Of a stretch of 53,937 nt of DNA, positions 1 through 53,937 are shown piece after piece. The notes beneath the pieces were generated by a model. That model saw only the letters and a list, made by a program, of their open reading frames with translations. It was not told the DNA's origin and searched no databases. The translations under genes were made by a program, and so were the position numbers. The DNA lies in NCBI GenBank assembly GCA_903899655.1, contig CAIUKF010000014.1, positions 1 to 53,937 of the forward strand, given 5' to 3'. This DNA is from an uncultured bacterium. GTDB lineage: Bacteria > Patescibacteriota > Saccharimonadia > Saccharimonadales > Saccharimonadaceae. The stretch's first letter is position 1, and each line of letters starts with the position of its first letter.

Positions 1-537
1 TATTTGGATTTGGATTTAAAGCGTAAAATTGATGATTTGTCGTACGGCAACAAAAAGAAAGTCGGTATTATTCAGGGTTTGTTACACCAGCCAAAATTGA
101 TTATTTTGGACGAGCCAACCGGTGGCTTGGATCCGTTGATGCAACAACGATTTTTTGATTTGTTGCGCGAAGAAAACAAAAAAGGCGCTACGATTTTGTT
201 TTCGTCGCATATTTTAAGTGAAGTTCAAAAATTATGTGACCGTGTGGCGATTATCAAAGACGGCAAAATTATTAAAGTTGAAAAGATTAGTAGCCTAGTT
301 GATAATACCCACAAAAAGTTTAAACTCGAAACGGCAGTGACGATTGAAAAAGGCCGTTTTACAGGGCTAAAGGGAATTACTGGGCTGACAATCGAAGGTA
401 ATTCAATCAGCTTTTTGTACCGCGGGCCGATTAATGAGGTCATCAAGATAGTTGCTAGTTTGAATCTGGTAAATATATCAGTTGAAGATCCTGATTTAGA
501 AGAAGTATTTATGCACTACTATCAGACGGGCAAATAA
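1..537 (+). CDS. ABC-2 type exporter, ATP-binding subunit (5' truncated by window edge)
   Basis: This is the C-terminal part of an ABC transporter ATPase that would power export by the two membrane proteins encoded directly downstream. Visible landmarks, counted from the TTG at position 4, are a variant signature LSYGNKKK (residues 12-19, in place of LSGGQ), Walker B LIILDEPTGGLDP (about 32-44) and the H-loop ILFSSH (His69). The last 90 residues are the divergent tail typical of ABC-2/CcmA-like ATPases. Walker A lies upstream of the window, so the TTG is not the true start. The stop is one base before the ATG of the first permease, which indicates translational coupling. The substrate cannot be inferred. 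Confidence 0.93.
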   Translation, partial: YLDLDLKRKIDDLSYGNKKKVGIIQGLLHQPKLIILDEPTGGLDPLMQQRFFDLLREENKKGATILFSSHILSEVQKLCDRVAIIKDGKIIKVEKISSLVDNTHKKFKLETAVTIEKGRFTGLKGITGLTIEGNSISFLYRGPINEVIKIVASLNLVNISVEDPDLEEVFMHYYQTGK

Positions 538-538
538 G

Positions 539-1339
539 ATGAAGCTATATTTTAGAGAGTTAAAAGCCTATCGTAATTCGACGATTATTTGGATTGTATC
601 GTTGTCGTTACTGGTGATTGTGTTTTTGTCGATGTTTCCGTCATTTACCAAAGATGTCGAAGAGACAAAAAATATTTTGCAGAATTTACCGCCATTTATG
701 GCCAGTGCGGCTGGCATATCGCCTAATGTTATGTTTTCGATTTATGGGTTTGTATCCTGGTTGCTGACCTTTGTTACCTTGGCTGGCGCAGTTCAATCCA
801 TGAATTTGGGCGTTGGTATTTTATCAAAAGAAGAAAGCGGTAAAACGGCCGACTTTTTGCTAACTAGGCCAATAAGTCGCAAGTCGGTCATCACATCCAA
901 ACTGTTGGCGGCGTTTAGTTTGATATTGATTACAAATATTGTTTTTTGCTTGACTACATTCGCGATGGCAGTCGTGGTTGTCGATACTGATTTTAGCGCC
1001 ACGACCTTGATGTTGGTTTTAGGAAAATTGTTTTTGATTCAACTAATATTCTTGGCGCTGGGATTTATAGTCTCGGTCATTATTAACAGAGTAAAATCGG
1101 CCATTGCTGTGTCATTGCCGACCGCCTTTTCACTTTTTATCATTGGTACTTTAGGAGTTTTATTAGGAGTTGATAGTGTTAAATATATTAGTCCATTCAA
1201 ACTTTTTGATTCGGACTATATTATCAACAACAATGCTTATGATGTTAAATTCTTGATCGGTGAAGCAATTTTTGTGTTGGTTGCGGTTGCATTAAGTTAT
1301 GTTATTTATATCAAAAAAGATATTAAGGCGGCATCATGA
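539..1339 (+). CDS. ABC-2 family transporter permease
   Basis: A 266-residue polytopic membrane protein with about six hydrophobic segments (near residues 15-35, 63-83, 115-140, 155-178, 188-208 and 240-258). A cytoplasmic loop carries GILSKEESGKTADFLLTRPI, the conserved 'KEE..GT.e.LL..P' element of ABC-2 permeases. It sits one base after the ATPase gene and is followed by a second permease of the same type, so the transporter is probably a heterodimer of permeases with an ATPase dimer. Exported substrate unknown. Its UGA stop is evidence for the standard genetic code here. Confidence 0.88.
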   Translation: MKLYFRELKAYRNSTIIWIVSLSLLVIVFLSMFPSFTKDVEETKNILQNLPPFMASAAGISPNVMFSIYGFVSWLLTFVTLAGAVQSMNLGVGILSKEESGKTADFLLTRPISRKSVITSKLLAAFSLILITNIVFCLTTFAMAVVVVDTDFSATTLMLVLGKLFLIQLIFLALGFIVSVIINRVKSAIAVSLPTAFSLFIIGTLGVLLGVDSVKYISPFKLFDSDYIINNNAYDVKFLIGEAIFVLVAVALSYVIYIKKDIKAAS

Positions 1340-1398
1340 ATCCCGTTAAAAACCAAGTACATGTAAATTTTATACAAAAGGGCGGTTTATAACGGGAT
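1340..1398 (+). promoter_or_regulatory. Inverted repeat overlapping the start codon of the second permease gene
   Basis: The gap between the two permease genes is bounded by a 15-bp inverted repeat with one mismatch: ATCCCGTTAAAAACC at 1340-1354 and GGTTTATAACGGGAT at 1384-1398, separated by 29 nt. The right arm covers the first two bases of the ATG at 1397 and the likely ribosome-binding region. The hairpin could reduce or couple translation of the second permease. There is no U-tract, so a terminator is unlikely. The role is inference. Confidence 0.5.
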
Positions 1399-2194
1399 GA
1401 ACATATTTTGGCGAGAGATTAAGTATTATAAAAAAGGCTTGTTGTTTTGGAGCCTTGGTATGGCGCTGTTGATTTGGTCTAGTATGATTAAATACTCAAC
1501 TTTTCAGACAGCAGGTCAGTCTGTCACTGATTTAATATCAAAATTTCCACAATCAATTCAGACAATTTTTGGTTTGACTGGTTTTGATTTGACGAAAGCT
1601 AGCGGTTTTTATGGTGTGATGTTTATGTATATTGCCTTGATGGTGACGATTCATGCTGCTATGTTGGGCGCAGGTATTATGTCCAAAGAAGAGCGTGACC
1701 GAACGTCGGAATTTATTTTTGTAAAACCAGTGACACGTAATAAAGTGATAACCGCCAAGATAATGGCTGGGTTGGTTGGTCTGATCGCATTTAACGTCGT
1801 GACTTTACTGTCATCGATACTTTTCATTAATCTATATAGCCACACTTTGGATTTCATTAACGATATCTATTTACTGATGGCTGGGCTATTTTTTATGCAA
1901 TTGATATTCTTTTTTATCGGTACTGCAACTGCCGCAATTAGCAAAAAACCTAAATTGTCGGCGTCGATTGCTTCGGCGGTCTTGTTAGTGACGTTTATAC
2001 TAACTTACCTGATTAGTTTTAACAGTGATCTTGATTATTTGAAGTATTTAACGCCGTTTAAATATTTTGATGCCAAAGATATATTGGCGCATCACAGTTT
2101 GGACATCGTATATATGTTATTGTCGTTGGTGATTGTAGCGGTGGCAACATTAGTAACGTATGTGTCGTATAATAATCGCGACCTGGAAGTATAA
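1397..2194 (+). CDS. ABC-2 family transporter permease, second subunit
   Basis: A 265-residue membrane protein paralogous in layout to its upstream neighbour, with about six transmembrane segments and the cytoplasmic element GIMSKEERDRTSEFIFVKPV. It completes the ATPase-permease-permease set. Its start codon lies inside the right arm of an inverted repeat, and only a weak purine tract (AAAAGGG) precedes it. Substrate unknown. Confidence 0.87.
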   Translation: MNIFWREIKYYKKGLLFWSLGMALLIWSSMIKYSTFQTAGQSVTDLISKFPQSIQTIFGLTGFDLTKASGFYGVMFMYIALMVTIHAAMLGAGIMSKEERDRTSEFIFVKPVTRNKVITAKIMAGLVGLIAFNVVTLLSSILFINLYSHTLDFINDIYLLMAGLFFMQLIFFFIGTATAAISKKPKLSASIASAVLLVTFILTYLISFNSDLDYLKYLTPFKYFDAKDILAHHSLDIVYMLLSLVIVAVATLVTYVSYNNRDLEV

Positions 2195-2196
2195 GG

Positions 2197-2202
2197 TATA
2201 AT
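2197..2202 (+). promoter_or_regulatory. -10 box TATAAT of the murE-like gene (leaderless arrangement)
   Basis: A perfect TATAAT ends 6 nt before the ATG at 2209, which places the expected transcription start on or beside the start codon. There is no Shine-Dalgarno sequence. No good -35 box is visible. Confidence 0.6.
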
Positions 2203-2208
2203 AATCTT

Positions 2209-3522
2209 ATGGCTAATATACGAACTATTGTAAAAAAACTTATTCCTGTAAAACTATTTAGAAAAATTGAACCTATTGGACATTTAATCGAAGCGATTTT
2301 AGCCAGTATTTGGTACGGTTTTCCAGCTCGTAAAATGCATATTATCGGCGTAACTGGTACCAATGGCAAAACAACGACGACTTTTTTGATTCACAAAATG
2401 ATGCATAATGCGATGTTTAAGGTTGGTATGCTAAGCACGGTTGGTTATGGGATTGGCAGTAATATCAAACCGCAAATCGAGCACATTACGACGGCTCAGT
2501 CTGGAATTTTACAAAAGCGTTTGCGCGAATTTAAAAAAGCCGGCATTGAATGGGTTGTCCTAGAGACGTCATCGCATTCGTTGGCACAACATCGTATTTG
2601 GGGCATTCCATACGAGATTGCAATTATCACTAATGTAACTAATGACCACTTGGATTATCACCTGACATTTGATAATTATTTGGAGGCTAAACGCCGTTTA
2701 TTCAAAATTGCGGCAAAACATGGACGCAAATTAGGCATTGTGAATGCTGACGACCCAAATGCGCAAAAATTTATCGACACTATGCCAAAGACTGTTACTT
2801 ATGGCATCAAATCAGGTGATTTGCAGGCCACGAATATCGAACTGGCGGCAGATTACTCGACTTATCAGGTAAATACACCTGCCGAGCAATATAACATTCG
2901 TATCAATATTCCTGGCGAATTTAATATCAGCAATAGCCTTGCGGCAGTGGCAGTCGGGCGTGAGTTAGGTCTGACAAAAGGTCAAATCGAACGTGGAATC
3001 GCAGCGTTAGACGGTGTTGAGGGTCGCATGACGGTTGTTAATGAAGGTCAAAAATTTAAGGTAATTATTGATTTTGCATCAACTCCAGATGCCTTTGAAC
3101 GATTATTTGATAGTTTACGCTATGTTACTAAGGGGAAATTAGTTACTGTATTCGGATCAGCTGGTCGTCGAGATGAGGCAAAACGCGCAATCCAAGGCGA
3201 AATTGCTGGACGCTACAGCGACGAAGTTGTTTTGACCGAAGAAGATGATCGTGATGTTGATGGCGGTAAAATTTTGGAACAAATCGCTAAAGGTGCCAGA
3301 AAAGCTGGTAAAATTCGTGACAAAGATATGTTTTTGATTTTGGACCGCGAAGAGGCGATAAATTTTGCTTTGACGCGCGTAAAATCGAGTGTTGATACTG
3401 TGGTTTTATTGGGTAAGGGCCATGAAAAAACAATTGAACGAAACGATGGCGTACATCCTTGGAGCGAAATCAGTGTTACTCGTAAGGCTTTGCAAGACTT
3501 AGTCAAAAAAACTAAGAAATAG
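2209..3522 (+). CDS. murE: Mur ligase family protein, MurE-like (short form)
   Basis: An ATP-dependent amide ligase of the MurE type, expected to add the third amino acid of the peptidoglycan stem peptide in the cytoplasm. Seen: P-loop GVTGTNGKTTT (residues 47-57), the substrate stretch TTAQSG, a central TNVTNDHLDYH, and the C-terminal domain with VFGSAGRRDEAKR and LLGKGHEKT. Two oddities stand out. The P-loop starts at about residue 47 rather than about 110 as in E. coli MurE, so the N-terminal UDP-binding domain is largely missing. The amino-acid specificity motif DNPR of DAP-adding enzymes reads EDDR (345-348), so neither DAP nor Lys can be assigned. It overlaps the convergent gene on the other strand by 11 bp. 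Confidence 0.85.
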   Translation: MANIRTIVKKLIPVKLFRKIEPIGHLIEAILASIWYGFPARKMHIIGVTGTNGKTTTTFLIHKMMHNAMFKVGMLSTVGYGIGSNIKPQIEHITTAQSGILQKRLREFKKAGIEWVVLETSSHSLAQHRIWGIPYEIAIITNVTNDHLDYHLTFDNYLEAKRRLFKIAAKHGRKLGIVNADDPNAQKFIDTMPKTVTYGIKSGDLQATNIELAADYSTYQVNTPAEQYNIRINIPGEFNISNSLAAVAVGRELGLTKGQIERGIAALDGVEGRMTVVNEGQKFKVIIDFASTPDAFERLFDSLRYVTKGKLVTVFGSAGRRDEAKRAIQGEIAGRYSDEVVLTEEDDRDVDGGKILEQIAKGARKAGKIRDKDMFLILDREEAINFALTRVKSSVDTVVLLGKGHEKTIERNDGVHPWSEISVTRKALQDLVKKTKK

Positions 3523-4387
3523 TTAATGTCATGCAGCGAATATAACCGCCGCCTTTGGCGAGCTCGGTGATTTGTGGCGTCAATACATTCAGTCCTATGG
3601 CGCGAAGGTCACTGGCTAGTTGTGGCGCATTGGCGCTCATAATTACAGTTTCGCCAGTTGATACCAGATTGGTCGCAAAACCATTTTTGGCTTCATCAAT
3701 TGAAACCGTAATTTTATCGACAACATCGATTGATTCTAATAATTCACGACTAGCAGCAGTAAAAGCTTCGGGGCAATAGGCGATTAGGCCTTTTTGGTCG
3801 CCATTTGGGGCTTTAATGATAGCTAGCGCTAAATCAATGTCATAAAAATAGCTGTCGGCCCAGCCAGTTGAACTGTTAATTTTAGGATTGCCGTCGCTGT
3901 CGGTTTGGGGCACGGTCTGTAATTGAATCAATTTATACCCTAATGTATCAGCTGCAAAAGCTTGGGCCGCAGCGTCACTACGATAACCACTGCCACAAAA
4001 CAGAAAATCACCACAGGCTAAAGCGTCGCCTTGACCGCTAAATTTTAAGCCGTCCGGTATGTGAACTATTTGTTTACCTAAACTTTTTAAAACACTTTCG
4101 GCATATTCTTCTTCAGTTTTGCGGGCGCCTGGCAAACGTGACAAAACTGCCTTGTCGCCTCGTGCTAAGCCCCAGTTGGCCGTATAAACACCGTCTTGGC
4201 TGTCGGTTGGTGATGCCACACTGATAACCTGAACGCCAGAATTAATTAGTAATTCTCGAATTGTGGCGTGCTCGCTTTTTGCCAAATCCAAATCAACGGA
4301 TTCTTGATGATAATAGGGGTTAATTGGCTGTTGATTGCTGAAATTATCAGCATCCGACATTAAAACAATTGTATTAATTTGAGACAT
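3512..4387 (-). CDS. Amidinotransferase/dimethylargininase-fold protein with altered active site
   Basis: A 291-residue protein of the arginine deiminase/DDAH/amidinotransferase superfamily (pentein fold). Recognisable elements: DGVYTANWGL (65-74), the region of the usual FEGGGD that here reads FSGQGD (116-121), GYRSD (134-138), FYDIDLALAI (181-190) and the C-terminal GGGYIRCMTL with Cys285 in the nucleophile position. The catalytic His of the FYHLD motif is Asp183 and the Glu of the EGG.D motif is Ser117. Cys and Asp65 remain, but the usual His-Glu pair does not, so guanidine hydrolysis is doubtful. It lies 15 bp after the femAB-like gene on the same strand and probably shares its transcript. 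The function may be a different C-N bond reaction or ligand binding. Confidence 0.72.
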   Translation of the reverse strand: MSQINTIVLMSDADNFSNQQPINPYYHQESVDLDLAKSEHATIRELLINSGVQVISVASPTDSQDGVYTANWGLARGDKAVLSRLPGARKTEEEYAESVLKSLGKQIVHIPDGLKFSGQGDALACGDFLFCGSGYRSDAAAQAFAADTLGYKLIQLQTVPQTDSDGNPKINSSTGWADSYFYDIDLALAIIKAPNGDQKGLIAYCPEAFTAASRELLESIDVVDKITVSIDEAKNGFATNLVSTGETVIMSANAPQLASDLRAIGLNVLTPQITELAKGGGYIRCMTLTIS

Positions 4388-4402
4388 AAAATACTTTCTA
4401 GT

Positions 4403-5440
4403 TTAGTAATATAAATCGCGGTGTCGTTGACGGTATACTCGATGGGCAATCCGTTCGCCAGCTTTGACCCATATTTTGTAACTTCGGGGTTTAATTATTA
4501 AATCAAAACAGCCAACGTAATCGGTGATATTGGCATTAAAGCCGGCTTTAAAAGTGCCGAAACCATAATATGGATGGTTGGGGTTTTTGATTTGGTCAGA
4601 TGGTGGCGAGCCGTATAGGTCGTATTTGGTGACGCCCAGGGTTTTTAAATATTCGATAGCAAACTTTTCCAATAGGGCACTGACGCCGCGAACAGAATGT
4701 TGCCTAGAACTGGCGGCATCTTTGCGAGTGGCCTTGTTGCCCAAAATCATAATAAAGTCCATTGATAAAATTTCACCGTCGACAGAGGCAAAGATAAAAA
4801 TGCCATTACCCGCATTGTAGTGTGATTGCCAAAAAGTCTTAAAATAGTCAAAACTACGCAAATGTGATCGACCATTAATTGTCGCGACCATTAAATCGTA
4901 AAATATTTTGCAGTTCGCGTCATTTATTGGCACAACTTCAATTTTAATGTCAGCTTTTTGAGCTGAGCGGATGCTGGCGCGGGTTTTGGGTGAAAAGCTG
5001 GCAACGACGGTGTCGATATCAGCTGAAATATCGACAATGACGGTGTTAGCGGCTTGGACGGCGCGTGATTTAGGTAGATTTGATTTGCTTAGAAAACTTA
5101 TATTGTCTTCGGTCTCTAATAATTCCGATTCCATTTTGACGGTAAAAACATTGTTGGCTGCAGCAAATTCGCGCAATCTAGGTAATAATTTGCTTAATTC
5201 GTCAGTATTGTTGATGCCAGGCCCTTTTGGAACATACCAAAAGTTACCCAAAGTTGGGATTTTTCTTTGAAGAACTAAAATGTATAGATTATCAACGACT
5301 AAAAATCGAGTCGACCAGTTATTTGACCGTTTAGTATGGGCAAATTCTGTGGCCTGAAAAATATTACCACCATCAGGGTTGGTAATTACTAATGAATTCC
5401 AATTATCAATTTCTTGTTGTGAGGCAAAACGAGCTGTCAT
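4403..5440 (-). CDS. FemAB/FemX-family peptidoglycan bridge aminoacyltransferase
   Basis: A 345-residue protein with the double GNAT-fold pattern of the Fem family. These enzymes use aminoacyl-tRNA to add an amino acid to the stem-peptide side chain of lipid II. Motifs: WSTRFLVVD, FWYVPKGPGI (near residue 67), ASFSPKTRASIRSAQK (near 146), FIFASVDGEILSMDFI, and the conserved GVTKYDLYGSPP followed by YYGFGTFKAGFNANITDYVG. No transmembrane segment. Together with the short MurE-like ligase it makes this end of the window a cell-wall neighbourhood. The amino acid transferred cannot be read from sequence. Confidence 0.85.
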   Translation of the reverse strand: MTARFASQQEIDNWNSLVITNPDGGNIFQATEFAHTKRSNNWSTRFLVVDNLYILVLQRKIPTLGNFWYVPKGPGINNTDELSKLLPRLREFAAANNVFTVKMESELLETEDNISFLSKSNLPKSRAVQAANTVIVDISADIDTVVASFSPKTRASIRSAQKADIKIEVVPINDANCKIFYDLMVATINGRSHLRSFDYFKTFWQSHYNAGNGIFIFASVDGEILSMDFIMILGNKATRKDAASSRQHSVRGVSALLEKFAIEYLKTLGVTKYDLYGSPPSDQIKNPNHPYYGFGTFKAGFNANITDYVGCFDLIIKPRSYKIWVKAGERIAHRVYRQRHRDLYY

Positions 5441-5485
5441 TGGTATCTATTGTAATAGCAAACCAGACAAAATAGCAATTAAGCT

Positions 5486-5908
5486 TTATTGTTGTGGAGC
5501 TGACAGGTAATCAATTTCTTTTATAACATCTAGTAAAGCTTGGGCACGGCGAGTCTCGTCGGCAATGTTTTTGGCAGCAGCGTGAGCTGGGGCAATCAGG
5601 GTTTGATCGTCAGTGCTGCGGAGTAATAACAGATAAGTATCGAATTTTTCCTCAGGCGCTAAATCAAGTTTGTCGACTAGTGGGCGTAATTCAATCAATG
5701 CGTCTTTTTTGATGCTGTTTAAATCACTGTTGTCTGCAGAAGTGTTGTTAACTGGTATAGCGACGGGTGCCTGGGCTGGGGCTGGTTGTGGCAAAGGAGA
5801 CTCTTCAAAACTTAAATCACTGTTTGAATCTTTGGTGACACCAGCCAAAACTTTAGCCAGTTCTTGATCGTCACTGATTGGTTTAGTTGTTTGCGGTTTA
5901 ATATCCAT
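5486..5908 (-). CDS. Hypothetical acidic protein, Pro/Ala-rich linker plus helical C-terminus
   Basis: About 140 residues, not recognised. The N-terminal third is polar; a Pro/Ala-rich linker (PLPQPAPAQAPVAIP) leads to a predicted all-helical domain with ELRPLVDKLDLAPEEKFDTY and a C-terminal ALLDVIKEIDYLSAPQQ. No signal peptide or membrane segment. I chose the Met at 5908 because a G-rich tract (GGGGTGGG) lies just upstream; an earlier in-frame Met at 5956 would add 16 residues. It is divergent from the sugar isomerase gene. The low-complexity linker and helical tail suggest a protein-interaction role, but that is a guess. Confidence 0.7.
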   Translation of the reverse strand: MDIKPQTTKPISDDQELAKVLAGVTKDSNSDLSFEESPLPQPAPAQAPVAIPVNNTSADNSDLNSIKKDALIELRPLVDKLDLAPEEKFDTYLLLLRSTDDQTLIAPAHAAAKNIADETRRAQALLDVIKEIDYLSAPQQ

Positions 5909-5995
5909 AGCCCACCCCTGATTATGCTTATACTTATTTGCTTTATACTGTATCATAGTTACATATATTAGAGCAAGAAAGTGGGGAATTAAATT

Positions 5996-7036
5996 ATGTT
6001 AGACGATATTAATATTTTGAATCAACGTGACCCAGGTGGGGCGCTGAAAATTGCTAGTCTGCAGTACCAACAAGCCAACTTTAAACTCGATATTTCCGAA
6101 GGTGACCATGATCAGCGCCAGATTACTGGTGTTGTTGTTGCTGGTATGGGTGGGTCGGCTTTGGCGGCATTATTAGTTAAATCTTGGTTAAAATCTGAAT
6201 TATCCGTGCCAATGGAAGTTGTTCGAACTTATGACCTACCAGCTTATGTTGGTCAGAATACGCTAGTTATTGCTAGCAGTTACTCGGGTAATACCGAGGA
6301 AACATTAAGTTGCCTAGAGCAAGCCAATAAAAAAGGCGCACAGGTATCAATTATTGCATCTGGTGGCAAGTTGATTGATTATGCAACCGAAAATCACACG
6401 GCACACATGAAGTTGCCGGTTGGATTGCAGCCTCGTATGGCAGTGATTTACAATTTGTGCGCCTTGATTACATCGCTCGCAAATTTTGGTATTGTATCAA
6501 TTGAAAAACTTGATGAAATTTCAGGAGTTGCCGATTGGTTAGCGTCTGAAACTGCAAAATGGGGCAGTGACGTGCCAACGGTTGAAAATTACGCTAAACA
6601 ATTAGCGCAGCAAGCAGTTGGCAAAACCGCAGTCTTTTATGGCGGTAGTTTAACGGCACCAGTGGCCTATAAATGGAAGATTAGCTGGAATGAAAATGCC
6701 AAAAATGTTGCTTTTTGGAACGAATTGCCCGAATTTAATCACAATGAATTTGCTGGCTGGACATCACATCCGGTTGAAAAGCCATTTGCGGTTTTTGATA
6801 TCGTAAGTAATCTTGAACATCCACAAATTTTGAAACGTTTTGAAATTTCGGATCGTTTATTAAGTGGTCAAAGGCCAAAGTCAACAGTCATTAATCTGGC
6901 GGGCGACTCAGCAATTAAACAGATGTTGTGGGGTAGTATTTTGGCGGATTATGTCAGCATCTATTTGGCAGTTTTAAATGGCATTGACCCAACACCTGTA
7001 AATATTATTGAAAAACTAAAAGTTGAATTAGTTTAG
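5996..7036 (+). CDS. Bifunctional phosphoglucose/phosphomannose isomerase (SIS family)
   Basis: A 346-residue sugar-phosphate isomerase of the archaeal/actinobacterial PGI-PMI type, interconverting glucose-6-P or mannose-6-P with fructose-6-P. Evidence: the SIS-domain stretch VVVAGMGGSALAALL, ASSYSGNTEETLSCL (phosphate-binding Ser/Thr), a second SIS half with AVFYGGSLTAPVAYKWK, and the catalytic region ELPEFNHNEFAGW. Length fits the family. It would feed glucose-6-phosphate towards the zwf-pgl-gnd branch encoded further on. The leader holds GTGGGGA as a possible ribosome-binding site. The stop directly abuts the stop of the convergent MacB-type permease. Confidence 0.9.
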   Translation: MLDDINILNQRDPGGALKIASLQYQQANFKLDISEGDHDQRQITGVVVAGMGGSALAALLVKSWLKSELSVPMEVVRTYDLPAYVGQNTLVIASSYSGNTEETLSCLEQANKKGAQVSIIASGGKLIDYATENHTAHMKLPVGLQPRMAVIYNLCALITSLANFGIVSIEKLDEISGVADWLASETAKWGSDVPTVENYAKQLAQQAVGKTAVFYGGSLTAPVAYKWKISWNENAKNVAFWNELPEFNHNEFAGWTSHPVEKPFAVFDIVSNLEHPQILKRFEISDRLLSGQRPKSTVINLAGDSAIKQMLWGSILADYVSIYLAVLNGIDPTPVNIIEKLKVELV

Positions 7037-8263
7037 TTAAACTTGATAAAGCGATTCAATTGGATCTTTGCGAGCGGCACGCATAGCAGGGTATAGGCCG
7101 AAAAGCGTGCCCATAACAACAGATATTGTTAAAGCGATTGCGACAATCTCCCAACTGAAGGCTGGGTCAAACGTCAAGAAATGGCTGATACCGAAGGCTA
7201 ATATGTAGCCGCATATATACCCACTGATGCCGCCACCAAGGCTGATAGCTAGTGACTCAATTAAAAATTGCCATGATATGTCAGAGTTGCTGGCGCCAAG
7301 AGCTTTGCGGATGCCGATTTCGCGGGTTCTTTCAGCGACAGTAACTAACATGATATTCATAATCCCAATACCGCCGACTATTAGTGATACGGCGGCGATT
7401 GCGGTTGATCCGCCAGCAATGGCGTAAAATAATTGGCTGGTTGGTTTGGCGATTTGCTCGCCAGTAAGGATTGAAAAATCATGTTCGCCGGCGTGGCTGT
7501 TAACTAAAGCTTTACTGATATCACTGATTGTTGCTTTTAAATCGGTATCAGGTTTAGTTTTGACATTAATTTGTTGAATTTGAGCGACATTATTATTCAA
7601 CTTTTTGCCACTGGCGAAGTTGATAATTGCGGTATTATCAAAATCAACTGAATTATAATTCATTGGATCGTTCAATTTTTTTAAGATACCAATGACAGTA
7701 AATGATTGATTATGTATGCTAAGGATTCGGCCGATTGAAGATTCGGTGCCAAAGACGTTAACTGACAGGTCTGATCCGACTACGACGACATTTTGGTTAA
7801 TACCGTTGTCTAAAAATTGTCCTTCGCGTAATTGAAGGTTTGATATATCAGCTAGACTGGGTGTTGAAGCCACAATTGGAGAGTTGATCGGTGCAACTGA
7901 ATCAGCTTTGATAGTGCCGCTCAATACCATCAATGGTGCGATTGATCTGACGTTTGTAATGTTGGTTATGTATGTAATGTCAGCTTCGGTTAATGTGCTA
8001 GCGGCATAGTCACGGTTTAATCCGGACTGTGTGATGCTGGCGATTGGGTCGGTTGTGGTGCCTGGGCGGATAACAGCAATATTGCCGCCAACAGAGCTAA
8101 TTTGATCACTAATAATTTTACTGGCGCCACTGCTGAGGGCTAAAATTGCGGTAATACTGGCTATACCGATTGTGACACCCAACATAGTTAGGAAACTGCG
8201 TACACGGCTGCTACGTAAAGATTGATAGGCATTCTGAGCATGATTGAGTAATAAAAAGCGCAT
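7037..8263 (-). CDS. MacB-type ABC transporter permease (FtsX-like)
   Basis: About 408 residues in the MacB/FtsX layout: an N-terminal transmembrane helix (RVRSFLTMLGVTIGIASITA), a large extracytoplasmic MacB-PCD domain of about 220 residues rich in Ile/Asn/Ser, then three C-terminal helices. The cytoplasmic coupling motif VAERTREIGIRKALGA is present. I place the start at the Met encoded at 8263 because it follows the ATPase stop by one base; the longer reading frame overlaps the ATPase and lacks family similarity. With the ATPase it forms a mechanotransmission-type system that could export peptides or respond to envelope stress. No MacA-like adaptor gene is nearby, which fits a monoderm cell. 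Confidence 0.88.
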   Translation of the reverse strand: MRFLLLNHAQNAYQSLRSSRVRSFLTMLGVTIGIASITAILALSSGASKIISDQISSVGGNIAVIRPGTTTDPIASITQSGLNRDYAASTLTEADITYITNITNVRSIAPLMVLSGTIKADSVAPINSPIVASTPSLADISNLQLREGQFLDNGINQNVVVVGSDLSVNVFGTESSIGRILSIHNQSFTVIGILKKLNDPMNYNSVDFDNTAIINFASGKKLNNNVAQIQQINVKTKPDTDLKATISDISKALVNSHAGEHDFSILTGEQIAKPTSQLFYAIAGGSTAIAAVSLIVGGIGIMNIMLVTVAERTREIGIRKALGASNSDISWQFLIESLAISLGGGISGYICGYILAFGISHFLTFDPAFSWEIVAIALTISVVMGTLFGLYPAMRAARKDPIESLYQV

Positions 8264-8264
8264 A

Positions 8265-9029
8265 TTATTTTTTATTCCTTTTTGTTTTACGGACTGGTTT
8301 TTTATGACGGCGATTTTTTTGTGGAGCGATGTGGCTTTTGGTATCAGTGTCAATTCGGCCGTCCAGCATCGTGATTACTCGGCTGGCGTAGGTTGTCAGG
8401 CGTGGATTATGTGTCACCATAATAATTGTGTTACCGCGTTTATGTAGGTCAGATAATTCTTCCATAATAATGTGGCTGGCACGTGAATCCAAATTGCCAG
8501 TTGGTTCGTCGGCCAAGATAATCGACGGTTCGTTAACTAAGGCACGTGCAATCGCGACTCGTTGAGTTTGCCCGCCCGACAGTTGATGCGGCATATAATA
8601 TTCACGTTCGTTCAAGTGAAAATTCCGTAATATTTCACTGGCAATTTTTAATCTTTTGGTGCGTATTATGCCTTTATAAATTAGAGGCAAGGCGACGTTT
8701 TCGATAACACTTAGCCTAGGTACCAGATTGAAATTTTGAAAAACAAAGCCGATTTGTTGACTACGGATTCGAGCTTGTTTGCGTTTCGAAATCGTATCAA
8801 CTGATTGGCCGTCCAATTCGTAGTCACCATCAAATGATCGGTCCAGTAAGCCTAAAATATTTAATAATGTTGTTTTTCCGCAGCCACTGGGACCCATAAT
8901 GGCGACAAATTCACCTTTTTTAATAGTCAGATTAATATGATCGATTGCAGAATGTTCGGCATCACCAATACCAAACCTTTTTTCAAGGCCACGTAAATGA
9001 ATTACTGGTGGTATGGTTACATCAGCCAT
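8265..9029 (-). CDS. MacB/LolD-type ABC transporter ATPase
   Basis: A 254-residue ATPase with Walker A GPSGCGKTT, Q-loop FVFQNFNLVPRLS, signature LSGGQTQRVAIARAL, Walker B IILADEPTGNLD and H-loop MVTHNP, all typical of the LolD/MacB group. The tail is very basic (rich in K/R/H over the last 25 residues). The Met at 9029 is preferred because a promoter (TTGCAG, 17 bp, CATAAT on the minus strand) ends 7 nt before it, a leaderless arrangement; an upstream in-frame Met at 9065 would lie inside the -35 region. It is coupled to the permease gene downstream. Confidence 0.92.
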   Translation of the reverse strand: MADVTIPPVIHLRGLEKRFGIGDAEHSAIDHINLTIKKGEFVAIMGPSGCGKTTLLNILGLLDRSFDGDYELDGQSVDTISKRKQARIRSQQIGFVFQNFNLVPRLSVIENVALPLIYKGIIRTKRLKIASEILRNFHLNEREYYMPHQLSGGQTQRVAIARALVNEPSIILADEPTGNLDSRASHIIMEELSDLHKRGNTIIMVTHNPRLTTYASRVITMLDGRIDTDTKSHIAPQKNRRHKKPVRKTKRNKK

Positions 9030-9036
9030 CAAGCCT

Positions 9037-9065
9037 ATTATGAGAGTCTGCTGAATTAACTGCAA
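9037..9065 (-). promoter_or_regulatory. Promoter of the MacB-type operon
   Basis: On the minus strand TTGCAG (9060-9065) and CATAAT (9037-9042) are 17 bp apart. The -10 ends 7 nt before the ATG at 9029, so the message should be leaderless. Confidence 0.6.
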
Positions 9066-9106
9066 CCATTACCGTAACGTGAAATAAACAACTGCTATAA
9101 TAAAAG

Positions 9107-9178
9107 TTAGAATATGGAATTTGGCTATTGGAATATAGCGTTAAATCTTAAAGCGAAGAGCCATTCGCCATATTCTAA
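9107..9178 (+). repeat. Dispersed TTGGAATATGG-type repeat, copy 1
   Basis: Between a TATAAT box (9096-9101) and the tRNA gene, TTAGAATATGG (9107-9117) is matched by CCATATTCTAA (9168-9178), with a TTGGCTATTGGAATAT unit between them. The same words recur at 33976-34060, 38077-38155, 38518-38548 and 38775-38890. Confidence 0.7.
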
Positions 9179-9188
9179 TAGTAAATAT

Positions 9189-9280
9189 GGAGAGATGGCC
9201 GAGTGGTTGAAGGCGCACGCTTGGAAAGCGTGTGTATGAGTCAAATCGTACCGCAGGTTCGAATCCTGTTCTCTCCGCCA
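9189..9280 (+). tRNA. tRNA-Ser (anticodon GGA)
   Basis: A class II tRNA of 92 nt including an encoded CCA. The acceptor GGAGAGA (9189-9195) pairs with TCTCTCC (9270-9276). The anticodon loop CTTGGAAAG reads UCC/UCU. A long variable arm and the T-loop GGTTCGAATCC are present. The only tRNA gene in the window. Its last 18 bases are repeated 173 bp downstream. Confidence 0.97.
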
Positions 9281-9314
9281 ATCTAAAAAGCGACCATTTG
9301 GTCGCTTTTTAGAT
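9281..9314 (+). terminator. Hairpin directly after tRNA-Ser (probable intrinsic terminator)
   Basis: A perfect 15-bp inverted repeat (left arm ATCTAAAAAGCGACC, right arm 9300-9314) with a 4-nt ATTT loop begins at the base after the tRNA CCA. The 3' arm includes a TTTTT run. It is nearly symmetrical and could work in both directions. Confidence 0.75.
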
Positions 9315-9453
9315 TGCGCAGGCAGGATTTGAACCTGCGATATTTTTGCGCAGCAAAAACCGCAGAGTTCGGCGTAGCGAATGAAGCAAAAAAGTGTTTA
9401 CATTTTTTTGCAAATGAGCGGAGAAGCAAAGCGCTATCCTGTTCTCTCCGCCA
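9315..9453. repeat. tRNA debris: minus-strand tRNA 3'-half fragment and duplicated tRNA-Ser 3' end
   Basis: Read on the minus strand, the start of this stretch contains GCAGGTTCAAATCCTGC, a T-arm with loop, followed by an acceptor-like CTGCGCA but with no 5' tRNA half. At 9436-9453 the last 18 bases of tRNA-Ser (ATCCTGTTCTCTCCGCCA, first copy 9263-9280) occur again without the rest of the gene. Repeated tRNA 3' ends are what site-specific integration leaves behind; the 155 bp between the copies contain no integrase. Confidence 0.6.
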
Positions 9454-9512
9454 TTTTTTATCATATTAGCTAATCATTTTCGGTGCTATTATATTATTTA
9501 GGAGGATGAAAA

Positions 9513-9740
9513 ATGAAAAAATCATGTGAATGTAAAGATTGCGGTAATGAATGTTGTAGTCGCGGTAAAAATCGTAATGTTGAAGGTTGCGGTGGATTAT
9601 ACGGTCTAGGTTTTGTTGGGGCTGTATTCTTTTTTATTGGACATGCGACCTCATTTTGGATGGGTGTTTTAGGTTTTTTCCAAGCTCTAGTTTGGCCAGC
9701 ATTCTTGGTCTATGAACTATTCAAATTCTTGATCAAATAA
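9513..9740 (+). CDS. Small Cys-rich membrane protein
   Basis: 75 residues with a strong ribosome-binding site (AGGAGG about 7 nt before the ATG), so it is very probably expressed. The N-terminus has six Cys within the first 25 residues (CECKDCGNECCSRG and C26), a possible metal-binding knuckle. Two hydrophobic segments follow (near 29-47 and 51-72). Not recognised beyond resembling small CPR membrane proteins. Function unknown. Confidence 0.75.
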   Translation: MKKSCECKDCGNECCSRGKNRNVEGCGGLYGLGFVGAVFFFIGHATSFWMGVLGFFQALVWPAFLVYELFKFLIK

Positions 9741-9748
9741 TTAGATTA

Positions 9749-10423
9749 TTATCTCATCAGTACTGTCAGTACACCAATATAATCACCGCTGACGTTACAT
9801 TCAACTGTCAAATATGACTTTTTGTCGCCGACCATATAATCGCTATATTCGACTTGAGATCTGTCATCTTCGGTATCGTAAGTTGCGCTACCTTTAGTAG
9901 TTGGGTCCATGCCGATGGCGTTTAGTGATTTATCGACCCATGGTAAAACATTATTTATGCCAGCGTCACAAGTGCCGAAATCTTTTTCTTGGATTTCAAT
10001 ATAATCTGCGACTTGGTCGGCTTTAGTAGCATTTATTGCGATATAATAATGGTCATTTTCACATCTGATAACTTGTGATGCGTAGGTAGGGTGAAGTTGG
10101 CTAACACCACCATATTTGGCGACCAGTGTAGATAGAGGATAGCCCAAAAAGTCAGACATCAGCACTTTATTTGGGATCGTACAATCGGCTGCCCCAGTGT
10201 AGGTAATCCCGCCAATGACAGCACTTTGTGCTTTTGTACTAGTTTTGTTGGTTGATGACGAATTTGATGATTGTGCGGTGTTGTTGTTTCCATCTTTTTT
10301 TGAACCAGTTAAAATAATAACTGCGACTATTAACCCGATGATAACTAATACAGCCAGGCCAATGTAAATATATATTAATGATTTCTTTTTTTCGCTAGGT
10401 TTTGGGTCAATTGAATCTGTCAT
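9749..10423 (-). CDS. Hypothetical membrane-anchored extracytoplasmic protein
   Basis: 224 residues. A short cytoplasmic N-terminus with KKK precedes one transmembrane helix (residues 16-39), a Ser/Thr/Asn-rich linker (about 45-65) and an extracytoplasmic domain of about 155 residues with four Cys (C82, C120, C152, C204) that could form two disulfides. No lipobox. Not recognised. The layout (anchor, flexible linker, small Cys-paired domain) suggests a cell-surface role. Confidence 0.72.
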   Translation of the reverse strand: MTDSIDPKPSEKKKSLIYIYIGLAVLVIIGLIVAVIILTGSKKDGNNNTAQSSNSSSTNKTSTKAQSAVIGGITYTGAADCTIPNKVLMSDFLGYPLSTLVAKYGGVSQLHPTYASQVIRCENDHYYIAINATKADQVADYIEIQEKDFGTCDAGINNVLPWVDKSLNAIGMDPTTKGSATYDTEDDRSQVEYSDYMVGDKKSYLTVECNVSGDYIGVLTVLMR

Positions 10424-10482
10424 GATAATAAAATAATAGCATAAAATTAATTAAGTTATAATTGTTATTAAGGGGGCAATAT

Positions 10483-10704
10483 ATGAATAATCAATTACAG
10501 CTAGGTATCTACGAACATTATAAGGGGAATCAATACCAGGTTATTGGGATTGCCAAGCATAGTGAAACGCTTGAAGAATTAGTTGTTTATCGGGCGCTGT
10601 ATGGTGAATTTGGTCTATGGGTCCGACCACTAGACATGTTTGTTGAAGATGTCGAGATTAATGGTAATCGCGTCCCAAGATTTAAATTCATCAAATCAAA
10701 TTAA
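10483..10704 (+). CDS. DUF1653 family protein
   Basis: 73 residues that match the DUF1653 pattern almost throughout: [43 protein letters not shown] and RVPRFKFI. This is a widespread small cytoplasmic family with an SH3-like beta barrel and no firm function. The start at 10483 follows an AGGGGG ribosome-binding site; TATAAT at 10457-10462 leaves a leader of about 14 nt, so this gene, unlike many in the window, is not leaderless. A longer reading frame from 10462 would begin inside the -10 box. Confidence 0.88.
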
Positions 10705-10763
10705 TAGATTGGTAGTTGTCATAAGCTATTTCTAGTTATTAATTAATCATGTAAAATAGTTCA

Positions 10764-11252
10764 ATGAATAAAAACAAGATTTTGTTATCAGTTGTCGGTT
10801 CGGTATCTTTGATTGCATCAATAATTGGTTGGACTAACTATGCGCAGGGCATGGCGGTTTTTTCGGTCATCACTTGGCCAATAATTTGGTTAGGGCTGTT
10901 TGTTTGGGGTGATGCGATGATTTTGGGCGCATTTTTGTTTATTGCCAGTGTCGTGCTGTGGTTTAAAAATAATCATATATTAACTGGTTTATTTTTGTCG
11001 GTCTATTTCACATTACGATCGTTTATTGAAGCAATGTACAATTTGAACGCTCAGTTTTCATCAGTTACGCGACCATGGGAAGCATATACAGTTGATTTGG
11101 CTAAACAGCTACATTTTGCGCCTCAAGAAATGTTTGTTGTACCGCAGATCATTTACACGGCGATTTGTGTAACATCATTCATTATCTTTATTGTCTATTT
11201 GAAACAATATATGCTGTCCGGTATTGTTATTAAAAAGATAGCAAAAAAGTAG
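10764..11252 (+). CDS. Hypothetical four-helix membrane protein
   Basis: 162 residues with hydrophobic segments near 7-24, 32-65 (probably two), 72-88 and 128-150, with a Lys-rich C-terminus. TAAAAT (10752-10757) ends 6 nt before the ATG, again a leaderless pattern. No family recognised. Confidence 0.7.
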   Translation: MNKNKILLSVVGSVSLIASIIGWTNYAQGMAVFSVITWPIIWLGLFVWGDAMILGAFLFIASVVLWFKNNHILTGLFLSVYFTLRSFIEAMYNLNAQFSSVTRPWEAYTVDLAKQLHFAPQEMFVVPQIIYTAICVTSFIIFIVYLKQYMLSGIVIKKIAKK

Positions 11253-11339
11253 TTATATACATAAACAATATTGACAAAACTACAAAAAAAGCGTAGTGTA
11301 AGTTTAGTGTTAATAAAAAAACAAAAAAGGAAAATACGT

Positions 11340-11888
11340 ATGGCGTTTGAAAAAGAAGATATAGCTAAAAGAATACCAGTTGAAACTAAAAAAAAGATAT
11401 TAGAGGCTTTTGGTGGTGTAGTAAAACGTGTTGAGGGATTAGCTGATAATGTAGACAGTAAAATTTTTGGTAGTGATATTAATGAACCAGAAACACCAGT
11501 AGAAATTCAATTGAATAATAATGCCGTTGACCAATATACGAAAGATGAAAGACGACAAGCGCCAGAAGCTAGTAAGAATATAGTTGATAATAATGATGGC
11601 AATAGCATAAATATTTTAAATGAGATAGGAGATTTACTTAAAAAACCATTTAGCGGCGAACACAAGACAGTTAAAGTAATCGCTGCTCTCGCATTTTTTT
11701 TGGCTTTGCCTTATGTCGGTAGTGCTTTAAGGAGTGGTCATCATGTCGAGACGGGGGCGTCACAATTTCCAAATGGCTACGAACAAGGTATTAGTGAACA
11801 GCCAGTTTTACACGAAGGCCAGTTTGATCCCAACACGCTTAAGGATATTCAACATTTAGAGGAATTAAAAAATCAAGAAAAAACATAA
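11340..11888 (+). CDS. Hypothetical protein with one central membrane segment
   Basis: About 182 residues from the ATG at 11340, which has an AAGG purine tract upstream; the open frame extends 23 codons further with a Lys/Arg-rich, unlikely N-terminus. An acidic N-terminal half contains an amphipathic KKKILEAFGGVVKRVEGLAD, and a hydrophobic stretch (VKVIAALAFFLALPYVG) lies about two thirds along, followed by a polar tail. Just upstream of the hydrogenase-like operon but separated from it by a hairpin, so a link to that complex is only possible. Not recognised. Confidence 0.6.
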   Translation: MAFEKEDIAKRIPVETKKKILEAFGGVVKRVEGLADNVDSKIFGSDINEPETPVEIQLNNNAVDQYTKDERRQAPEASKNIVDNNDGNSINILNEIGDLLKKPFSGEHKTVKVIAALAFFLALPYVGSALRSGHHVETGASQFPNGYEQGISEQPVLHEGQFDPNTLKDIQHLEELKNQEKT

Positions 11889-11911
11889 GGTTAAGTAACG
11901 GATTTATATTA

Positions 11912-11940
11912 TATACGCTGGATAAATTCCAGCGTATATT
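11912..11940 (+). terminator. Hairpin terminator before the hydrogenase-like operon
   Basis: A perfect 12-bp stem (ATATACGCTGGA / TCCAGCGTATAT) with a 5-nt loop, followed by TTATTTGTTTA. It separates the hypothetical gene ending at 11888 from the operon starting at 12117. The rest of the 228-bp gap shows no gene. Confidence 0.65.
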
Positions 11941-12116
11941 TATTTGTTTAGCATCTTTACTTTTTGTGTTCGTAAGGTTAATATTAACCTATAAATAAAA
12001 ACTTTTAGTTATTGATGTGGTGTCATTTGACTGGTTATTTTAAAAAACGCTATTGTGTAGCTAGAATAACCTGATGCACTTGTCGATATCTTAAAATTAT
12101 TAATATTAAAATCAAA

Positions 12117-12704
12117 TTGATTCAAAAAGGGTTAAATCAAAATATATCTATGCGTAATATGTTATCTAAAATCGCTGCTACACCTAACAACATAGTTACA
12201 AAAAAGGACATATTAGCCACTGAAGCTAATTTAGTTGACGTTGGTAAAAGCCTAAAAAATAAAGTTAACAAACTTTTTAATGGGTCGTTGGCTATTAGGC
12301 AGGTGGCGGCAGGTTCAGATAATTCTTGCGAACAAGAGTTAGTAGCGTTAGGTAACTCGTTTTATGATGTTGAACGTTTTGGAATTAGGTTTGTAGCGTC
12401 GCCAAGGCACGCTGATATGCTGCTGGTCACAGGACCAGTTGCCAGAAATATGGCATCGGCATTAAAGAGTGCGTATGATGCGACACCTGATCCAAAAATT
12501 GTTGTTGCTGTTGGCGATGGCGCGATTGATGGTGGAATTTGGAAAGGTAACTATGCTGTAGAGGACGGCGTCAATGCGGTAATACCGGTTGATTATCAGA
12601 TTCCAGGCGATCCACCCGAACCAATCGAAATATTACATGCACTGTTAAATATAATGGAAGATATCGAGTTGAAATCAAACAAATTACGTCAGGATGGAAA
12701 ATAA
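12117..12704 (+). CDS. hyfI: Hydrogenase-4/complex-I small subunit homologue (HyfI/NuoB-like) lacking most cluster ligands
   Basis: Homologue of the 20-kDa small subunit that normally carries the proximal [4Fe-4S] (N2-type) cluster between electron donor and active site. The fold signature is clear: FGIRFVASPRHADMLLVTGP (88-107), PDPKIVVAVGDGAIDGG (124-140) and VIPVDYQIPGDPPEPIEIL (155-173). The four ligand positions read Asp68 (in GSDNSC), Cys71, Gly135 (canonical GDCA) and Asp165 (canonical PGCPP). Only one Cys remains, so a standard cluster cannot be held. The TTG at 12117 has no ribosome-binding site; the ATG at 12150 or 12159 may be the real start. It overlaps the next gene by 11 bp. Confidence 0.85.
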   Translation: MIQKGLNQNISMRNMLSKIAATPNNIVTKKDILATEANLVDVGKSLKNKVNKLFNGSLAIRQVAAGSDNSCEQELVALGNSFYDVERFGIRFVASPRHADMLLVTGPVARNMASALKSAYDATPDPKIVVAVGDGAIDGGIWKGNYAVEDGVNAVIPVDYQIPGDPPEPIEILHALLNIMEDIELKSNKLRQDGK

Positions 12705-14760
12705 TATGCTGGATATGATTGTATCACCTGTAAGTCTGGGGCTATTATTTGCTTTCTTTGGTGTTGGTATGGTTGGATCACTTTTGTTGCGTAAAAAGGA
12801 TGAGATTGCAAACGCTTGGAGTAACGTTTGGGTGGTGTTGGGTTCGATTTGGGGCATGTTGCTGGCATTGGGGGTATTAATAAATGGCTCAACCATCAGT
12901 AGCCAATTACAATTTTCAACTTTTACACAGTTGTCAATGAACGTACAGGTCGATCGATTATCGGCTTTTTTCATATTAATTATTAGCCTTGTAGCGCTGT
13001 TTGCATCAATCTATGGCATGGGCTATGTTAAAGAGTATTACAAAAAGTATAGTATCGGTGCCTTTGGCTTTTTTTATAATGCCTTTATCTTTGGCATGTT
13101 ACTGGTTGTAACGGCTTCAAACGGATTGTTATTCATGTTTGCTTGGGAAATAATGTCATTGGCGTCGTATTTTTTGGTCATTTTTGATAAGGATAATCGC
13201 GACAGTATAAAATCAGGTTATTTGTATTTCATTATGACTCATATCGGCGCGATGTTCATTTTGTTTGCTATATTTTTGTTATATAAATACACAGGTTCGT
13301 TCGACTTTACTGTAATTAAACAGCAATTTAGCACTATTCCGCAACTTGTTCAATATAGTGTGATTGGTTTAACTTTTGTAGGTCTGGGCGTCAAAGCTGG
13401 AATTATTCCATTTCACGTTTGGTTGCCATCTGCCCACCCAGCTGCACCATCACATGTTTCAGGTTTGATGTCGGGCGTGATGATCAAGACGGCTATTTAT
13501 ATGATGGTCAGATTTTATTTGGATATGTTTAGCCCTATACCTGTTGGTTTTGGTATAGTAGTCTTGATTATTGGTGCGATTTCGGCAGTTTTGGGTGTGC
13601 TTTACTCATTGACCGAGCACGATATTAAACGATTGTTGGCCTATTCGAGTATCGAGAATATTGGCATAATTTTGCTGGCGATTGGTAGTGCTTTGATTTT
13701 TTCAGCACTTGGTTATCATGATTTAATGTTGTTTGCCTTGGTTGCGGCATTGTTACACTCACTAAATCACGCTTTGTTTAAGTCATTACTGTTTTTTGGT
13801 TCGGGATCGATAATTCAATCGACTCACAGTCGTAACATTGAAAAATATGGCGGATTAATTAAGGCCATGCCACTCACAGCCGTGTTGTTTTTGGTTGGAT
13901 CAATGTCGATTGCTGCTTTGCCACCATTTAATGGTTTTATGAGCGAATGGTTAACTTTTCAATCACTTTTCGGTGGCGTTCAGATACACAGCGGTTACGT
14001 TGTTTGGGTATTTGTGTTTGGTGCCGGTATTTTGGCGCTTGTTAGCGGTTTGTCATTGGCGGCTTTTGTTGGTGCTTTTGGATCGACCTTTTTGGCGCGT
14101 CCACGCAGTGAAAATGCTAAACATGCCAAAGAATCGTCTGGTTGGATGATTGCTGGTATGACAGGACTAGCTGTTTTATGTTTAGCTGCTGGCGTTTGGT
14201 CGGGTGAAATAGTTAGTAAAGTCAAAGAAGTAGCTAGCGCTGTGACTTCAACTGACTTCAGTTTGTCGTTGCCGAATGTTGGCACAAGCGCGATTTCGGA
14301 TGTAGCGGGTAAAGCTACGATTTCGGCTCCGTTGATTTTAATACTCAGCATAGGGACTGTTGCTGTTATTTGGCTATTGGTGCGATATGGTGTTTATAGT
14401 AAACAACGTGTTCGTGTTGATAAGACTTGGGACTGTGGCACTGATTTGAATGGTCGTATGGAGATTACTGATTCTAGCTTTGCGCACTCACTAATTCGTA
14501 TATTTAAGCGCGTTCTTCGTCCGACGAATCAATACGATGTTGTCGCTGAAGACAAGCCGATTAATAAATATGCGCTGCCAAAATCTAGAACAATTTTGCT
14601 TGATATCAAAGACGTTTATTATGGCTATATTTATATGCCAATTTATAAGGCGATATTGGCATTTTCGCAATACATCAAGGCAATTCAAAGCGGTAGTGTT
14701 AACTTGTACGTGCTGTATATGTTTGCGATTTTGATAATTACTTTGGTGGTAGGAGTTTAG
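12694..14760 (+). CDS. hyfB: Hydrogenase-4-type antiporter-like membrane subunit HyfB (NuoL/M/N family)
   Basis: A 688-residue polytopic protein of the Mrp-antiporter/NuoL family, close in length to E. coli HyfB (672). The proton-path residues are intact: Glu152 in FAWEIMS, Lys234 in GLGVKAGIIPFHVWLPSAHP, Lys265, and Lys363 in LNHALFKSLLFFGSG. The lateral-helix-like C-terminal region contains DKTWDCGTD, typical of HyfB/HycC. It should form a proton channel in the cytoplasmic membrane. The start is at 12694, or at Met5 (12706), one base after the previous stop. Second gene of the I-B-C-E-F-G operon. Confidence 0.95.
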   Translation: MENNMLDMIVSPVSLGLLFAFFGVGMVGSLLLRKKDEIANAWSNVWVVLGSIWGMLLALGVLINGSTISSQLQFSTFTQLSMNVQVDRLSAFFILIISLVALFASIYGMGYVKEYYKKYSIGAFGFFYNAFIFGMLLVVTASNGLLFMFAWEIMSLASYFLVIFDKDNRDSIKSGYLYFIMTHIGAMFILFAIFLLYKYTGSFDFTVIKQQFSTIPQLVQYSVIGLTFVGLGVKAGIIPFHVWLPSAHPAAPSHVSGLMSGVMIKTAIYMMVRFYLDMFSPIPVGFGIVVLIIGAISAVLGVLYSLTEHDIKRLLAYSSIENIGIILLAIGSALIFSALGYHDLMLFALVAALLHSLNHALFKSLLFFGSGSIIQSTHSRNIEKYGGLIKAMPLTAVLFLVGSMSIAALPPFNGFMSEWLTFQSLFGGVQIHSGYVVWVFVFGAGILALVSGLSLAAFVGAFGSTFLARPRSENAKHAKESSGWMIAGMTGLAVLCLAAGVWSGEIVSKVKEVASAVTSTDFSLSLPNVGTSAISDVAGKATISAPLILILSIGTVAVIWLLVRYGVYSKQRVRVDKTWDCGTDLNGRMEITDSSFAHSLIRIFKRVLRPTNQYDVVAEDKPINKYALPKSRTILLDIKDVYYGYIYMPIYKAILAFSQYIKAIQSGSVNLYVLYMFAILIITLVVGV

Positions 14761-14761
14761 T

Positions 14762-15688
14762 ATGCAAGATTATATAATATACGCGGTTCAAGTTGTGTTA
14801 GTACCAGTAATGTCGCCACTGTTGGTCGGCATCATCAATAAATTGAAAGCAAAAATTCAAAGGCGCCAAGGGCCAAGTATTTTTCAGCAATATCGTAATA
14901 TTTGGAAGCTGCTTCACAAAGATGAAGTTATCAGCAGCGACGCATCATGGATTACTAGGGTCGCGCCATACCTGATTTTTGCGGTAACTGTTGTTGTCGG
15001 TATTAGTATTCCATTATTTAGTTCGGCTTTGACGTTGCCAACCGGAGAAATATTGACAGTAGTATATCTGTTGGCTATTGGCACATTCTTTATGGCTTTG
15101 TTGGGCATGGACGCTGGTGGCGCATTTGGTGGTTTTGGATCAAGTCGTGAAGTTACGGTTTCGGCTTTGGCTGAAGGTGTATTAATCTTTTCTTTCTTGC
15201 CACTGGTCCTGATTGCGGGTAGCACGAATTTATCAAATATAGTTCAAACTGTGGCTGCAAATTACAGCTATTCGATTGCACCAATTATCTTGGCATTCAG
15301 TGGTTTTATGGTCGCACTGCTGGCCGAAACAAAGCGTTTTCCGTTTGATAATCCTGATACTCACTTGGAATTGACGATGATTCATGAGGCGATGATTATT
15401 GAATGTTCAGGCAAGAGGTTAGCAATGATGGAATGGGCGGCTGCCAATAAGTTGTTTATATTTTCAGCTTTGGCGGTTACGATGTTTTTCCCAATTGGTG
15501 TAGCTGCCGACTTAAGTACCGTGTCAATAATTGTTGGGATTGTCAGCTTGCTGGTAAAAGTATTGCTAGTTGGTGTCTTTATCGCCATTCTTGAATCGAC
15601 AATTGCGAAGTTTAGGATTTTCAAGTTGCCTGATTTATTATTGACGGCGTTTATTATTAATATAGTTGCTTTGGGGTTAATGCTATGA
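14762..15688 (+). CDS. hyfC: Hydrogenase-4-type membrane subunit HyfC (NuoH family)
   Basis: A 308-residue membrane protein (E. coli HyfC has 315) that would anchor the peripheral arm to the membrane and link it to the antiporter-like subunits. Motifs: KIQRRQGPSIFQQYRNIWKL (31-50), GGFGSSREVTVSALAEG, and the acidic funnel ETKRFPFDNPDTHLELTMIH with Glu and Asp residues of the quinone/proton pathway retained. About eight transmembrane segments. Starts one base after hyfB and overlaps hyfE by 4 bp (ATGA). Confidence 0.95.
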   Translation: MQDYIIYAVQVVLVPVMSPLLVGIINKLKAKIQRRQGPSIFQQYRNIWKLLHKDEVISSDASWITRVAPYLIFAVTVVVGISIPLFSSALTLPTGEILTVVYLLAIGTFFMALLGMDAGGAFGGFGSSREVTVSALAEGVLIFSFLPLVLIAGSTNLSNIVQTVAANYSYSIAPIILAFSGFMVALLAETKRFPFDNPDTHLELTMIHEAMIIECSGKRLAMMEWAAANKLFIFSALAVTMFFPIGVAADLSTVSIIVGIVSLLVKVLLVGVFIAILESTIAKFRIFKLPDLLLTAFIINIVALGLML

Positions 15689-16338
15689 GTATTGAAAATC
15701 TATTTTTTCAGTTATGTGCCAGTCTGCTATTTTTGACAGTTATTTTGCTTCATATTGTTAAAAAGAATATTAGTGAAGTATTACTGTATGGAGTACAGTC
15801 AGTTGCGGTGGTGTTGTTGATGGGGTTGTCGCTGTTTAAGGTTAGTTCGTTGTCACTGATGGCGGTTTTAGTGATTATGTTGGTCGTAAAAGTTATATTA
15901 ACGCCAATATTCTTTACTAGAATTATCAATCAATACAAATTGAAATTTACAGACAGTCGATATCTAAGTACGCCAATAACTATGTTTGTTATTGCTTTAA
16001 TATTACTGTTGGTTGGTTCGGATGTCTTTAGACCATTGACTGAAATTGCGCCAGATTATAAAGCGTATTTGACGTTAGTTTTGGCGGCTATGTTGATATC
16101 GATATTTTTGATTACCAATCGTAAAAGTGTGGTATCTCAGGCGGTAGGTGTGTTGTCTTTAGAAAATAGCATTGTGATGTTTGCAATATTTGCTGGCCTC
16201 GAACAATCACCATTATTTCAACTTGGTATCATATTTGATATATTCATCTGGATATTATTGGCGGTAGTATTTGTGTCGATGATATTTAGGCATTTTGGTA
16301 CGTTGGATGCAACTAATATGAAGAATTTGAAGGGTTAA
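15685..16338 (+). CDS. hyfE: Hydrogenase-4-type membrane subunit HyfE
   Basis: A 217-residue membrane protein, nearly identical in length to E. coli HyfE (216). The HyfE family combines a NuoK-like fold with extra helices. About seven hydrophobic segments are visible; an SLENSIVMFAIFAGLEQSP stretch near residue 157 is typical of the family and contains the conserved Glu. Start overlaps the hyfC stop (ATGA), so translation is coupled. Confidence 0.9.
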   Translation: MSIENLFFQLCASLLFLTVILLHIVKKNISEVLLYGVQSVAVVLLMGLSLFKVSSLSLMAVLVIMLVVKVILTPIFFTRIINQYKLKFTDSRYLSTPITMFVIALILLLVGSDVFRPLTEIAPDYKAYLTLVLAAMLISIFLITNRKSVVSQAVGVLSLENSIVMFAIFAGLEQSPLFQLGIIFDIFIWILLAVVFVSMIFRHFGTLDATNMKNLKG

Positions 16339-16340
16339 TT

Positions 16341-17780
16341 ATGGAATTAATATTTATTGCAGTTTTAATCATCACAGCCATTGCCAGTTATTTTGGGCGT
16401 CGTATTAAAGTCGCTCAAACCTTATCAGTCATTGCCGCCTTGGTATCATTCGTTTGTGTTTCAGACATAGCGATTAAAGTATCAAACGATGGCAGCTACA
16501 GTCCATTCAAGTTTATTTATGTTGATTCTTTGGGCGCAATTATTATGCTGATTATTGCAACAGTTGGACTAGCGGCGATTATATATTCGATTGCGTATCT
16601 TGGTACTGAATTAAAGAAAAAAATAATTGATACAAAACAAATTCGATTGTATTTTGCGCTGGTCAACCTGTTTTTGGCAGCGATGTATCTGGCGGTTTCG
16701 TCCAGTAGCCCAATCTTTACATGGGTTTGTGTTGAAGCAACGACGTTATCGACTGCCTTATTGATTAGTTATTACAACAAACCTTCAGCTATGGAAGCAG
16801 CTTGGAAATATTTGATAATTAATTCAATTGGTTTGTTGTTGGGATTCTTTGGAACGTTGCTGTATTTTACAGTTTCACAAACTGTAGCCGCTGGTGAGTT
16901 TATTACTTGGCAGTCGCTAATCGCTAATGCTAGCAGTTTGAATCCAGTTATGACAAAAGTAGCCTTTATCTTTGTGCTAGTAGGTTACGGCACCAAAGCC
17001 GGTTTAGCACCAATGCACACCTGGATACCTGATGCGCATAGTAAAGCGCCATCACCAGTCAGCGCCTTATTGTCTGGAGTTTTGTTGAATGTAGCGATGT
17101 ACGTCATAATTCGATTCAAGACTGTAACTGATATTATTGTCGGCCCAGATTTTGCTAGTCGTTTATTAGTAATATTTGGCGCCATGTCAGTTGTCTTTGC
17201 GGCGATTATTATCGTTAATCAGCTGCACTATAAACGTATGATGGCCTATTCAAGCGTTGAAAACATGGGGATTATTGCCCTTGGTTTTGGTTTTGGCGGT
17301 ATTGCTACTGTGGCGGCAATATCTCATATGATTTATCACGCGTTGATTAAGTCATCACTGTTCTTCTCGTCTGGTAATTTAATGCTTAAATACAGTACGG
17401 GACACATTAAACTAGTAAAAGGTGTACTGAAGGCGGCTCCAGTCACTGGTGTCTTGTTACTGACTAGCGTGCTGGCGATTACAGGTATGCCGCCGTTCGG
17501 AATATTTTTCAGCGAATTCTTTACATTTACAGGTGGTATCAGTCAATATCCAGTCGTCGTGGTTATCGTGGTTGTTGCTATTGCGATTTTGTTTATCGGC
17601 TTTATGCGTAATACTGGCAGTATGTTGTTTGGTGATAAACCTAGTGACATCAAAACTGGTGAAAAAAATCTTTGGTTGATTGTTCCTCCAGCGGTGATGG
17701 TTTTGCTGGCCTTGGTTCTAAGTTTTTACATGCCACCATTTATTCAAACATTAATTCATAACGCAGCAGGGCAGATTTAG
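16341..17780 (+). CDS. hyfF: Hydrogenase-4-type antiporter-like membrane subunit HyfF (NuoN/M family)
   Basis: A 479-residue second antiporter-like subunit. Proton-path residues retained: Glu132 in WVCVEATTLS, Lys219 in VGYGTKAGLAPMHTWIPDAH, and Lys337 in YHALIKSSLFFSSGN. SSVENMGIIALGFGFGG and GMPPFGIFFSEF are family hallmarks. With HyfB and HyfC it would give a multi-channel ion-pumping membrane arm. Two bases separate it from hyfE and three from hyfG. Confidence 0.95.
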   Translation: MELIFIAVLIITAIASYFGRRIKVAQTLSVIAALVSFVCVSDIAIKVSNDGSYSPFKFIYVDSLGAIIMLIIATVGLAAIIYSIAYLGTELKKKIIDTKQIRLYFALVNLFLAAMYLAVSSSSPIFTWVCVEATTLSTALLISYYNKPSAMEAAWKYLIINSIGLLLGFFGTLLYFTVSQTVAAGEFITWQSLIANASSLNPVMTKVAFIFVLVGYGTKAGLAPMHTWIPDAHSKAPSPVSALLSGVLLNVAMYVIIRFKTVTDIIVGPDFASRLLVIFGAMSVVFAAIIIVNQLHYKRMMAYSSVENMGIIALGFGFGGIATVAAISHMIYHALIKSSLFFSSGNLMLKYSTGHIKLVKGVLKAAPVTGVLLLTSVLAITGMPPFGIFFSEFFTFTGGISQYPVVVVIVVVAIAILFIGFMRNTGSMLFGDKPSDIKTGEKNLWLIVPPAVMVLLALVLSFYMPPFIQTLIHNAAGQI

Positions 17781-17783
17781 TAT

Positions 17784-19349
17784 ATGAAAAAATTTAGTCA
17801 ATACCTACCAAAAAACGTATCGCCAAAATATCACGATAATATTGTCACTTTTGAAGTTGCACCAAATGACATCTTGAATATAGCCCATGTTTTACATACC
17901 GACAAAGGCTTGAATTTAAAGCTGCTAGATTGTACCGATAATCGCAAAGCGGATGGATGTTTTAAGATATTATATATTTTTGGTGTACCTAAAGAAAATA
18001 TCTTTATCGTTCCTTATGTTTGCGTAAAAGAAGGTGATAGTTTTGTTTCAATTACATCTGAAACTCAAGCCGCTAGTTATTACGAACGCAAAGTTCAATC
18101 GCTATTTGGGTTAAAAGTGACTGGTATTTCTGACAATCGTCCGCTACTGTTGCACGAAAATTGGCCTGATGGGCAATATCCACTTCGCAAGGATTTTAAA
18201 TACACAACTCGTCCTAAGGTTGCGTCGGGCACCTATGAGTACCAAAGGGTTGACGGTGATGGTATTTACGAGATTCCAGTTGGTCCGATTCACGCTGGTA
18301 TTATCGAACCGGGCCATTTTAGGTTTAGTATGGCTGGCGAGTCGATTATGTTACTGGAGGCGCGTCTGGGCTATGTACACAAGGGTAGCGAGAAGTTATT
18401 TGAACAACTTAGTCTCGATGGCAAAGTTAAATTGTCTGAGCGAATTTCTGGCGACAGCACATTCTCACATTCATTGGCGTTTTGTCAGGCTATCGAAAGT
18501 TTGGCAGGTCTAAAAGTGCCAAGTCGAGCGCAGTATTTGCGTGTTATCTATAGTGAACTTGAACGTCTAGCTAACCATTTTGGTGATATTGGTATGATTA
18601 TGTTGGATACAGGCTTTAGTTTTGGTGGTATAAATGGCCAAAGATTACGAGAAATTGTGATGCGTCGCAACAAACAACTGACTGGCAGCCGATTTTTGCG
18701 TTCAGTCAATACTATTGGTGGTGTTACGAAGGATATCGATGCCGATCAGATTAAGAATTTGTTGGCCGAGCTGGAAAGTGTTGAACTTGATTTTTCTGAA
18801 GTGATTGCAATCGCCAACAACAGCGCATCGTTTTTGGACAGGGTTAAAACTACCGGCAAATTGCCACATGATGTCGCCGTTGATTATGGTGTAGTTGGAG
18901 TCGCTGGACGGGCTGTTGGTTTGAAAAATGATGTCAGGGTTGATTATCCTTATGCGGCCTATCCCGAGCTGTCTAAATTTGATATCGCATCTGAAAAAAC
19001 AGGTGATGTTCAGGCCCGATTTAATATTCGTGTCAAAGAAGTTTATTCGTCACTGGCGATTATTAAAAATGCGCTTAAAACAATTCCTGGTGGGCAAGTC
19101 AAAGCTAAAAGTAGTAGTGTCAATTTAACCCCAGACAGCATTAGCATCAGTTGTGTTGAAGGTTGGCGCGGTGAGATAATCTATACAGTAATTACAGACT
19201 CAAAAGGTGAGATTGACCGCGTTATGGTGCGTGATCCGTCGTTTATTAACTGGCAAGTTGTTGGGTTTTGCGGACCGGGAAATATTGTGCCTGACTTCCC
19301 ATTGATTAATAAAAGTTTCAACCTGTCATATACTGGTCACGACGTTTAA
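17784..19349 (+). CDS. hyfG: Hydrogenase-4/complex-I large subunit homologue (HyfG/NuoCD-like) without NiFe ligands
   Basis: A 521-residue NuoC-NuoD fusion: an N-terminal 30-kDa-like domain (to about 165), then the large-subunit domain starting YEIPVGPIHAGIIEPGHFRF. Ni-Fe hydrogenases bind the metal through two CxxC motifs. The first (canonical ERICGIC) reads ERISGDSTFSH, giving Ser222 and Ser225. The second (canonical DPCxxC) reads SFNLSYTGHD, giving Ser515 and Gly518. All four cysteines are gone, so no NiFe centre can form. The rest of the fold is well conserved, including GPIHAG, ARLGYVHKG and ERLANHFGDIG, so the gene is under constraint rather than decayed. Last gene of the operon. Confidence 0.93.
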   Translation: MKKFSQYLPKNVSPKYHDNIVTFEVAPNDILNIAHVLHTDKGLNLKLLDCTDNRKADGCFKILYIFGVPKENIFIVPYVCVKEGDSFVSITSETQAASYYERKVQSLFGLKVTGISDNRPLLLHENWPDGQYPLRKDFKYTTRPKVASGTYEYQRVDGDGIYEIPVGPIHAGIIEPGHFRFSMAGESIMLLEARLGYVHKGSEKLFEQLSLDGKVKLSERISGDSTFSHSLAFCQAIESLAGLKVPSRAQYLRVIYSELERLANHFGDIGMIMLDTGFSFGGINGQRLREIVMRRNKQLTGSRFLRSVNTIGGVTKDIDADQIKNLLAELESVELDFSEVIAIANNSASFLDRVKTTGKLPHDVAVDYGVVGVAGRAVGLKNDVRVDYPYAAYPELSKFDIASEKTGDVQARFNIRVKEVYSSLAIIKNALKTIPGGQVKAKSSSVNLTPDSISISCVEGWRGEIIYTVITDSKGEIDRVMVRDPSFINWQVVGFCGPGNIVPDFPLINKSFNLSYTGHDV

Positions 19350-19410
19350 TAATTTTGTATCCTATAATTCAACAACACTATTTTGACTTCAAAAATAGTA
19401 AAATAGATAT

Positions 19411-20559
19411 ATGCAAAAAGACGTATATCAACAATCATTAGAATTACACAAATTACATCACGGAAAAATCGAAACAGTTAGTAAAATAAAATTAGATTCT
19501 CGCGAAGTATTGGCGTTGGCTTATACACCAGGCGTAGCTGAAGTCTCGCGCGAGATTGGTCGCGATGCATCATTGGCGCGTGAATACACCTTAAAACGTA
19601 ATACAATTGCTATTGTCAGCGACGGGTCAGCAATACTTGGTTTAGGAAATTTAGGTGCGCTGGCGGCGATTCCAGTTATGGAAGGTAAGGCAGCGATTTT
19701 TAAAGAATTTGCTGGCGTTGACGCTTTTCCAATCTGTTTGGATACACAGGATACTGAAGAAATTATCAAAGCCGTCAAACAAATTGCGCCAGTTTTTGGC
19801 GGCATTAATTTAGAAGATATTTCAGCGCCAAGGTGTTTTGAAATTGAAAAACGTTTGCGCGCCGAAATGTCGATTCCAGTCATGCACGACGACCAGTGGG
19901 GTACTGCCACAGTTGTTTTGGCGGGTATGATTAACTCATTAAAATTAATGAATATCACCAAAGACGCAGTCAAGGTCGTAATTAACGGCGTTGGATCAGC
20001 TGGTGTTGCCACGGCCAGGTTGATGATGAGTTATGGTATCAAAAATATTTTGTTTTGTGACAGCCAAGGCATCATTCACGCTGGCAGGGCGGAACTGACG
20101 GCTGAAAAACAAGAACTAATTGATGCAAGTGTGGCGAAGCCGTTTGAAGGCATGCTAGTCGATGCCGTTAAGGGCGCTAATATTTTTGTTGGTGTGTCTA
20201 AACCGGGTGTTTTGACGCAGGATATGGTGCGAACAATGGCGCCAAAACCAGTTATTTTTGCCTTGTCTAACCCACAACCTGAAATATTGCCAGATGAGGC
20301 GTTGGCCGCTGGTGCATTGGCGGTTGCTACGGGTCGCAGTGATTTTCCAAATCAATTGAATAATTCACTGGTTTTTCCTGGTGTATTTAAGGGTATGTTA
20401 GAAGCTAATATTCCGCAGTTCAAGATAGAGATGTTCAGTAGTGTGGCGCAGGCTTTGGCTGATTCAGTTGTTGATTTGTCGCCAACTAAAATTTTGCCAT
20501 CGATGTTCGATAGTCAAGTGGTAACGGTTGTATCAGAGACTGTCAAAAAATTTGCTTAA
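19411..20559 (+). CDS. Malic enzyme (NAD(P)-dependent, short bacterial form)
   Basis: A 382-residue cytoplasmic enzyme catalysing oxidative decarboxylation of malate to pyruvate with NAD(P)H production. Evidence: LALAYTPGVAEVSREI with the catalytic Tyr, VSDGSAILGLGNLG, LEDISAPRCFEIE (metal-binding Glu/Asp), PVMHDDQWGTA, the Rossmann motif INGVGSAGVA, and VIFALSNPQPEI. Length is that of the short form without the PTA domain. Coenzyme preference is not decided by what I can see. A TATAAT at 19364-19369 is followed by a hairpin (about 19378-19399); a second -10-like TAAAAT lies 6 nt before the ATG. Confidence 0.93.
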   Translation: MQKDVYQQSLELHKLHHGKIETVSKIKLDSREVLALAYTPGVAEVSREIGRDASLAREYTLKRNTIAIVSDGSAILGLGNLGALAAIPVMEGKAAIFKEFAGVDAFPICLDTQDTEEIIKAVKQIAPVFGGINLEDISAPRCFEIEKRLRAEMSIPVMHDDQWGTATVVLAGMINSLKLMNITKDAVKVVINGVGSAGVATARLMMSYGIKNILFCDSQGIIHAGRAELTAEKQELIDASVAKPFEGMLVDAVKGANIFVGVSKPGVLTQDMVRTMAPKPVIFALSNPQPEILPDEALAAGALAVATGRSDFPNQLNNSLVFPGVFKGMLEANIPQFKIEMFSSVAQALADSVVDLSPTKILPSMFDSQVVTVVSETVKKFA

Positions 20560-20573
20560 ATAACATTATTTGT

Positions 20574-20688
20574 GTCAAAAACTCCTCGGGTCCTGCCGAC
20601 CAGTTTCCCCTAATATTTTTTTAACGATTACATTAAAAAGAATATCAGGGGCTCCCCACTGGACGTCACCCGCGGAACAGTTTTTGAC
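20574..20688. ncRNA. Structured intergenic element A (paralogue of 33264-33351)
   Basis: Fills most of the gap between malic enzyme and zwf. On the minus strand the core (20672 to 20587) begins CGGGTGACGT and ends GGCAGGACCCG. It folds as P1 CGGGT/ACCCG, P2 CCAGT/ACTGG, P3 CCCC/GGGG extended by TGATATT/AATATTA, and an apical TTTTTAA/TTAAAAA stem. A perfect 10-bp inverted repeat, GTCAAAAACT (20574-20583) and AGTTTTTGAC (20679-20688), brackets the core. The strand transcribed is not known. Element B at 33264-33351 has the same ends but different, compensated stems. No Rfam family recognised. Confidence 0.55.
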
Positions 20689-20716
20689 TATTAAAAGGTG
20701 TATAATTATTACAGTT

Positions 20717-22000
20717 ATGATTACAAAATTACTTATTTTTGGTATTACGGGTGATTTGGCGACGCGTAAATTGTTGCCGGCGCTAGAACAAATTATTAGT
20801 ACGGGCAATTTTAATGATTTGTCGGTGATTGGTGTGTCGCGTCACGAGGTTAATCAATCTGATTTATTTGTGCATTGTGGCAATAAGACCTTTTTAGATG
20901 GTAAATTATCGATTTTTACGATGGATTTGGCGTCAGCTGATGAGTATTTAAGGTTGAAGCAGTATGTTGCGCTGGGTGACGACGAACAATTGTTGATTTA
21001 TATGGCCGTACCGCCACTGTCAACGGCGCAGATCGTCGACTTTTTGGGTGAAGCCGGTATTAATACGCCAAATGTAAAAATTTTGTTCGAAAAGCCATTC
21101 GGTATTAATTTAGAATCAGCCGAAAAGCTGATTGAACAAACCGCTAATCATTATCAAGAGCAACAGATTTATCGGATTGACCATTATTTAGCCAAAGAGA
21201 TGGCACAAAATATTATTGCCTTTAGGGCACGTAACGCTTTGTTTTACCATGTTTGGAATAATAATTTTATTGAATCAGTCGAGATTGTGTCACTGCAGAC
21301 TGGCGGTATTGATGGTCGCGCGCAATTTTATGAACAAACTGGCGCTTTACGCGATTTAGTTCAAGGACATTTGATGCAACTGCTAACTTTGACTTTGATG
21401 GATATCCCACAGGGACTTGAATGGGAAAGGATGCCAGAATTACGTTTAGCGGCTTTAAACCAATTACAGCCTGTTGATCCCGGTAAAGTTGTTCGGGCGC
21501 AATACGAAGGCTATAAAGAAGAAGTGAACAATAACGATAGCCAGGTTGAGACTTTTGTATCAATCGAGATGTCGTCTAATCAGCCAAATTGGGTTGGCGT
21601 GCCGATTCGTTTAACAACTGGCAAACAATTGTCTGAAACGACCGCCGAAATTCGAATTCGTCTAAAAACTAGCAACGGCGCTCAAAGTAACTGTTTAGTC
21701 TTTAAAATTCAGCCAAATGAAGGTATTAACATCGAATTATTTGTCAAAAAACCTGGTTATAGTCGTGAATTTGAATCACGCAACCTAAGTTTCAATTATG
21801 AAAGTGATGTTAAATTACCCGATGCATACGAACAGGTACTAGTCGATGCAGTTTCTAGCGAAAAAAGCTTATTTACGGGTAGTGATGAAGTACTGCGTAG
21901 TTGGCAAATATTAAAGCCAATTCAAGATGACTGGAACAGTTGGCAGCAACAGCCAAAAACCTATCCAAAGGGCAGTTCAGCTCAATCAATTTTAGCGTAG
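20717..22000 (+). CDS. zwf: Glucose-6-phosphate 1-dehydrogenase
   Basis: First enzyme of the oxidative pentose phosphate pathway: glucose-6-P to 6-phosphogluconolactone with NAD(P)H. About 427 residues. Motifs: LLIFGITGDLATRKLLPAL (nucleotide binding), LFEKPFGINLESAEKL, catalytic YRIDHYLAKEMAQNI, and RLTTGKQLSE. It is shorter than the usual 480-510, mostly in loops. The ATG at 20717 is preferred because TATAAT (20701-20706) ends 10 nt upstream; the open frame runs 49 codons further back through structured element A, which is implausible as protein. The next pathway steps, pgl and gnd, lie 2-3 kb away on the opposite strand. Confidence 0.93.
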   Translation: MITKLLIFGITGDLATRKLLPALEQIISTGNFNDLSVIGVSRHEVNQSDLFVHCGNKTFLDGKLSIFTMDLASADEYLRLKQYVALGDDEQLLIYMAVPPLSTAQIVDFLGEAGINTPNVKILFEKPFGINLESAEKLIEQTANHYQEQQIYRIDHYLAKEMAQNIIAFRARNALFYHVWNNNFIESVEIVSLQTGGIDGRAQFYEQTGALRDLVQGHLMQLLTLTLMDIPQGLEWERMPELRLAALNQLQPVDPGKVVRAQYEGYKEEVNNNDSQVETFVSIEMSSNQPNWVGVPIRLTTGKQLSETTAEIRIRLKTSNGAQSNCLVFKIQPNEGINIELFVKKPGYSREFESRNLSFNYESDVKLPDAYEQVLVDAVSSEKSLFTGSDEVLRSWQILKPIQDDWNSWQQQPKTYPKGSSAQSILA

Positions 22001-22082
22001 AAAAAACAACATACCACACTAGATGTAGCGTAATGTAATATTTGCGTGCTACAATGAAATCCCATGGAGATTATAAAAATTC

Positions 22083-23669
22083 ATGGCTAAAAAACAGAAA
22101 TACATATTTGTAACTGGGGGCGTGTTATCAGGGGTAGGAAAAGGTGTCACCGCGGCTAGTATCGGTGCCGTATTACAGGCCAAAGGTGTTAAAGTTTCAA
22201 TTCAAAAGTGCGACCCGTATCTGAATGTAGATGCGGGCCTTTTGAATCCTAGGGAACATGGCGAATGCTTTGTAACGCGTGATGGTGCCGAGACTGACTT
22301 GGATTTGGGTCATTACGAACGATTCTTGGATATTGAATTAACACAAAAAAGCGCTACTTTGGCTGGTAGGCTTTTATTTGATTTGCTGAATGATGAACGA
22401 GCTGGCAAATTCGAAGGTCAAACCGTTCAGTTGGTGCCGCATTTAACTAAATCAATTCAAACTGCAATACTAGAATCTGCCGAAACTGGCGATAGCGATA
22501 TTCACATTGTTGAAATTGGTGGTACGGTTGGGGATTACGAAGGCTTGAGTTTTGTTGAAGCGATTCGCGAATTTTCGCAACGTGTCGGCCGTCAAAACTG
22601 TTTGTTTGTTCATGTTGTTTACGTGCCATTTATCAACACTAGTAAAGAGTTTAAAACCAAACCAGCTCAGAATGCGTTGAAAGATTTGCGTGGTTTTGGA
22701 ATTTTCCCAGACGCCGTAGTTGTTAGGACCGACACGCCAGCGCCAGCCGTAATTGCTAAGAAAATTAGCTTGTTTGGCGGCGTACCCGAAGAAAATGTTC
22801 TGTTGATGCCAAATGCCGATACAGTTTATCGAGTGCCGTTGATTTTGGCTGAAAGCCAACTAAGTAATCTGTTATCTGATTTTTCGGGCAACGACAAAGA
22901 GCCTGATTTGTCGGCTTGGAAAACAATTGTTAAACGTCAAACCAGTAAACCCAGCAAATTAGTGACGGTTGGGTTGGTCGCTAAGTATATTGATAACGAA
23001 GACACTTATATGTCGATTGTTGAAGCCCTAAAAGCAGCCGCTTGGCGTGAAAAAGTTGCCCTAAAACTTAAATGGATTAACGCCGAAATTGCGACTAAAA
23101 ATGATTTTAAATCAGTTGATGCGATTGTTGTGCCAGGTGGATTTGGTAAGCGTGGTATCGAAGGCAAAATTGACGCTGCCAGATATGCGCTGGACAACGA
23201 TGTGCCATATTTAGGTATTTGTTTAGGTTTGCAGGCGGCAGTAATTGCCAGCGCTCGCAAAGCTGGTCTAAAAGCCGCGCACAGTACCGAATTTATGCCT
23301 GAATCTAAACAAGATGTTGTCTATATTATGAACGGCCAAGCCGGTAAAGAATCGACCGGTGGTACATTGCGGCTGGGTGATTATGCTGCAAAATTACAAA
23401 AAGGATCATTGGTCGCCAAAACTTACGGATATTTAGATATTGTCGAACGTCATCGTCATCGATACGAAGTTAATCAAAAGTTTTTGGCCGAAATTAACAA
23501 AGGCGGGCTAGTCGTTAGCGGTTTATCACCAGATGGAAAATTGGTTGAATATATCGAAGCGCCAAAAAATAAATATTTCGTCGCTACCCAAGCTCACCCT
23601 GAATTTCGTTCTCGTCCAACCAAGCCACATCCATTGTTTGTTGGGTTGATAAAAGCTAGCGTTAAATAG
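22083..23669 (+). CDS. pyrG: CTP synthase
   Basis: Converts UTP to CTP with glutamine-derived ammonia. 528 residues, full length. Synthetase domain: KYIFVTGGVLSGVGKGV, KCDPYLNVDAG, HIVEIGGTVGDYEG. Glutaminase domain: VVPGGFGKRGIEGK, PYLGICLGLQ with the nucleophilic Cys, and ATQAHPEFRSRP with catalytic His and Glu. It has a proper leader: TACAAT about 34 nt before the ATG and a GGAG tract. The stop abuts the stop of the convergent gnd gene. Confidence 0.97.
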   Translation: MAKKQKYIFVTGGVLSGVGKGVTAASIGAVLQAKGVKVSIQKCDPYLNVDAGLLNPREHGECFVTRDGAETDLDLGHYERFLDIELTQKSATLAGRLLFDLLNDERAGKFEGQTVQLVPHLTKSIQTAILESAETGDSDIHIVEIGGTVGDYEGLSFVEAIREFSQRVGRQNCLFVHVVYVPFINTSKEFKTKPAQNALKDLRGFGIFPDAVVVRTDTPAPAVIAKKISLFGGVPEENVLLMPNADTVYRVPLILAESQLSNLLSDFSGNDKEPDLSAWKTIVKRQTSKPSKLVTVGLVAKYIDNEDTYMSIVEALKAAAWREKVALKLKWINAEIATKNDFKSVDAIVVPGGFGKRGIEGKIDAARYALDNDVPYLGICLGLQAAVIASARKAGLKAAHSTEFMPESKQDVVYIMNGQAGKESTGGTLRLGDYAAKLQKGSLVAKTYGYLDIVERHRHRYEVNQKFLAEINKGGLVVSGLSPDGKLVEYIEAPKNKYFVATQAHPEFRSRPTKPHPLFVGLIKASVK

Positions 23670-24578
23670 TTATTGTTGTCCGTTGATGTTGTGGCCACCG
23701 AATTTATTGCGCATGGCAGCTAGTAATTTGGTTGCAAAGTTAATTTCGCCTTTTTGTGATGCCAGACGAACGTCAAATGCGGCTTGAATAGCAGGTAGGG
23801 GAATGCCCAATTGGTCGGCGGTTTCTAGTGTCCAGCGAGCTTCGCCAGATTCGGCGACAACGCCACTGATGCCGTCTAAATTTGGATTTTCTTGGATGGC
23901 TTGATGGGTTAAATCGTTTAGCCAAGACGTGACGACGCTGCTTTTTTGCCAAATATCGCCAGCATCGGCCAAATTGATATTTTTGTACGGTCCTTCGGAC
24001 AACATACGGTAGCCTTCGGCTAGTGATTCCATCATGCCGTATTCGATAGCGTTATGAACCATTTTGACGTAATGTCCGCTGCCGCTGCCGGCAAAGTATT
24101 GATGGCCACCACGTGGCGTTGATAACGTGTCTAGGACTGGTACGACGGTGTCATAGGCAGTTTTGTCACCACCAACCATCATTGAAAAGCCATTAACAAT
24201 ACCCCAAACGCCGCCGCTGGTGCCGATGTCGAGTAGTGTGCTGCCATGGGCGTCAACTTTGTCGGCCCTAGCTTGGTCGCCGCGGTAATCACTGTTACCG
24301 CCGTCGATAATAATACTGCCGGTTGGCAAATATGTCAGCCAATCTTCGATGACGCTTTCAATAACTTCAGCTGGAATCATAATCCACAAAACGACTGGTT
24401 GGCCGTCAAAAACATCGATGACTGCTTGTTTGTCGTGGGCAGGTATGGCACCATATTCGGCAGCAGCATCAATTGGCTCGGGACTGCGATCGTGTGCAAT
24501 GACTGTATGACCGTTTTCGGCTAATTTTTTGGCAATTTGACCGCCCATGCGGCCTAGTCCTGATATAGCAATTTTCAT
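23670..24578 (-). CDS. gnd: 6-phosphogluconate dehydrogenase, decarboxylating (short form)
   Basis: Oxidises 6-phosphogluconate to ribulose-5-P and CO2. 302 residues, the short GndA/YqeC-type rather than the 470-residue form. Seen: ISGLGRMGGQIAKKLAENGH, IDGGNSDYRGDQ, LDIGTSGGVWG, HYVKMVHNAIEYGMMESLAEG. The residue after the second strand (AHDRS) is Asp followed by Arg, so NAD preference is possible. An AAGGAGG ribosome-binding site lies within the last codons of pgl upstream, so the two are translationally coupled. Start at 24578. Confidence 0.95.
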   Translation of the reverse strand: MKIAISGLGRMGGQIAKKLAENGHTVIAHDRSPEPIDAAAEYGAIPAHDKQAVIDVFDGQPVVLWIMIPAEVIESVIEDWLTYLPTGSIIIDGGNSDYRGDQARADKVDAHGSTLLDIGTSGGVWGIVNGFSMMVGGDKTAYDTVVPVLDTLSTPRGGHQYFAGSGSGHYVKMVHNAIEYGMMESLAEGYRMLSEGPYKNINLADAGDIWQKSSVVTSWLNDLTHQAIQENPNLDGISGVVAESGEARWTLETADQLGIPLPAIQAAFDVRLASQKGEINFATKLLAAMRNKFGGHNINGQQ

Positions 24579-25250
24579 TTACAATTCCTCCTTGCGATTG
24601 TTAGTATATATTGTCGATTCTGGAATACTCTTTAAAACTTGAGCTGGCTGGTCTTCAATGGGTGATTCGTAATACAACAAGTCATGAATAATAGCTTTTT
24701 TATTGGCACCAGACGCCTGAATGATAGCCTCGTTGATGCGTGTAATTGCAACCAGGCTAATAGTAATACGTTCAAAGTCATCGCCTTTAAATGATACGGC
24801 AATATCAGTTGATTTAGCGGCCTTGCTGCCAGGTTTGATGCCGGCGGTATGGCCATCGGCGCCCATACCAAAAATTGCGATCGAAAAATCAGCTTTGTTA
24901 AGTTGTTCGGCTATCCATTCGCCAAATAATTTAGTAGTTTTGTCGATATCTTGGCCGATTAATGGGCGATATAAATTAGCGCCAGGCAGGTCTAAACCGC
25001 CGTCGATTAGTTGTTGCCAATTTTCTTCGGCATGTCCAACTTCACCGTATCTTTCATCTGTTAGGCTGACGTATAAATTTGATAAATTAACACCTTTTAA
25101 AATTTTACTGGCCATGATTGAGATTGGAATGCTTGATCCACCTGACATCAAAAATAGCACGCGTTCACCACTGGATAGATGCTTAAATAATTTATTGGCC
25201 AAATCGGTTGCGGCGGCTTCAATTGGAGTGTTGGAATAAATATAATTCAT
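24579..25250 (-). CDS. pgl: 6-phosphogluconolactonase
   Basis: Hydrolyses 6-phosphogluconolactone, linking zwf to gnd. 223 residues of the NagB/DevB type: VLFLMSGGSSIPISIM, YVSLTDERYGEVGHAEENW, AIFGMGADGHTAGIKPGS with the catalytic-region DGHTA, and a conserved RITISLVAI. It precedes gnd on the minus strand with no gap. Together with zwf the oxidative branch is complete within 5 kb. Confidence 0.93.
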   Translation of the reverse strand: MNYIYSNTPIEAAATDLANKLFKHLSSGERVLFLMSGGSSIPISIMASKILKGVNLSNLYVSLTDERYGEVGHAEENWQQLIDGGLDLPGANLYRPLIGQDIDKTTKLFGEWIAEQLNKADFSIAIFGMGADGHTAGIKPGSKAAKSTDIAVSFKGDDFERITISLVAITRINEAIIQASGANKKAIIHDLLYYESPIEDQPAQVLKSIPESTIYTNNRKEEL

Positions 25251-25288
25251 GTTGTATCTATTATACGAGATAAAGCCTTGGTTTTTGC

Positions 25289-25294
25289 TATACT
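25289..25294 (+). promoter_or_regulatory. -10 box of argS (leaderless arrangement)
   Basis: TATACT ends 7 nt before the ATG at 25302. This supports the 25302 start over a TTG/GTG reading that would begin upstream of the -10 box. Confidence 0.55.
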
Positions 25295-25301
25295 TATGTT
25301 A

Positions 25302-26996
25302 ATGGATGCAATAAATTTATCAATTCAAACAGTTATTAGACAGTTATTTAATATCGAACAGGCCGTTCATTTAAGCCGTCCTGACTCAGATTTTGGCGAT
25401 TTTGCGACTAATGTGGCTATGCAGTTGGCAAAACCACTTGGCAAAAATCCGCGCGAAATTGCTGAACAGTTGGCCGAAAGTTTGCGTCAAACCGGTGATT
25501 ATACTGACGTTTCAGTGGCTGGACCTGGTTTTATTAACCTAAAATTGTCATCAAAAAAGTTAGCCGATAACTTGCAGTCTACTTGGTCTGATAAATACGG
25601 TGAAAATAATGATGGCGCCGGTAAAACCGTGGTTGTTGAATATCCCAGTCCAAATATGGCCAAGCCATATAGTGTTGGCCATCTAAGACCTGGTAATCAA
25701 GGTTGGGCCGTCAAGCGATTAATGGAAGCAACTGGCTGGAAAGTGATTACTGATAATCATTTGGGCGATTATGGCGCGCCGTTTGGTATTTGGGTAGTTG
25801 GATTTTTAAAATTTAGTAATGATGAAAAATTGGCAACTGATGGTGTTTACGAATTAGGTCGGGTCTATATCGAAACCAAAAAAGCGTTAAAAGACGAAGA
25901 AGCGACTGGTGGATCTGAATTGGCAAATGAAGTCCAACAGTGGCTGTTGAAACTAGAAAGTGGCGACCAACAAGCGGTTAGTTACAGCCAACGATTTAAT
26001 GAAATTAGTTTGGCTCATATTCATGAAGTTATGAATCGTCTGAAAATATCGACTGATTTTGAACTTGGCGAAGCCTTTTTTGCGCCACAGGGCAAACAAA
26101 TCGTTCAAGATTTGTTAGGTCGGGGGATTGCGATTCAAAATGATGACGGTTCAGTGATTGTGCCGCTTGATGAATTTGGGATTAAAGTGCCGCTGCTGGT
26201 TCAAAAATCGAATGGTGCGGCGCTGTACGCTACAACTGATTTGGCGACAATGATGTATCGCCAAGATAACTGGCATCCTGATCGAATTATTTTGGCAGTT
26301 GGTGCTGAACAACAATTTTATTTTACGCAATTATTTGCGTTAGCTAAAAAACTTGGCATTCAGACCGAAATGGTTCATTTGTGGTTTGGCGTGATCGACC
26401 AATTAAATGACGATGGAACCCGCGAAAAAATGAGCAGCCGCAAAGGCGTTGTGTTGATGGAAGAATTGCTAAATCAAGCCGAGCAAAAAGCCCGCGAAGT
26501 CGTCAAGGACCGTGACGTATCTGGTGACGATATCAAAAAAATTGCACTTGGTGCCATTAAATTTAGTGATTTTATTGCCGATCGTCGCACCAATATTTTG
26601 TTTAGTTGGGATAGTATTTTTGCGTTATCTGGGTTCAGTGGTCCATACGTTCAATATGCCGCTGTTAGGGTGAATAAAATTTTGCATGATAACGAAATTG
26701 CTCAGACTGACATTTCGCAATATGACTGGACGCCTGAAAAATTAGTAATTCTGAAGCTGCTGGAATATCCAGATGTTGTCCGTCTTGCGGCCCGCGATCT
26801 TGAACCGCATAAAATTGCGACCTATTTGTACGAATTAGCTCGTGATTTGAATCGCTATTACGAAACTACGCCGATTGCGGTTGGTGATGTAACTGATATT
26901 CAAAAACAAGCTAGACTTGGATTATTACAAAAAGTTAGTTTAATATTTTCACACGGTCTTGATTTGTTGGGCATTGAAGTGCCCAGCAGTATGTAG
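25302..26996 (+). CDS. argS: Arginyl-tRNA synthetase
   Basis: Class I synthetase charging tRNA-Arg, 564 residues. Evidence: the HIGH-equivalent region EYPSPNMAKPYSVGHLRPGN, the KMSKS-equivalent GTREKMSSRKGVVLMEELL, FSWDSIFALSGFSGPYVQYA, and the DALR anticodon-binding C-terminus with HKIATYLYELARDLNRYYE. The N-terminal Add-1 domain (FGDFATNVAMQLAK) is present. The start is chosen from the -10 position. mscL and orn follow in the same direction. Confidence 0.97.
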   Translation: MDAINLSIQTVIRQLFNIEQAVHLSRPDSDFGDFATNVAMQLAKPLGKNPREIAEQLAESLRQTGDYTDVSVAGPGFINLKLSSKKLADNLQSTWSDKYGENNDGAGKTVVVEYPSPNMAKPYSVGHLRPGNQGWAVKRLMEATGWKVITDNHLGDYGAPFGIWVVGFLKFSNDEKLATDGVYELGRVYIETKKALKDEEATGGSELANEVQQWLLKLESGDQQAVSYSQRFNEISLAHIHEVMNRLKISTDFELGEAFFAPQGKQIVQDLLGRGIAIQNDDGSVIVPLDEFGIKVPLLVQKSNGAALYATTDLATMMYRQDNWHPDRIILAVGAEQQFYFTQLFALAKKLGIQTEMVHLWFGVIDQLNDDGTREKMSSRKGVVLMEELLNQAEQKAREVVKDRDVSGDDIKKIALGAIKFSDFIADRRTNILFSWDSIFALSGFSGPYVQYAAVRVNKILHDNEIAQTDISQYDWTPEKLVILKLLEYPDVVRLAARDLEPHKIATYLYELARDLNRYYETTPIAVGDVTDIQKQARLGLLQKVSLIFSHGLDLLGIEVPSSM

Positions 26997-27029
26997 TCTG
27001 TGGTATCATCAGTTATCAAAAGGAGTATT

Positions 27030-27452
27030 ATGCCAAAAGCAAAAAAATCAGTCAGTAAATCAAAAGTTAAAAAAGTTTCAAAAACAACTAATATTAGCCC
27101 ATTCAGTATTGTTGTAGCGGGCGAGTCACAAATAAAATCTTTCTTTGGGTTTATACGTACTCAGGGGGTTGTTGGACTGGCAGTTGGTTTGGTTTTAGGT
27201 GGTTCGGTCAGTGTCATGGTTAAATCACTGGTTGATAACGTCGTTATGCCGCCACTGGGATTGATATTGGGTTCAGCCGAAGGTATTAAGGGCTTGGCTT
27301 GGACGATAGGGAAAACGGTTAGTGGACAACCGGTTATATTGCGTTACGGAATATTCCTAAATGACACGATTAACTTTATTATTATTGCGTTGGTTGTTTA
27401 TGTTATTGTAAGTTTTCTAAAAATTGAACAATTCGATAAAAAGAAAGATTAA
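27030..27452 (+). CDS. mscL: Large-conductance mechanosensitive channel MscL
   Basis: 140 residues; forms a homopentameric pore that opens under membrane tension to release solutes. A Lys/Ser-rich N-terminal extension of about 30 residues precedes the family core FFGFIRTQGVVGLAVGLVLGG (TM1 with its Gly-rich pore constriction), VVMPPLGLILG, and TM2 TINFIIIALVVYVIVSFLKI. The periplasmic loop is short. The Met at 27030 follows AAAAGGAG, so the 10 extra upstream codons are not used. Two bases separate it from orn. Confidence 0.93.
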   Translation: MPKAKKSVSKSKVKKVSKTTNISPFSIVVAGESQIKSFFGFIRTQGVVGLAVGLVLGGSVSVMVKSLVDNVVMPPLGLILGSAEGIKGLAWTIGKTVSGQPVILRYGIFLNDTINFIIIALVVYVIVSFLKIEQFDKKKD

Positions 27453-27454
27453 CT

Positions 27455-28000
27455 ATGTCGAAAAAAACTTTTGCAAAAATTTTGTGGCTTGATCTAGAGA
27501 TGACCGGTTTGTCGGCGAATGACGATCTGATACTCGAAGTTGCCGCAATTGCAACCGATTGGGATTTTAACGAAATCGCGACTTATCATGGCATTGTAAA
27601 AAACAAAACCAGAGTCTTGAATAAGCGTTTGGCGGCTAATTCGGCTTTTTGGGATTATCACACTGACTCCCGGGATGGTTTGATTGAACAAAATCAACAC
27701 GGCAAAAAATTAACTGAAATTGAGGCCGAAATATTGGCGTTTATCGATGAACATTTCAAGTCAGACAAGCCAGTTTTGTTGGGCGGAAATTCTATCCATA
27801 TGGACAGGCGATTTATCGTTGCCAACTGGCCTAAATTTGATGCCAGGTTACATTATCGAATGCTAGATGTCAGTGCTTGGAAAGTTGTGTTTGATGGCAA
27901 ATACAAAAAGAAATTTGTTAAGCCAGACGAACATCGAGCCCTAGACGACATCCGTGGTAGTATCATGGAACTAAAGTATTATTTGACCAAAATTAAATAG
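27455..28000 (+). CDS. orn: Oligoribonuclease (DEDDh 3'-5' exonuclease)
   Basis: 181 residues; degrades 2-5 nt RNA fragments at the end of mRNA decay. All DEDDh residues are visible: ILWLDLEMTGL, HMDRRFI, YRMLDVSAWK and EHRALDDIRGSIMEL. Length matches E. coli Orn (181). Probably co-transcribed with mscL. Confidence 0.95.
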   Translation: MSKKTFAKILWLDLEMTGLSANDDLILEVAAIATDWDFNEIATYHGIVKNKTRVLNKRLAANSAFWDYHTDSRDGLIEQNQHGKKLTEIEAEILAFIDEHFKSDKPVLLGGNSIHMDRRFIVANWPKFDARLHYRMLDVSAWKVVFDGKYKKKFVKPDEHRALDDIRGSIMELKYYLTKIK

Positions 28001-28018
28001 TGCTACAATAAAACTAAT

Positions 28019-29245
28019 ATGCAAAGCATAACAAATGGGCACAGTGGCAAACGTATCTGGGTCATAATAATTGCTTTGATACTAGTTGTTGGTCTTATTG
28101 TGGCGGGATACTGGTTTGTCATTAAGCCAGCTGTTTCACATAATACTGTCGATAAAAAAGTGACAGTTGTAAAACCGAAGCCCCAGCCTACGATTATTAG
28201 TTCAAATGTACTATTTACGGGTAATACTTATTGGGGCCGATATATCAATGATTGGTCAATGGCTAGTCCGCTGAAATATGCCTATCCTTTTTCGCGTTTA
28301 AATGAATTTAATCGCGACCAATATAATGCTTGGATTTCGGGGTTAGAATGTCCAACTGTGGCTGGCGTGAATATGACTTCAGCCCAAGAGGATGATACTT
28401 TATCGTTTAATTGCTCGCCAAGTTATCTGCCTGAAGCGGCTAAATGGTTTACGGCTTTTACTTTGGCTAATAATCATACTGATAATCAGGGAATTGATGG
28501 TTTCACCGAGACAAAACAGCAGCTTGAAAAAGCCGGAATTCAATATTTTGGGCATTACGACCCCAGATCAATTGATGATATTTGTGAGGTTATTGGCTTG
28601 CCGGTGACAGTCACAAGTGACGATGAGTCAATTACGTCAGGTAATTTGCCAGTTGCGCTGTGCGGCTATCACGCTGTATTTCGTATTCCAACGCCCGAGT
28701 CAGTGGCTGTGATGCAAAAGTATAGTAAATATATGCCAGTGATTGCGATGCCGCACATGGGCGCTGAATATAAACCGGCAGCCGATCAATTAAAGGTTGA
28801 TTTTTATCACAGCTTAATCGACAGTGGGGCCGATATGGTATTGGGCGACCACCCGCATTGGATTCAAAATTCTGAAAGCTACAAAGGTCATTTAATTGTT
28901 TATTCGATGGGCAATTTTATCTTTGACCAACAGGATTCGATCGAAGTATCACGGTCGGCTGCTATTAATGTAGTTATGAAAACTGGCGACAATAAAACCG
29001 ATTTATTAAAAAAATGGTTAAAGTTAGGTGATAGCTGCATTGCCTTTAAAGATGATTGTTTAGCCCAAGCCGAAGCTCAAGGATTAACAAAATTAAACAT
29101 AAATTATCAATTTGGTGTAGTTGGCACAAATGATGCTGGCAAGATAGTAAAACCAGCTACAATCGATCAACAGAATAGTATTTTGCAACGTTTAGATTGG
29201 TCGTCGACGATAAAAAATTTGCTTCCACCATACAGTAGTCTGTAG
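28019..29245 (+). CDS. CapA-like membrane-anchored metallophosphoesterase-fold protein
   Basis: 408 residues. An N-terminal helix (about 14-36) anchors a large extracytoplasmic domain of the CapA/PgsA superfamily, related to poly-gamma-glutamate capsule synthesis and metallophosphatases. Motifs: LFTGNTYWGR at the usual metal-site start (canonical GD.. reads GN), ANNHTDNQGIDGF, MPHMGAEYKP, DMVLGDHPHWIQ and VYSMGNFIFDQ. The first metal-binding Asp appears to be Asn. TACAAT ends 9 nt before the ATG. The actual substrate is unknown; CapA homologues are common in CPR without other capsule genes. Confidence 0.85.
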   Translation: MQSITNGHSGKRIWVIIIALILVVGLIVAGYWFVIKPAVSHNTVDKKVTVVKPKPQPTIISSNVLFTGNTYWGRYINDWSMASPLKYAYPFSRLNEFNRDQYNAWISGLECPTVAGVNMTSAQEDDTLSFNCSPSYLPEAAKWFTAFTLANNHTDNQGIDGFTETKQQLEKAGIQYFGHYDPRSIDDICEVIGLPVTVTSDDESITSGNLPVALCGYHAVFRIPTPESVAVMQKYSKYMPVIAMPHMGAEYKPAADQLKVDFYHSLIDSGADMVLGDHPHWIQNSESYKGHLIVYSMGNFIFDQQDSIEVSRSAAINVVMKTGDNKTDLLKKWLKLGDSCIAFKDDCLAQAEAQGLTKLNINYQFGVVGTNDAGKIVKPATIDQQNSILQRLDWSSTIKNLLPPYSSL

Positions 29246-29254
29246 AATAGATTT

Positions 29255-29593
29255 ATGACACATAAAGAAATCGAAGATTACATACTCAGTTTTCCAAATT
29301 CATGGTTGGATTTTCCGTTTGGCGAAGGCACATCGGTATATAAAATCGGTCATACCGAAACTGGTGGTGGCAAAATGTTTGCGCTGATTGCCGACAACAC
29401 TAATCCGCTGCGGGTTAGTCTAAAATGTGACCCTTTGCTGGCCGAGAAGCTACGTGAAGATTACGAAACAGTACTGCCCGGCTATCACTTGAACAAAAAA
29501 CACTGGAACACAATTATTTGCACAGGCCAGGTGCCAGATGACGAATTAAAAAGTTTGGTTTCGATTAGCTATAATTTAGTCAATGCTGATTAA
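29255..29593 (+). CDS. MmcQ/YjbR family protein
   Basis: 112 residues with the CyaY-like alpha/beta fold of MmcQ/YjbR: DYILSFPNSWLDFPFGEGTS, KMFALIADNTNPLRVSLKCD, and LPGYHLNKKHWNTI. The family is small, cytoplasmic and often labelled DNA-binding; its role is not settled. It follows the capA-like gene by 9 bp and overlaps the convergent gene by 4 bp. Confidence 0.9.
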   Translation: MTHKEIEDYILSFPNSWLDFPFGEGTSVYKIGHTETGGGKMFALIADNTNPLRVSLKCDPLLAEKLREDYETVLPGYHLNKKHWNTIICTGQVPDDELKSLVSISYNLVNAD

Positions 29594-30201
29594 AGCGTAG
29601 GATCTTGAAAATCGCTAAATTGTTTTTGAATTGGTTCCAGGTTTGTAATATTGTCACTTAGGTATGTTTTTAAACTAGAACTACTGGTGCTGTTTTCGAT
29701 TTGGTTCATCAAAATTAATATATTTTCCAATTGAGTTGCCATTTCTTGGGCGTAAATGCGGTCGTATTTAACATTCAATCTGGCGTCTTCTAATCTAGCC
29801 ATCATAGCATCGGTCGATTCGGTGGCGACAACTGATTTGCTAAGTTTATCAATTTTAATTCCATCCTTGGTTAGGATTGGTGTGATGTCGCGGACAGAAT
29901 TTATCAGTAGGCTACTAAGAGTGGCGTTAATAGCACGTAATTGGCTGCTTTTCATCTTGGTTTTTGCATCATCAACTACGCTAGCGGTGGCTGTTAACCT
30001 GGCTGCTAGACGTTCAGTTGGTTTAATGCCACCCGACATAAGACTGGCGACGATGATTGTGACGATTAATAATACGATAATGCCAATGCCACCCAACAGT
30101 AGTGGCTGTTTGTTGAACAAATTAATTTTATGCGTCTGATTTGGCGCAATTTGATTTAGGTAATCGACAGGAAGTGGTTGTTTGTTGTCATTGGGATACA
30201 T
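29590..30201 (-). CDS. Hypothetical single-pass membrane protein with helical extracytoplasmic domain
   Basis: 203 residues: a polar N-terminus of about 30 residues, one transmembrane helix (residues 34-52, LGGIGIIVLLIVTIIVASL), then a mainly helical domain rich in Ala, Thr, Asp and Leu with no Cys. The helices are amphipathic and may form a coiled-coil bundle. Not recognised. It is divergent from dnaG. Confidence 0.72.
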   Translation of the reverse strand: MYPNDNKQPLPVDYLNQIAPNQTHKINLFNKQPLLLGGIGIIVLLIVTIIVASLMSGGIKPTERLAARLTATASVVDDAKTKMKSSQLRAINATLSSLLINSVRDITPILTKDGIKIDKLSKSVVATESTDAMMARLEDARLNVKYDRIYAQEMATQLENILILMNQIENSTSSSSLKTYLSDNITNLEPIQKQFSDFQDPTL

Positions 30202-30264
30202 ACTATTGCTATTTAAGCATAAACGGATGGATTATCAAAATATCGGTCAACTCTTGCCGTTTGC

Positions 30265-30293
30265 TTTGAGTTATGTCCTAACAGAGGTATAAT
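30265..30293 (+). promoter_or_regulatory. Promoter of dnaG-rpoD
   Basis: TTTGAG (30265-30270), 17 bp, TATAAT (30288-30293). The -10 ends 6 nt before the dnaG ATG, so the transcript should be leaderless. Confidence 0.7.
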
Positions 30294-30299
30294 AATATT

Positions 30300-32048
30300 A
30301 TGCAAGATGCCAAAGAGGAAGTTAGGGCGCGGCTGAATATCGAGGACGTGATTGGTGAATACGTTCCTCTTAAACGTGCCGGCCGAAACTTTCGTGGCCT
30401 CAGCCCATTTAGTGGCGAAAAAACGCCAAGTTTTTACGTCAGTCCTGACAAACATATTTGGCATGACTTTTCGTCCAACAAGGGTGGCGATGTCTTTACA
30501 TTTATTATGGAAGTTGAAGGTGTTGATTTTCGGTCGGCCCTGGAAATGTTGGCGCGCAAAGCTGGTGTTGATTTAACGATATATGACACCAAAGGCAGCC
30601 AAGAGATTGCCCAGCGAAAAAAAAGGCTATTACAGGCCCATGATTTAGCTGCCAATTATTACCAACAAAGTTTAATTAAAAACCAACACGCCATGGAGTA
30701 TGTCTTTGGCAAACGCAAACTTAGCAAAAAAATCGTGACAGATTTTAGAATCGGCTATGCGCCAACCAGTGGCGATGCTTTGGTGCAATTTTTAACTAAA
30801 AAAGGTTTTACCAAAAACGAATTATCACAGGCTGGGCTAGTCAATCAATACGGCGGTGATTTATTCCGCGGTCGCATGATGGTGTCATTGATGGACGGCA
30901 CGGGACAGGTAATTGGTTTTACGGGTCGCATTATTGTTGATGATGACAAAGCGCCAAAATATCTAAATACGCCACAAACTTTGCTGTACGACAAAGGCCG
31001 ACACGTCTTTGGTTTGTCGCAAGCCAAAGAATCAATTAGGACGGGTGATTATTCGGTAATCGTCGAGGGCAACTTGGACGTTATTAGCAGTCATCAAGTC
31101 GGCATTAATCAAGTTGTAGCAACCGCCGGCACGGCAATGACTGAACACCATTTGCGGGCCCTGGTGCGCCTCAGCAGTCATATTCGTTTGGCGTTTGATA
31201 GCGACAAAGCCGGCCTGGCGGCGACTGAGCGTTCGATTCCGATTGCTCAAAATGTTGGCGTTGATTTGACGATTATTACGCTGCCTGGTGGCGCCAAAGA
31301 CCCAGATGAATTGATTCAAACCGACCCTAAATTATGGCAGCAGGCGATTGATAACGCCGAACCAGCGGTCGATTGGCTGTTAAAGCAATATGCTTTGCGT
31401 GAAGACCTGCAAACAGCGGCTGGCAAACGTCGATTTACGACTGTAGCGCTGGATTTAGTACGATTGCTGACCGATTCGGTTGAACAAGAATATTATTTGA
31501 TTAAAATTGCCAAAATTAGTGATTCGTCGGTTGATGCGCTGAAAGAAAAATTGGATAGTGGCGTCAAAAAGTCCGAAAGGTCATACAAAGTGCCAGTTTC
31601 GCAATCTGATGTCTTACACGACCCAGCCTCATATCAAGACAACTTATTGGCGGTAGCACTGATTGATGGCGCAACCCATGAATTGTTTAAATTAGTCGAT
31701 ATTCAGACCTTTACGGGCGATGAAAGGCAAGCCGTTGCTAAATATTTGTCTGAATGTGGCGGCAAACCTGTTCGCGATACACCTGAAAGCTTGCAAAATT
31801 ATGATATCTATGTAAAAATATTACTATTAAGGGCCGACGCTCGATATGCCGAATGGAACGACCAAGATCGTTACTTTGAAACGGCACGATTGCTCCGCCA
31901 AGTTGCCACCGAGCACAAGAAAAAGCAAAAAGAAATATTAACTGAAAAATTACGCGACCTAGAATTATTAGGTGACGACGTTCAAGCTAACGAAATTCGA
32001 TCTCAATTAAACAATCTAATCAAGGAGATACAAAGTGGTAAAAGATAA
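30300..32048 (+). CDS. dnaG: DNA primase with zinc ribbon lacking its ligands
   Basis: 582 residues; makes RNA primers at the replication fork. The N-terminal CHC2-type domain keeps its fold but not its metal site: the canonical CPFH reads SPFS (Ser35, Ser38) and HCFGC reads HDFSS (Asp56, Ser59), while [17 protein letters not shown] otherwise matches well. The TOPRIM catalytic core is intact ([22 protein letters not shown]), as is the preceding [13 protein letters not shown]. The C-terminal helicase-binding region is present but diverged. rpoD overlaps its end by 14 bp, a reduced form of the classical macromolecular synthesis operon. Confidence 0.95.
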
Positions 32049-33072
32049 AAAAGTAGTTAATGACGACGAAGATATTGTATTGACTCCAGACGTGCTGGAA
32101 GCGATTGAATCAATTGAAGATTTGGAAGTGATTGATATTCCACTTGCCAACATTGACGGTCCCGCACCCGATGAATTGATTGACGAAGAAGAGGACGACG
32201 AAGACACCTTAAACAAAGGTCAATATTTTGATGATGCCAGTGATGACAGCGTCCGTTTATATTTGCGCGAAATCGGCAAAATTCCTTTGCTAAATTCTGA
32301 AGATGAACTTGCCTTGGCACTACGCGTTGTGGCCGGTGATAAAAAAGCCAAAGACAAAATGGCCGAAGCTAACATGCGTTTAGTTGTTTCGATTGCTAAA
32401 CGTTACAGTGGCCGTGGTCTGGACTTTTTGGATTTAATTCAAGAGGGAAATACTGGTTTGCTGCGCGCCGTTGAAAAATTTGATCCAGACAAGGGTTTTA
32501 AATTCAGTACTTACGCAACTTGGTGGATTCGCCAAGCGATTACGCGTGCCATTGCTGACCAAGCTCGTACGATTCGTATTCCGGTTCACATGGTTGAAAC
32601 AATCAACAAATTATTGCGCACCCAACGTCGCATGACCCAAGAATTAAACCGTGAGCCAACTATCGAAGAACTAGGCAAGGAACTTGAAATGGAACCTGCC
32701 AAAGTTGAATATGTTATCAAAATCAAACAAGACATCTCGTCACTAGACGCTGGTGTTGGTCGCGATGGTGAAGACGAAGACTCAGTCCTCGGTGATTTTA
32801 TCGAAGACGGCGACAGTGCAACCCCTGAAGAATCAGCCACTTCACAATTATTAAAAGAACAAGTTCAATCTGTCTTGTCGTCATTATCTGATCGCGAACA
32901 AAAAATTGTCAAAATGCGTTTTGGATTGGAAAATGGCAAGTCACACACCTTAGAGGAAGTCGGTCGTGAATTCGCCGTCACTCGCGAACGTATTCGCCAA
33001 ATCGAAGCTAAAGCCCTCGCTAAACTACGCAAACACAAAGACGCCAAAAAATTGCACGAATATTTGGGATAG
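32035..33072 (+). CDS. rpoD: RNA polymerase primary sigma factor (sigma-70, RpoD/SigA)
   Basis: 345 residues; directs promoter recognition. GTG start at 32035 preceded by AAGGAG inside dnaG. An acidic N-terminal stretch (about 60 residues, very rich in Asp/Glu) precedes region 1.2 ([17 protein letters not shown]). Region 2 includes [20 protein letters not shown] and [18 protein letters not shown], region 3 [11 protein letters not shown], and region 4.2 [19 protein letters not shown]. Region 4.2 keeps the residues that read TTGACA, and region 2.4 those that read TATAAT, in line with the promoters seen here. Confidence 0.97.
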
Positions 33073-33209
33073 TTCAGCTTTTCTGCCGTCCATCACCACT
33101 ATATTAATACAAATGGCCACTTTACGTGTGACCCTTTCGGGCCAGCACGTGGCGCTTGGCCTCCGCTACCACTTCGCATCCATCTGTATAAACATAGTGG
33201 AGCTGGACT
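33071..33209. ncRNA. Long imperfect hairpin after rpoD (candidate structured RNA or complex terminator)
   Basis: Nested pairing: AGTTCAGCT (33071-33079) with AGCTGGACT (33201-33209), CCACTAT (33096-33102) with ATAGTGG (33194-33200), GGCCA (33115-33119) with TGGCC (33157-33161), ACGTG (33124-33128) with CACGT (33146-33150), and CCC/GGG closing a TTTC loop (GAAA on the minus strand). The rest of the 303-bp gap to 33375 holds structured element B and no gene. I tried SRP and 6S RNA and could match neither. Direction unknown. Confidence 0.45.
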
Positions 33210-33263
33210 TAATTGCGCATAGATTTAAAAGTTAAGCATATTTTAGTGTAAAGCAAATTTCAA

Positions 33264-33351
33264 CGGGTGACGTTCGGCGGGGTGGCCCCAATTTACTACA
33301 AAATGGTAATCCATTTTTATAAATTAGGGGCGGAACGGACGGCAGGACCCG
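33264..33351. ncRNA. Structured intergenic element B (paralogue of 20574-20688)
   Basis: 88 nt between the convergent rpoD and kinase genes, starting CGGGTGACGT and ending GGCAGGACCCG exactly like the core of element A. P1 is CGGGT/ACCCG, P2 GTTC/GAAC, P3 CCCC/GGGG extended by AATTTA/TAAATT, and the apical stem AAAATGG/CCATTTT with a TAAT loop. Stems P2, P3 extension and the apical stem differ in sequence from element A yet remain paired, the signature of a conserved structure. Lying between gene ends, it is not a riboswitch for either neighbour. Confidence 0.55.
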
Positions 33352-33375
33352 TATAAGTCACGATGTTATTTATCG

Positions 33376-33951
33376 TTAAACAATAAACTCAATTTCATCC
33401 AAAACTGTATCAATTTGTTGATGCAGTTGTTCGATATCGCCGTCATTAATAATATAATGGTCGGCAATCGCAATTGGTCCGCCTTTTTCCAAATTCTCAA
33501 TCTCGGCCCAATCGCGTTGGTCGGCTTCAAATTGTGATAGTGGGCGAACAGGGCGATTTAACAAACGTCGGTGACGCAACCGGCGAGGTGCGACAATGGC
33601 AATCAAAATTAGTTCGCCCGGAAAAGCGCTTTTTAAGGCCTTATATTCAGTCCAACTGTATAATCCGTCGGCTACAATTCGGTGTTGACCTGATGCAATT
33701 AAATCACGAATTTGGGTAATAATGCGCTGAGCAACAAAATCTTTGCCTTCTTTGGCACGTAATTCTTCGCGAAACATTTTTTCATTTTCTTGGGTATGGT
33801 CTAAACCTGCTTGAGTCAAAGCGTCCAAAATAACGCCACCAAAATAAACTTTTGGATAACCTTTTTCAGTAATATAATTAGCGGCTGAACTTTTTCCGGC
33901 ACCGGCCAAACCGACAAATGCGACTATCTTAATTTTTCGGGTATTAATCAT
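33376..33951 (-). CDS. P-loop nucleotide kinase, dephospho-CoA kinase-like
   Basis: 191 residues. P-loop VAFVGLAGAGKSSAANYI (11-28), then FGGVILDAL, a lid-like stretch VAPRRLRHRRLLNRP, and a C-terminal YIINDGDIEQLHQQIDTVL similar to CoaE-type and archaeal adenylate/dephospho-CoA kinases. It may phosphorylate dephospho-CoA in the last step of CoA synthesis, but the AAA_17/18-type kinase group is broad and I would not fix the substrate. Divergent from polA across a repeat-rich spacer. Confidence 0.75.
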   Translation of the reverse strand: MINTRKIKIVAFVGLAGAGKSSAANYITEKGYPKVYFGGVILDALTQAGLDHTQENEKMFREELRAKEGKDFVAQRIITQIRDLIASGQHRIVADGLYSWTEYKALKSAFPGELILIAIVAPRRLRHRRLLNRPVRPLSQFEADQRDWAEIENLEKGGPIAIADHYIINDGDIEQLHQQIDTVLDEIEFIV

Positions 33952-33975
33952 ATAATTAATTGTAACAGATTAGGT

Positions 33976-34060
33976 TTGGCTATTGGAATTTAGCTTCGCT
34001 GTCCAGCGAATGGAATATGGCGAGAGCAGCCAATAGCCATATTCTATATTCTAATAGCCA
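33976..34060. repeat. Dispersed TTGGAATATGG-type repeat, copy 2
   Basis: TTGGCTATTGGAATT (33976-33990), GAATGGAATATGGCG (34008-34022) and the inverse CAATAGCCATATTCTATATT (34031-34050) followed by CTAATAGCCA make an imperfect palindrome between the kinase gene and polA. The polA -10 box follows directly. Confidence 0.75.
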
Positions 34061-34069
34061 CCCCTAAGC

Positions 34070-34075
34070 TATAAT
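34070..34075 (+). promoter_or_regulatory. -10 box of polA (leaderless arrangement)
   Basis: TATAAT ends 6 nt before the ATG at 34082. The -35 region falls within the repeat and is not recognisable. Confidence 0.6.
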
Positions 34076-34081
34076 GATATT

Positions 34082-36619
34082 ATGACAAAACGCCTGGCGG
34101 TTATCGACGGAAAATCTGTATTTTATCGAGGGTATTATTCGATGCCAAATTTGTCGCTGCCCGACGGCACGCCAACTGGCGGTGTTTTTGGTTTTGCGTC
34201 ACTAGCCATCGAACTTATCAAAAAGTTAGAGCCCGATTATGTCGCAATTGCTTGGGATAAACGCGGTACTAACATTCGCAAACGACGTGAGATTTATCCC
34301 GAATACAAAGCTGGTCGCAAAGCCGCCCCAGATGACTTTTACGAACAAATTCCGATTTTATACGAACTGCTGGACGCTTTTGGTTGGCCACTGTACGAAT
34401 TGGACGATTACGAAGCCGATGATATTTTGGGTGCTTTTTCGCGCGAGGCAACTGCCAAAGGTATTGAAACTTATTTACTGACCAGTGACTTGGACGCTTT
34501 GCAATTGGTTGGGCCGATGGTTAAAGTTTACGCGCTCAAAAATGGCCTATCGAACCTGGAAGAATTCGACGTAGAATATTTTGAAAAAAAGTACGGCATT
34601 GGCGTCGAACAGTTTTTGGACCTAAAATCCTTAATGGGGGATTCGTCTGATAATTTGCCTGGCGTTAATGGCATTGGTCAAAAAACGGGTATTCAATTAT
34701 TGCAACAATACGGCACATTGGACAATATTTACGAACATCTGGACGAAATCAAGCCAACTGTAGCCAAAAAGCTGGCTGATGGCAAAAAAATGGCCTATGT
34801 TACCAAAGAACTAGCCAGCATTTGGACCGATGCGCCCGTCAAACTTGATTGGGATGTTGCCGATATCAACGATATTGATCTGGAAAAAGTTGAAGCGATT
34901 TTAAAACGTCTGGAATTCTTTTCACTGATAAAACGCCTACCAAAACATATGCAATTACATAAAGTCGAGGAAAAAGTGATTGATGAACGGGCGGGTTTGA
35001 CCGAATTACAGGTTGTGCCTTGGCCTGAAACGTTATCGATTGATGGTCCGGTTGTATTGCATGCCAATGATGATATGATTTGGTTGTCGACTGACCACCA
35101 AACAATCAGCAGTGCCAAAATTGACCAATTAGACCGCAGTGTTTGGCGAGTTTTTGAACTGGCGACGGTCATTAGTTATGACAGTAAAATTTTGTATCAC
35201 CAGCTGGCTGCCAAAGGTGTTTTTGTGCGTTTTGGTGAGTTGCACGATATCCACCAAGCGGCTTTTTTGATTAATCCATTGCAACGTGATCGTACCTTGC
35301 CCGGATTGGTTGGCCAGCCAATTGGCGACAGCGCCGAAATTTCAGTGGCGGCAATTTGGCATATTTATGACCAACAAATTGTCGATTTTCAGCGCGAACC
35401 CAAGTTTGCCAAAATTGCGCATGACTTCGACTTTCCGCTGACTTATATTTTATTTTTGATGGAACATCGCGGTATCAAAATTGATGCACACGTTTTTGCT
35501 GCAATGAGTACACTACTTGGTGATGAGTATTTAGACCTTGAACAACAAATATATACAATGGTCGGTTATGAATTCAATATTGCCAGCCCAGCGCAACTTT
35601 CTGAGGTGTTATTTACCAAATTGCAATTGCCAACTGCCGGTATCAAAAAAGGTAAAACCGTCTACAGCACTGGCCAAAAAGAATTAAATAAACTTCGCGG
35701 TCAACATCCGATTATTGAATTGATCGAAAGGACTCGCGAACTTGCTAAACTCAAAAATACCTATATTGATGCACTGCCAAAATTGATTGATGACCAAGGC
35801 CGAATTCATACGACATTTAATCAAGATGTCGCCAGCACCGGCCGCCTTAGCAGCACTAATCCAAATTTGCAAAATATTCCGATTCGTACCGAGCAGGGTC
35901 GACAAATTCGCAGTGCCTTTATTCCAGACGGTGACAAAGTCTTTATTAGCGCCGATTATTCACAGTTTGAACTGCGTTTGGCGGCCGTGATGGCGGGTGA
36001 TCAACAAATGATTGCTGACTTTAATAGTGGCGTTGATATTCATACCAAAACCGCCAGCGAAATTTATAATATCCCGATTGATGATGTAACCAAAACCCAG
36101 CGTCGTGATGCCAAAACGATTAATTTTGGTGTGCTGTACGGTATGAGTCCACATGGCCTAAGTGTGGCGACTGGCATGAATTTATTCGAAGCCAAAAAGT
36201 TTATTGACCGCTATTTCGAACTGCGTTCGCCGATTCGCAAGTATATTGATGGTATTTTAAACCAAGCTCGAACTGTCGGCTATGTCGAAACTTATTTTGG
36301 CCGCCGTCGTCCAACGCCCGATATTCACAGCAGCAATTTCATGGTTCGCACCAGTGCCGAGCGTGCCGCTGCCAACATGCCGATACAGGGGACTGAAGCT
36401 GATTTAATGAAACTGGCTATGATCGAAGTCGACAAACGCTTAAACGGTCTGGGCGAGCAAATTTTGCAAATTCACGACAGTATTTTAATCGAAGCGCCAA
36501 TTGAAAATGCCGAAAAAATTGCTGAAATTTTGGAAAATACCATGGAAAACATCGCTCCACAGCTGGGCATTAAATTAAAAGTTGACGTCACAATTGGCAA
36601 AAATTGGGGCGAGCTTTGA
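34082..36619 (+). CDS. polA: DNA polymerase I
   Basis: 845 residues; fills gaps and removes primers. The 5'-3' exonuclease domain is complete (LAVIDGKSVFYRGYYS; WDKRGTNIRKR; YEADDILGAF; GDSSDNLPGVNGIGQKT). The 3'-5' exonuclease domain is present as a fold, but its Asp/Glu metal ligands are not evident, as in Taq polymerase, so proofreading is unlikely. Polymerase motif A is DYSQFELRL (Asp625), motif B RRDAKTINFGVLYGMS, motif C QIHDSILIE. In motif C the usual HDE is HDS (Asp799-Ser800), so the second acidic residue is missing. Confidence 0.96.
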   Translation: MTKRLAVIDGKSVFYRGYYSMPNLSLPDGTPTGGVFGFASLAIELIKKLEPDYVAIAWDKRGTNIRKRREIYPEYKAGRKAAPDDFYEQIPILYELLDAFGWPLYELDDYEADDILGAFSREATAKGIETYLLTSDLDALQLVGPMVKVYALKNGLSNLEEFDVEYFEKKYGIGVEQFLDLKSLMGDSSDNLPGVNGIGQKTGIQLLQQYGTLDNIYEHLDEIKPTVAKKLADGKKMAYVTKELASIWTDAPVKLDWDVADINDIDLEKVEAILKRLEFFSLIKRLPKHMQLHKVEEKVIDERAGLTELQVVPWPETLSIDGPVVLHANDDMIWLSTDHQTISSAKIDQLDRSVWRVFELATVISYDSKILYHQLAAKGVFVRFGELHDIHQAAFLINPLQRDRTLPGLVGQPIGDSAEISVAAIWHIYDQQIVDFQREPKFAKIAHDFDFPLTYILFLMEHRGIKIDAHVFAAMSTLLGDEYLDLEQQIYTMVGYEFNIASPAQLSEVLFTKLQLPTAGIKKGKTVYSTGQKELNKLRGQHPIIELIERTRELAKLKNTYIDALPKLIDDQGRIHTTFNQDVASTGRLSSTNPNLQNIPIRTEQGRQIRSAFIPDGDKVFISADYSQFELRLAAVMAGDQQMIADFNSGVDIHTKTASEIYNIPIDDVTKTQRRDAKTINFGVLYGMSPHGLSVATGMNLFEAKKFIDRYFELRSPIRKYIDGILNQARTVGYVETYFGRRRPTPDIHSSNFMVRTSAERAAANMPIQGTEADLMKLAMIEVDKRLNGLGEQILQIHDSILIEAPIENAEKIAEILENTMENIAPQLGIKLKVDVTIGKNWGEL

Positions 36620-36648
36620 TTGACATAACAGAGAAAGAATAGTATAAT
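36620..36648 (+). promoter_or_regulatory. Consensus sigma-70 promoter of the 36656-38775 operon
   Basis: Perfect TTGACA (36620-36625), 17-bp spacer, perfect TATAAT (36643-36648), then 7 nt to the ATG at 36656. The best promoter in the window; the message should start at or next to the start codon. Confidence 0.85.
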
Positions 36649-36655
36649 ACCACCC

Positions 36656-37252
36656 ATGGTAAAGCGTAAAACAAGACAAATTTTTTCGGTCGGTTTGACC
36701 CTAGTCATTATCGCAGTTGTGATTGCTGCGCTTGTTTCGCTGGCGCGTATTATCTTATTTCCAAGCTCAACCACTACTACCAACGATACTTCAATAACAT
36801 CGCTACTCAGCACATCGGCTGATCGTGCTGTTCGTATGACGGTTCGTGGACCGCTGACGGCTGATGAAAATTATCGCTCGTATCAGATTACAATTACGCC
36901 AAATACTCGTAATTTAACGACGTATAAAGGCTATTTGGACCAAGCGACTGACAGCATCGCCCTAACTAATAATATTCCAGCCTACGAACAATTTGTTTAC
37001 GCACTCAACAATGCCAACTACATGAAGGGTACTGAACTGACAGGTGCCAACAACGATACTCGCGGTATTTGTTCGGCTGGTTATGTTTATCAATTTGAAA
37101 TTTTGCAGTCGAATAAGACTCTGAAAAAGCTTTGGGCAACGTCATGCTCAAGCCCACGCGGTTCGCTAAATGCGACTGTCAGTGTAATTACTAAGTTATT
37201 TACAAATCAAATTCCAAAATCTAACACATTGATTGCTGACCTATGGCAGTAA
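36656..37252 (+). CDS. Hypothetical membrane-anchored protein
   Basis: 198 residues. A basic N-terminus (MVKRKTRQ) precedes one transmembrane helix (10-37), a Ser/Thr-rich linker and an extracytoplasmic domain of about 140 residues with two Cys near the end (ICSAGY and TSCSS) that may pair. Not recognised. It is the first gene of a four-part transcript from a consensus promoter; its last 10 bp overlap the HAD gene. Confidence 0.75.
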   Translation: MVKRKTRQIFSVGLTLVIIAVVIAALVSLARIILFPSSTTTTNDTSITSLLSTSADRAVRMTVRGPLTADENYRSYQITITPNTRNLTTYKGYLDQATDSIALTNNIPAYEQFVYALNNANYMKGTELTGANNDTRGICSAGYVYQFEILQSNKTLKKLWATSCSSPRGSLNATVSVITKLFTNQIPKSNTLIADLWQ

Positions 37253-37818
37253 AAGCGGTTATTTTTGACTGCTTTGGCGTCCTGATTACAATTGGCCGCG
37301 ATTTATTACACCAAACGTATCCACAATTTTCAGATCAACTGACCGAACTTGAACGTAAGTCTGATTCTGGCTTGGTTTCGCGTTCAGAATTTTACAATTC
37401 AGTCGTTGCTATAACTGGCATTAGTATGGACGATGCGATGAATAAATATTACAGCGTCGAAAATTATAATCAGTCGTCAATCGATTTAATCAAGCAAGTC
37501 AAGGCAACTGGTCGCTACAAAATTGGCCTACTCAGCAATATTGGCCATGGTTGGTTAGACGACTTTTTGCCAATTATGAACAGTATGAATTTATTTGACG
37601 CTGTTATTTTGTCTAGTGATATCGGCATTACTAAGCCTGATCCTAAAATCTTTGAATTAATGGCCGAAAAACTTGGTGTTAACACCGACGAGTGTATTAT
37701 GATTGACGACACGCCAGTCAATATAGCCAGCGCGATTAATACCGGCATGCAGGGCATTATCTTTGATTCAATTGACCAAGCAAAAACTGATTTAGGCAAA
37801 CTAATCGAGATTGCCTAA
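37243..37818 (+). CDS. HAD superfamily hydrolase (subfamily IA)
   Basis: 191 residues. Motif I is VIFDCFGVL with nucleophile Asp9, but the second Asp of DxD is Phe11, as in haloacid-dehalogenase-like members. Motif II is GLLSNIG, motif III lies in the KPDPKIFELMAEKLG region, and motif IV is CIMIDDTPVNIASA. The small cap is helical. The substrate is unknown; loss of the DxD acid argues against a classical phosphatase. The stop codon is followed directly by the fpg start. Confidence 0.87.
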   Translation: MAVKAVIFDCFGVLITIGRDLLHQTYPQFSDQLTELERKSDSGLVSRSEFYNSVVAITGISMDDAMNKYYSVENYNQSSIDLIKQVKATGRYKIGLLSNIGHGWLDDFLPIMNSMNLFDAVILSSDIGITKPDPKIFELMAEKLGVNTDECIMIDDTPVNIASAINTGMQGIIFDSIDQAKTDLGKLIEIA

Positions 37819-38775
37819 ATGCCTGAACTTCCTGAAGTCGAAACCGTCAAACGTGGACTTCATAAATTAATTATTGGTAAAATTATCAAAACCGCCGTTA
37901 CGGATAATCCCAAGTCTTTTCCGAATGCTCCCGCTGATGTAAAGCACTTTTTGATTAATGCCACCGTGATTGACGTTCGTCGTCGCGCCAAAGTTTTGCT
38001 GATTGATTTATCAACAAATTATACATTAGTAATTCATCTTAAAATGACCGGACAACTTGTTTTCGTCAACAAAAACATAGAATATGGCAAATGGAATATG
38101 GAAGGTGGCGAAATGCCAAATTCCAATAGCCAAATTCCAATAGCCAACGAAAGCGAAAACCGCTTTGCCGGCGGCCATCCGAATGATAGTTTAGTAAATT
38201 CGCTACCTGACAAATCAACCCGTGTCATTATTGAATTCACCGATGGATCGCATTTGTATTTTAATGACCAGCGCAAGTTTGGTTGGGTCCGTTTGATGCC
38301 AACTGTCGAAGTACCTAATATCGATTTTATGCGGCGAGTCGGTCCCGAACCATTAGAGCCTGATTTTACGGCTGCACAGTTTGCTGAACGCTTTAAACGT
38401 CGCGCCAGGACCACCATCAAAGCCGCTATATTGGACCAATCGGTGATTGCCGGTGTTGGTAACATTTACGCCGACGAATCGCTGTGGGGAGCCAAAATTC
38501 ACCCCTCAACCCTTGTTGGCCATATTCCATATTCCAAATTCCAATCGCTATATACCGAAGTCCGCGCTGTCATGAATTTATCAATCGAAAAAGGCGGTAG
38601 TACTAATCGAAATTATGTTAATGCCGAAGGCAAAAAGGGCAGTTATATGGATTTTGCGCGTGTTTTTCGCCGTGAAGGCTTGGCCTGTCCACGTTGTGGC
38701 ACCGAAATAATCAAAATTCGCGTCGCCGGTCGTGGCACGCATATTTGCCCATCTTGCCAACTTGTTGGCAAGTAG
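37819..38775 (+). CDS. mutM: Formamidopyrimidine-DNA glycosylase (MutM/Fpg) with repeat-derived insertion
   Basis: Removes oxidised purines (8-oxoguanine) and cleaves the abasic site. 318 residues against about 270-290 for the family. The catalytic N-terminus MPELPEVETVKRGL (Pro2, Glu3), the H2TH region (ILDQSVIAGVGNIYADESLW), NRNYVNAEGKKGSY and the zinc finger CPRCGTEI...CPSCQ are all intact. About 27 extra residues (86-112, rich in Asn, Glu, Met and Ser) are encoded by copies of the dispersed TTGGAATATGG repeat, in frame, within the beta-strand loop before GGHPNDSLVNSLPDKSTRVI. A second repeat-like run encodes HIPYSKFQS. The gene looks functional despite this. Confidence 0.95.
   Translation: MPELPEVETVKRGLHKLIIGKIIKTAVTDNPKSFPNAPADVKHFLINATVIDVRRRAKVLLIDLSTNYTLVIHLKMTGQLVFVNKNIEYGKWNMEGGEMPNSNSQIPIANESENRFAGGHPNDSLVNSLPDKSTRVIIEFTDGSHLYFNDQRKFGWVRLMPTVEVPNIDFMRRVGPEPLEPDFTAAQFAERFKRRARTTIKAAILDQSVIAGVGNIYADESLWGAKIHPSTLVGHIPYSKFQSLYTEVRAVMNLSIEKGGSTNRNYVNAEGKKGSYMDFARVFRREGLACPRCGTEIIKIRVAGRGTHICPSCQLVGK
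38077..38155. repeat. Dispersed TTGGAATATGG-type repeat, copy 3, inside mutM
   Basis: GAATATGG, TGGAATATGG, CCAAATTCCAATAGCC and AATTCCAATAGCCAA follow one another within the mutM frame and are inverted relative to each other. A further run of ATATTCC/AATTCC units lies at 38518-38548 in the same gene. Confidence 0.75.
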
Positions 38776-38890
38776 CTATTGGAATATGGCTATTGGAATA
38801 TGGCTGGAAGTAGCATTTAGTCATTGGAATATGCAAGATGGCGAATCGCAATCGCGCCAATAGCCACCTTCCAATAGCCAATAGCCAATC
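38775..38890. repeat. Dispersed TTGGAATATGG-type repeat, copy 4, tandem and inverted
   Basis: Two exact tandem copies of the 14-mer GCTATTGGAATATG (38775-38788, 38789-38802), a third related unit at 38821-38834, then the inverse CCAATAGCC repeated at 38856-38887. It fills the spacer between mutM and holA; the holA -10 box follows. Confidence 0.85.
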
Positions 38891-38898
38891 ATCTAGGC

Positions 38899-38904
38899 TA
38901 TAAT
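38899..38904 (+). promoter_or_regulatory. -10 box of holA (leaderless arrangement)
   Basis: TATAAT ends 7 nt before the ATG at 38912, and sits in the loop region of a small palindrome (ATCTAGGCTATAATAGCCTAG). Confidence 0.6.
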
Positions 38905-38911
38905 AGCCTAG

Positions 38912-39817
38912 ATGATTACATTGTTGCTAGGTGAAAATTCATTTGAAATCGAGCGGGCGTTACGGCAGATTACGGCTGATTTTAATGGTATCGTCGAACG
39001 AATTGATGGCAGTACATTGCAATTGGCACAACTGCCAGATTTGTTGATGGGTGTCAGTTTGTTTGCGACGGCGCGAACGGTGATTATTCGTGATTTGGGG
39101 TCTAACAAGGCCATTTGGCCAGTACTAGGTGACTGGTTGCCACGCATTTCGGATGATATTCATTTGGTGCTGGTCGAATCTAAACCCGACAAACGAACGA
39201 CAACCTTTAAGTTGCTAAAAAATCAGGCGACTGTTCACGAATTTCAGCCTTGGACCGATCGCGACACTCTGGTTGCCGAACGGTGGGTGAATGATGAATC
39301 AAAAAAGCTTGGTATCGATATGGATAAATCGAGTGTTCAGGCTTTGGTACGCTGGGTTGGTATTGACCAGTGGCAATTATTTCACGCTCTTGAAAAGTTG
39401 GCACTAGTCGATATCATATCTGTTGATGTCATTAAAAATATCATCGAACCCAATCCGATTGAAAATGTGTTCAATTTATTTGACACGGCCCTGCAGGGTG
39501 ACGTCAATGACTTGCGCCAAATGCTAAAAATTTTAGAACAGACCGAAGATCCTTACCGATTGTTTGCACTGTTGTCCAGCCAAGTCTTTCAATTGGCCGC
39601 CGTAGCCAACGCAACTAAGGATGACAACGTCGCCAAAGATTTTGGTATTCATCCATATGTCGTGTCCAAACTGCAGCCAATTGCCAAAAAAATCGGTAAA
39701 TCTGGTACTGCCAAAATAATTACAATTTTTGCCGCCGCTGATGACGACATGAAACTATCCCGCGCCGAACCATGGCTGTTAATCGAACGAGCTTTGATAA
39801 AAGTGGCCAATATATAA
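38912..39817 (+). CDS. holA: DNA polymerase III delta subunit
   Basis: 301 residues; the delta subunit opens the sliding clamp within the clamp loader. It has the three-domain HolA layout: N-terminal ITLLLGENSFEIERALRQI, a middle VLVESKPDKRTTTFKLLK and a C-terminal helical domain with NIIEPNPIENVFNLFDTALQ and DPYRLFALLSSQVFQLAAV. Walker motifs are degenerate, as expected. Last housekeeping gene before the accessory region. Confidence 0.92.
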   Translation: MITLLLGENSFEIERALRQITADFNGIVERIDGSTLQLAQLPDLLMGVSLFATARTVIIRDLGSNKAIWPVLGDWLPRISDDIHLVLVESKPDKRTTTFKLLKNQATVHEFQPWTDRDTLVAERWVNDESKKLGIDMDKSSVQALVRWVGIDQWQLFHALEKLALVDIISVDVIKNIIEPNPIENVFNLFDTALQGDVNDLRQMLKILEQTEDPYRLFALLSSQVFQLAAVANATKDDNVAKDFGIHPYVVSKLQPIAKKIGKSGTAKIITIFAAADDDMKLSRAEPWLLIERALIKVANI

Positions 39818-39859
39818 AAACTTATATTAAGCTTAGAATACTTATGATATTATTATTTT

Positions 39860-40204
39860 ATGAACAATTGGGTAATTCGATTCTATACTAACAGTCGAGG
39901 GGACGAACTTGTACAGGATTTCATACGCAATCAAGACAAACAAACAAAATCAAAAATTTCTCGTAGTATCGACCTGATAAATAAATACGGACCGGATTTG
40001 GGTTTGCCACATAGCAGGTATCTAGGTGATGGCATCTACGAACTACGGATAAGAGGTAAAAACGAAGTTCGGATATTTTATATTATCATCGTAAATGATC
40101 TAGAAGTTATATTTCTTCATGCGTTTAAAAAAAGAACCCAAAAAATGCCTCGCAGAGAATATATAATAGCCAAAGAAAGACGAGATATCTTGACGATATT
40201 ATAA
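39860..40204 (+). CDS. RelE/HigB-family toxin (Gp49-like)
   Basis: 114 residues of the HigB/phage Gp49 type: WVIRFYTNSRGDELVQDFI, LGLPHSRYLGDGIYELRIR, NEVRIFYIIIVNDLEVIFLHAF, KKRTQKMPRREYIIAKER. These proteins are ribosome-dependent mRNA endonucleases. The toxin gene comes first and the antitoxin 21 bp later, the HigBA order. Basic residues of the fold are kept (Arg and Lys near the C-terminus), so activity is plausible. Confidence 0.9.
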   Translation: MNNWVIRFYTNSRGDELVQDFIRNQDKQTKSKISRSIDLINKYGPDLGLPHSRYLGDGIYELRIRGKNEVRIFYIIIVNDLEVIFLHAFKKRTQKMPRREYIIAKERRDILTIL

Positions 40205-40225
40205 CGTATATGTTATATTTAATTC

Positions 40226-40516
40226 ATGAGTAAAGTAGATACAAGTAAATTCGCCAATTGGAAAGATTTCAAAAAGGAAGTCTTATCTGATCCTGAGGTA
40301 AAAAAAGAATACGACGCACTCGAGGCCGAGTTTGTTTTGATTGATAGTTTGATATCTGCAAGATTAGAAAAGAAAATGACCCAAGCCGAGCTTGCCAAGA
40401 AGGCAGGTATGAAACAAGAGGCGGTCGCAAGATTAGAGGGTGGTGATTCTAACCCAACTTTTACAACTCTAACAAAAATTGCCAAGGCTTTAGACAAAAA
40501 AGTTGTGTTAGTGTAA
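40226..40516 (+). CDS. HigA-type XRE antitoxin
   Basis: 96 residues. An N-terminal helical part (FANWKDFKKEVLSDPEVKKEYDAL) precedes a helix-turn-helix of the XRE/Cro type (MTQAELAKKAGMKQEAVARLEGG, about residues 51-73). It should neutralise the upstream toxin and repress the operon. The Lys-rich N-terminus is typical of HigA partners of Gp49-like toxins. Confidence 0.9.
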   Translation: MSKVDTSKFANWKDFKKEVLSDPEVKKEYDALEAEFVLIDSLISARLEKKMTQAELAKKAGMKQEAVARLEGGDSNPTFTTLTKIAKALDKKVVLV

Positions 40517-40549
40517 AACTCACGCGCCGAACCATCAATATATAACTCA

Positions 40550-40972
40550 GATTGTTACAAAAAATAAATGTGCGTTTGGGCTAAGGCCAAACGAAGGTGT
40601 GAATACTTCTTACTCACACCTTAATATGCCATGCATACATGTATATTAGCGCTACAAGAAACGCTATATATACTGCAACTATGGCATACAGCGCATTCAA
40701 TTCATCATCAATTATCTTAGTGATAAGAATAATGATAACAATGAAAAGTGCGCATCCAACGACTGTTGCGAGTGCTCCGAAGATCACATATGTCAGCAGC
40801 GCTATAACGCCAGCAAACATATAAGCCCCAAACCTTCTCCGTGAGTCATCATCATCGTATTTATTCGTCAATATGATAGCACTGACTAATATCACGATAA
40901 TTATTAAAGTTGTCATAAAATTTGTTTAATTTTCAACAAACAACAATGTACCAAACGCACATTGTAACAATC
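40550..40972. repeat. Inverted-repeat-bounded cassette around a small membrane protein gene
   Basis: The right end CCAAACGCACATTGTAACAATC (22 bp, 40951-40972; quoted in two parts as CCAAACGCACAT and TGTAACAATC) is matched in inverse at 40550-40579, where the same 22 bp are interrupted by 8 extra bases (AAAAATAA). Between them lie one small gene and a hairpin (AAGGTGTGA 40594-40602 / TCACACCTT 40614-40622). No transposase is present, so this resembles a MITE or a small mobile cassette. Confidence 0.6.
40614..40916 (-). CDS. Small hypothetical membrane protein
   Basis: 100 residues: TM1 (2-16), an acidic-basic loop NKYDDDDSRRR, TM2 and TM3 as long Ile/Val/Ala-rich stretches (about 31-67), then TM4 (76-95). 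Its stop codon lies in the right arm of a hairpin that may terminate transcription. The gene sits within a pair of inverted repeats next to a toxin-antitoxin module. Not recognised. Confidence 0.55.
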   Translation of the reverse strand: MTTLIIIVILVSAIILTNKYDDDDSRRRFGAYMFAGVIALLTYVIFGALATVVGCALFIVIIILITKIIDDELNALYAIVAVYIAFLVALIYMYAWHIKV

Positions 40973-41047
40973 CGACTTATTTTAAAAGAACACATGCCAA
41001 GAAGGCACTACTTTAGATACATTACAATACTTTAAATAATTAGTCAA

Positions 41048-41075
41048 TAAAAAAGCAGGATACAAGGCGTCCTGC
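41048..41075 (-). terminator. Intrinsic terminator of the small zinc-ribbon gene
   Basis: On the minus strand GCAGGA and TCCTGC form the stem around a 9-nt loop, followed by TTTTTT. Located 25 bp after the stop of the gene at 41100-41303. Confidence 0.75.
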
Positions 41076-41099
41076 TGGCGCTGTGTGGGGAATGACGCG

Positions 41100-41303
41100 T
41101 TAGCGTGTATCGACCCACAAAATGTCACAAAAACCGCCTTTGTTCACGCGCGCCATATAGCATGCGTCCGAACAGACGGTTGGATCACCGAACATATTTT
41201 CGAATGGCTCATGCGACGTTTTGCCGCATGATTCACACTTAAAAATATTGGTTGGTAATTCTTTTGCCACATCTTCTTTGCGTTGTTGGCTATTTTTTGC
41301 CAT
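41100..41303 (-). CDS. Small zinc-ribbon-like protein
   Basis: 67 residues with Cys pairs FKCESCGK and VCSDACYM, spaced as in a treble-clef or zinc-ribbon knuckle, and one further Cys (GGFCDILW). It has its own terminator, which supports expression. The 220 bp upstream to 41523 hold a short GGCC/GGCC hairpin with TTTT (about 41333-41352, plus strand) and nothing else recognised. Function unknown. Confidence 0.65.
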   Translation of the reverse strand: MAKNSQQRKEDVAKELPTNIFKCESCGKTSHEPFENMFGDPTVCSDACYMARVNKGGFCDILWVDTR

Positions 41304-41511
41304 TTAATTTATTTTTATTTTAAATAAAAATACGGCCAGTTTTCCGGCCTTTTGATTGTTATATAAACAAGCATAAATTGGCACGTTGACCAAATAATTT
41401 GCTGGTTTATACGTCTAACATTTTATCGCAAAGCTTGAAGTATTGCAAAAAGCATTGAATAATATCATTGTAAATAATTGGCACATTATGGCGTTATAAT
41501 TAATAATAGCT

Positions 41512-41517
41512 TATAAT
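41512..41517 (+). promoter_or_regulatory. -10 box of the NYN-domain gene (leaderless arrangement)
   Basis: TATAAT ends 6 nt before the ATG at 41524. Confidence 0.55.
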
Positions 41518-41523
41518 AAGCTT

Positions 41524-42117
41524 ATGGTTAAAACTAAACCAAATTACGCTTTTATTGACAGCCAAAACCTTAACCTCGGTGTGCGATCGCAGGGGTGGAA
41601 GATAGATTTTAAACGTTTTCGTGTATATCTGCGTGAAAAATATAATGTCGATAAAGCCTATATATTCATCGGTTATATAGCGAAAAATGATGATATGTAT
41701 GCCGCCTTTAAAAACTACGGTTATACCTGTATATTCAGGCCAACTTTGACAAATAAGGACGGTACAACAAAAGGTAATTGTGATGCAGAATTAGTGCTTC
41801 ATGCGATGATTGAATACAATAATTACGAAAAAGCTGTAATTGTGTCTGGCGACGGTGATTTTCAATGTTTGGCAAAGTATTTATATGAAAATAATAAGCT
41901 TGGTATTCTGTTGGTACCGAATCAAAAGAAGTTTTCTGCATTGTTAAAATATGACATATTTAAACCATATACGCGATTTGTAAGTGATTTAAGATTCAAG
42001 ATAGAATACTCTCGAAATAAGAAGAACCCCCGCAAGGACGAAACCTTGAAGGGGCAATCTTCTGTTGGTGATATAAAAAATATACCACGCCACAAGCGTA
42101 ATGTCAATAAAAAATAG
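41524..42117 (+). CDS. NYN-domain (LabA/DUF88-type) putative ribonuclease
   Basis: 197 residues. The NYN (PIN-like) fold is clear: NYAFIDSQNLNLGVRSQGW with the first catalytic Asp, KAYIFIGYIAKND, GNCDAELVLHAMIEYNNY with the second acid cluster, KAVIVSGDGDFQCLAKYL with the third, and KLGILLVPNQKKFSALLK. These metal-dependent nucleases act on RNA. The C-terminal 40 residues are very basic and are encoded by a strong hairpin (42021-42062: GAAGA, CCCC and AAGG paired with CCTT, GGGG and TCTTC). It lies in the defence-type part of the window, but a housekeeping RNA role is equally possible. Confidence 0.87.
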   Translation: MVKTKPNYAFIDSQNLNLGVRSQGWKIDFKRFRVYLREKYNVDKAYIFIGYIAKNDDMYAAFKNYGYTCIFRPTLTNKDGTTKGNCDAELVLHAMIEYNNYEKAVIVSGDGDFQCLAKYLYENNKLGILLVPNQKKFSALLKYDIFKPYTRFVSDLRFKIEYSRNKKNPRKDETLKGQSSVGDIKNIPRHKRNVNKK

Positions 42118-42155
42118 TAGTTGGTAGGTGATAGATAGTATATGGATGAGCAAAA

Positions 42156-42818
42156 ATGAAACGCCTAAATCAAATTCCAAACCACGATCGCCCGCGCGAG
42201 AAATTGCAGGCCAAAGGCCCAGCGGCGCTGTCAGATTTTGAGTTGTTGCAGGCGCTGATTGGCAGTGGCAATAAACAAGCTGATGTAAGCAAAATTGCTG
42301 GGAATACTTTGAAATTATTGCGCGAATTTGGCGTAAATATTACATACCAACAATTACAGCAGGTGACTGGCATGGGGCCAGCGCGAATTACTGAAATTTT
42401 AGCAGCACTAGAATTATCAAAACGCTATTTAATCGACAGCGACCAGCCAATCATCGACTCGCCAGAGAAGGCCGTCGAACAATTAGCCGACATCCGTGAT
42501 AAAAAACAAGAATACTTCGTCGTCCTGACTCTCGATGGCGCTAACCGCTTGATTGCTAAACGCATCATCACCATCGGCACCCTAACCAGCAGCCTAGTCC
42601 ACCCCCGCGAAGTCTTCGCCGACGCCATAACCGATCGCGCCGCATCGATTATTGTGGCACATAATCACCCAAGCGGCAGTTTGGAAGCTAGTCAGGCGGA
42701 TATCGATATTACTGAAAGATTAATAAATTCGGGGTCTCTTCTGGGCGTCAATTTAACAGATCACATTATTGTCACTTCTGATAGCCATATAAGCATAAGC
42801 ATATTAAAAAATGATTAA
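42156..42818 (+). CDS. radC: RadC/JAB-domain protein
   Basis: 220 residues. An N-terminal helix-hairpin-helix region (PREKLQAKGPAALSDFELLQ; VTGMGPARITEILAALEL) precedes a JAB metalloprotease-like domain with the metal motif HNHPSGSLEASQAD (His169, His171, Asp182). RadC is common near restriction and toxin genes; its molecular role is unsettled and it is not a proven repair protein. Codon use resembles the housekeeping genes. Confidence 0.92.
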   Translation: MKRLNQIPNHDRPREKLQAKGPAALSDFELLQALIGSGNKQADVSKIAGNTLKLLREFGVNITYQQLQQVTGMGPARITEILAALELSKRYLIDSDQPIIDSPEKAVEQLADIRDKKQEYFVVLTLDGANRLIAKRIITIGTLTSSLVHPREVFADAITDRAASIIVAHNHPSGSLEASQADIDITERLINSGSLLGVNLTDHIIVTSDSHISISILKND

Positions 42819-42825
42819 TAAAAGC

Positions 42826-42910
42826 TTGCAAATGAATGCACGAACGACTATAATAGTTACCATTATGGTAAACAAAAATATTGACAAAATAATGAAGTAA
42901 AGGGTATAAT
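42826..42910 (+). promoter_or_regulatory. Dual promoters and palindromic operator of the second toxin-antitoxin module
   Basis: P1: TTGCAA (42826-42831), 17 bp, TATAAT (42849-42854). P2: TTGACA (42881-42886), 18 bp, TATAAT (42905-42910). Between them lies the perfect 15-bp palindrome TTACCATTATGGTAA (42857-42871), a likely autorepression operator directly over the P1 start site. The annotated toxin ATG (42909) lies inside the P2 -10 box. Confidence 0.7.
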
Positions 42911-43247
42911 GATAATAAGCTTTGTAGATGACAAAACTGAGAAGGTAGCAAATGACATTGCTAAACTTGATAAGTTATGTCGTAAACAAAAAGCACATTG
43001 CAATGCTGACGATATCATACAAGTAATTAACGAATTATTTGCTGCCGATTCTTGTTATGATATTCCACAATCGCTTCGTCCACATCCACTGAAGGCTGAA
43101 TGGAAGGGGTATTTCGCCGTTGATGTCAGCAAAACCCACAGACTTATTTTCCGTCCTGATCATGATGGTGATCCGGATTTTCGAATAGACAACCATAAAA
43201 CAACAAAGCGTATAGTAATCGTAGAACTTTGTATAGATTATCACTAA
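42909..43247 (+). CDS. HigB/RelE-like toxin
   Basis: 112 residues with the RelE/ParE 'killer protein' pattern: KVANDIAKLDKLCRKQ, LRPHPLKAEWKGYFAVDVSKTHRLIF, and a late TTKRIVIVELCIDYH. It should cleave mRNA at the ribosome. The only Met is at 42909, inside the P2 -10 box, so only the P1 transcript can carry this AUG; AAAGGG just before it may serve as ribosome-binding site. Followed by its antitoxin after 18 bp. Confidence 0.85.
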   Translation: MIISFVDDKTEKVANDIAKLDKLCRKQKAHCNADDIIQVINELFAADSCYDIPQSLRPHPLKAEWKGYFAVDVSKTHRLIFRPDHDGDPDFRIDNHKTTKRIVIVELCIDYH

Positions 43248-43265
43248 ACGCTAAAAGGAGGACCT

Positions 43266-44336
43266 ATGGTTTACCAGCCCAATAAAGCAATTCATCCAGG
43301 CAAGACAGTCCAAAAAATCTTGGATCAATTAGATATGACTCAAAAAAATCTTGCCGAGCGTACTGGTCTGTCAGAGAAACATATTAGCCAAATCATTAAT
43401 GGCGAGGCTTCTATTACAGCCGATACGGCAATGTTGTTCGAAAATGCACTTGGTGGTGCGGCATCTTTTTGGATTAATCTGGATAAAAATTATCGTGCTA
43501 CTTTTGCGCGCCTTGACCAAGAGAATAAAGCTAGGTCTGAAATTAATTTAATAAATCAATTTCCATATAGCGAATTAGTGAAGTCTAATAGAGTAGAGGC
43601 GACACTCGATAAGGTCGAAAGAGTAATCAATCTCTGGAAGTTTTTTGGTGTCAATTCACTATTATCAATCCCATCCACAGAAGCGGCTGCGTATCGCAGG
43701 GGATATAATCAGGTAATCAATCAGGGGGCTTTGGCGGCTTGGTTACGCTGTGGTGAGATTGATATGCAAAAATTAGATTTTGAAATATCACAATATAACG
43801 AAAACAGACTCAAAGAAGTATTATCAACAATACGCTCTATGACACAGCAGCTGGATAGTAACTTCTTTAAAAATATACAAAATACACTTGCTGGTGCTGG
43901 CGTTGGTTTGGTTGCAGTACAACACCTAAAAGGGACTAAAGCGAGTGGGGCGACCCGTTGGATAGGTGACAACCCACTTATTCAAATCAGTATATATGGA
44001 CGAGATGCAGATAAATTTTGGTTTACATTATTTCACGAGATAGGACACGTATTGTTGCATGGTAAAAAAGAACAGTTTATTAGCTTTATAAGTGGTGGCG
44101 AAAAAACATCTAATGAACTTCAGGCTGATGAGTTTGCTGCGAATGCTTTAATACCCACTAATTTATATAAGAATTTCTTAATGAGGCAAGATTTTAGCGA
44201 GAATAGCATTAAAGGATTTGCCGATCAAGAGAAAATTGATGCCGGTATTGTTGTGGGCAGACTAAAGAATGATGGATGGATTCCTTTTACTGCTTACCAA
44301 CATCTACACAGAAAACTGGTAATGACTAATGATTAA
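43266..44336 (+). CDS. HigA-type antitoxin fused to ImmA/IrrE-like zinc peptidase
   Basis: 356 residues. The N-terminus is a HigA-like XRE domain (IHPGKTVQKILDQLDMTQKN; GLSEKHISQIINGEASIT); the C-terminus is a DUF955/ImmA metallopeptidase with HEIGH (His257, Glu258, His261) and a later LQADEFAANALIP. The best ribosome-binding site in the region, AAAGGAGG, precedes the ATG, so the antitoxin should be made in excess. The peptidase half could degrade the HTH part or another repressor after a signal. HigA-peptidase fusions are known in other bacteria. Confidence 0.9.
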   Translation: MVYQPNKAIHPGKTVQKILDQLDMTQKNLAERTGLSEKHISQIINGEASITADTAMLFENALGGAASFWINLDKNYRATFARLDQENKARSEINLINQFPYSELVKSNRVEATLDKVERVINLWKFFGVNSLLSIPSTEAAAYRRGYNQVINQGALAAWLRCGEIDMQKLDFEISQYNENRLKEVLSTIRSMTQQLDSNFFKNIQNTLAGAGVGLVAVQHLKGTKASGATRWIGDNPLIQISIYGRDADKFWFTLFHEIGHVLLHGKKEQFISFISGGEKTSNELQADEFAANALIPTNLYKNFLMRQDFSENSIKGFADQEKIDAGIVVGRLKNDGWIPFTAYQHLHRKLVMTND

Positions 44337-44392
44337 AAATAGACTCAACGGTATATCTAGAGTAAAATTAGTTCAAGATAGTGAGATAAATA

Positions 44393-45841
44393 ATGTTTGA
44401 ACAATCGTTAAAAAATATAGATGATATTTTGCGGGCCGATAATGCTGGTAGCGCGCTTGATTATATCGAGCAGACTTCGTGGATTCTTTTTTTGAAGTAT
44501 TTGGACGATTTAGAAAACGATCGACAAAAAAGCGCCAAATTAACTGGCAAAGAAGCCGCATTCATTTTGCAGCCAGAGTATCGCTGGCAATCTTGGGCTT
44601 GTCCAAAAACCGCCGATGGCAAATTAGATCATCAAAAAGCAATGGATGGCGACGATTTGAGCGATTTCGTTAATCAACAACTATTCCCGTATCTTAAAAA
44701 GTTCCGTGTTGAAGATTCAAATACAATCGAAAACAAAATCGGCGAGATTTTTCATGAATTAAAAAACAAAATTCAAAGTGGCTATTCGCTTCGTAATATT
44801 TTGGACATTGTCGACAAGCTTCATTTTCAAACGGACGAAGAAAAACACGAATTATCACACTTATACGAAAGTAAGATTCAAAACATGGGTAATGCTGGGC
44901 GTGATGGCGGTCAATATTACACGCCACGCCCACTGATTAGGACTATCGTCAAAGTCGTTAATCCACAAATTGGCGAAACGATTTATGATGGCGCATGTGG
45001 ATCGGCTGGATTCTTGGTTGAGGCTTTTGGATATTTGACCGAACATCGTGAGAAACTAAGTTCACAGCAGTGGGATATATTGCAGACCAAAACATTTTAT
45101 GGCAAAGAAAAAATGGCGTTGCCATATATTGTCGGCATAATGAATATGATTTTGCATGGTATTGAAACGCCGAATATCAAACATACTAATACTTTGTCTG
45201 AAAACTTGGCTGATGTGCAAGAAAGAGATCGCTTTGACGTTGTGTTGGCTAATCCACCGTTTGGTGGCAAAGAACGCAAGGAAGTTCAACATAACTTTCC
45301 GATCAAAACTGGTGAAACTGCATTTTTGTTCATGCAACACTTTATCAAGATGATGAAGGCGGGTGGCAAAGCTGGTATTGTCATAAAAAATACTTTTTTG
45401 TCGAATACAGATAATGCTTCGGTTGCATTGCGCAAATTATTGCTTGAAAGTTGCAATTTGCATACAGTTTTGGATTTACCTAGCGGATCATTCCAGGGCG
45501 CTGGCGTTAAAACCGTAGTATTGTTTTTTGACAAAGGCGCACCAACCAAAAAGATTTGGTATTACCAACTAAACCCAGGCCGTAACCTTGGTAAAGGCAA
45601 GCCATTAAGCGAAACTGATTTGGTTGAGTTTGTCGAATTGCAAAAAACAAAAAGTGATAGTGATAATTCTTGGAGTTTGGATGTAGAAGAAGTTAATAGG
45701 AATAGCTTTGATTTGTCCGCAAAAAGCCCTCATATCAATAATGATGTAATACTACGTGGTCCGAGCGATATCCTGAAAGATATTATTACGTTAGATTATC
45801 AATCTATGAATTTAGTTGAAAATATCAAAAAAATACTATGA
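44393..45841 (+). CDS. hsdM: Type I restriction-modification methyltransferase subunit HsdM
   Basis: 482 residues; adenine-N6 methyltransferase of a type I system. An N-terminal helical domain (LDYIEQTSWILFLKYLDDLE) precedes SAM-binding motif I DGACGSAGFL (from Asp199) and catalytic motif IV NPPFGG (from Asn287). GRDGGQYYTPRPLIR is the usual lead-in. Codon use (CGT/CGC for Arg) is like the host genes. Its UGA stop overlaps the OLD gene's ATG (ATGA). Confidence 0.95.
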   Translation: MFEQSLKNIDDILRADNAGSALDYIEQTSWILFLKYLDDLENDRQKSAKLTGKEAAFILQPEYRWQSWACPKTADGKLDHQKAMDGDDLSDFVNQQLFPYLKKFRVEDSNTIENKIGEIFHELKNKIQSGYSLRNILDIVDKLHFQTDEEKHELSHLYESKIQNMGNAGRDGGQYYTPRPLIRTIVKVVNPQIGETIYDGACGSAGFLVEAFGYLTEHREKLSSQQWDILQTKTFYGKEKMALPYIVGIMNMILHGIETPNIKHTNTLSENLADVQERDRFDVVLANPPFGGKERKEVQHNFPIKTGETAFLFMQHFIKMMKAGGKAGIVIKNTFLSNTDNASVALRKLLLESCNLHTVLDLPSGSFQGAGVKTVVLFFDKGAPTKKIWYYQLNPGRNLGKGKPLSETDLVEFVELQKTKSDSDNSWSLDVEEVNRNSFDLSAKSPHINNDVILRGPSDILKDIITLDYQSMNLVENIKKIL

Positions 45842-47643
45842 AAATAATAGAAAAAGTAAGCATTCGTAATTTTCGCTCAATTAAGAAGCTTGATTTAGAT
45901 TTTGATTCAAGTGTTTCTATACTATCAGGAGTAAATTCTTGTGGAAAAACTAATATATTAAGAGCGATGAATCTTTTTTTTAATGACGAAGTTGGTTTTG
46001 GTAAGAAGATATCTGTTTCAGATTTTTTTATGAACGGAGAAGTACCATCTTCAGTAATATCTATTACTATTTTTTTTAATTCATATGAGAGTGATCGTGT
46101 AAAAAAACAGAGAAAGGCTCCTGAAAAGTTTTCAATCAAAAAAACTTATACATATAGGGCGGGGTTCTTTAATCAAGCTACGCAGATCAATGGTGCAACT
46201 GAGAAACAGAAGCCATATTGTGAGGATTTTTTGGAAAAATGGATAAGGTTTCACTATATACCAACCGACAGGAAAGTGTTTTTTAAGAAAATACACAACG
46301 AGCTAAGCGAGTTTTTAGGAAGTTCGTACGGGTTTACAAAGCTAAAAGATCAATTCAGTGATTTAAAAAATAATTTTGGAATTATCGAAAAAAGTTTGAA
46401 TACACGCGATATAGCTCAATTAGAATTATCTGTTGAATTAAGTAAACGGCTAGGCATAACAAAGGTCGGGTATGCATTGCCAGAGGTTCATAATCTGTTG
46501 AAAGTGCTTGATTTTGTTATAGAGCGAGAGCATGGAGAGAAAGGCTTCGTCTCTACTGAGGGTGATGGAATTAAGTTTATTAATCTATTACAAATATTAG
46601 ATATATTTGATTCAAGATATTCAAAAGAAAGTCGTACAAGGCCTTATGCATCTATATGGGCAATTGACGAACCAGAAAACTCACTTGAACAAAAGAATAT
46701 TGAGTTATTTAAACAAGAAATATACGATAAGCACTCACAAAATAAGCAAATATTTTTAACATCACACTCGCCGGAATTCCTGCTAGAGCCCGATGTAGTA
46801 GGTAGGAATAAATTCTATGGATTTGAGAATAATAACAGGGAAACTAAGTTGATAACTGGTGATGATTTAACTCCAAGATTGCCCTTTACTGAATTCGAGA
46901 GGCAAATGCTTATTGAAAAAATGGGCGTTGGAATGACGCGCGAGGAAAAAATACATCTTAAGAATCAAGCTGAAGCTTACAAGAATGATCTAGATAGATT
47001 AAGTGGTATTATCGAACAGTCTGATAAGCCTATTATTATTGTAGAGGATAGTTTTGATAAGATTTATAAGATTGCATATTTAAAGATCCATGGCTTAAGT
47101 TTTACAAAAGAAACCTTAGATCATGTATTTGATATTAATTGCCCTTTTAAAGTCTATAGGGCGGAGGGCGCTTCTTGCTTAGCGGGATTTTTACGTGCAA
47201 AAAACATAGATATGTATGCAAACAAAAAAGTAATTGGCGTTTTTGATTTCGATACTGCAGGTGTCGGCCAGTTTAAATGTCTTAAGAATAATACTTACTG
47301 GGGTGATGATTTTCAAGGAGATAAAACTACGGGAATATTCAAAAAAAGAAAAGGGCACAATTGCTTTTATGCCTTGTTGTTACCTATACCAGGCAGTGTT
47401 AGTCAATTTGCTGATTATAATTTCGAATCTAATTATATCGAGATAGAGAATTTATTACCTGACGAGTTTCTATTGAATGGTAATTTTGCAACTTATCAAC
47501 AGCTTGCTGGTGGAGCTATATTCATAAAAGCTAGCGAAGACAAGAAGTCAGAAGTATGGAAGAGCATGTTTAACCTTGATCCTAATGTTTTTGAAAACTT
47601 TAAACCATTATTCAATAAAATTGAGGTAATATTCAATGCATAG
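45838..47643 (+). CDS. OLD-family AAA ATPase/TOPRIM nuclease embedded in the hsd operon
   Basis: 601 residues. An SMC/ABC-like ATPase has Walker A GVNSCGKT (31-38) and Walker B IWAIDEPENSLEQ (Asp277, Glu278), then QIFLTSHSPEFL. A C-terminal TOPRIM domain has PIIIVEDSFDK (Glu403) and VIGVFDFDTAGVGQ (Asp470, Asp472). This is the OLD (overcoming lysogenization defect) layout shared with GajA of Gabija. Overlaps of 4 bp with hsdM and 8 bp with hsdS mean translational coupling on both sides. Codons AGA, AGG and ATA are frequent here and rare in neighbours, pointing to separate acquisition. No UvrD-type partner gene follows, so it is not a Gabija locus. Confidence 0.88.
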   Translation: MKIIEKVSIRNFRSIKKLDLDFDSSVSILSGVNSCGKTNILRAMNLFFNDEVGFGKKISVSDFFMNGEVPSSVISITIFFNSYESDRVKKQRKAPEKFSIKKTYTYRAGFFNQATQINGATEKQKPYCEDFLEKWIRFHYIPTDRKVFFKKIHNELSEFLGSSYGFTKLKDQFSDLKNNFGIIEKSLNTRDIAQLELSVELSKRLGITKVGYALPEVHNLLKVLDFVIEREHGEKGFVSTEGDGIKFINLLQILDIFDSRYSKESRTRPYASIWAIDEPENSLEQKNIELFKQEIYDKHSQNKQIFLTSHSPEFLLEPDVVGRNKFYGFENNNRETKLITGDDLTPRLPFTEFERQMLIEKMGVGMTREEKIHLKNQAEAYKNDLDRLSGIIEQSDKPIIIVEDSFDKIYKIAYLKIHGLSFTKETLDHVFDINCPFKVYRAEGASCLAGFLRAKNIDMYANKKVIGVFDFDTAGVGQFKCLKNNTYWGDDFQGDKTTGIFKKRKGHNCFYALLLPIPGSVSQFADYNFESNYIEIENLLPDEFLLNGNFATYQQLAGGAIFIKASEDKKSEVWKSMFNLDPNVFENFKPLFNKIEVIFNA

Positions 47644-48751
47644 TAATGATTGGGAAAACAAAAAAATAGTCGAAATTATAGTAGAGAATAAAAAATCTAT
47701 AATAAGGTCTAAGGGTAATAATAATGGTATTTATCCATTTTTTGTCAGTGGATTTAATATAAAAAATATAGATAGTCATTTGATAGATGGGGATAATATA
47801 TTTTTACCAACTGGTGGTAACTTTTTTGTACATTACTTTAAGGGCAAGGCCGCATATTCTACTGATACTTGGTCTATTAAGACTATAGAAAATGTTGATA
47901 TAAAATATTTATATTATTTTCTAATTTTGAATCAAGATATGATAGGCAAAAAGTTATTTAAAGGGGCGACAATAAAACATCTACAAAAAGATGATTTTAA
48001 AAACTTAAGAGTCCCTGTTCCTTTGTTTTCAGAACAACAACGCATAGTCAAAATTCTAGATGACGTGTTTGATAATATCGCAAAAGCAAAAGAAAATGCC
48101 GAAAAAAATTTGGCTAATTCCAAGGAGCTTTTTGAATCATATTTGAACAATGTTTTTACTCGTCAAAATGAAAAAGAAAAATCTGTATTATTGGAAGATA
48201 TCTGCGATATCCAATCTAAGCTGATTGACCCGCGCAAGTTAGAGTTTATTGATTTAATACATGTTGGTGCTGGCAACATTAAAAGCAGATCTGGAGTATT
48301 GATTGATTTGAAAACCGCTAAAGAAGAGAGACTTATATCTGGAAAATTTCAATTTGATAATTCTATGATTCTTTACAGCAAAATCCGCCCATATTTAATG
48401 AAAGTGGCGAGACCAGATTTTAACGGTTTATGTAGTGCAGATATGTACCCACTTGCACCTAGGGATAACATACTCAAAGATTATTTGTATTATCTACTAT
48501 TAACCTCAAATTTTACAGAGTATGCGATCAGAGGATCGGCAAGAGCAGGCATGCCAAAAGTTAATCGAGAGCATCTATTTGCTTACGCTTTATCTATTCC
48601 GTCGATAGATGAACAGAAATCAATCGTAGCCAAACTTGACACTCTTTCAACTGAAACTAAAAAACTACAATCAATTTATAAACAAAAAATAGCTGACTTA
48701 GAAGAACTAAAAAAGTCAGTATTAGCTAAAGCTTTTAGCGGTGAGTTATAA
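47636..48751 (+). CDS. hsdS: Type I restriction-modification specificity subunit HsdS
   Basis: 371 residues with two target-recognition domains. TRD1 (about 1-135) ends LFSEQQRIVKILDDVFDNIA and is followed by a coiled-coil spacer; TRD2 (about 185-325) ends IPSIDEQKSIVAKLDTLSTE with the second coiled coil and a KKSVLAKAFSGEL tail. It determines the DNA target of methylation and cleavage. The half containing TRD1 is very A+T-rich like the OLD gene, while TRD2 is closer to host composition, suggesting TRD shuffling. Confidence 0.93.
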   Translation: MHSNDWENKKIVEIIVENKKSIIRSKGNNNGIYPFFVSGFNIKNIDSHLIDGDNIFLPTGGNFFVHYFKGKAAYSTDTWSIKTIENVDIKYLYYFLILNQDMIGKKLFKGATIKHLQKDDFKNLRVPVPLFSEQQRIVKILDDVFDNIAKAKENAEKNLANSKELFESYLNNVFTRQNEKEKSVLLEDICDIQSKLIDPRKLEFIDLIHVGAGNIKSRSGVLIDLKTAKEERLISGKFQFDNSMILYSKIRPYLMKVARPDFNGLCSADMYPLAPRDNILKDYLYYLLLTSNFTEYAIRGSARAGMPKVNREHLFAYALSIPSIDEQKSIVAKLDTLSTETKKLQSIYKQKIADLEELKKSVLAKAFSGEL

Positions 48752-48797
48752 TAGTGTTAATATGACTACAATAATCATCGCCAATCATAAATCAAAT

Positions 48798-48827
48798 TGT
48801 AATTATGGCGAATTCGCCATAATTACA
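48798..48827. promoter_or_regulatory. 30-bp perfect palindrome upstream of hsdR
   Basis: Bases 48798-48812 (TGTAATTATGGCGAA) are the exact reverse complement of 48813-48827; the centre is GAATTC. It lies in the 100-bp gap between hsdS and hsdR, 24 bp before the hsdR ATG. It may be an operator or an RNA hairpin that delays HsdR synthesis; there is no U-tract. Confidence 0.65.
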
Positions 48828-48851
48828 GGAAGTGATAAGCGGTAAATAATT

Positions 48852-51188
48852 ATGAACGAATCGGAAACACGAGCGGAATACATTGATCCTAAACTCAAAT
48901 ATAGTGGTTGGGGTGAAGTTGATGGATCAAAAGTCTTGCGTGAATTCCGAATTACTGACGGCAAGATTCAGACTGGTGGATTGCGCAGTAAACCTGAAAT
49001 AGCCGACTATATATTGGTTTACAAAAACCGCAAAATTGGTGTCATCGAGGCCAAGGCCGAGGGTATATCAGCATCCGAAGGTGTGGCGCAAGCCAAATCA
49101 TACGCCCAAAAATTGCAGATTGATTATACCTACGCAACCAATGGCAAAAAAATCTACGAAATGGGCATGAAGACTGGCAAAGAATGGTATCTGGACAGAT
49201 TCCCGACGCCAGATGAATTGTGGGCTGCAACATTCTCGGATCAAAATGAGTGGAAAGAAAAATTTGATCAAGTACCGTTCGAAGACGGCGGCACAGGCAA
49301 AAAGCCTAGATATTATCAAGAAATTGCTGTTAACAACGCGTTGAATGTCATCGCCGAGGATAAAAAACGAATATTGCTGACACTGGCAACCGGAACAGGT
49401 AAAACATTTATTGCTTTTCAAATTGCTTGGAAGCTATTTCAAACCAGATGGAATCTGAATCGTGATGGCGCTCGTCGTCCCCGAATATTATTCTTGGCAG
49501 ATCGAAATATTTTAGCCGATCAGGCATTTAACTCATTTTCAGCCTTTAACAAAGACGCTTTGGTGCGCATAGACCCAATGGATATTCGCAAAAAGGGCGG
49601 CGTACCAATGAGCGGCAGTGTGTACTTTACGATATTCCAAACATTTATGAGTGGTCCAAATGGAACGCCGTATTTTGGCGAATATCCATCTGATTTTTTC
49701 GATTTAATTATTGTTGACGAGTGTCATCGTGGCGGCGCTAACGATGAGGGCAACTGGCGTGGTATTTTGGAATATTTTGCACCAGCTGTGCAGTTGGGAT
49801 TAACGGCTACACCAAAACGTCAGGATAATATCGATACGTACAAATATTTTGGTGAACCAGTTTATATTTATTCACTTAAAGAAGGTATAAATGATGGCTT
49901 TTTGACGCCGTTCAAAGTCAAACGCATCAAGACTACAATGGATGATTATATCTATACTTCTGACGACCAAGTTATCGAAGGTGAAGTCGAAGAAGGCAAG
50001 ATATACGAAGAGCCTGATTTTAATCGCATTATCGTCATCAAAGAGCGTGAAGCCAAAAGAGTCCGAGTTATACTGGACGAAATAAACCAAAACGAAAAAA
50101 CAATAATTTTTTGCGCCACCCAAGATCACGCTGCCGCCGTTCGCGATCTAGTTAATCAAATGAGTGGCAGTCGTGATCCAAATTATTGCGTTCGTGTAAC
50201 TGCCAATGATGGCGTCCGTGGCGAGCAATTTTTGCGTGATTTTCAAGACAATGAAAAAACAATACCAACAATATTAACGACGTCGCAAAAACTATCGACC
50301 GGTGTTGATGCCCGTAATATTCGCAATATTGTATTGATGCGCCCAGTTAATTCTATGATTGAATTCAAACAAATAGTCGGACGTGGCACTAGGTTGTTTG
50401 ATGGCAAAGAATACTTTACGATTTATGATTTTGTCGATGCCTATCATCATTTTTCAGATCCAGAATGGGATGGTGAACCAATTGATCAAACTACGACAGA
50501 TGTACCAAAGCCGCCAACCGAAGTTAACGAGCCAACTCCACCTTATGGCCCAAAACCAGATGGTGGTGAAGGCGACGAGCCAAAGGCAAAACTGAAAATA
50601 AAGTTACGTGACGGTAAAGAGCGCGAGATTCAACATATGATTTCAACCTCGTTTTGGGGCGCTGATGGCAAACCAATATCAATTCAGGAATTTATGGATA
50701 ATATGTTTGGCGTAATGCCTGAATTCTTTAATAGCGAAGACGAACTGCGTGAAATTTGGTCCAATCCAACTACACGCAAAGCATTCTTGGATAAAATAGC
50801 CGACCTTGGATATGGCAGAAGTGAATTAGAATCATTACAAAAAATTATTGACGCCGAGCAAAGTGATTTGTTTGATGTTTTGACCTATGTTTCATTCCTG
50901 ACTCAACCTATTTCTAGAGTTGATCGTGTAAATAATGCAAAATCGAATATTTTTGCAGGCCTAGACGAAAAACAAACAGAATTCTTGAATTTTGTATTGT
51001 CTAAGTATGAGGACAAAGGCGTTGAAGAGTTGGATGAGGATAAGTTGCCAACGTTATTGAACCTAAAGTACCACGCAATCTCGGACGCCGAACAATCATT
51101 AGGTGATGTCAGTATAATCCGATCAATGTTCTTTGAATTCCAAAAGAAGTTATATGCAAAACCCAGTAGGGAGTACACTGTTGCCTAG
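48852..51188 (+). CDS. hsdR: Type I restriction enzyme motor/nuclease subunit HsdR
   Basis: 778 residues, the short EcoEI-like class. An N-terminal PD-(D/E)xK nuclease has Asp52 in ADYILVYKNRK and Glu66-x-Lys68 in VIEAKAEG. The helicase core has Walker A ATGTGKT (179-185), DECH (289-292), and motif VI VGRGTRLFDG. The C-terminal EcoEI-type domain runs from about 600. It translocates DNA and cuts unmodified targets. All catalytic residues are present, so restriction should be active. Confidence 0.95.
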   Translation: MNESETRAEYIDPKLKYSGWGEVDGSKVLREFRITDGKIQTGGLRSKPEIADYILVYKNRKIGVIEAKAEGISASEGVAQAKSYAQKLQIDYTYATNGKKIYEMGMKTGKEWYLDRFPTPDELWAATFSDQNEWKEKFDQVPFEDGGTGKKPRYYQEIAVNNALNVIAEDKKRILLTLATGTGKTFIAFQIAWKLFQTRWNLNRDGARRPRILFLADRNILADQAFNSFSAFNKDALVRIDPMDIRKKGGVPMSGSVYFTIFQTFMSGPNGTPYFGEYPSDFFDLIIVDECHRGGANDEGNWRGILEYFAPAVQLGLTATPKRQDNIDTYKYFGEPVYIYSLKEGINDGFLTPFKVKRIKTTMDDYIYTSDDQVIEGEVEEGKIYEEPDFNRIIVIKEREAKRVRVILDEINQNEKTIIFCATQDHAAAVRDLVNQMSGSRDPNYCVRVTANDGVRGEQFLRDFQDNEKTIPTILTTSQKLSTGVDARNIRNIVLMRPVNSMIEFKQIVGRGTRLFDGKEYFTIYDFVDAYHHFSDPEWDGEPIDQTTTDVPKPPTEVNEPTPPYGPKPDGGEGDEPKAKLKIKLRDGKEREIQHMISTSFWGADGKPISIQEFMDNMFGVMPEFFNSEDELREIWSNPTTRKAFLDKIADLGYGRSELESLQKIIDAEQSDLFDVLTYVSFLTQPISRVDRVNNAKSNIFAGLDEKQTEFLNFVLSKYEDKGVEELDEDKLPTLLNLKYHAISDAEQSLGDVSIIRSMFFEFQKKLYAKPSREYTVA

Positions 51189-51224
51189 GGGCGTAAGAAT
51201 ACGTTACATGACGAGATAACTTTA

Positions 51225-51518
51225 TTAAAATGGCAAAATTCCAATAAAAGTTAGTAGTGATAATATACCCCAAAGCAGAAGGGCTAATGGTATATATACA
51301 ACTGCATATAATATTACTCCAAGAGCTGGAGCGCTACCTCGTTCGTATATTAAGCTTACAGTTGTGTAAGAGATTAGCATCAGTATGACGTACATGGGAA
51401 ATACCTGTCCAAATATTAAGCCAACGAGATTACTCTTGAATATCGGTACTGCTTCAATAGTGATAAAGCAAATATAAAAACGAATTGCGTAGCTAATCTT
51501 ACTGAATAATTTATACAT
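51225..51518 (-). CDS. Small hypothetical membrane protein
   Basis: 97 residues with three hydrophobic segments (about 10-30, 37-58, 66-95). Its ATG overlaps the stop of a 13-codon open frame that has the strong ribosome-binding site, so translation is probably by termination-reinitiation. Not recognised. Confidence 0.55.
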   Translation of the reverse strand: MYKLFSKISYAIRFYICFITIEAVPIFKSNLVGLIFGQVFPMYVILMLISYTTVSLIYERGSAPALGVILYAVVYIPLALLLWGILSLLTFIGILPF

Positions 51519-51552
51519 TGCTGAACTCTTGTTCTGGAATCATGAACTGCAT
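51511..51552 (-). CDS. Putative 13-residue leader peptide (MQFMIPEQEFSNV)
   Basis: AAGGAGG stands about 11 nt before the ATG at 51552, and the TAA stop overlaps the start of the membrane protein gene (stop at 51511-51513, ATG at 51516-51518). The leader may couple or regulate translation of the downstream gene. Too short to judge by composition. Confidence 0.4.
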   Translation of the reverse strand: MQFMIPEQEFSNV

Positions 51553-51672
51553 ACTTAATTTATCCTCCTTCGGATATTTATTTGTTATAATCGAAGGGTG
51601 ACGCATTATTGCGCCACCCAATTGAATCGCTAGATCTGCTTCGTCATTAATATGAATGCAAATCTGGCGATT

Positions 51673-51813
51673 TTACTTTTTGCCGCGTTTTTGTGGTGCG
51701 CGTTGTGACAATGCCGATGCCGCTACTTTGCGAACGGGGCTTGATGAACTTGAACTTTTTAGTACTTTGGATGCTATTTTAGCAACCTTTGCACTTGTTT
51801 GACGTTGAGCCAT
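51673..51813 (-). CDS. Small basic Ala/Ser/Lys-rich protein
   Basis: 46 residues starting MAQRQTSAKVAKIASKVLKS, then a run of Ser and ending SQRAPQKRGKK. GGAAGG lies upstream of the ATG. Very short basic proteins with this KVA.KASK...A.SALSQ pattern occur widely near mobile elements, which I recall rather than can verify. It lies in the 451-bp gap between the membrane protein and the Panacea module; the remainder of the gap shows a TATAAT at 51585-51590 (plus strand), A+T-rich sequence, and no other gene. Confidence 0.5.
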   Translation of the reverse strand: MAQRQTSAKVAKIASKVLKSSSSSSPVRKVAASALSQRAPQKRGKK

Positions 51814-51934
51814 AAATTTTATATACCTTCCCGCTCTCTAGCTACCCTCTGTGGCGCGAGCTAACTGCCACTTCGACCTGGATAATATTATAAATATAAA
51901 GTATTCATTACGCAACACTACATGTAACGTATTA

Positions 51935-51963
51935 TTGACAATATCCAAATCAACCTGTATTAT
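51935..51963 (+). promoter_or_regulatory. Promoter of the Panacea toxin-antitoxin pair
   Basis: TTGACA (51935-51940), 17 bp, TATTAT (51958-51963), then 6 nt to the ATG at 51970: leaderless. Confidence 0.75.
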
Positions 51964-51969
51964 TAAAGT

Positions 51970-52662
51970 ATGAGTAATTATAGTCAAATTACAGAGCGGG
52001 TTACGGAACTAAGAGAAAAAAGTGGATTAACGCAAGAAGAAGTCGCAAACAAAATCGGTATCAGCCGCCAAAGGTGGATTATGGTCGAAAAGGGTGATCG
52101 TGATTTAAGTACCGAGGAGTTAGGTAAGCTGGCAATTTTATTCGGTGTTGATATTACTGACTTTTTTGCCGACGTACCAGATGTCGAGAAGTTCAAGCAA
52201 ATGTATTTTGCATGTATTAAGTTTGCTTCGGATGATCGTGGTGGCGTGCCAAAAACCAAGCTTGCAAAGTTATTGTATTTGGCTGACTTTACGAACTTTT
52301 TCAAAGAACTTGAACCAATGAGTGGTATTAAATATCGTCGCATGGAATACGGTCCGGTGGCTGATATCTTCTTTTCGTTAACCGAAGATTTATATGATGG
52401 TGGCAAAATTAATATAACGCCAGTTGATCAAGCGCTGATAATATCATCGTCAACAAGGGATATGAACTTTGATCGTTTATCAAAACAAGAACTTAATTTG
52501 ATTGAAAAAATATGTAAAACTTGGAAAGATAAACGTACTGCCGAGATAGTCAACTTCACTCACGAGCAAAAACCTTGGAAGATGTGTCGGGATGGCGAAT
52601 ATATTCCATATAGTCTAATCATTCAGGAAGACCCCGACCATGTTTACCAACCCGTTGCCTGA
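51970..52662 (+). CDS. XRE-HTH plus Panacea (DUF4065) domain antitoxin
   Basis: 230 residues. An N-terminal helix-turn-helix (SGLTQEEVANKIGISRQRW, about 18-36) is followed by a DUF4065/Panacea domain (KTKLAKLLYLADFTNFFKEL; GIKYRRMEYGPVADIFFSL). Panacea domains are known as antitoxin modules that pair with unrelated toxins. The next gene overlaps by 23 bp and is the probable toxin. The HTH suggests autoregulation at the promoter just upstream. Confidence 0.87.
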   Translation: MSNYSQITERVTELREKSGLTQEEVANKIGISRQRWIMVEKGDRDLSTEELGKLAILFGVDITDFFADVPDVEKFKQMYFACIKFASDDRGGVPKTKLAKLLYLADFTNFFKELEPMSGIKYRRMEYGPVADIFFSLTEDLYDGGKINITPVDQALIISSSTRDMNFDRLSKQELNLIEKICKTWKDKRTAEIVNFTHEQKPWKMCRDGEYIPYSLIIQEDPDHVYQPVA

Positions 52663-53062
52663 CAGTGAAGATTATCGAATATTTTTTAGCGATTACGCAC
52701 AGCGGCATCACATTAAGCGTTTCGCCAAAGATTACAAAGGCAAGCGCTGGATAATTACCCAGGATTCTATTTTTCAGGATTTAAAGCGTGTCCATTCAAT
52801 GCAGATGACTCAACAAGTCGATGAATTAAAAAGTGGTGATGGATGCAAATTGTTCAAATACGATTTTGCAGTTGCGCAATCAGGCATATCGCCAAAAGCA
52901 TCTGGCAACAGGTGTATTGTTTTTTTGGATGTCGCTAATCATCGTCAAGACGTGCTGTTAGTTTACGGTAAAAATGACCTACCAAAAAATATGGGCGAAA
53001 CTCAATATATTTACAAAATTATTGCCGATGAGTTTAGTGATTTTTGGAAAAAGTTGAGCTAA
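52640..53062 (+). CDS. Putative toxin partner of the Panacea antitoxin
   Basis: 140 residues with a central HHIKRFAKDYKGKRWIITQD, SIFQDLKRVHSMQ, and a C-terminal YIYKIIADEFSDFWKKL. Basic and aromatic residues on predicted strands are reminiscent of RelE/BrnT-type mRNA interferases, but I cannot place it in a family. The long overlap with the antitoxin gene is the main evidence for function. Confidence 0.62.
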   Translation: MFTNPLPDSEDYRIFFSDYAQRHHIKRFAKDYKGKRWIITQDSIFQDLKRVHSMQMTQQVDELKSGDGCKLFKYDFAVAQSGISPKASGNRCIVFLDVANHRQDVLLVYGKNDLPKNMGETQYIYKIIADEFSDFWKKLS

Positions 53063-53066
53063 TTAA

Positions 53067-53747
53067 TTAACCAGCGATTTTTCGCTCAATCAAATACCCA
53101 GTATCAATCTTGCTTGAATTGACGTCGTCGCTGACGGGGATGATTGTCAGTTTGCTGGCATCGTATGGGCGCATGATTTGGTAAATCGAGTTCATGTCGC
53201 CGATTGTTGGGTTTAGCCAAGTTGATTCTTCGTCGGGTTGAACGATGATGGGCAGGCGACTTGGGATCATGTCGCTGTCAGTCTCGCTGGCTGTCGTAAT
53301 AATGGCGCACATGCCGTGGGTGACGCCGTCAGAGTCGGTCCAGCTACCATATATTCCGGCAAAGGCAAACAATGTTTGGTCGGTTGGGTGGATGTAAAAT
53401 GGCTTTTTGCCAGTTTCCAAAGTTTTGAATTCAAAATATCCATTGGCAGGTATCAAACAGCGTTGTTCGCGGATGGCGCGTGACCAAGTTGGCTTGTCAA
53501 AAACAGCTTCGCTGCGCGCAATTTGGGTTTTGTATCGAAAGATTGAATTGGTGTCTTTGGCACCGGCTGGAATAAATCCCCAAATCATTTTTTCGATGAC
53601 ATTAACGCCGCCACGATTAACAATCACCGCCACCGTTTGCGCGGGGTTGATGTTGTAATGCGGTTTGACGCCCTTGGGCACGCCACTATCGGGCGCAAAA
53701 CGTTTGCTGATTTTGTCTATTTCATACAATGCGTACTTTGATGTCAT
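53067..53747 (-). CDS. SRAP (YedK/HMCES-family) protein with lost active-site residues
   Basis: 226 residues of the SOS response-associated peptidase fold: HYNINPAQTVAV, WGFIPAGAKD, QIARSEAVFDKPTWSRAI, RCLIPANGYFEF, FAFAGIYGSW and LPIIVQPDEESTWL. Family members form a thiazolidine crosslink with abasic sites through Cys2 after Met removal. Here residue 2 is Thr (MTSKYAL instead of MCGRY), the Asn of NAR is Ile76 and the His of HDRMP is Pro162; only Glu106 remains. Abasic-site capture is therefore unlikely. The start is firm: no other in-frame Met gives the Cys. Sits at the end of the defence-like region. Confidence 0.85.
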   Translation of the reverse strand: MTSKYALYEIDKISKRFAPDSGVPKGVKPHYNINPAQTVAVIVNRGGVNVIEKMIWGFIPAGAKDTNSIFRYKTQIARSEAVFDKPTWSRAIREQRCLIPANGYFEFKTLETGKKPFYIHPTDQTLFAFAGIYGSWTDSDGVTHGMCAIITTASETDSDMIPSRLPIIVQPDEESTWLNPTIGDMNSIYQIMRPYDASKLTIIPVSDDVNSSKIDTGYLIERKIAG

Positions 53748-53819
53748 CCTGACAGTATAGCTTAGGTGGTGATTACAAGATAGTTGCTTATTCTTATAAT
53801 TTTAATATAATATAGAACC

Positions 53820-53937
53820 ATGGACCAACCATCAAAACTGCATACAGCTGCTTTGGATTTAATCTCAAAGTATTTCGGTCAAAGTACCGCTGAAGTATAT
53901 GATAAATTCTTTACTGGTGAACCAGACAGTGTCATCA
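53820..53937 (+). CDS. Hypothetical protein, 3' truncated by window edge
   Basis: The first 39 codons of an open frame starting MDQPSKLHTAALDLISKYFG, with predicted helices. TATAAT (53806-53811) ends 8 nt before the ATG, in keeping with the local leaderless promoters. Not enough sequence to assign a family. Confidence 0.55.
   Translation, partial: MDQPSKLHTAALDLISKYFGQSTAEVYDKFFTGEPDSVI

Follow-up and report, generated by a model that had tools for sequence, protein, structure and literature searches.

A hydrogenase-4/complex I-like operon of CPR bacteria with lost redox-centre ligands in its large and small subunits

What can a complex built like a group 4 hydrogenase do once the ligands of its metal centres are gone? 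The question is raised by a contig of an uncultured Saccharimonadaceae bacterium (CAIUKF010000014.1; 53,937 nucleotides, the whole stretch analysed, termed the window below), in which six contiguous and co-directional genes (12117-19349, forward strand) stand in the order HyfI-B-C-E-F-G and encode a core of group 4 hydrogenase/complex I type.

The operon and its lost metal sites

Pfam and NCBIfam matches assign the six ORFs to NuoB/HyfI, HyfB, NuoH/HyfC, HyfE, HyfF and NuoCD/HyfG, respectively. The NuoB-like small subunit HyfI (12117-12704, +; 195 aa; Pfam Oxidored_q6, 3e-25) is numbered here from a TTG start at 12117, while its true start may be the ATG at 12150 (M12). It is followed on the same strand by the NuoL-like antiporter subunit HyfB (12694-14760; 688 aa), the NuoH-like HyfC (14762-15688; 308 aa), the NuoK-like membrane subunit HyfE (15685-16338; 217 aa), the NuoM-like antiporter subunit HyfF (16341-17780; 479 aa) and the NuoCD-like large subunit HyfG (17784-19349; 521 aa). 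Within the operon there are no genes of HyfA, HyfH or NuoEFG type, nor of the NuoEFG/NuoI input module of respiratory complex I. A malic enzyme gene (19411-20559, +), putatively co-transcribed, lies 61 bp 3′ of the operon; the co-directional stretch that it opens (19411-23669) also holds a glucose-6-phosphate dehydrogenase and a CTP-synthase-like ORF, the last named by eye from its translation.

The proteins were aligned with the solved E. coli FHL, Pyrococcus MBH and complex I, and with E. coli Hyf/Nuo. HyfG reads ERISGDS at residues 219-225 where hydrogenases have RICGxC, with S222-G223-D224-S225 (18447-18458, +) in place of CGxC, and SFNLSYTGHD at 511-520 where hydrogenases have DPCxxC, with S515-Y-T-G518 (19326-19337, +) in place of CxxC. 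In HyfI, the first two cluster-ligand positions (CxxC) are D68 and C71 (codons 68 to 71, 12318-12329, +), the third is G135 (12519-12521, +) and the fourth D165 (12609-12611, +), leaving one ligand of four, C71, which is the only cysteine of the protein. The four NiFe cysteines and the proximal [4Fe-4S] ligands of a group 4 [NiFe]-hydrogenase are thus missing from window HyfG and HyfI, respectively, and so are the tandem-Cys N2 ligands of NuoB in respiratory complex I. A first-pass annotation made from the sequence alone had described the ORFs, residues and coordinates of this operon, the loss of both NiFe CxxC motifs and the retention of only Cys71 next to Asp68, Gly135 and Asp165; ORF calls and alignments agree with it on each of these. 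It had also allowed that a sequencing correction or programmed frameshift might restore the cysteines, or that an intact second hyfI/hyfG copy might exist. Sequencing error, frameshift and chance are ruled out, since every relative read from the Candidate Phyla Radiation (CPR) has changes at these same sites and all reading frames are open; nor was an intact second copy found, the genome (97% complete) having a single PF00346 and a single PF01058 match.

The remainder of the complex appears well preserved. AlphaFold models (pLDDT 94 for HyfI; 88 for HyfG, low in the stretch 151-197) and Foldseek hits (HyfI to MBH-J, TM by target 0.89, and to FHL HycG; HyfG with E. coli HycE as its top hit, TM 0.88) predict intact folds for both HyfI and HyfG. 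Along the ion path, charged residues are as in E. coli HyfB/C/F, namely E152, K234, H359, K363 and E418 in HyfB, E138, D196, E203 and E214 in HyfC, and E132, K219 and E392 in HyfF, the last being replaced by K in some CPR rows. Between relatives dN is 0.15-0.46 and dS is either saturated or 1.5-5.4, so that dN/dS is about 0.05-0.13 for the pairs with an estimable dS, all of them distant (best identity between different genomes 75%). Selection is therefore purifying wherever it could be gauged, with no sign of the relaxation across the clade that the annotation had named as a test of its view, and its statement that the sequence is conserved rather than decaying holds. Intact channel residues together with purifying selection favour ion translocation, as the annotation had suggested for the core.

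A CPR branch of the Ehr complexes

The missing cysteines of the large subunit are not peculiar to this locus. Energy-converting hydrogenase-related (Ehr) complexes, CPR and non-CPR, lack the NiFe cysteines in every row of our alignment, and an earlier report already describes a CPR Ehr clade with missing metal-binding cysteines (Jaffe 2020, PMC7304191). The complexes described there resemble ours in their large subunit without NiFe cysteines and their Mrp-like membrane subunits, and our CPR sequences very likely belong to the same clade. That study analysed large-subunit sequences, and its passage on the clade mentions only metal-cofactor-binding cysteines. The CPR large subunit is likewise group 4-like without NiFe ligands and nests among Ehr in the tree, and Mrp/NuoL-type membrane subunits are encoded in the same operon.

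The small subunit is where the CPR proteins part from the family. Non-CPR Ehr complexes keep the [4Fe-4S] ligands in HyfI, whereas CPR Ehr complexes do not: among 53 non-CPR relatives (Nitrospira, Rokubacteria, Acidobacteria, archaea and others) each HyfI read has retained its cysteines (CxxC...C...C), apart from a single partial exception in a Rokubacteria locus (L087; HyfI at 4418-4924), where the first cluster Cys is replaced (GSPNCCE) and which is a possible intermediate. In all CPR rows read the ligands are replaced; D, S or T stands at position 68, D or G at 135 and D or N at 165, and a Cys is kept at 71 in 53% of the rows. The 48 HyfI columns conserved at 85% or more in non-CPR Ehr fall below 50% in CPR at only four sites, C68, P81, C135 and C165. 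The Ehr-specific HyfG residues S222, D224, N513, S515 and G518 are kept at 96-100% in CPR, and the HyfG pocket is the same in Ehr with and without the adjacent HyfI cluster. Replacement ligands elsewhere in the complex were rejected, as no suitably placed conserved Cys column exists across the six CPR subunits; HyfB C581 alone is invariant, and HyfG C234 is conserved at 81%. The annotation's claim that the operon goes beyond Ehr is consequently right for the small subunit, whose loss is CPR-specific, but not for the large subunit, whose cysteine loss is common to the whole family; the substitutions that it proposed to check among Saccharibacteria are fixed across CPR. The CPR complex is thus an Ehr variant that departs from one Ehr expectation, a redox-active cytoplasmic cap. 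Loss of the small-subunit ligands is the new part, loss of the NiFe cysteines being what defines known Ehr. The literature found holds no report of the small-subunit loss or of the ATP synthase and carbonic anhydrase linkages described below; some subscription papers on Ehr lay outside this search and we make no claim of priority.

In one CPR locus (L034, genome G557), which forms a long branch and differs in gene order, the HyfI ORF (about 7659-8408, minus strand) carries an N-terminal ferredoxin-like Cys motif (CSFCGECAFKCP) and has lost the HyfI cluster ligands. A set of sister proteins with an Ehr-like C-terminus (L061, L063, L066, L069, L076, L081, L084, L107, L114 and L116) has all four NiFe cysteines (PDFPLINKSFELCYSC type).

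The first-pass annotation had proposed a comparison across many Saccharibacteria, yet among 393 genomes of the window's class just 3, the window genome included, have a full-length HyfG homologue (a fourth match is a weak fragment of 54 residues). A sample of the phylum gave matches in 16 of 380 genomes, including fragments and genuine hydrogenases, and CPR carriers are patchy, being scattered over lineages of which Saccharibacteria are not the main ones. A scan of the collection found at least 583 relatives, and the best 80 of these, which were retained, are from Nitrospira, Rokubacteria, Acidobacteria, Verrucomicrobia, Bacillota, archaea and others. In a first quick tree CPR monophyly was unclear, owing to the long-branch row L034 and to two CPR groups; a mixture-model tree of 47 rows with L034 left out recovers CPR as one clade (support 99/96), and a single loss is therefore the simplest history. 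A record labelled Thermoleophilia (Actinomycetota; L050) contains a CPR-type redox-less operon nested within the CPR clade, a case of mis-binning or transfer.

Compared with E. coli hydrogenase-4 and formate hydrogenlyase, subunits B, C, E, F, G and I are homologous and the channel residues alike, but the CPR complex lacks HyfA, HyfD, HyfH, the NiFe site and the proximal cluster. Could the carriers simply be unable to build clusters? In the window genome SufB, NifU/IscU, Fer4_7 ferredoxin and COX1 are all without a match; it has one UbiA match and one radical SAM match, and because of the latter some Fe-S use is likely. Both SufB and NifU/IscU are missing from 5 of 13 carrier genomes, and at least one is found in the other 8, so the loss across CPR is not accounted for by an inability to assemble clusters.

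ATP synthase linkage and rival readings

Since NiFe site, proximal cluster and input subunits are all absent, there is a strong case from the sequences that electron transfer as in the relatives would not be possible, and the annotation's notion of a redox-silent complex is well supported by ligand losses that extend over all CPR rows read. The annotation further considered the complex possibly ATP-independent, and here the genomic context points otherwise. In a stricter tally, which required 2 kb or more of upstream sequence in the CPR loci, F-type ATP synthase genes adjoin the operon at about 9 of 16 of these and at 0 of 43 non-CPR loci (L136 and L051 come on top); an earlier tally of 10/18 against 0/46 gave a Fisher p of 3e-7, to be taken as a guide only, as the genomes are related and CPR genomes small. 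The ATP synthase genes lie directly upstream on the same strand in L040, L041, L068, L071, L094 and L136 (genome G385), and slightly farther upstream on the same strand in L024 and L033. L028/L046, L032 and L051 have them close by in other orientations. The window operon has no ATP synthase beside it, and the intact ATP synthase operon of its genome is on another contig. This linkage argues that the complex acts on the proton circuit.

We consider that the complex probably moves ions without redox chemistry. Our preferred reading, held tentatively and at not quite even confidence, is that of an ion translocator which is redox-silent and coupled to the gradient of protons at the F-type ATP synthase. 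The complete core conserved in CPR bacteria, made up of HyfC, HyfE, the HyfG/HyfI cap and two antiporter-like subunits, keeps the ion path and has lost every known set of metal ligands; the gradient made or used by the ATP synthase would couple to this translocator, and the HyfG pocket with the acidic HyfI residues could act as a proton-loading or ligand-sensing cap.

The main rival, a serious possibility though on the unlikely side, casts the complex as an Mrp-like cation/proton antiporter that keeps pH and Na+/K+ in balance; the cap would then only stabilise or gate the membrane part, and the carbonic anhydrase neighbours would reflect pH housekeeping. Mrp antiporters are alike in having antiporter-like subunits without redox, and to our knowledge they have no HyfG/HyfI homologues. 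The charge relays intact in both antiporter-like subunits, a proton gradient supplied through the ATP synthase linkage and the lack of a partner enzyme common to all loci among the operon neighbours all suit this reading; the near-invariance of HyfG S222, D224, N513, S515 and G518 exceeds the needs of a passive cap, however, and the carbonic-anhydrase-like neighbours recur. If the complex were still a redox enzyme, its HyfG pocket would have to be fed by a flavin, a quinone or another non-Fe-S carrier, or by a docking protein partner. We regard this as unlikely: the pocket is indeed the same as in Ehr with a HyfI cluster, the window genome has its UbiA-family match and one relative a terminal oxidase, but the operon is devoid of HyfA/HyfH/NuoEFG-type genes, a search of the loci for a shared redox partner next to the operon found none, the ligand replacements are mostly Asp, Thr or Gly, and among the 13 carrier genomes 12 have no match to a terminal oxidase, 8 none to UbiA and 10 none to Fer4_7.

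A primary pump powered by a non-redox step in the HyfG pocket, such as ligand binding, hydration or decarboxylation, would fit the remodelled and conserved pocket and the malic enzyme that adjoins the window operon; it is quite improbable, given that the pocket has no recognised catalytic residues for such chemistry and that malic enzyme was not seen as an operon neighbour at the other loci. Least credible by far is a degenerating Ehr remnant, for which the lost cofactor ligands and patchy distribution might speak: all six frames are open, the ordered gene cluster is kept across many CPR lineages, and decay is rejected on the low dN/dS, where measurable.

A redox-silent translocator of the kind that we prefer would be of wider use. 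The mechanism that links redox chemistry to distant ion pumping in complex I is debated, and a natural redox-free version with cap, central-axis residues and antiporters is a test object for the role of the cap without electrons. For CPR bacteria, many of which do not respire, it points to a means of using or balancing the proton circuit alongside the ATP synthase. The sameness of the HyfG pocket with and without a neighbouring cluster also bears on Ehr function.

Carbonic-anhydrase-like neighbours

In six CPR loci carbonic-anhydrase-like genes lie next to the operon, several of these calls being motifs or Pfam scores under the cut-off. The one call to pass is a Pro_CA_2 protein directly after HyfG in L068; CsoSCA-like proteins in L094 and L032 and a CDCA-like protein in L046 fall below the cut-off, and L024, L025 and a second L032 gene show the zinc-site pattern CxD/ExR...H..C. 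A strict motif scan of 208 flanking ORFs placed all four CPR matches outside the operon among its immediate neighbours (P about 0.001, post hoc). Nothing significant was found when three carbonic-anhydrase-like neighbours were searched against PDB sequences, and no carbonic anhydrase lies beside the window operon, where the next gene is the malic enzyme.

By analogy, we would give about a quarter of our credence to a tie between the complex and CO2/bicarbonate chemistry. The specific version, in which the ATP-synthase-linked proton gradient would drive vectorial CO2 hydration or bicarbonate accumulation via recruited carbonic anhydrases, is doubtful. One parallel is DAB (DabA/DabB; DAB2), a PMF-driven carbonic anhydrase with redox-free machinery of NuoL type, for which use of the proton gradient is proposed (PMC13144422); the CPR complex would be alike in its redox-free NuoL-type machinery and, in six loci, has a carbonic-anhydrase-like gene as its neighbour. 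DAB consists of one NuoL-like subunit and DabA (PF10070), whereas the CPR complex has six subunits with a HyfG/HyfI cap; DabB2 lacks the ion-pair motifs that HyfB and HyfF here keep, and the CPR neighbours are unrelated to DabA by Pfam, with no PF10070 match among those scanned. Complex I architecture is also coupled to CO2 hydration in cyanobacterial NDH-1MS (PMC6981117), which is redox driven, unlike the proposed redox-silent CPR complex. If the CO2-hydration reading is true, the remodelled HyfG pocket of Ehr generally need not accept electrons.

That said, part of the carbonic anhydrase link may belong to the ATP synthase and not to Ehr, because Ehr-less relatives of the window's class also carry such a cassette: in L142, L143 and L144 (genomes G101, G322 and G367) a MIP aquaporin and either one or two carbonic-anhydrase-like genes come after the ATP synthase operon. 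In Ehr-carrying genomes, ATP synthase loci not linked to the Ehr operon gave no match to the known carbonic-anhydrase-like set or motif, and the ATP synthase operon of the window genome, on its other contig, has no carbonic anhydrase. Genome G445 has a carbonic-anhydrase-like gene at its Ehr operon, whereas its ATP synthase locus showed none. The Ehr operon of G204 lies between the carbonic-anhydrase-like gene and the aquaporin.

Follow-up and report, generated by a model that had tools for sequence, protein, structure and literature searches.

A dispersed palindromic element with a covarying fold, probably mobile, at gene ends and within genes of Saccharibacteria and other bacteria

The 53,937-nt stretch of Saccharibacteria DNA analysed here (the window) carries two copies, A and B, of what is very probably a non-autonomous palindromic mobile element, one that is tolerated in open reading frames and that in the window's genus is often part of terminators. 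The element family is real and, in the sources searched, previously uncatalogued: none of them describes it, and papers on Rickettsia palindromic elements (RPEs), REPs and MITEs were found instead.

Copies, ends and fold

A and B share fixed ends, CGGGTGAC...GGCAGGACCCG. Their cores lie exactly where the original prediction had placed them (Table 1), and both contain the common ends that it listed, CGGGTGACGT and GGCAGGACCCG, along with GCCCC and TTAGGGG. All 924,537 bases of the window's own genome (labelled G000) were examined; the pattern CGGGTGACGT-N40-70-GGCAGGACCCG has seven exact matches there and a reversed-pattern control has none, so the likeness of A and B is not due to chance. Seeking both ends up to 4 kb apart, we found nine exact-ended copies in the complete genome, seven of a medium form (86-90 nt) and two of a large form (143 and 173 nt). 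The large form, also seen at loci L128 and L129 and without an Rfam match, has an additional structured domain of several hairpins, placed after the GGGG tract and before P3; it could be a more complete ancestor of the element. A short form in relatives, of 40 nt, retains only P1 and P2, and over all forms the element measures 40-173 nt. Apart from the terminator-type stem discussed below, the flanks of the G000 copies are unrelated. The element has the terminal inverted repeats, non-coding character and multiple copies of a MITE, and within the 4-kb limit the complete G000 held neither a gene-carrying copy or autonomous parent with the same ends nor a transposase inside any copy.

Table 1. 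Features of the window, and the two large copies elsewhere in the same genome
Feature	Position	Strand	Basis or remark
Malic enzyme gene	19411..20559	+	upstream of A
Left arm of 10-bp inverted repeat around A, GTCAAAAACT	20574..20583	.	
Element A core, medium form, 86 nt	20587..20672	-	pattern match, fold, alignment
Right arm of inverted repeat around A, AGTTTTTGAC	20679..20688	.	
Glucose-6-phosphate dehydrogenase gene	20717..22000	+	downstream of A
Sigma-70 factor gene	32035..33072	+	upstream of B
Dispersed structured repeat U1, GGCCACTTTACGTGTGACC...AGCACGTGGCGCTTGGCC	33073..33257	+	directly 5' of B
Element B core, medium form, 88 nt	33264..33351	+	
ORF convergent with B	33376..33951	-	no Pfam hit at cut-off used
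Palindromic repeat GGCTATTGGAATATGGC...CCAATAGCC	38788..38879		
Large copy, 143 nt	G000:C13:42378-42520		search for both ends
Large copy, 173 nt	G000:C10:9676-9848		search for both ends

The core of A is laid out as P1 (CGGGT/ACCCG), a 3-nt AGG bulge, an A.G mismatch, P2, an unpaired GGGG, and P3 (CCCC...AGGGG) with an apical stem. On the strands given in Table 1, A (-52.7 kcal/mol, z -7.3) and B (-36.6 kcal/mol, z -3.4) fold far better than shuffled sequence. When 108 matches were aligned to a covariance model, a fitting that itself favours the covariation score, 93.9% of cells were paired, and two-sided changes occurred at 20 of 25 pairs, in 441 cells versus 129 in shuffles; slid-helix controls gave at most 95 two-sided cells, far below 441. 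This agrees with the conserved structure proposed earlier from A and B. The internal stems named at that time hold for CCAGT/ACTGG in A and for the apical TTTTTAA/TTAAAAA and AAAATGG/CCATTTT, but GTTC/GAAC in B belongs to another register, because the helix that has the support of many sequences is formed there by CGTTCG and CGGACG.

P2 is variable in sequence but always paired. The inner P1 (GGGT/ACCC) and the first P2 pair are almost invariant, as a recognition site should be. The mismatch at position 7 is a non-canonical pair whose two bases are exchanged together, being A.G in 190 distinct cores, G.A in 21 (together 211/218) and something else in 7. The GGGG tract has no partner in the consensus and is conserved in 203 of the 218 distinct cores, a figure inflated because part of the set was found with a pattern demanding GGGG. 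There is a mild sign that the forward strand is the folding strand: its minimum free energy (MFE) is the lower one in 87/103, and G.U exceeds A.C at paired positions (46 vs 26). Rfam 15, searched with every form of the element and at permissive E-values, returned only sub-threshold, chance miRNA-like hits and nothing above the gathering threshold, confirming the initial impression that this is no known RNA family.

Placement at gene ends and inside genes

The 10-bp inverted repeat reported to bracket A is real, and its left arm, from 20574, is the base of a terminator-like stem; the malic-enzyme stop codon (20559) lies 15 nt before the start of that stem. B has no such flanking stem; the sigma-70 gene stops 192 nt before it, at 33072, and the convergent minus-strand ORF, which from a reading of its protein we take to be a dephospho-CoA kinase, has its 3' end 25 nt away. 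Seven of the nine G000 copies, A included, are 20-28 nt past a stop codon (P = 4e-9 under random intergenic placement, for a range chosen after viewing the data), and across the genus 10 of 14 terminator-type copies are within 18-27 nt of a stop. Most of the G000 gene-end copies have an outer stem, several of them an A-tract/T-tract one, e.g. AAACCCATTCCG-core-AGGGGGTTT; judged from its sequence, this arrangement resembles a bidirectional terminator whose loop is occupied by the element. A GC-rich stem and then a U-tract shortly after the stop are found in A and the other terminator-type copies and not in B, and many copies have no T-tract at all. The earlier suggestion of a clade-specific terminator is therefore apt in part, for this genus, but not in its restriction to a clade, since the element is also found in Omnitrophota and other phyla, and inside ORFs.

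A pre-existing terminator was considered and rejected, since G000 holds no terminator with the same loop and no element. At a G000 empty site opposite a copy in the congener G020 the stem is missing too. The stem thus probably accompanies the element when it moves, or else arises around it, and the element may supply terminators in very small genomes.

For copies inside genes we took 168 copies outside the genus and required both flanks to fall in one G000 protein gene, with the best-scoring frame inside one G000 ORF; the test covers genes with a G000 orthologue. Thirty-nine copies qualified (38 distinct sites, with L258 counted twice), and among these genes every one of the 39 is in frame and stop-free through the element, none being broken. 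The element is in sense orientation in 26 and antisense in 13. Thirteen of the in-gene cores are not multiples of three, and the flank length compensates. By our reading of the joined proteins, the hosts, essential genes among them, are presumably TyrRS, IleRS, tRNA-guanine transglycosylase, topoisomerase I, a penicillin-binding protein, ObgE, MnmA and TypA. In IleRS the element occupies the same site in three genomes, its P2 helix entirely rewritten yet paired; the fold thus seems to be maintained in place, or the copy replaced by conversion. Four element-derived peptides had no NCBIfam relatives up to E = 10.

Mobility and distribution

A hairpin-type mobile element was among the options of the original prediction, and it is now well supported by multiple copies with fixed ends, patchy occurrence, absence from orthologous sites and dispersal inside genes. 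Six G000 sites were compared with the orthologous spacers in relatives, and at five of them the element is missing from those spacers. G020 and G007 carry a copy at the malic-enzyme site and G016 has none; at the rpoD site G007 and G017 are occupied and others empty; and G000 itself lacks a copy present in G020, with the right flank 99% identical. One genome, G286, has identical cores in different genes (L334, L335, L336) and therefore recent spread. Some loci have different cores or opposite orientations in related genomes, which could also result from gene conversion. At one gene end a medium copy (L028) is matched in a close relative by a large copy of opposite orientation (G000:C13:42378).

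No direct repeat marks the junctions as a target-site duplication, and divergence of the empty sites hides the exact limits of the unit. Copies in the g2 genus have four flanking bases on each side that complement those opposite, in 63, 61, 58 and 46 of 65, and lie in a site with the weak consensus ACATSGR|YCSAGA. Since the complementary flanks differ among copies with identical cores, these flanks are palindromic targets or else short inverted duplications; a search of g2 relatives for exact empty sites or an inverted target duplication gave sites that were too diverged.

A covariance-model search of related genomes had been proposed as a check on the original prediction. With a model built from 23 sequences, it found the element in 24/28 genomes of the genus, with 1-13 copies in carriers and 0 in the other four. 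Occurrence is patchy in the order (40/294 genomes), and 8 of 379 genomes sampled across the phylum have the element. An exact pattern scan of GTDB contigs, for which about one random match is expected from the pattern length, matched at least 118 stretches. By title, the matches listed include Saccharibacteria, many Omnitrophota and a few MAGs labelled Nitrospirae, Levyibacteriota, Gottesmanbacteria, Uhrbacteria, Bacillota, Actinomycetota and Deltaproteobacteria. The sparse labels other than Saccharibacteria and Omnitrophota may include binning errors, and one or both of L228 and L245 look like chance matches. At least nine copies occur in a single Omnitrophota genome (JACPAY), and the Omnitrophica copy L212 is in frame within a conserved gene. 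A phage or plasmid origin was rejected: blastn found no match in either the phage or the plasmid collection, and viral contigs gave 0 matches, then 1 among 2.9 million. That sole match, L390:101-171 (IMGVR_UViG_3300046003_002157), could be on a host-derived or misbinned contig.

Other repeats adjoin the element. (i) U1 (Table 1) has a 92% identical copy without the element at G000:C8:8685-8869 and also lies 5' of several element copies in related genomes; the two may form a composite unit. (ii) The palindromic family GGCTATTGGAATATGGC...CCAATAGCC, abundant in G000 with some 37 strand hits besides the one in Table 1, adjoins or splits three decayed element copies, at least two of them interrupted. 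(iii) A third conserved stretch, AATAAACAACAACC...CATACTCGGATAGC, which contains a long inverted repeat, lies 5' of four copies (L025, L027, L056, L062).

Possible mechanism and relation to known repeats

Under the mobile-element reading, a unit with ends CGGG...CCCG would spread as a discrete piece and retain a single fold. Its terminal stem with the AGG bulge and A.G mismatch, its paired P2 and its GGGG/CCCC/GGGG tracts have the look of a structure that a mobility enzyme might recognise, and we infer transposition in trans, by an enzyme acting on the folded single strand. The unit would be tolerated wherever it breaks no gene, that is in frame and stop-free in ORFs and otherwise between genes. 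In the window's genus many copies, A among them, would sit within, or replace, intrinsic terminators just past stops, with presumed terminator activity. More tentatively, and with the odds against it, the family could represent a new class of mobile element, spanning several phyla, with the folded strand itself (RNA or ssDNA) as its transposition substrate, recognised via an invariant stem, bulge and A.G together with the G/C/G tracts, moved by an enzyme new to such repeats and translatable in either orientation, with the large form ancestral.

The strongest competitor, possible though on balance doubtful, is a host-serving 3'-end element, either an intrinsic terminator or an mRNA-stability hairpin, copied because it is useful rather than selfish. 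It would explain the tight placement 20-28 nt past stops in G000, the terminator-like A-tract/T-tract stems in the genus and the turnover at the same gene ends in relatives (malic enzyme, rpoD), but elsewhere the element lies inside ORFs in both orientations, many copies have no T-tract, and B has no terminator stem. Intrinsic (Rho-independent) terminators resemble the many genus copies that sit on an A-tract/T-tract stem with a stop codon some 20 nt before it, and differ in that here a conserved 40-173 nt core fills the loop, a core that also occurs without the terminator stem and inside genes.

REPs of the GTAG/CGTC superfamilies are hairpins of 20-40 bp with an unpaired terminal GTAG or CGTC tag and an associated RAYT. 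That the element is such a hairpin moved by a RAYT/IS200 (Y1) tyrosine transposase is improbable. It is a small bulged hairpin with no evident target duplication, and Y1_Tnp genes are present in 17/28 genomes of the genus; yet a Y1 gene is missing from two nearly complete carriers, G004 (99%, with 8 copies) and G011 (98%, with 6), it is present in the element-free G025 and G026, and four Y1 loci that were inspected have no element at their flanks. With no association across the 28 congeneric genomes, we rejected Y1/RAYT transposase as the partner. The terminal bases, moreover, are paired at both ends as P1 and bear no GTAG/CGTC tag, and the element has an internal bulge and G/C/G tracts and is usually two to four times longer than a REP. 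What the two share is a small hairpin often downstream of coding regions and sometimes intragenic; CGTC-REPs, too, are without a known transposase (PMC3733652).

A conserved trans-acting small RNA or riboswitch, which the strong covariation and the forward-strand bias would suit, is very improbable given the variable copy number, differing neighbours, absence from 4/28 congeners, insertion inside ORFs in both orientations and lack of an Rfam relative.

MITEs such as Correia/NEMIS, ERIC, RUP and YPAL are non-autonomous, with terminal inverted repeats, structured transcripts and occasional ORF fusions (PMC2229807). The element resembles them in these traits, with structured transcripts presumed; in contrast, no TA or other target duplication was found for it, the empty sites being too diverged, a search of G000 found no autonomous parent, and its structure covaries across phyla. 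The closest known behaviour is that of RPEs and the Wolbachia WPEs, palindromes of ~100-150 bp that are intergenic or in frame in conserved ORFs, adding a peptide (PMC2229807, PMC10969869). The element likewise is a dispersed palindrome in frame in conserved protein genes (39/39, one site double-counted), and by analogy it works like a protein-coding palindromic element, although we do not claim membership in those described. No homology to RPE/WPE was detected at the peptide level, where four element peptides were compared with NCBIfam. Unlike them, the element is hosted by Saccharibacteria, Omnitrophota and other MAGs of several phyla, is mostly smaller, undergoes compensatory helix rewriting, enters genes in both orientations and has larger structured forms.

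Most reports of protein-coding palindromes come from Rickettsia and Wolbachia. Another family now appears to behave in this way in the streamlined Patescibacteria and, in one verified case at least, in an Omnitrophota genome, adding peptides to enzymes such as, by our reading of the proteins, TyrRS, IleRS and tRNA-guanine transglycosylase. Its covariation is strong enough to make the mechanism testable, and the element gives a handle for finding the mobilising enzyme.
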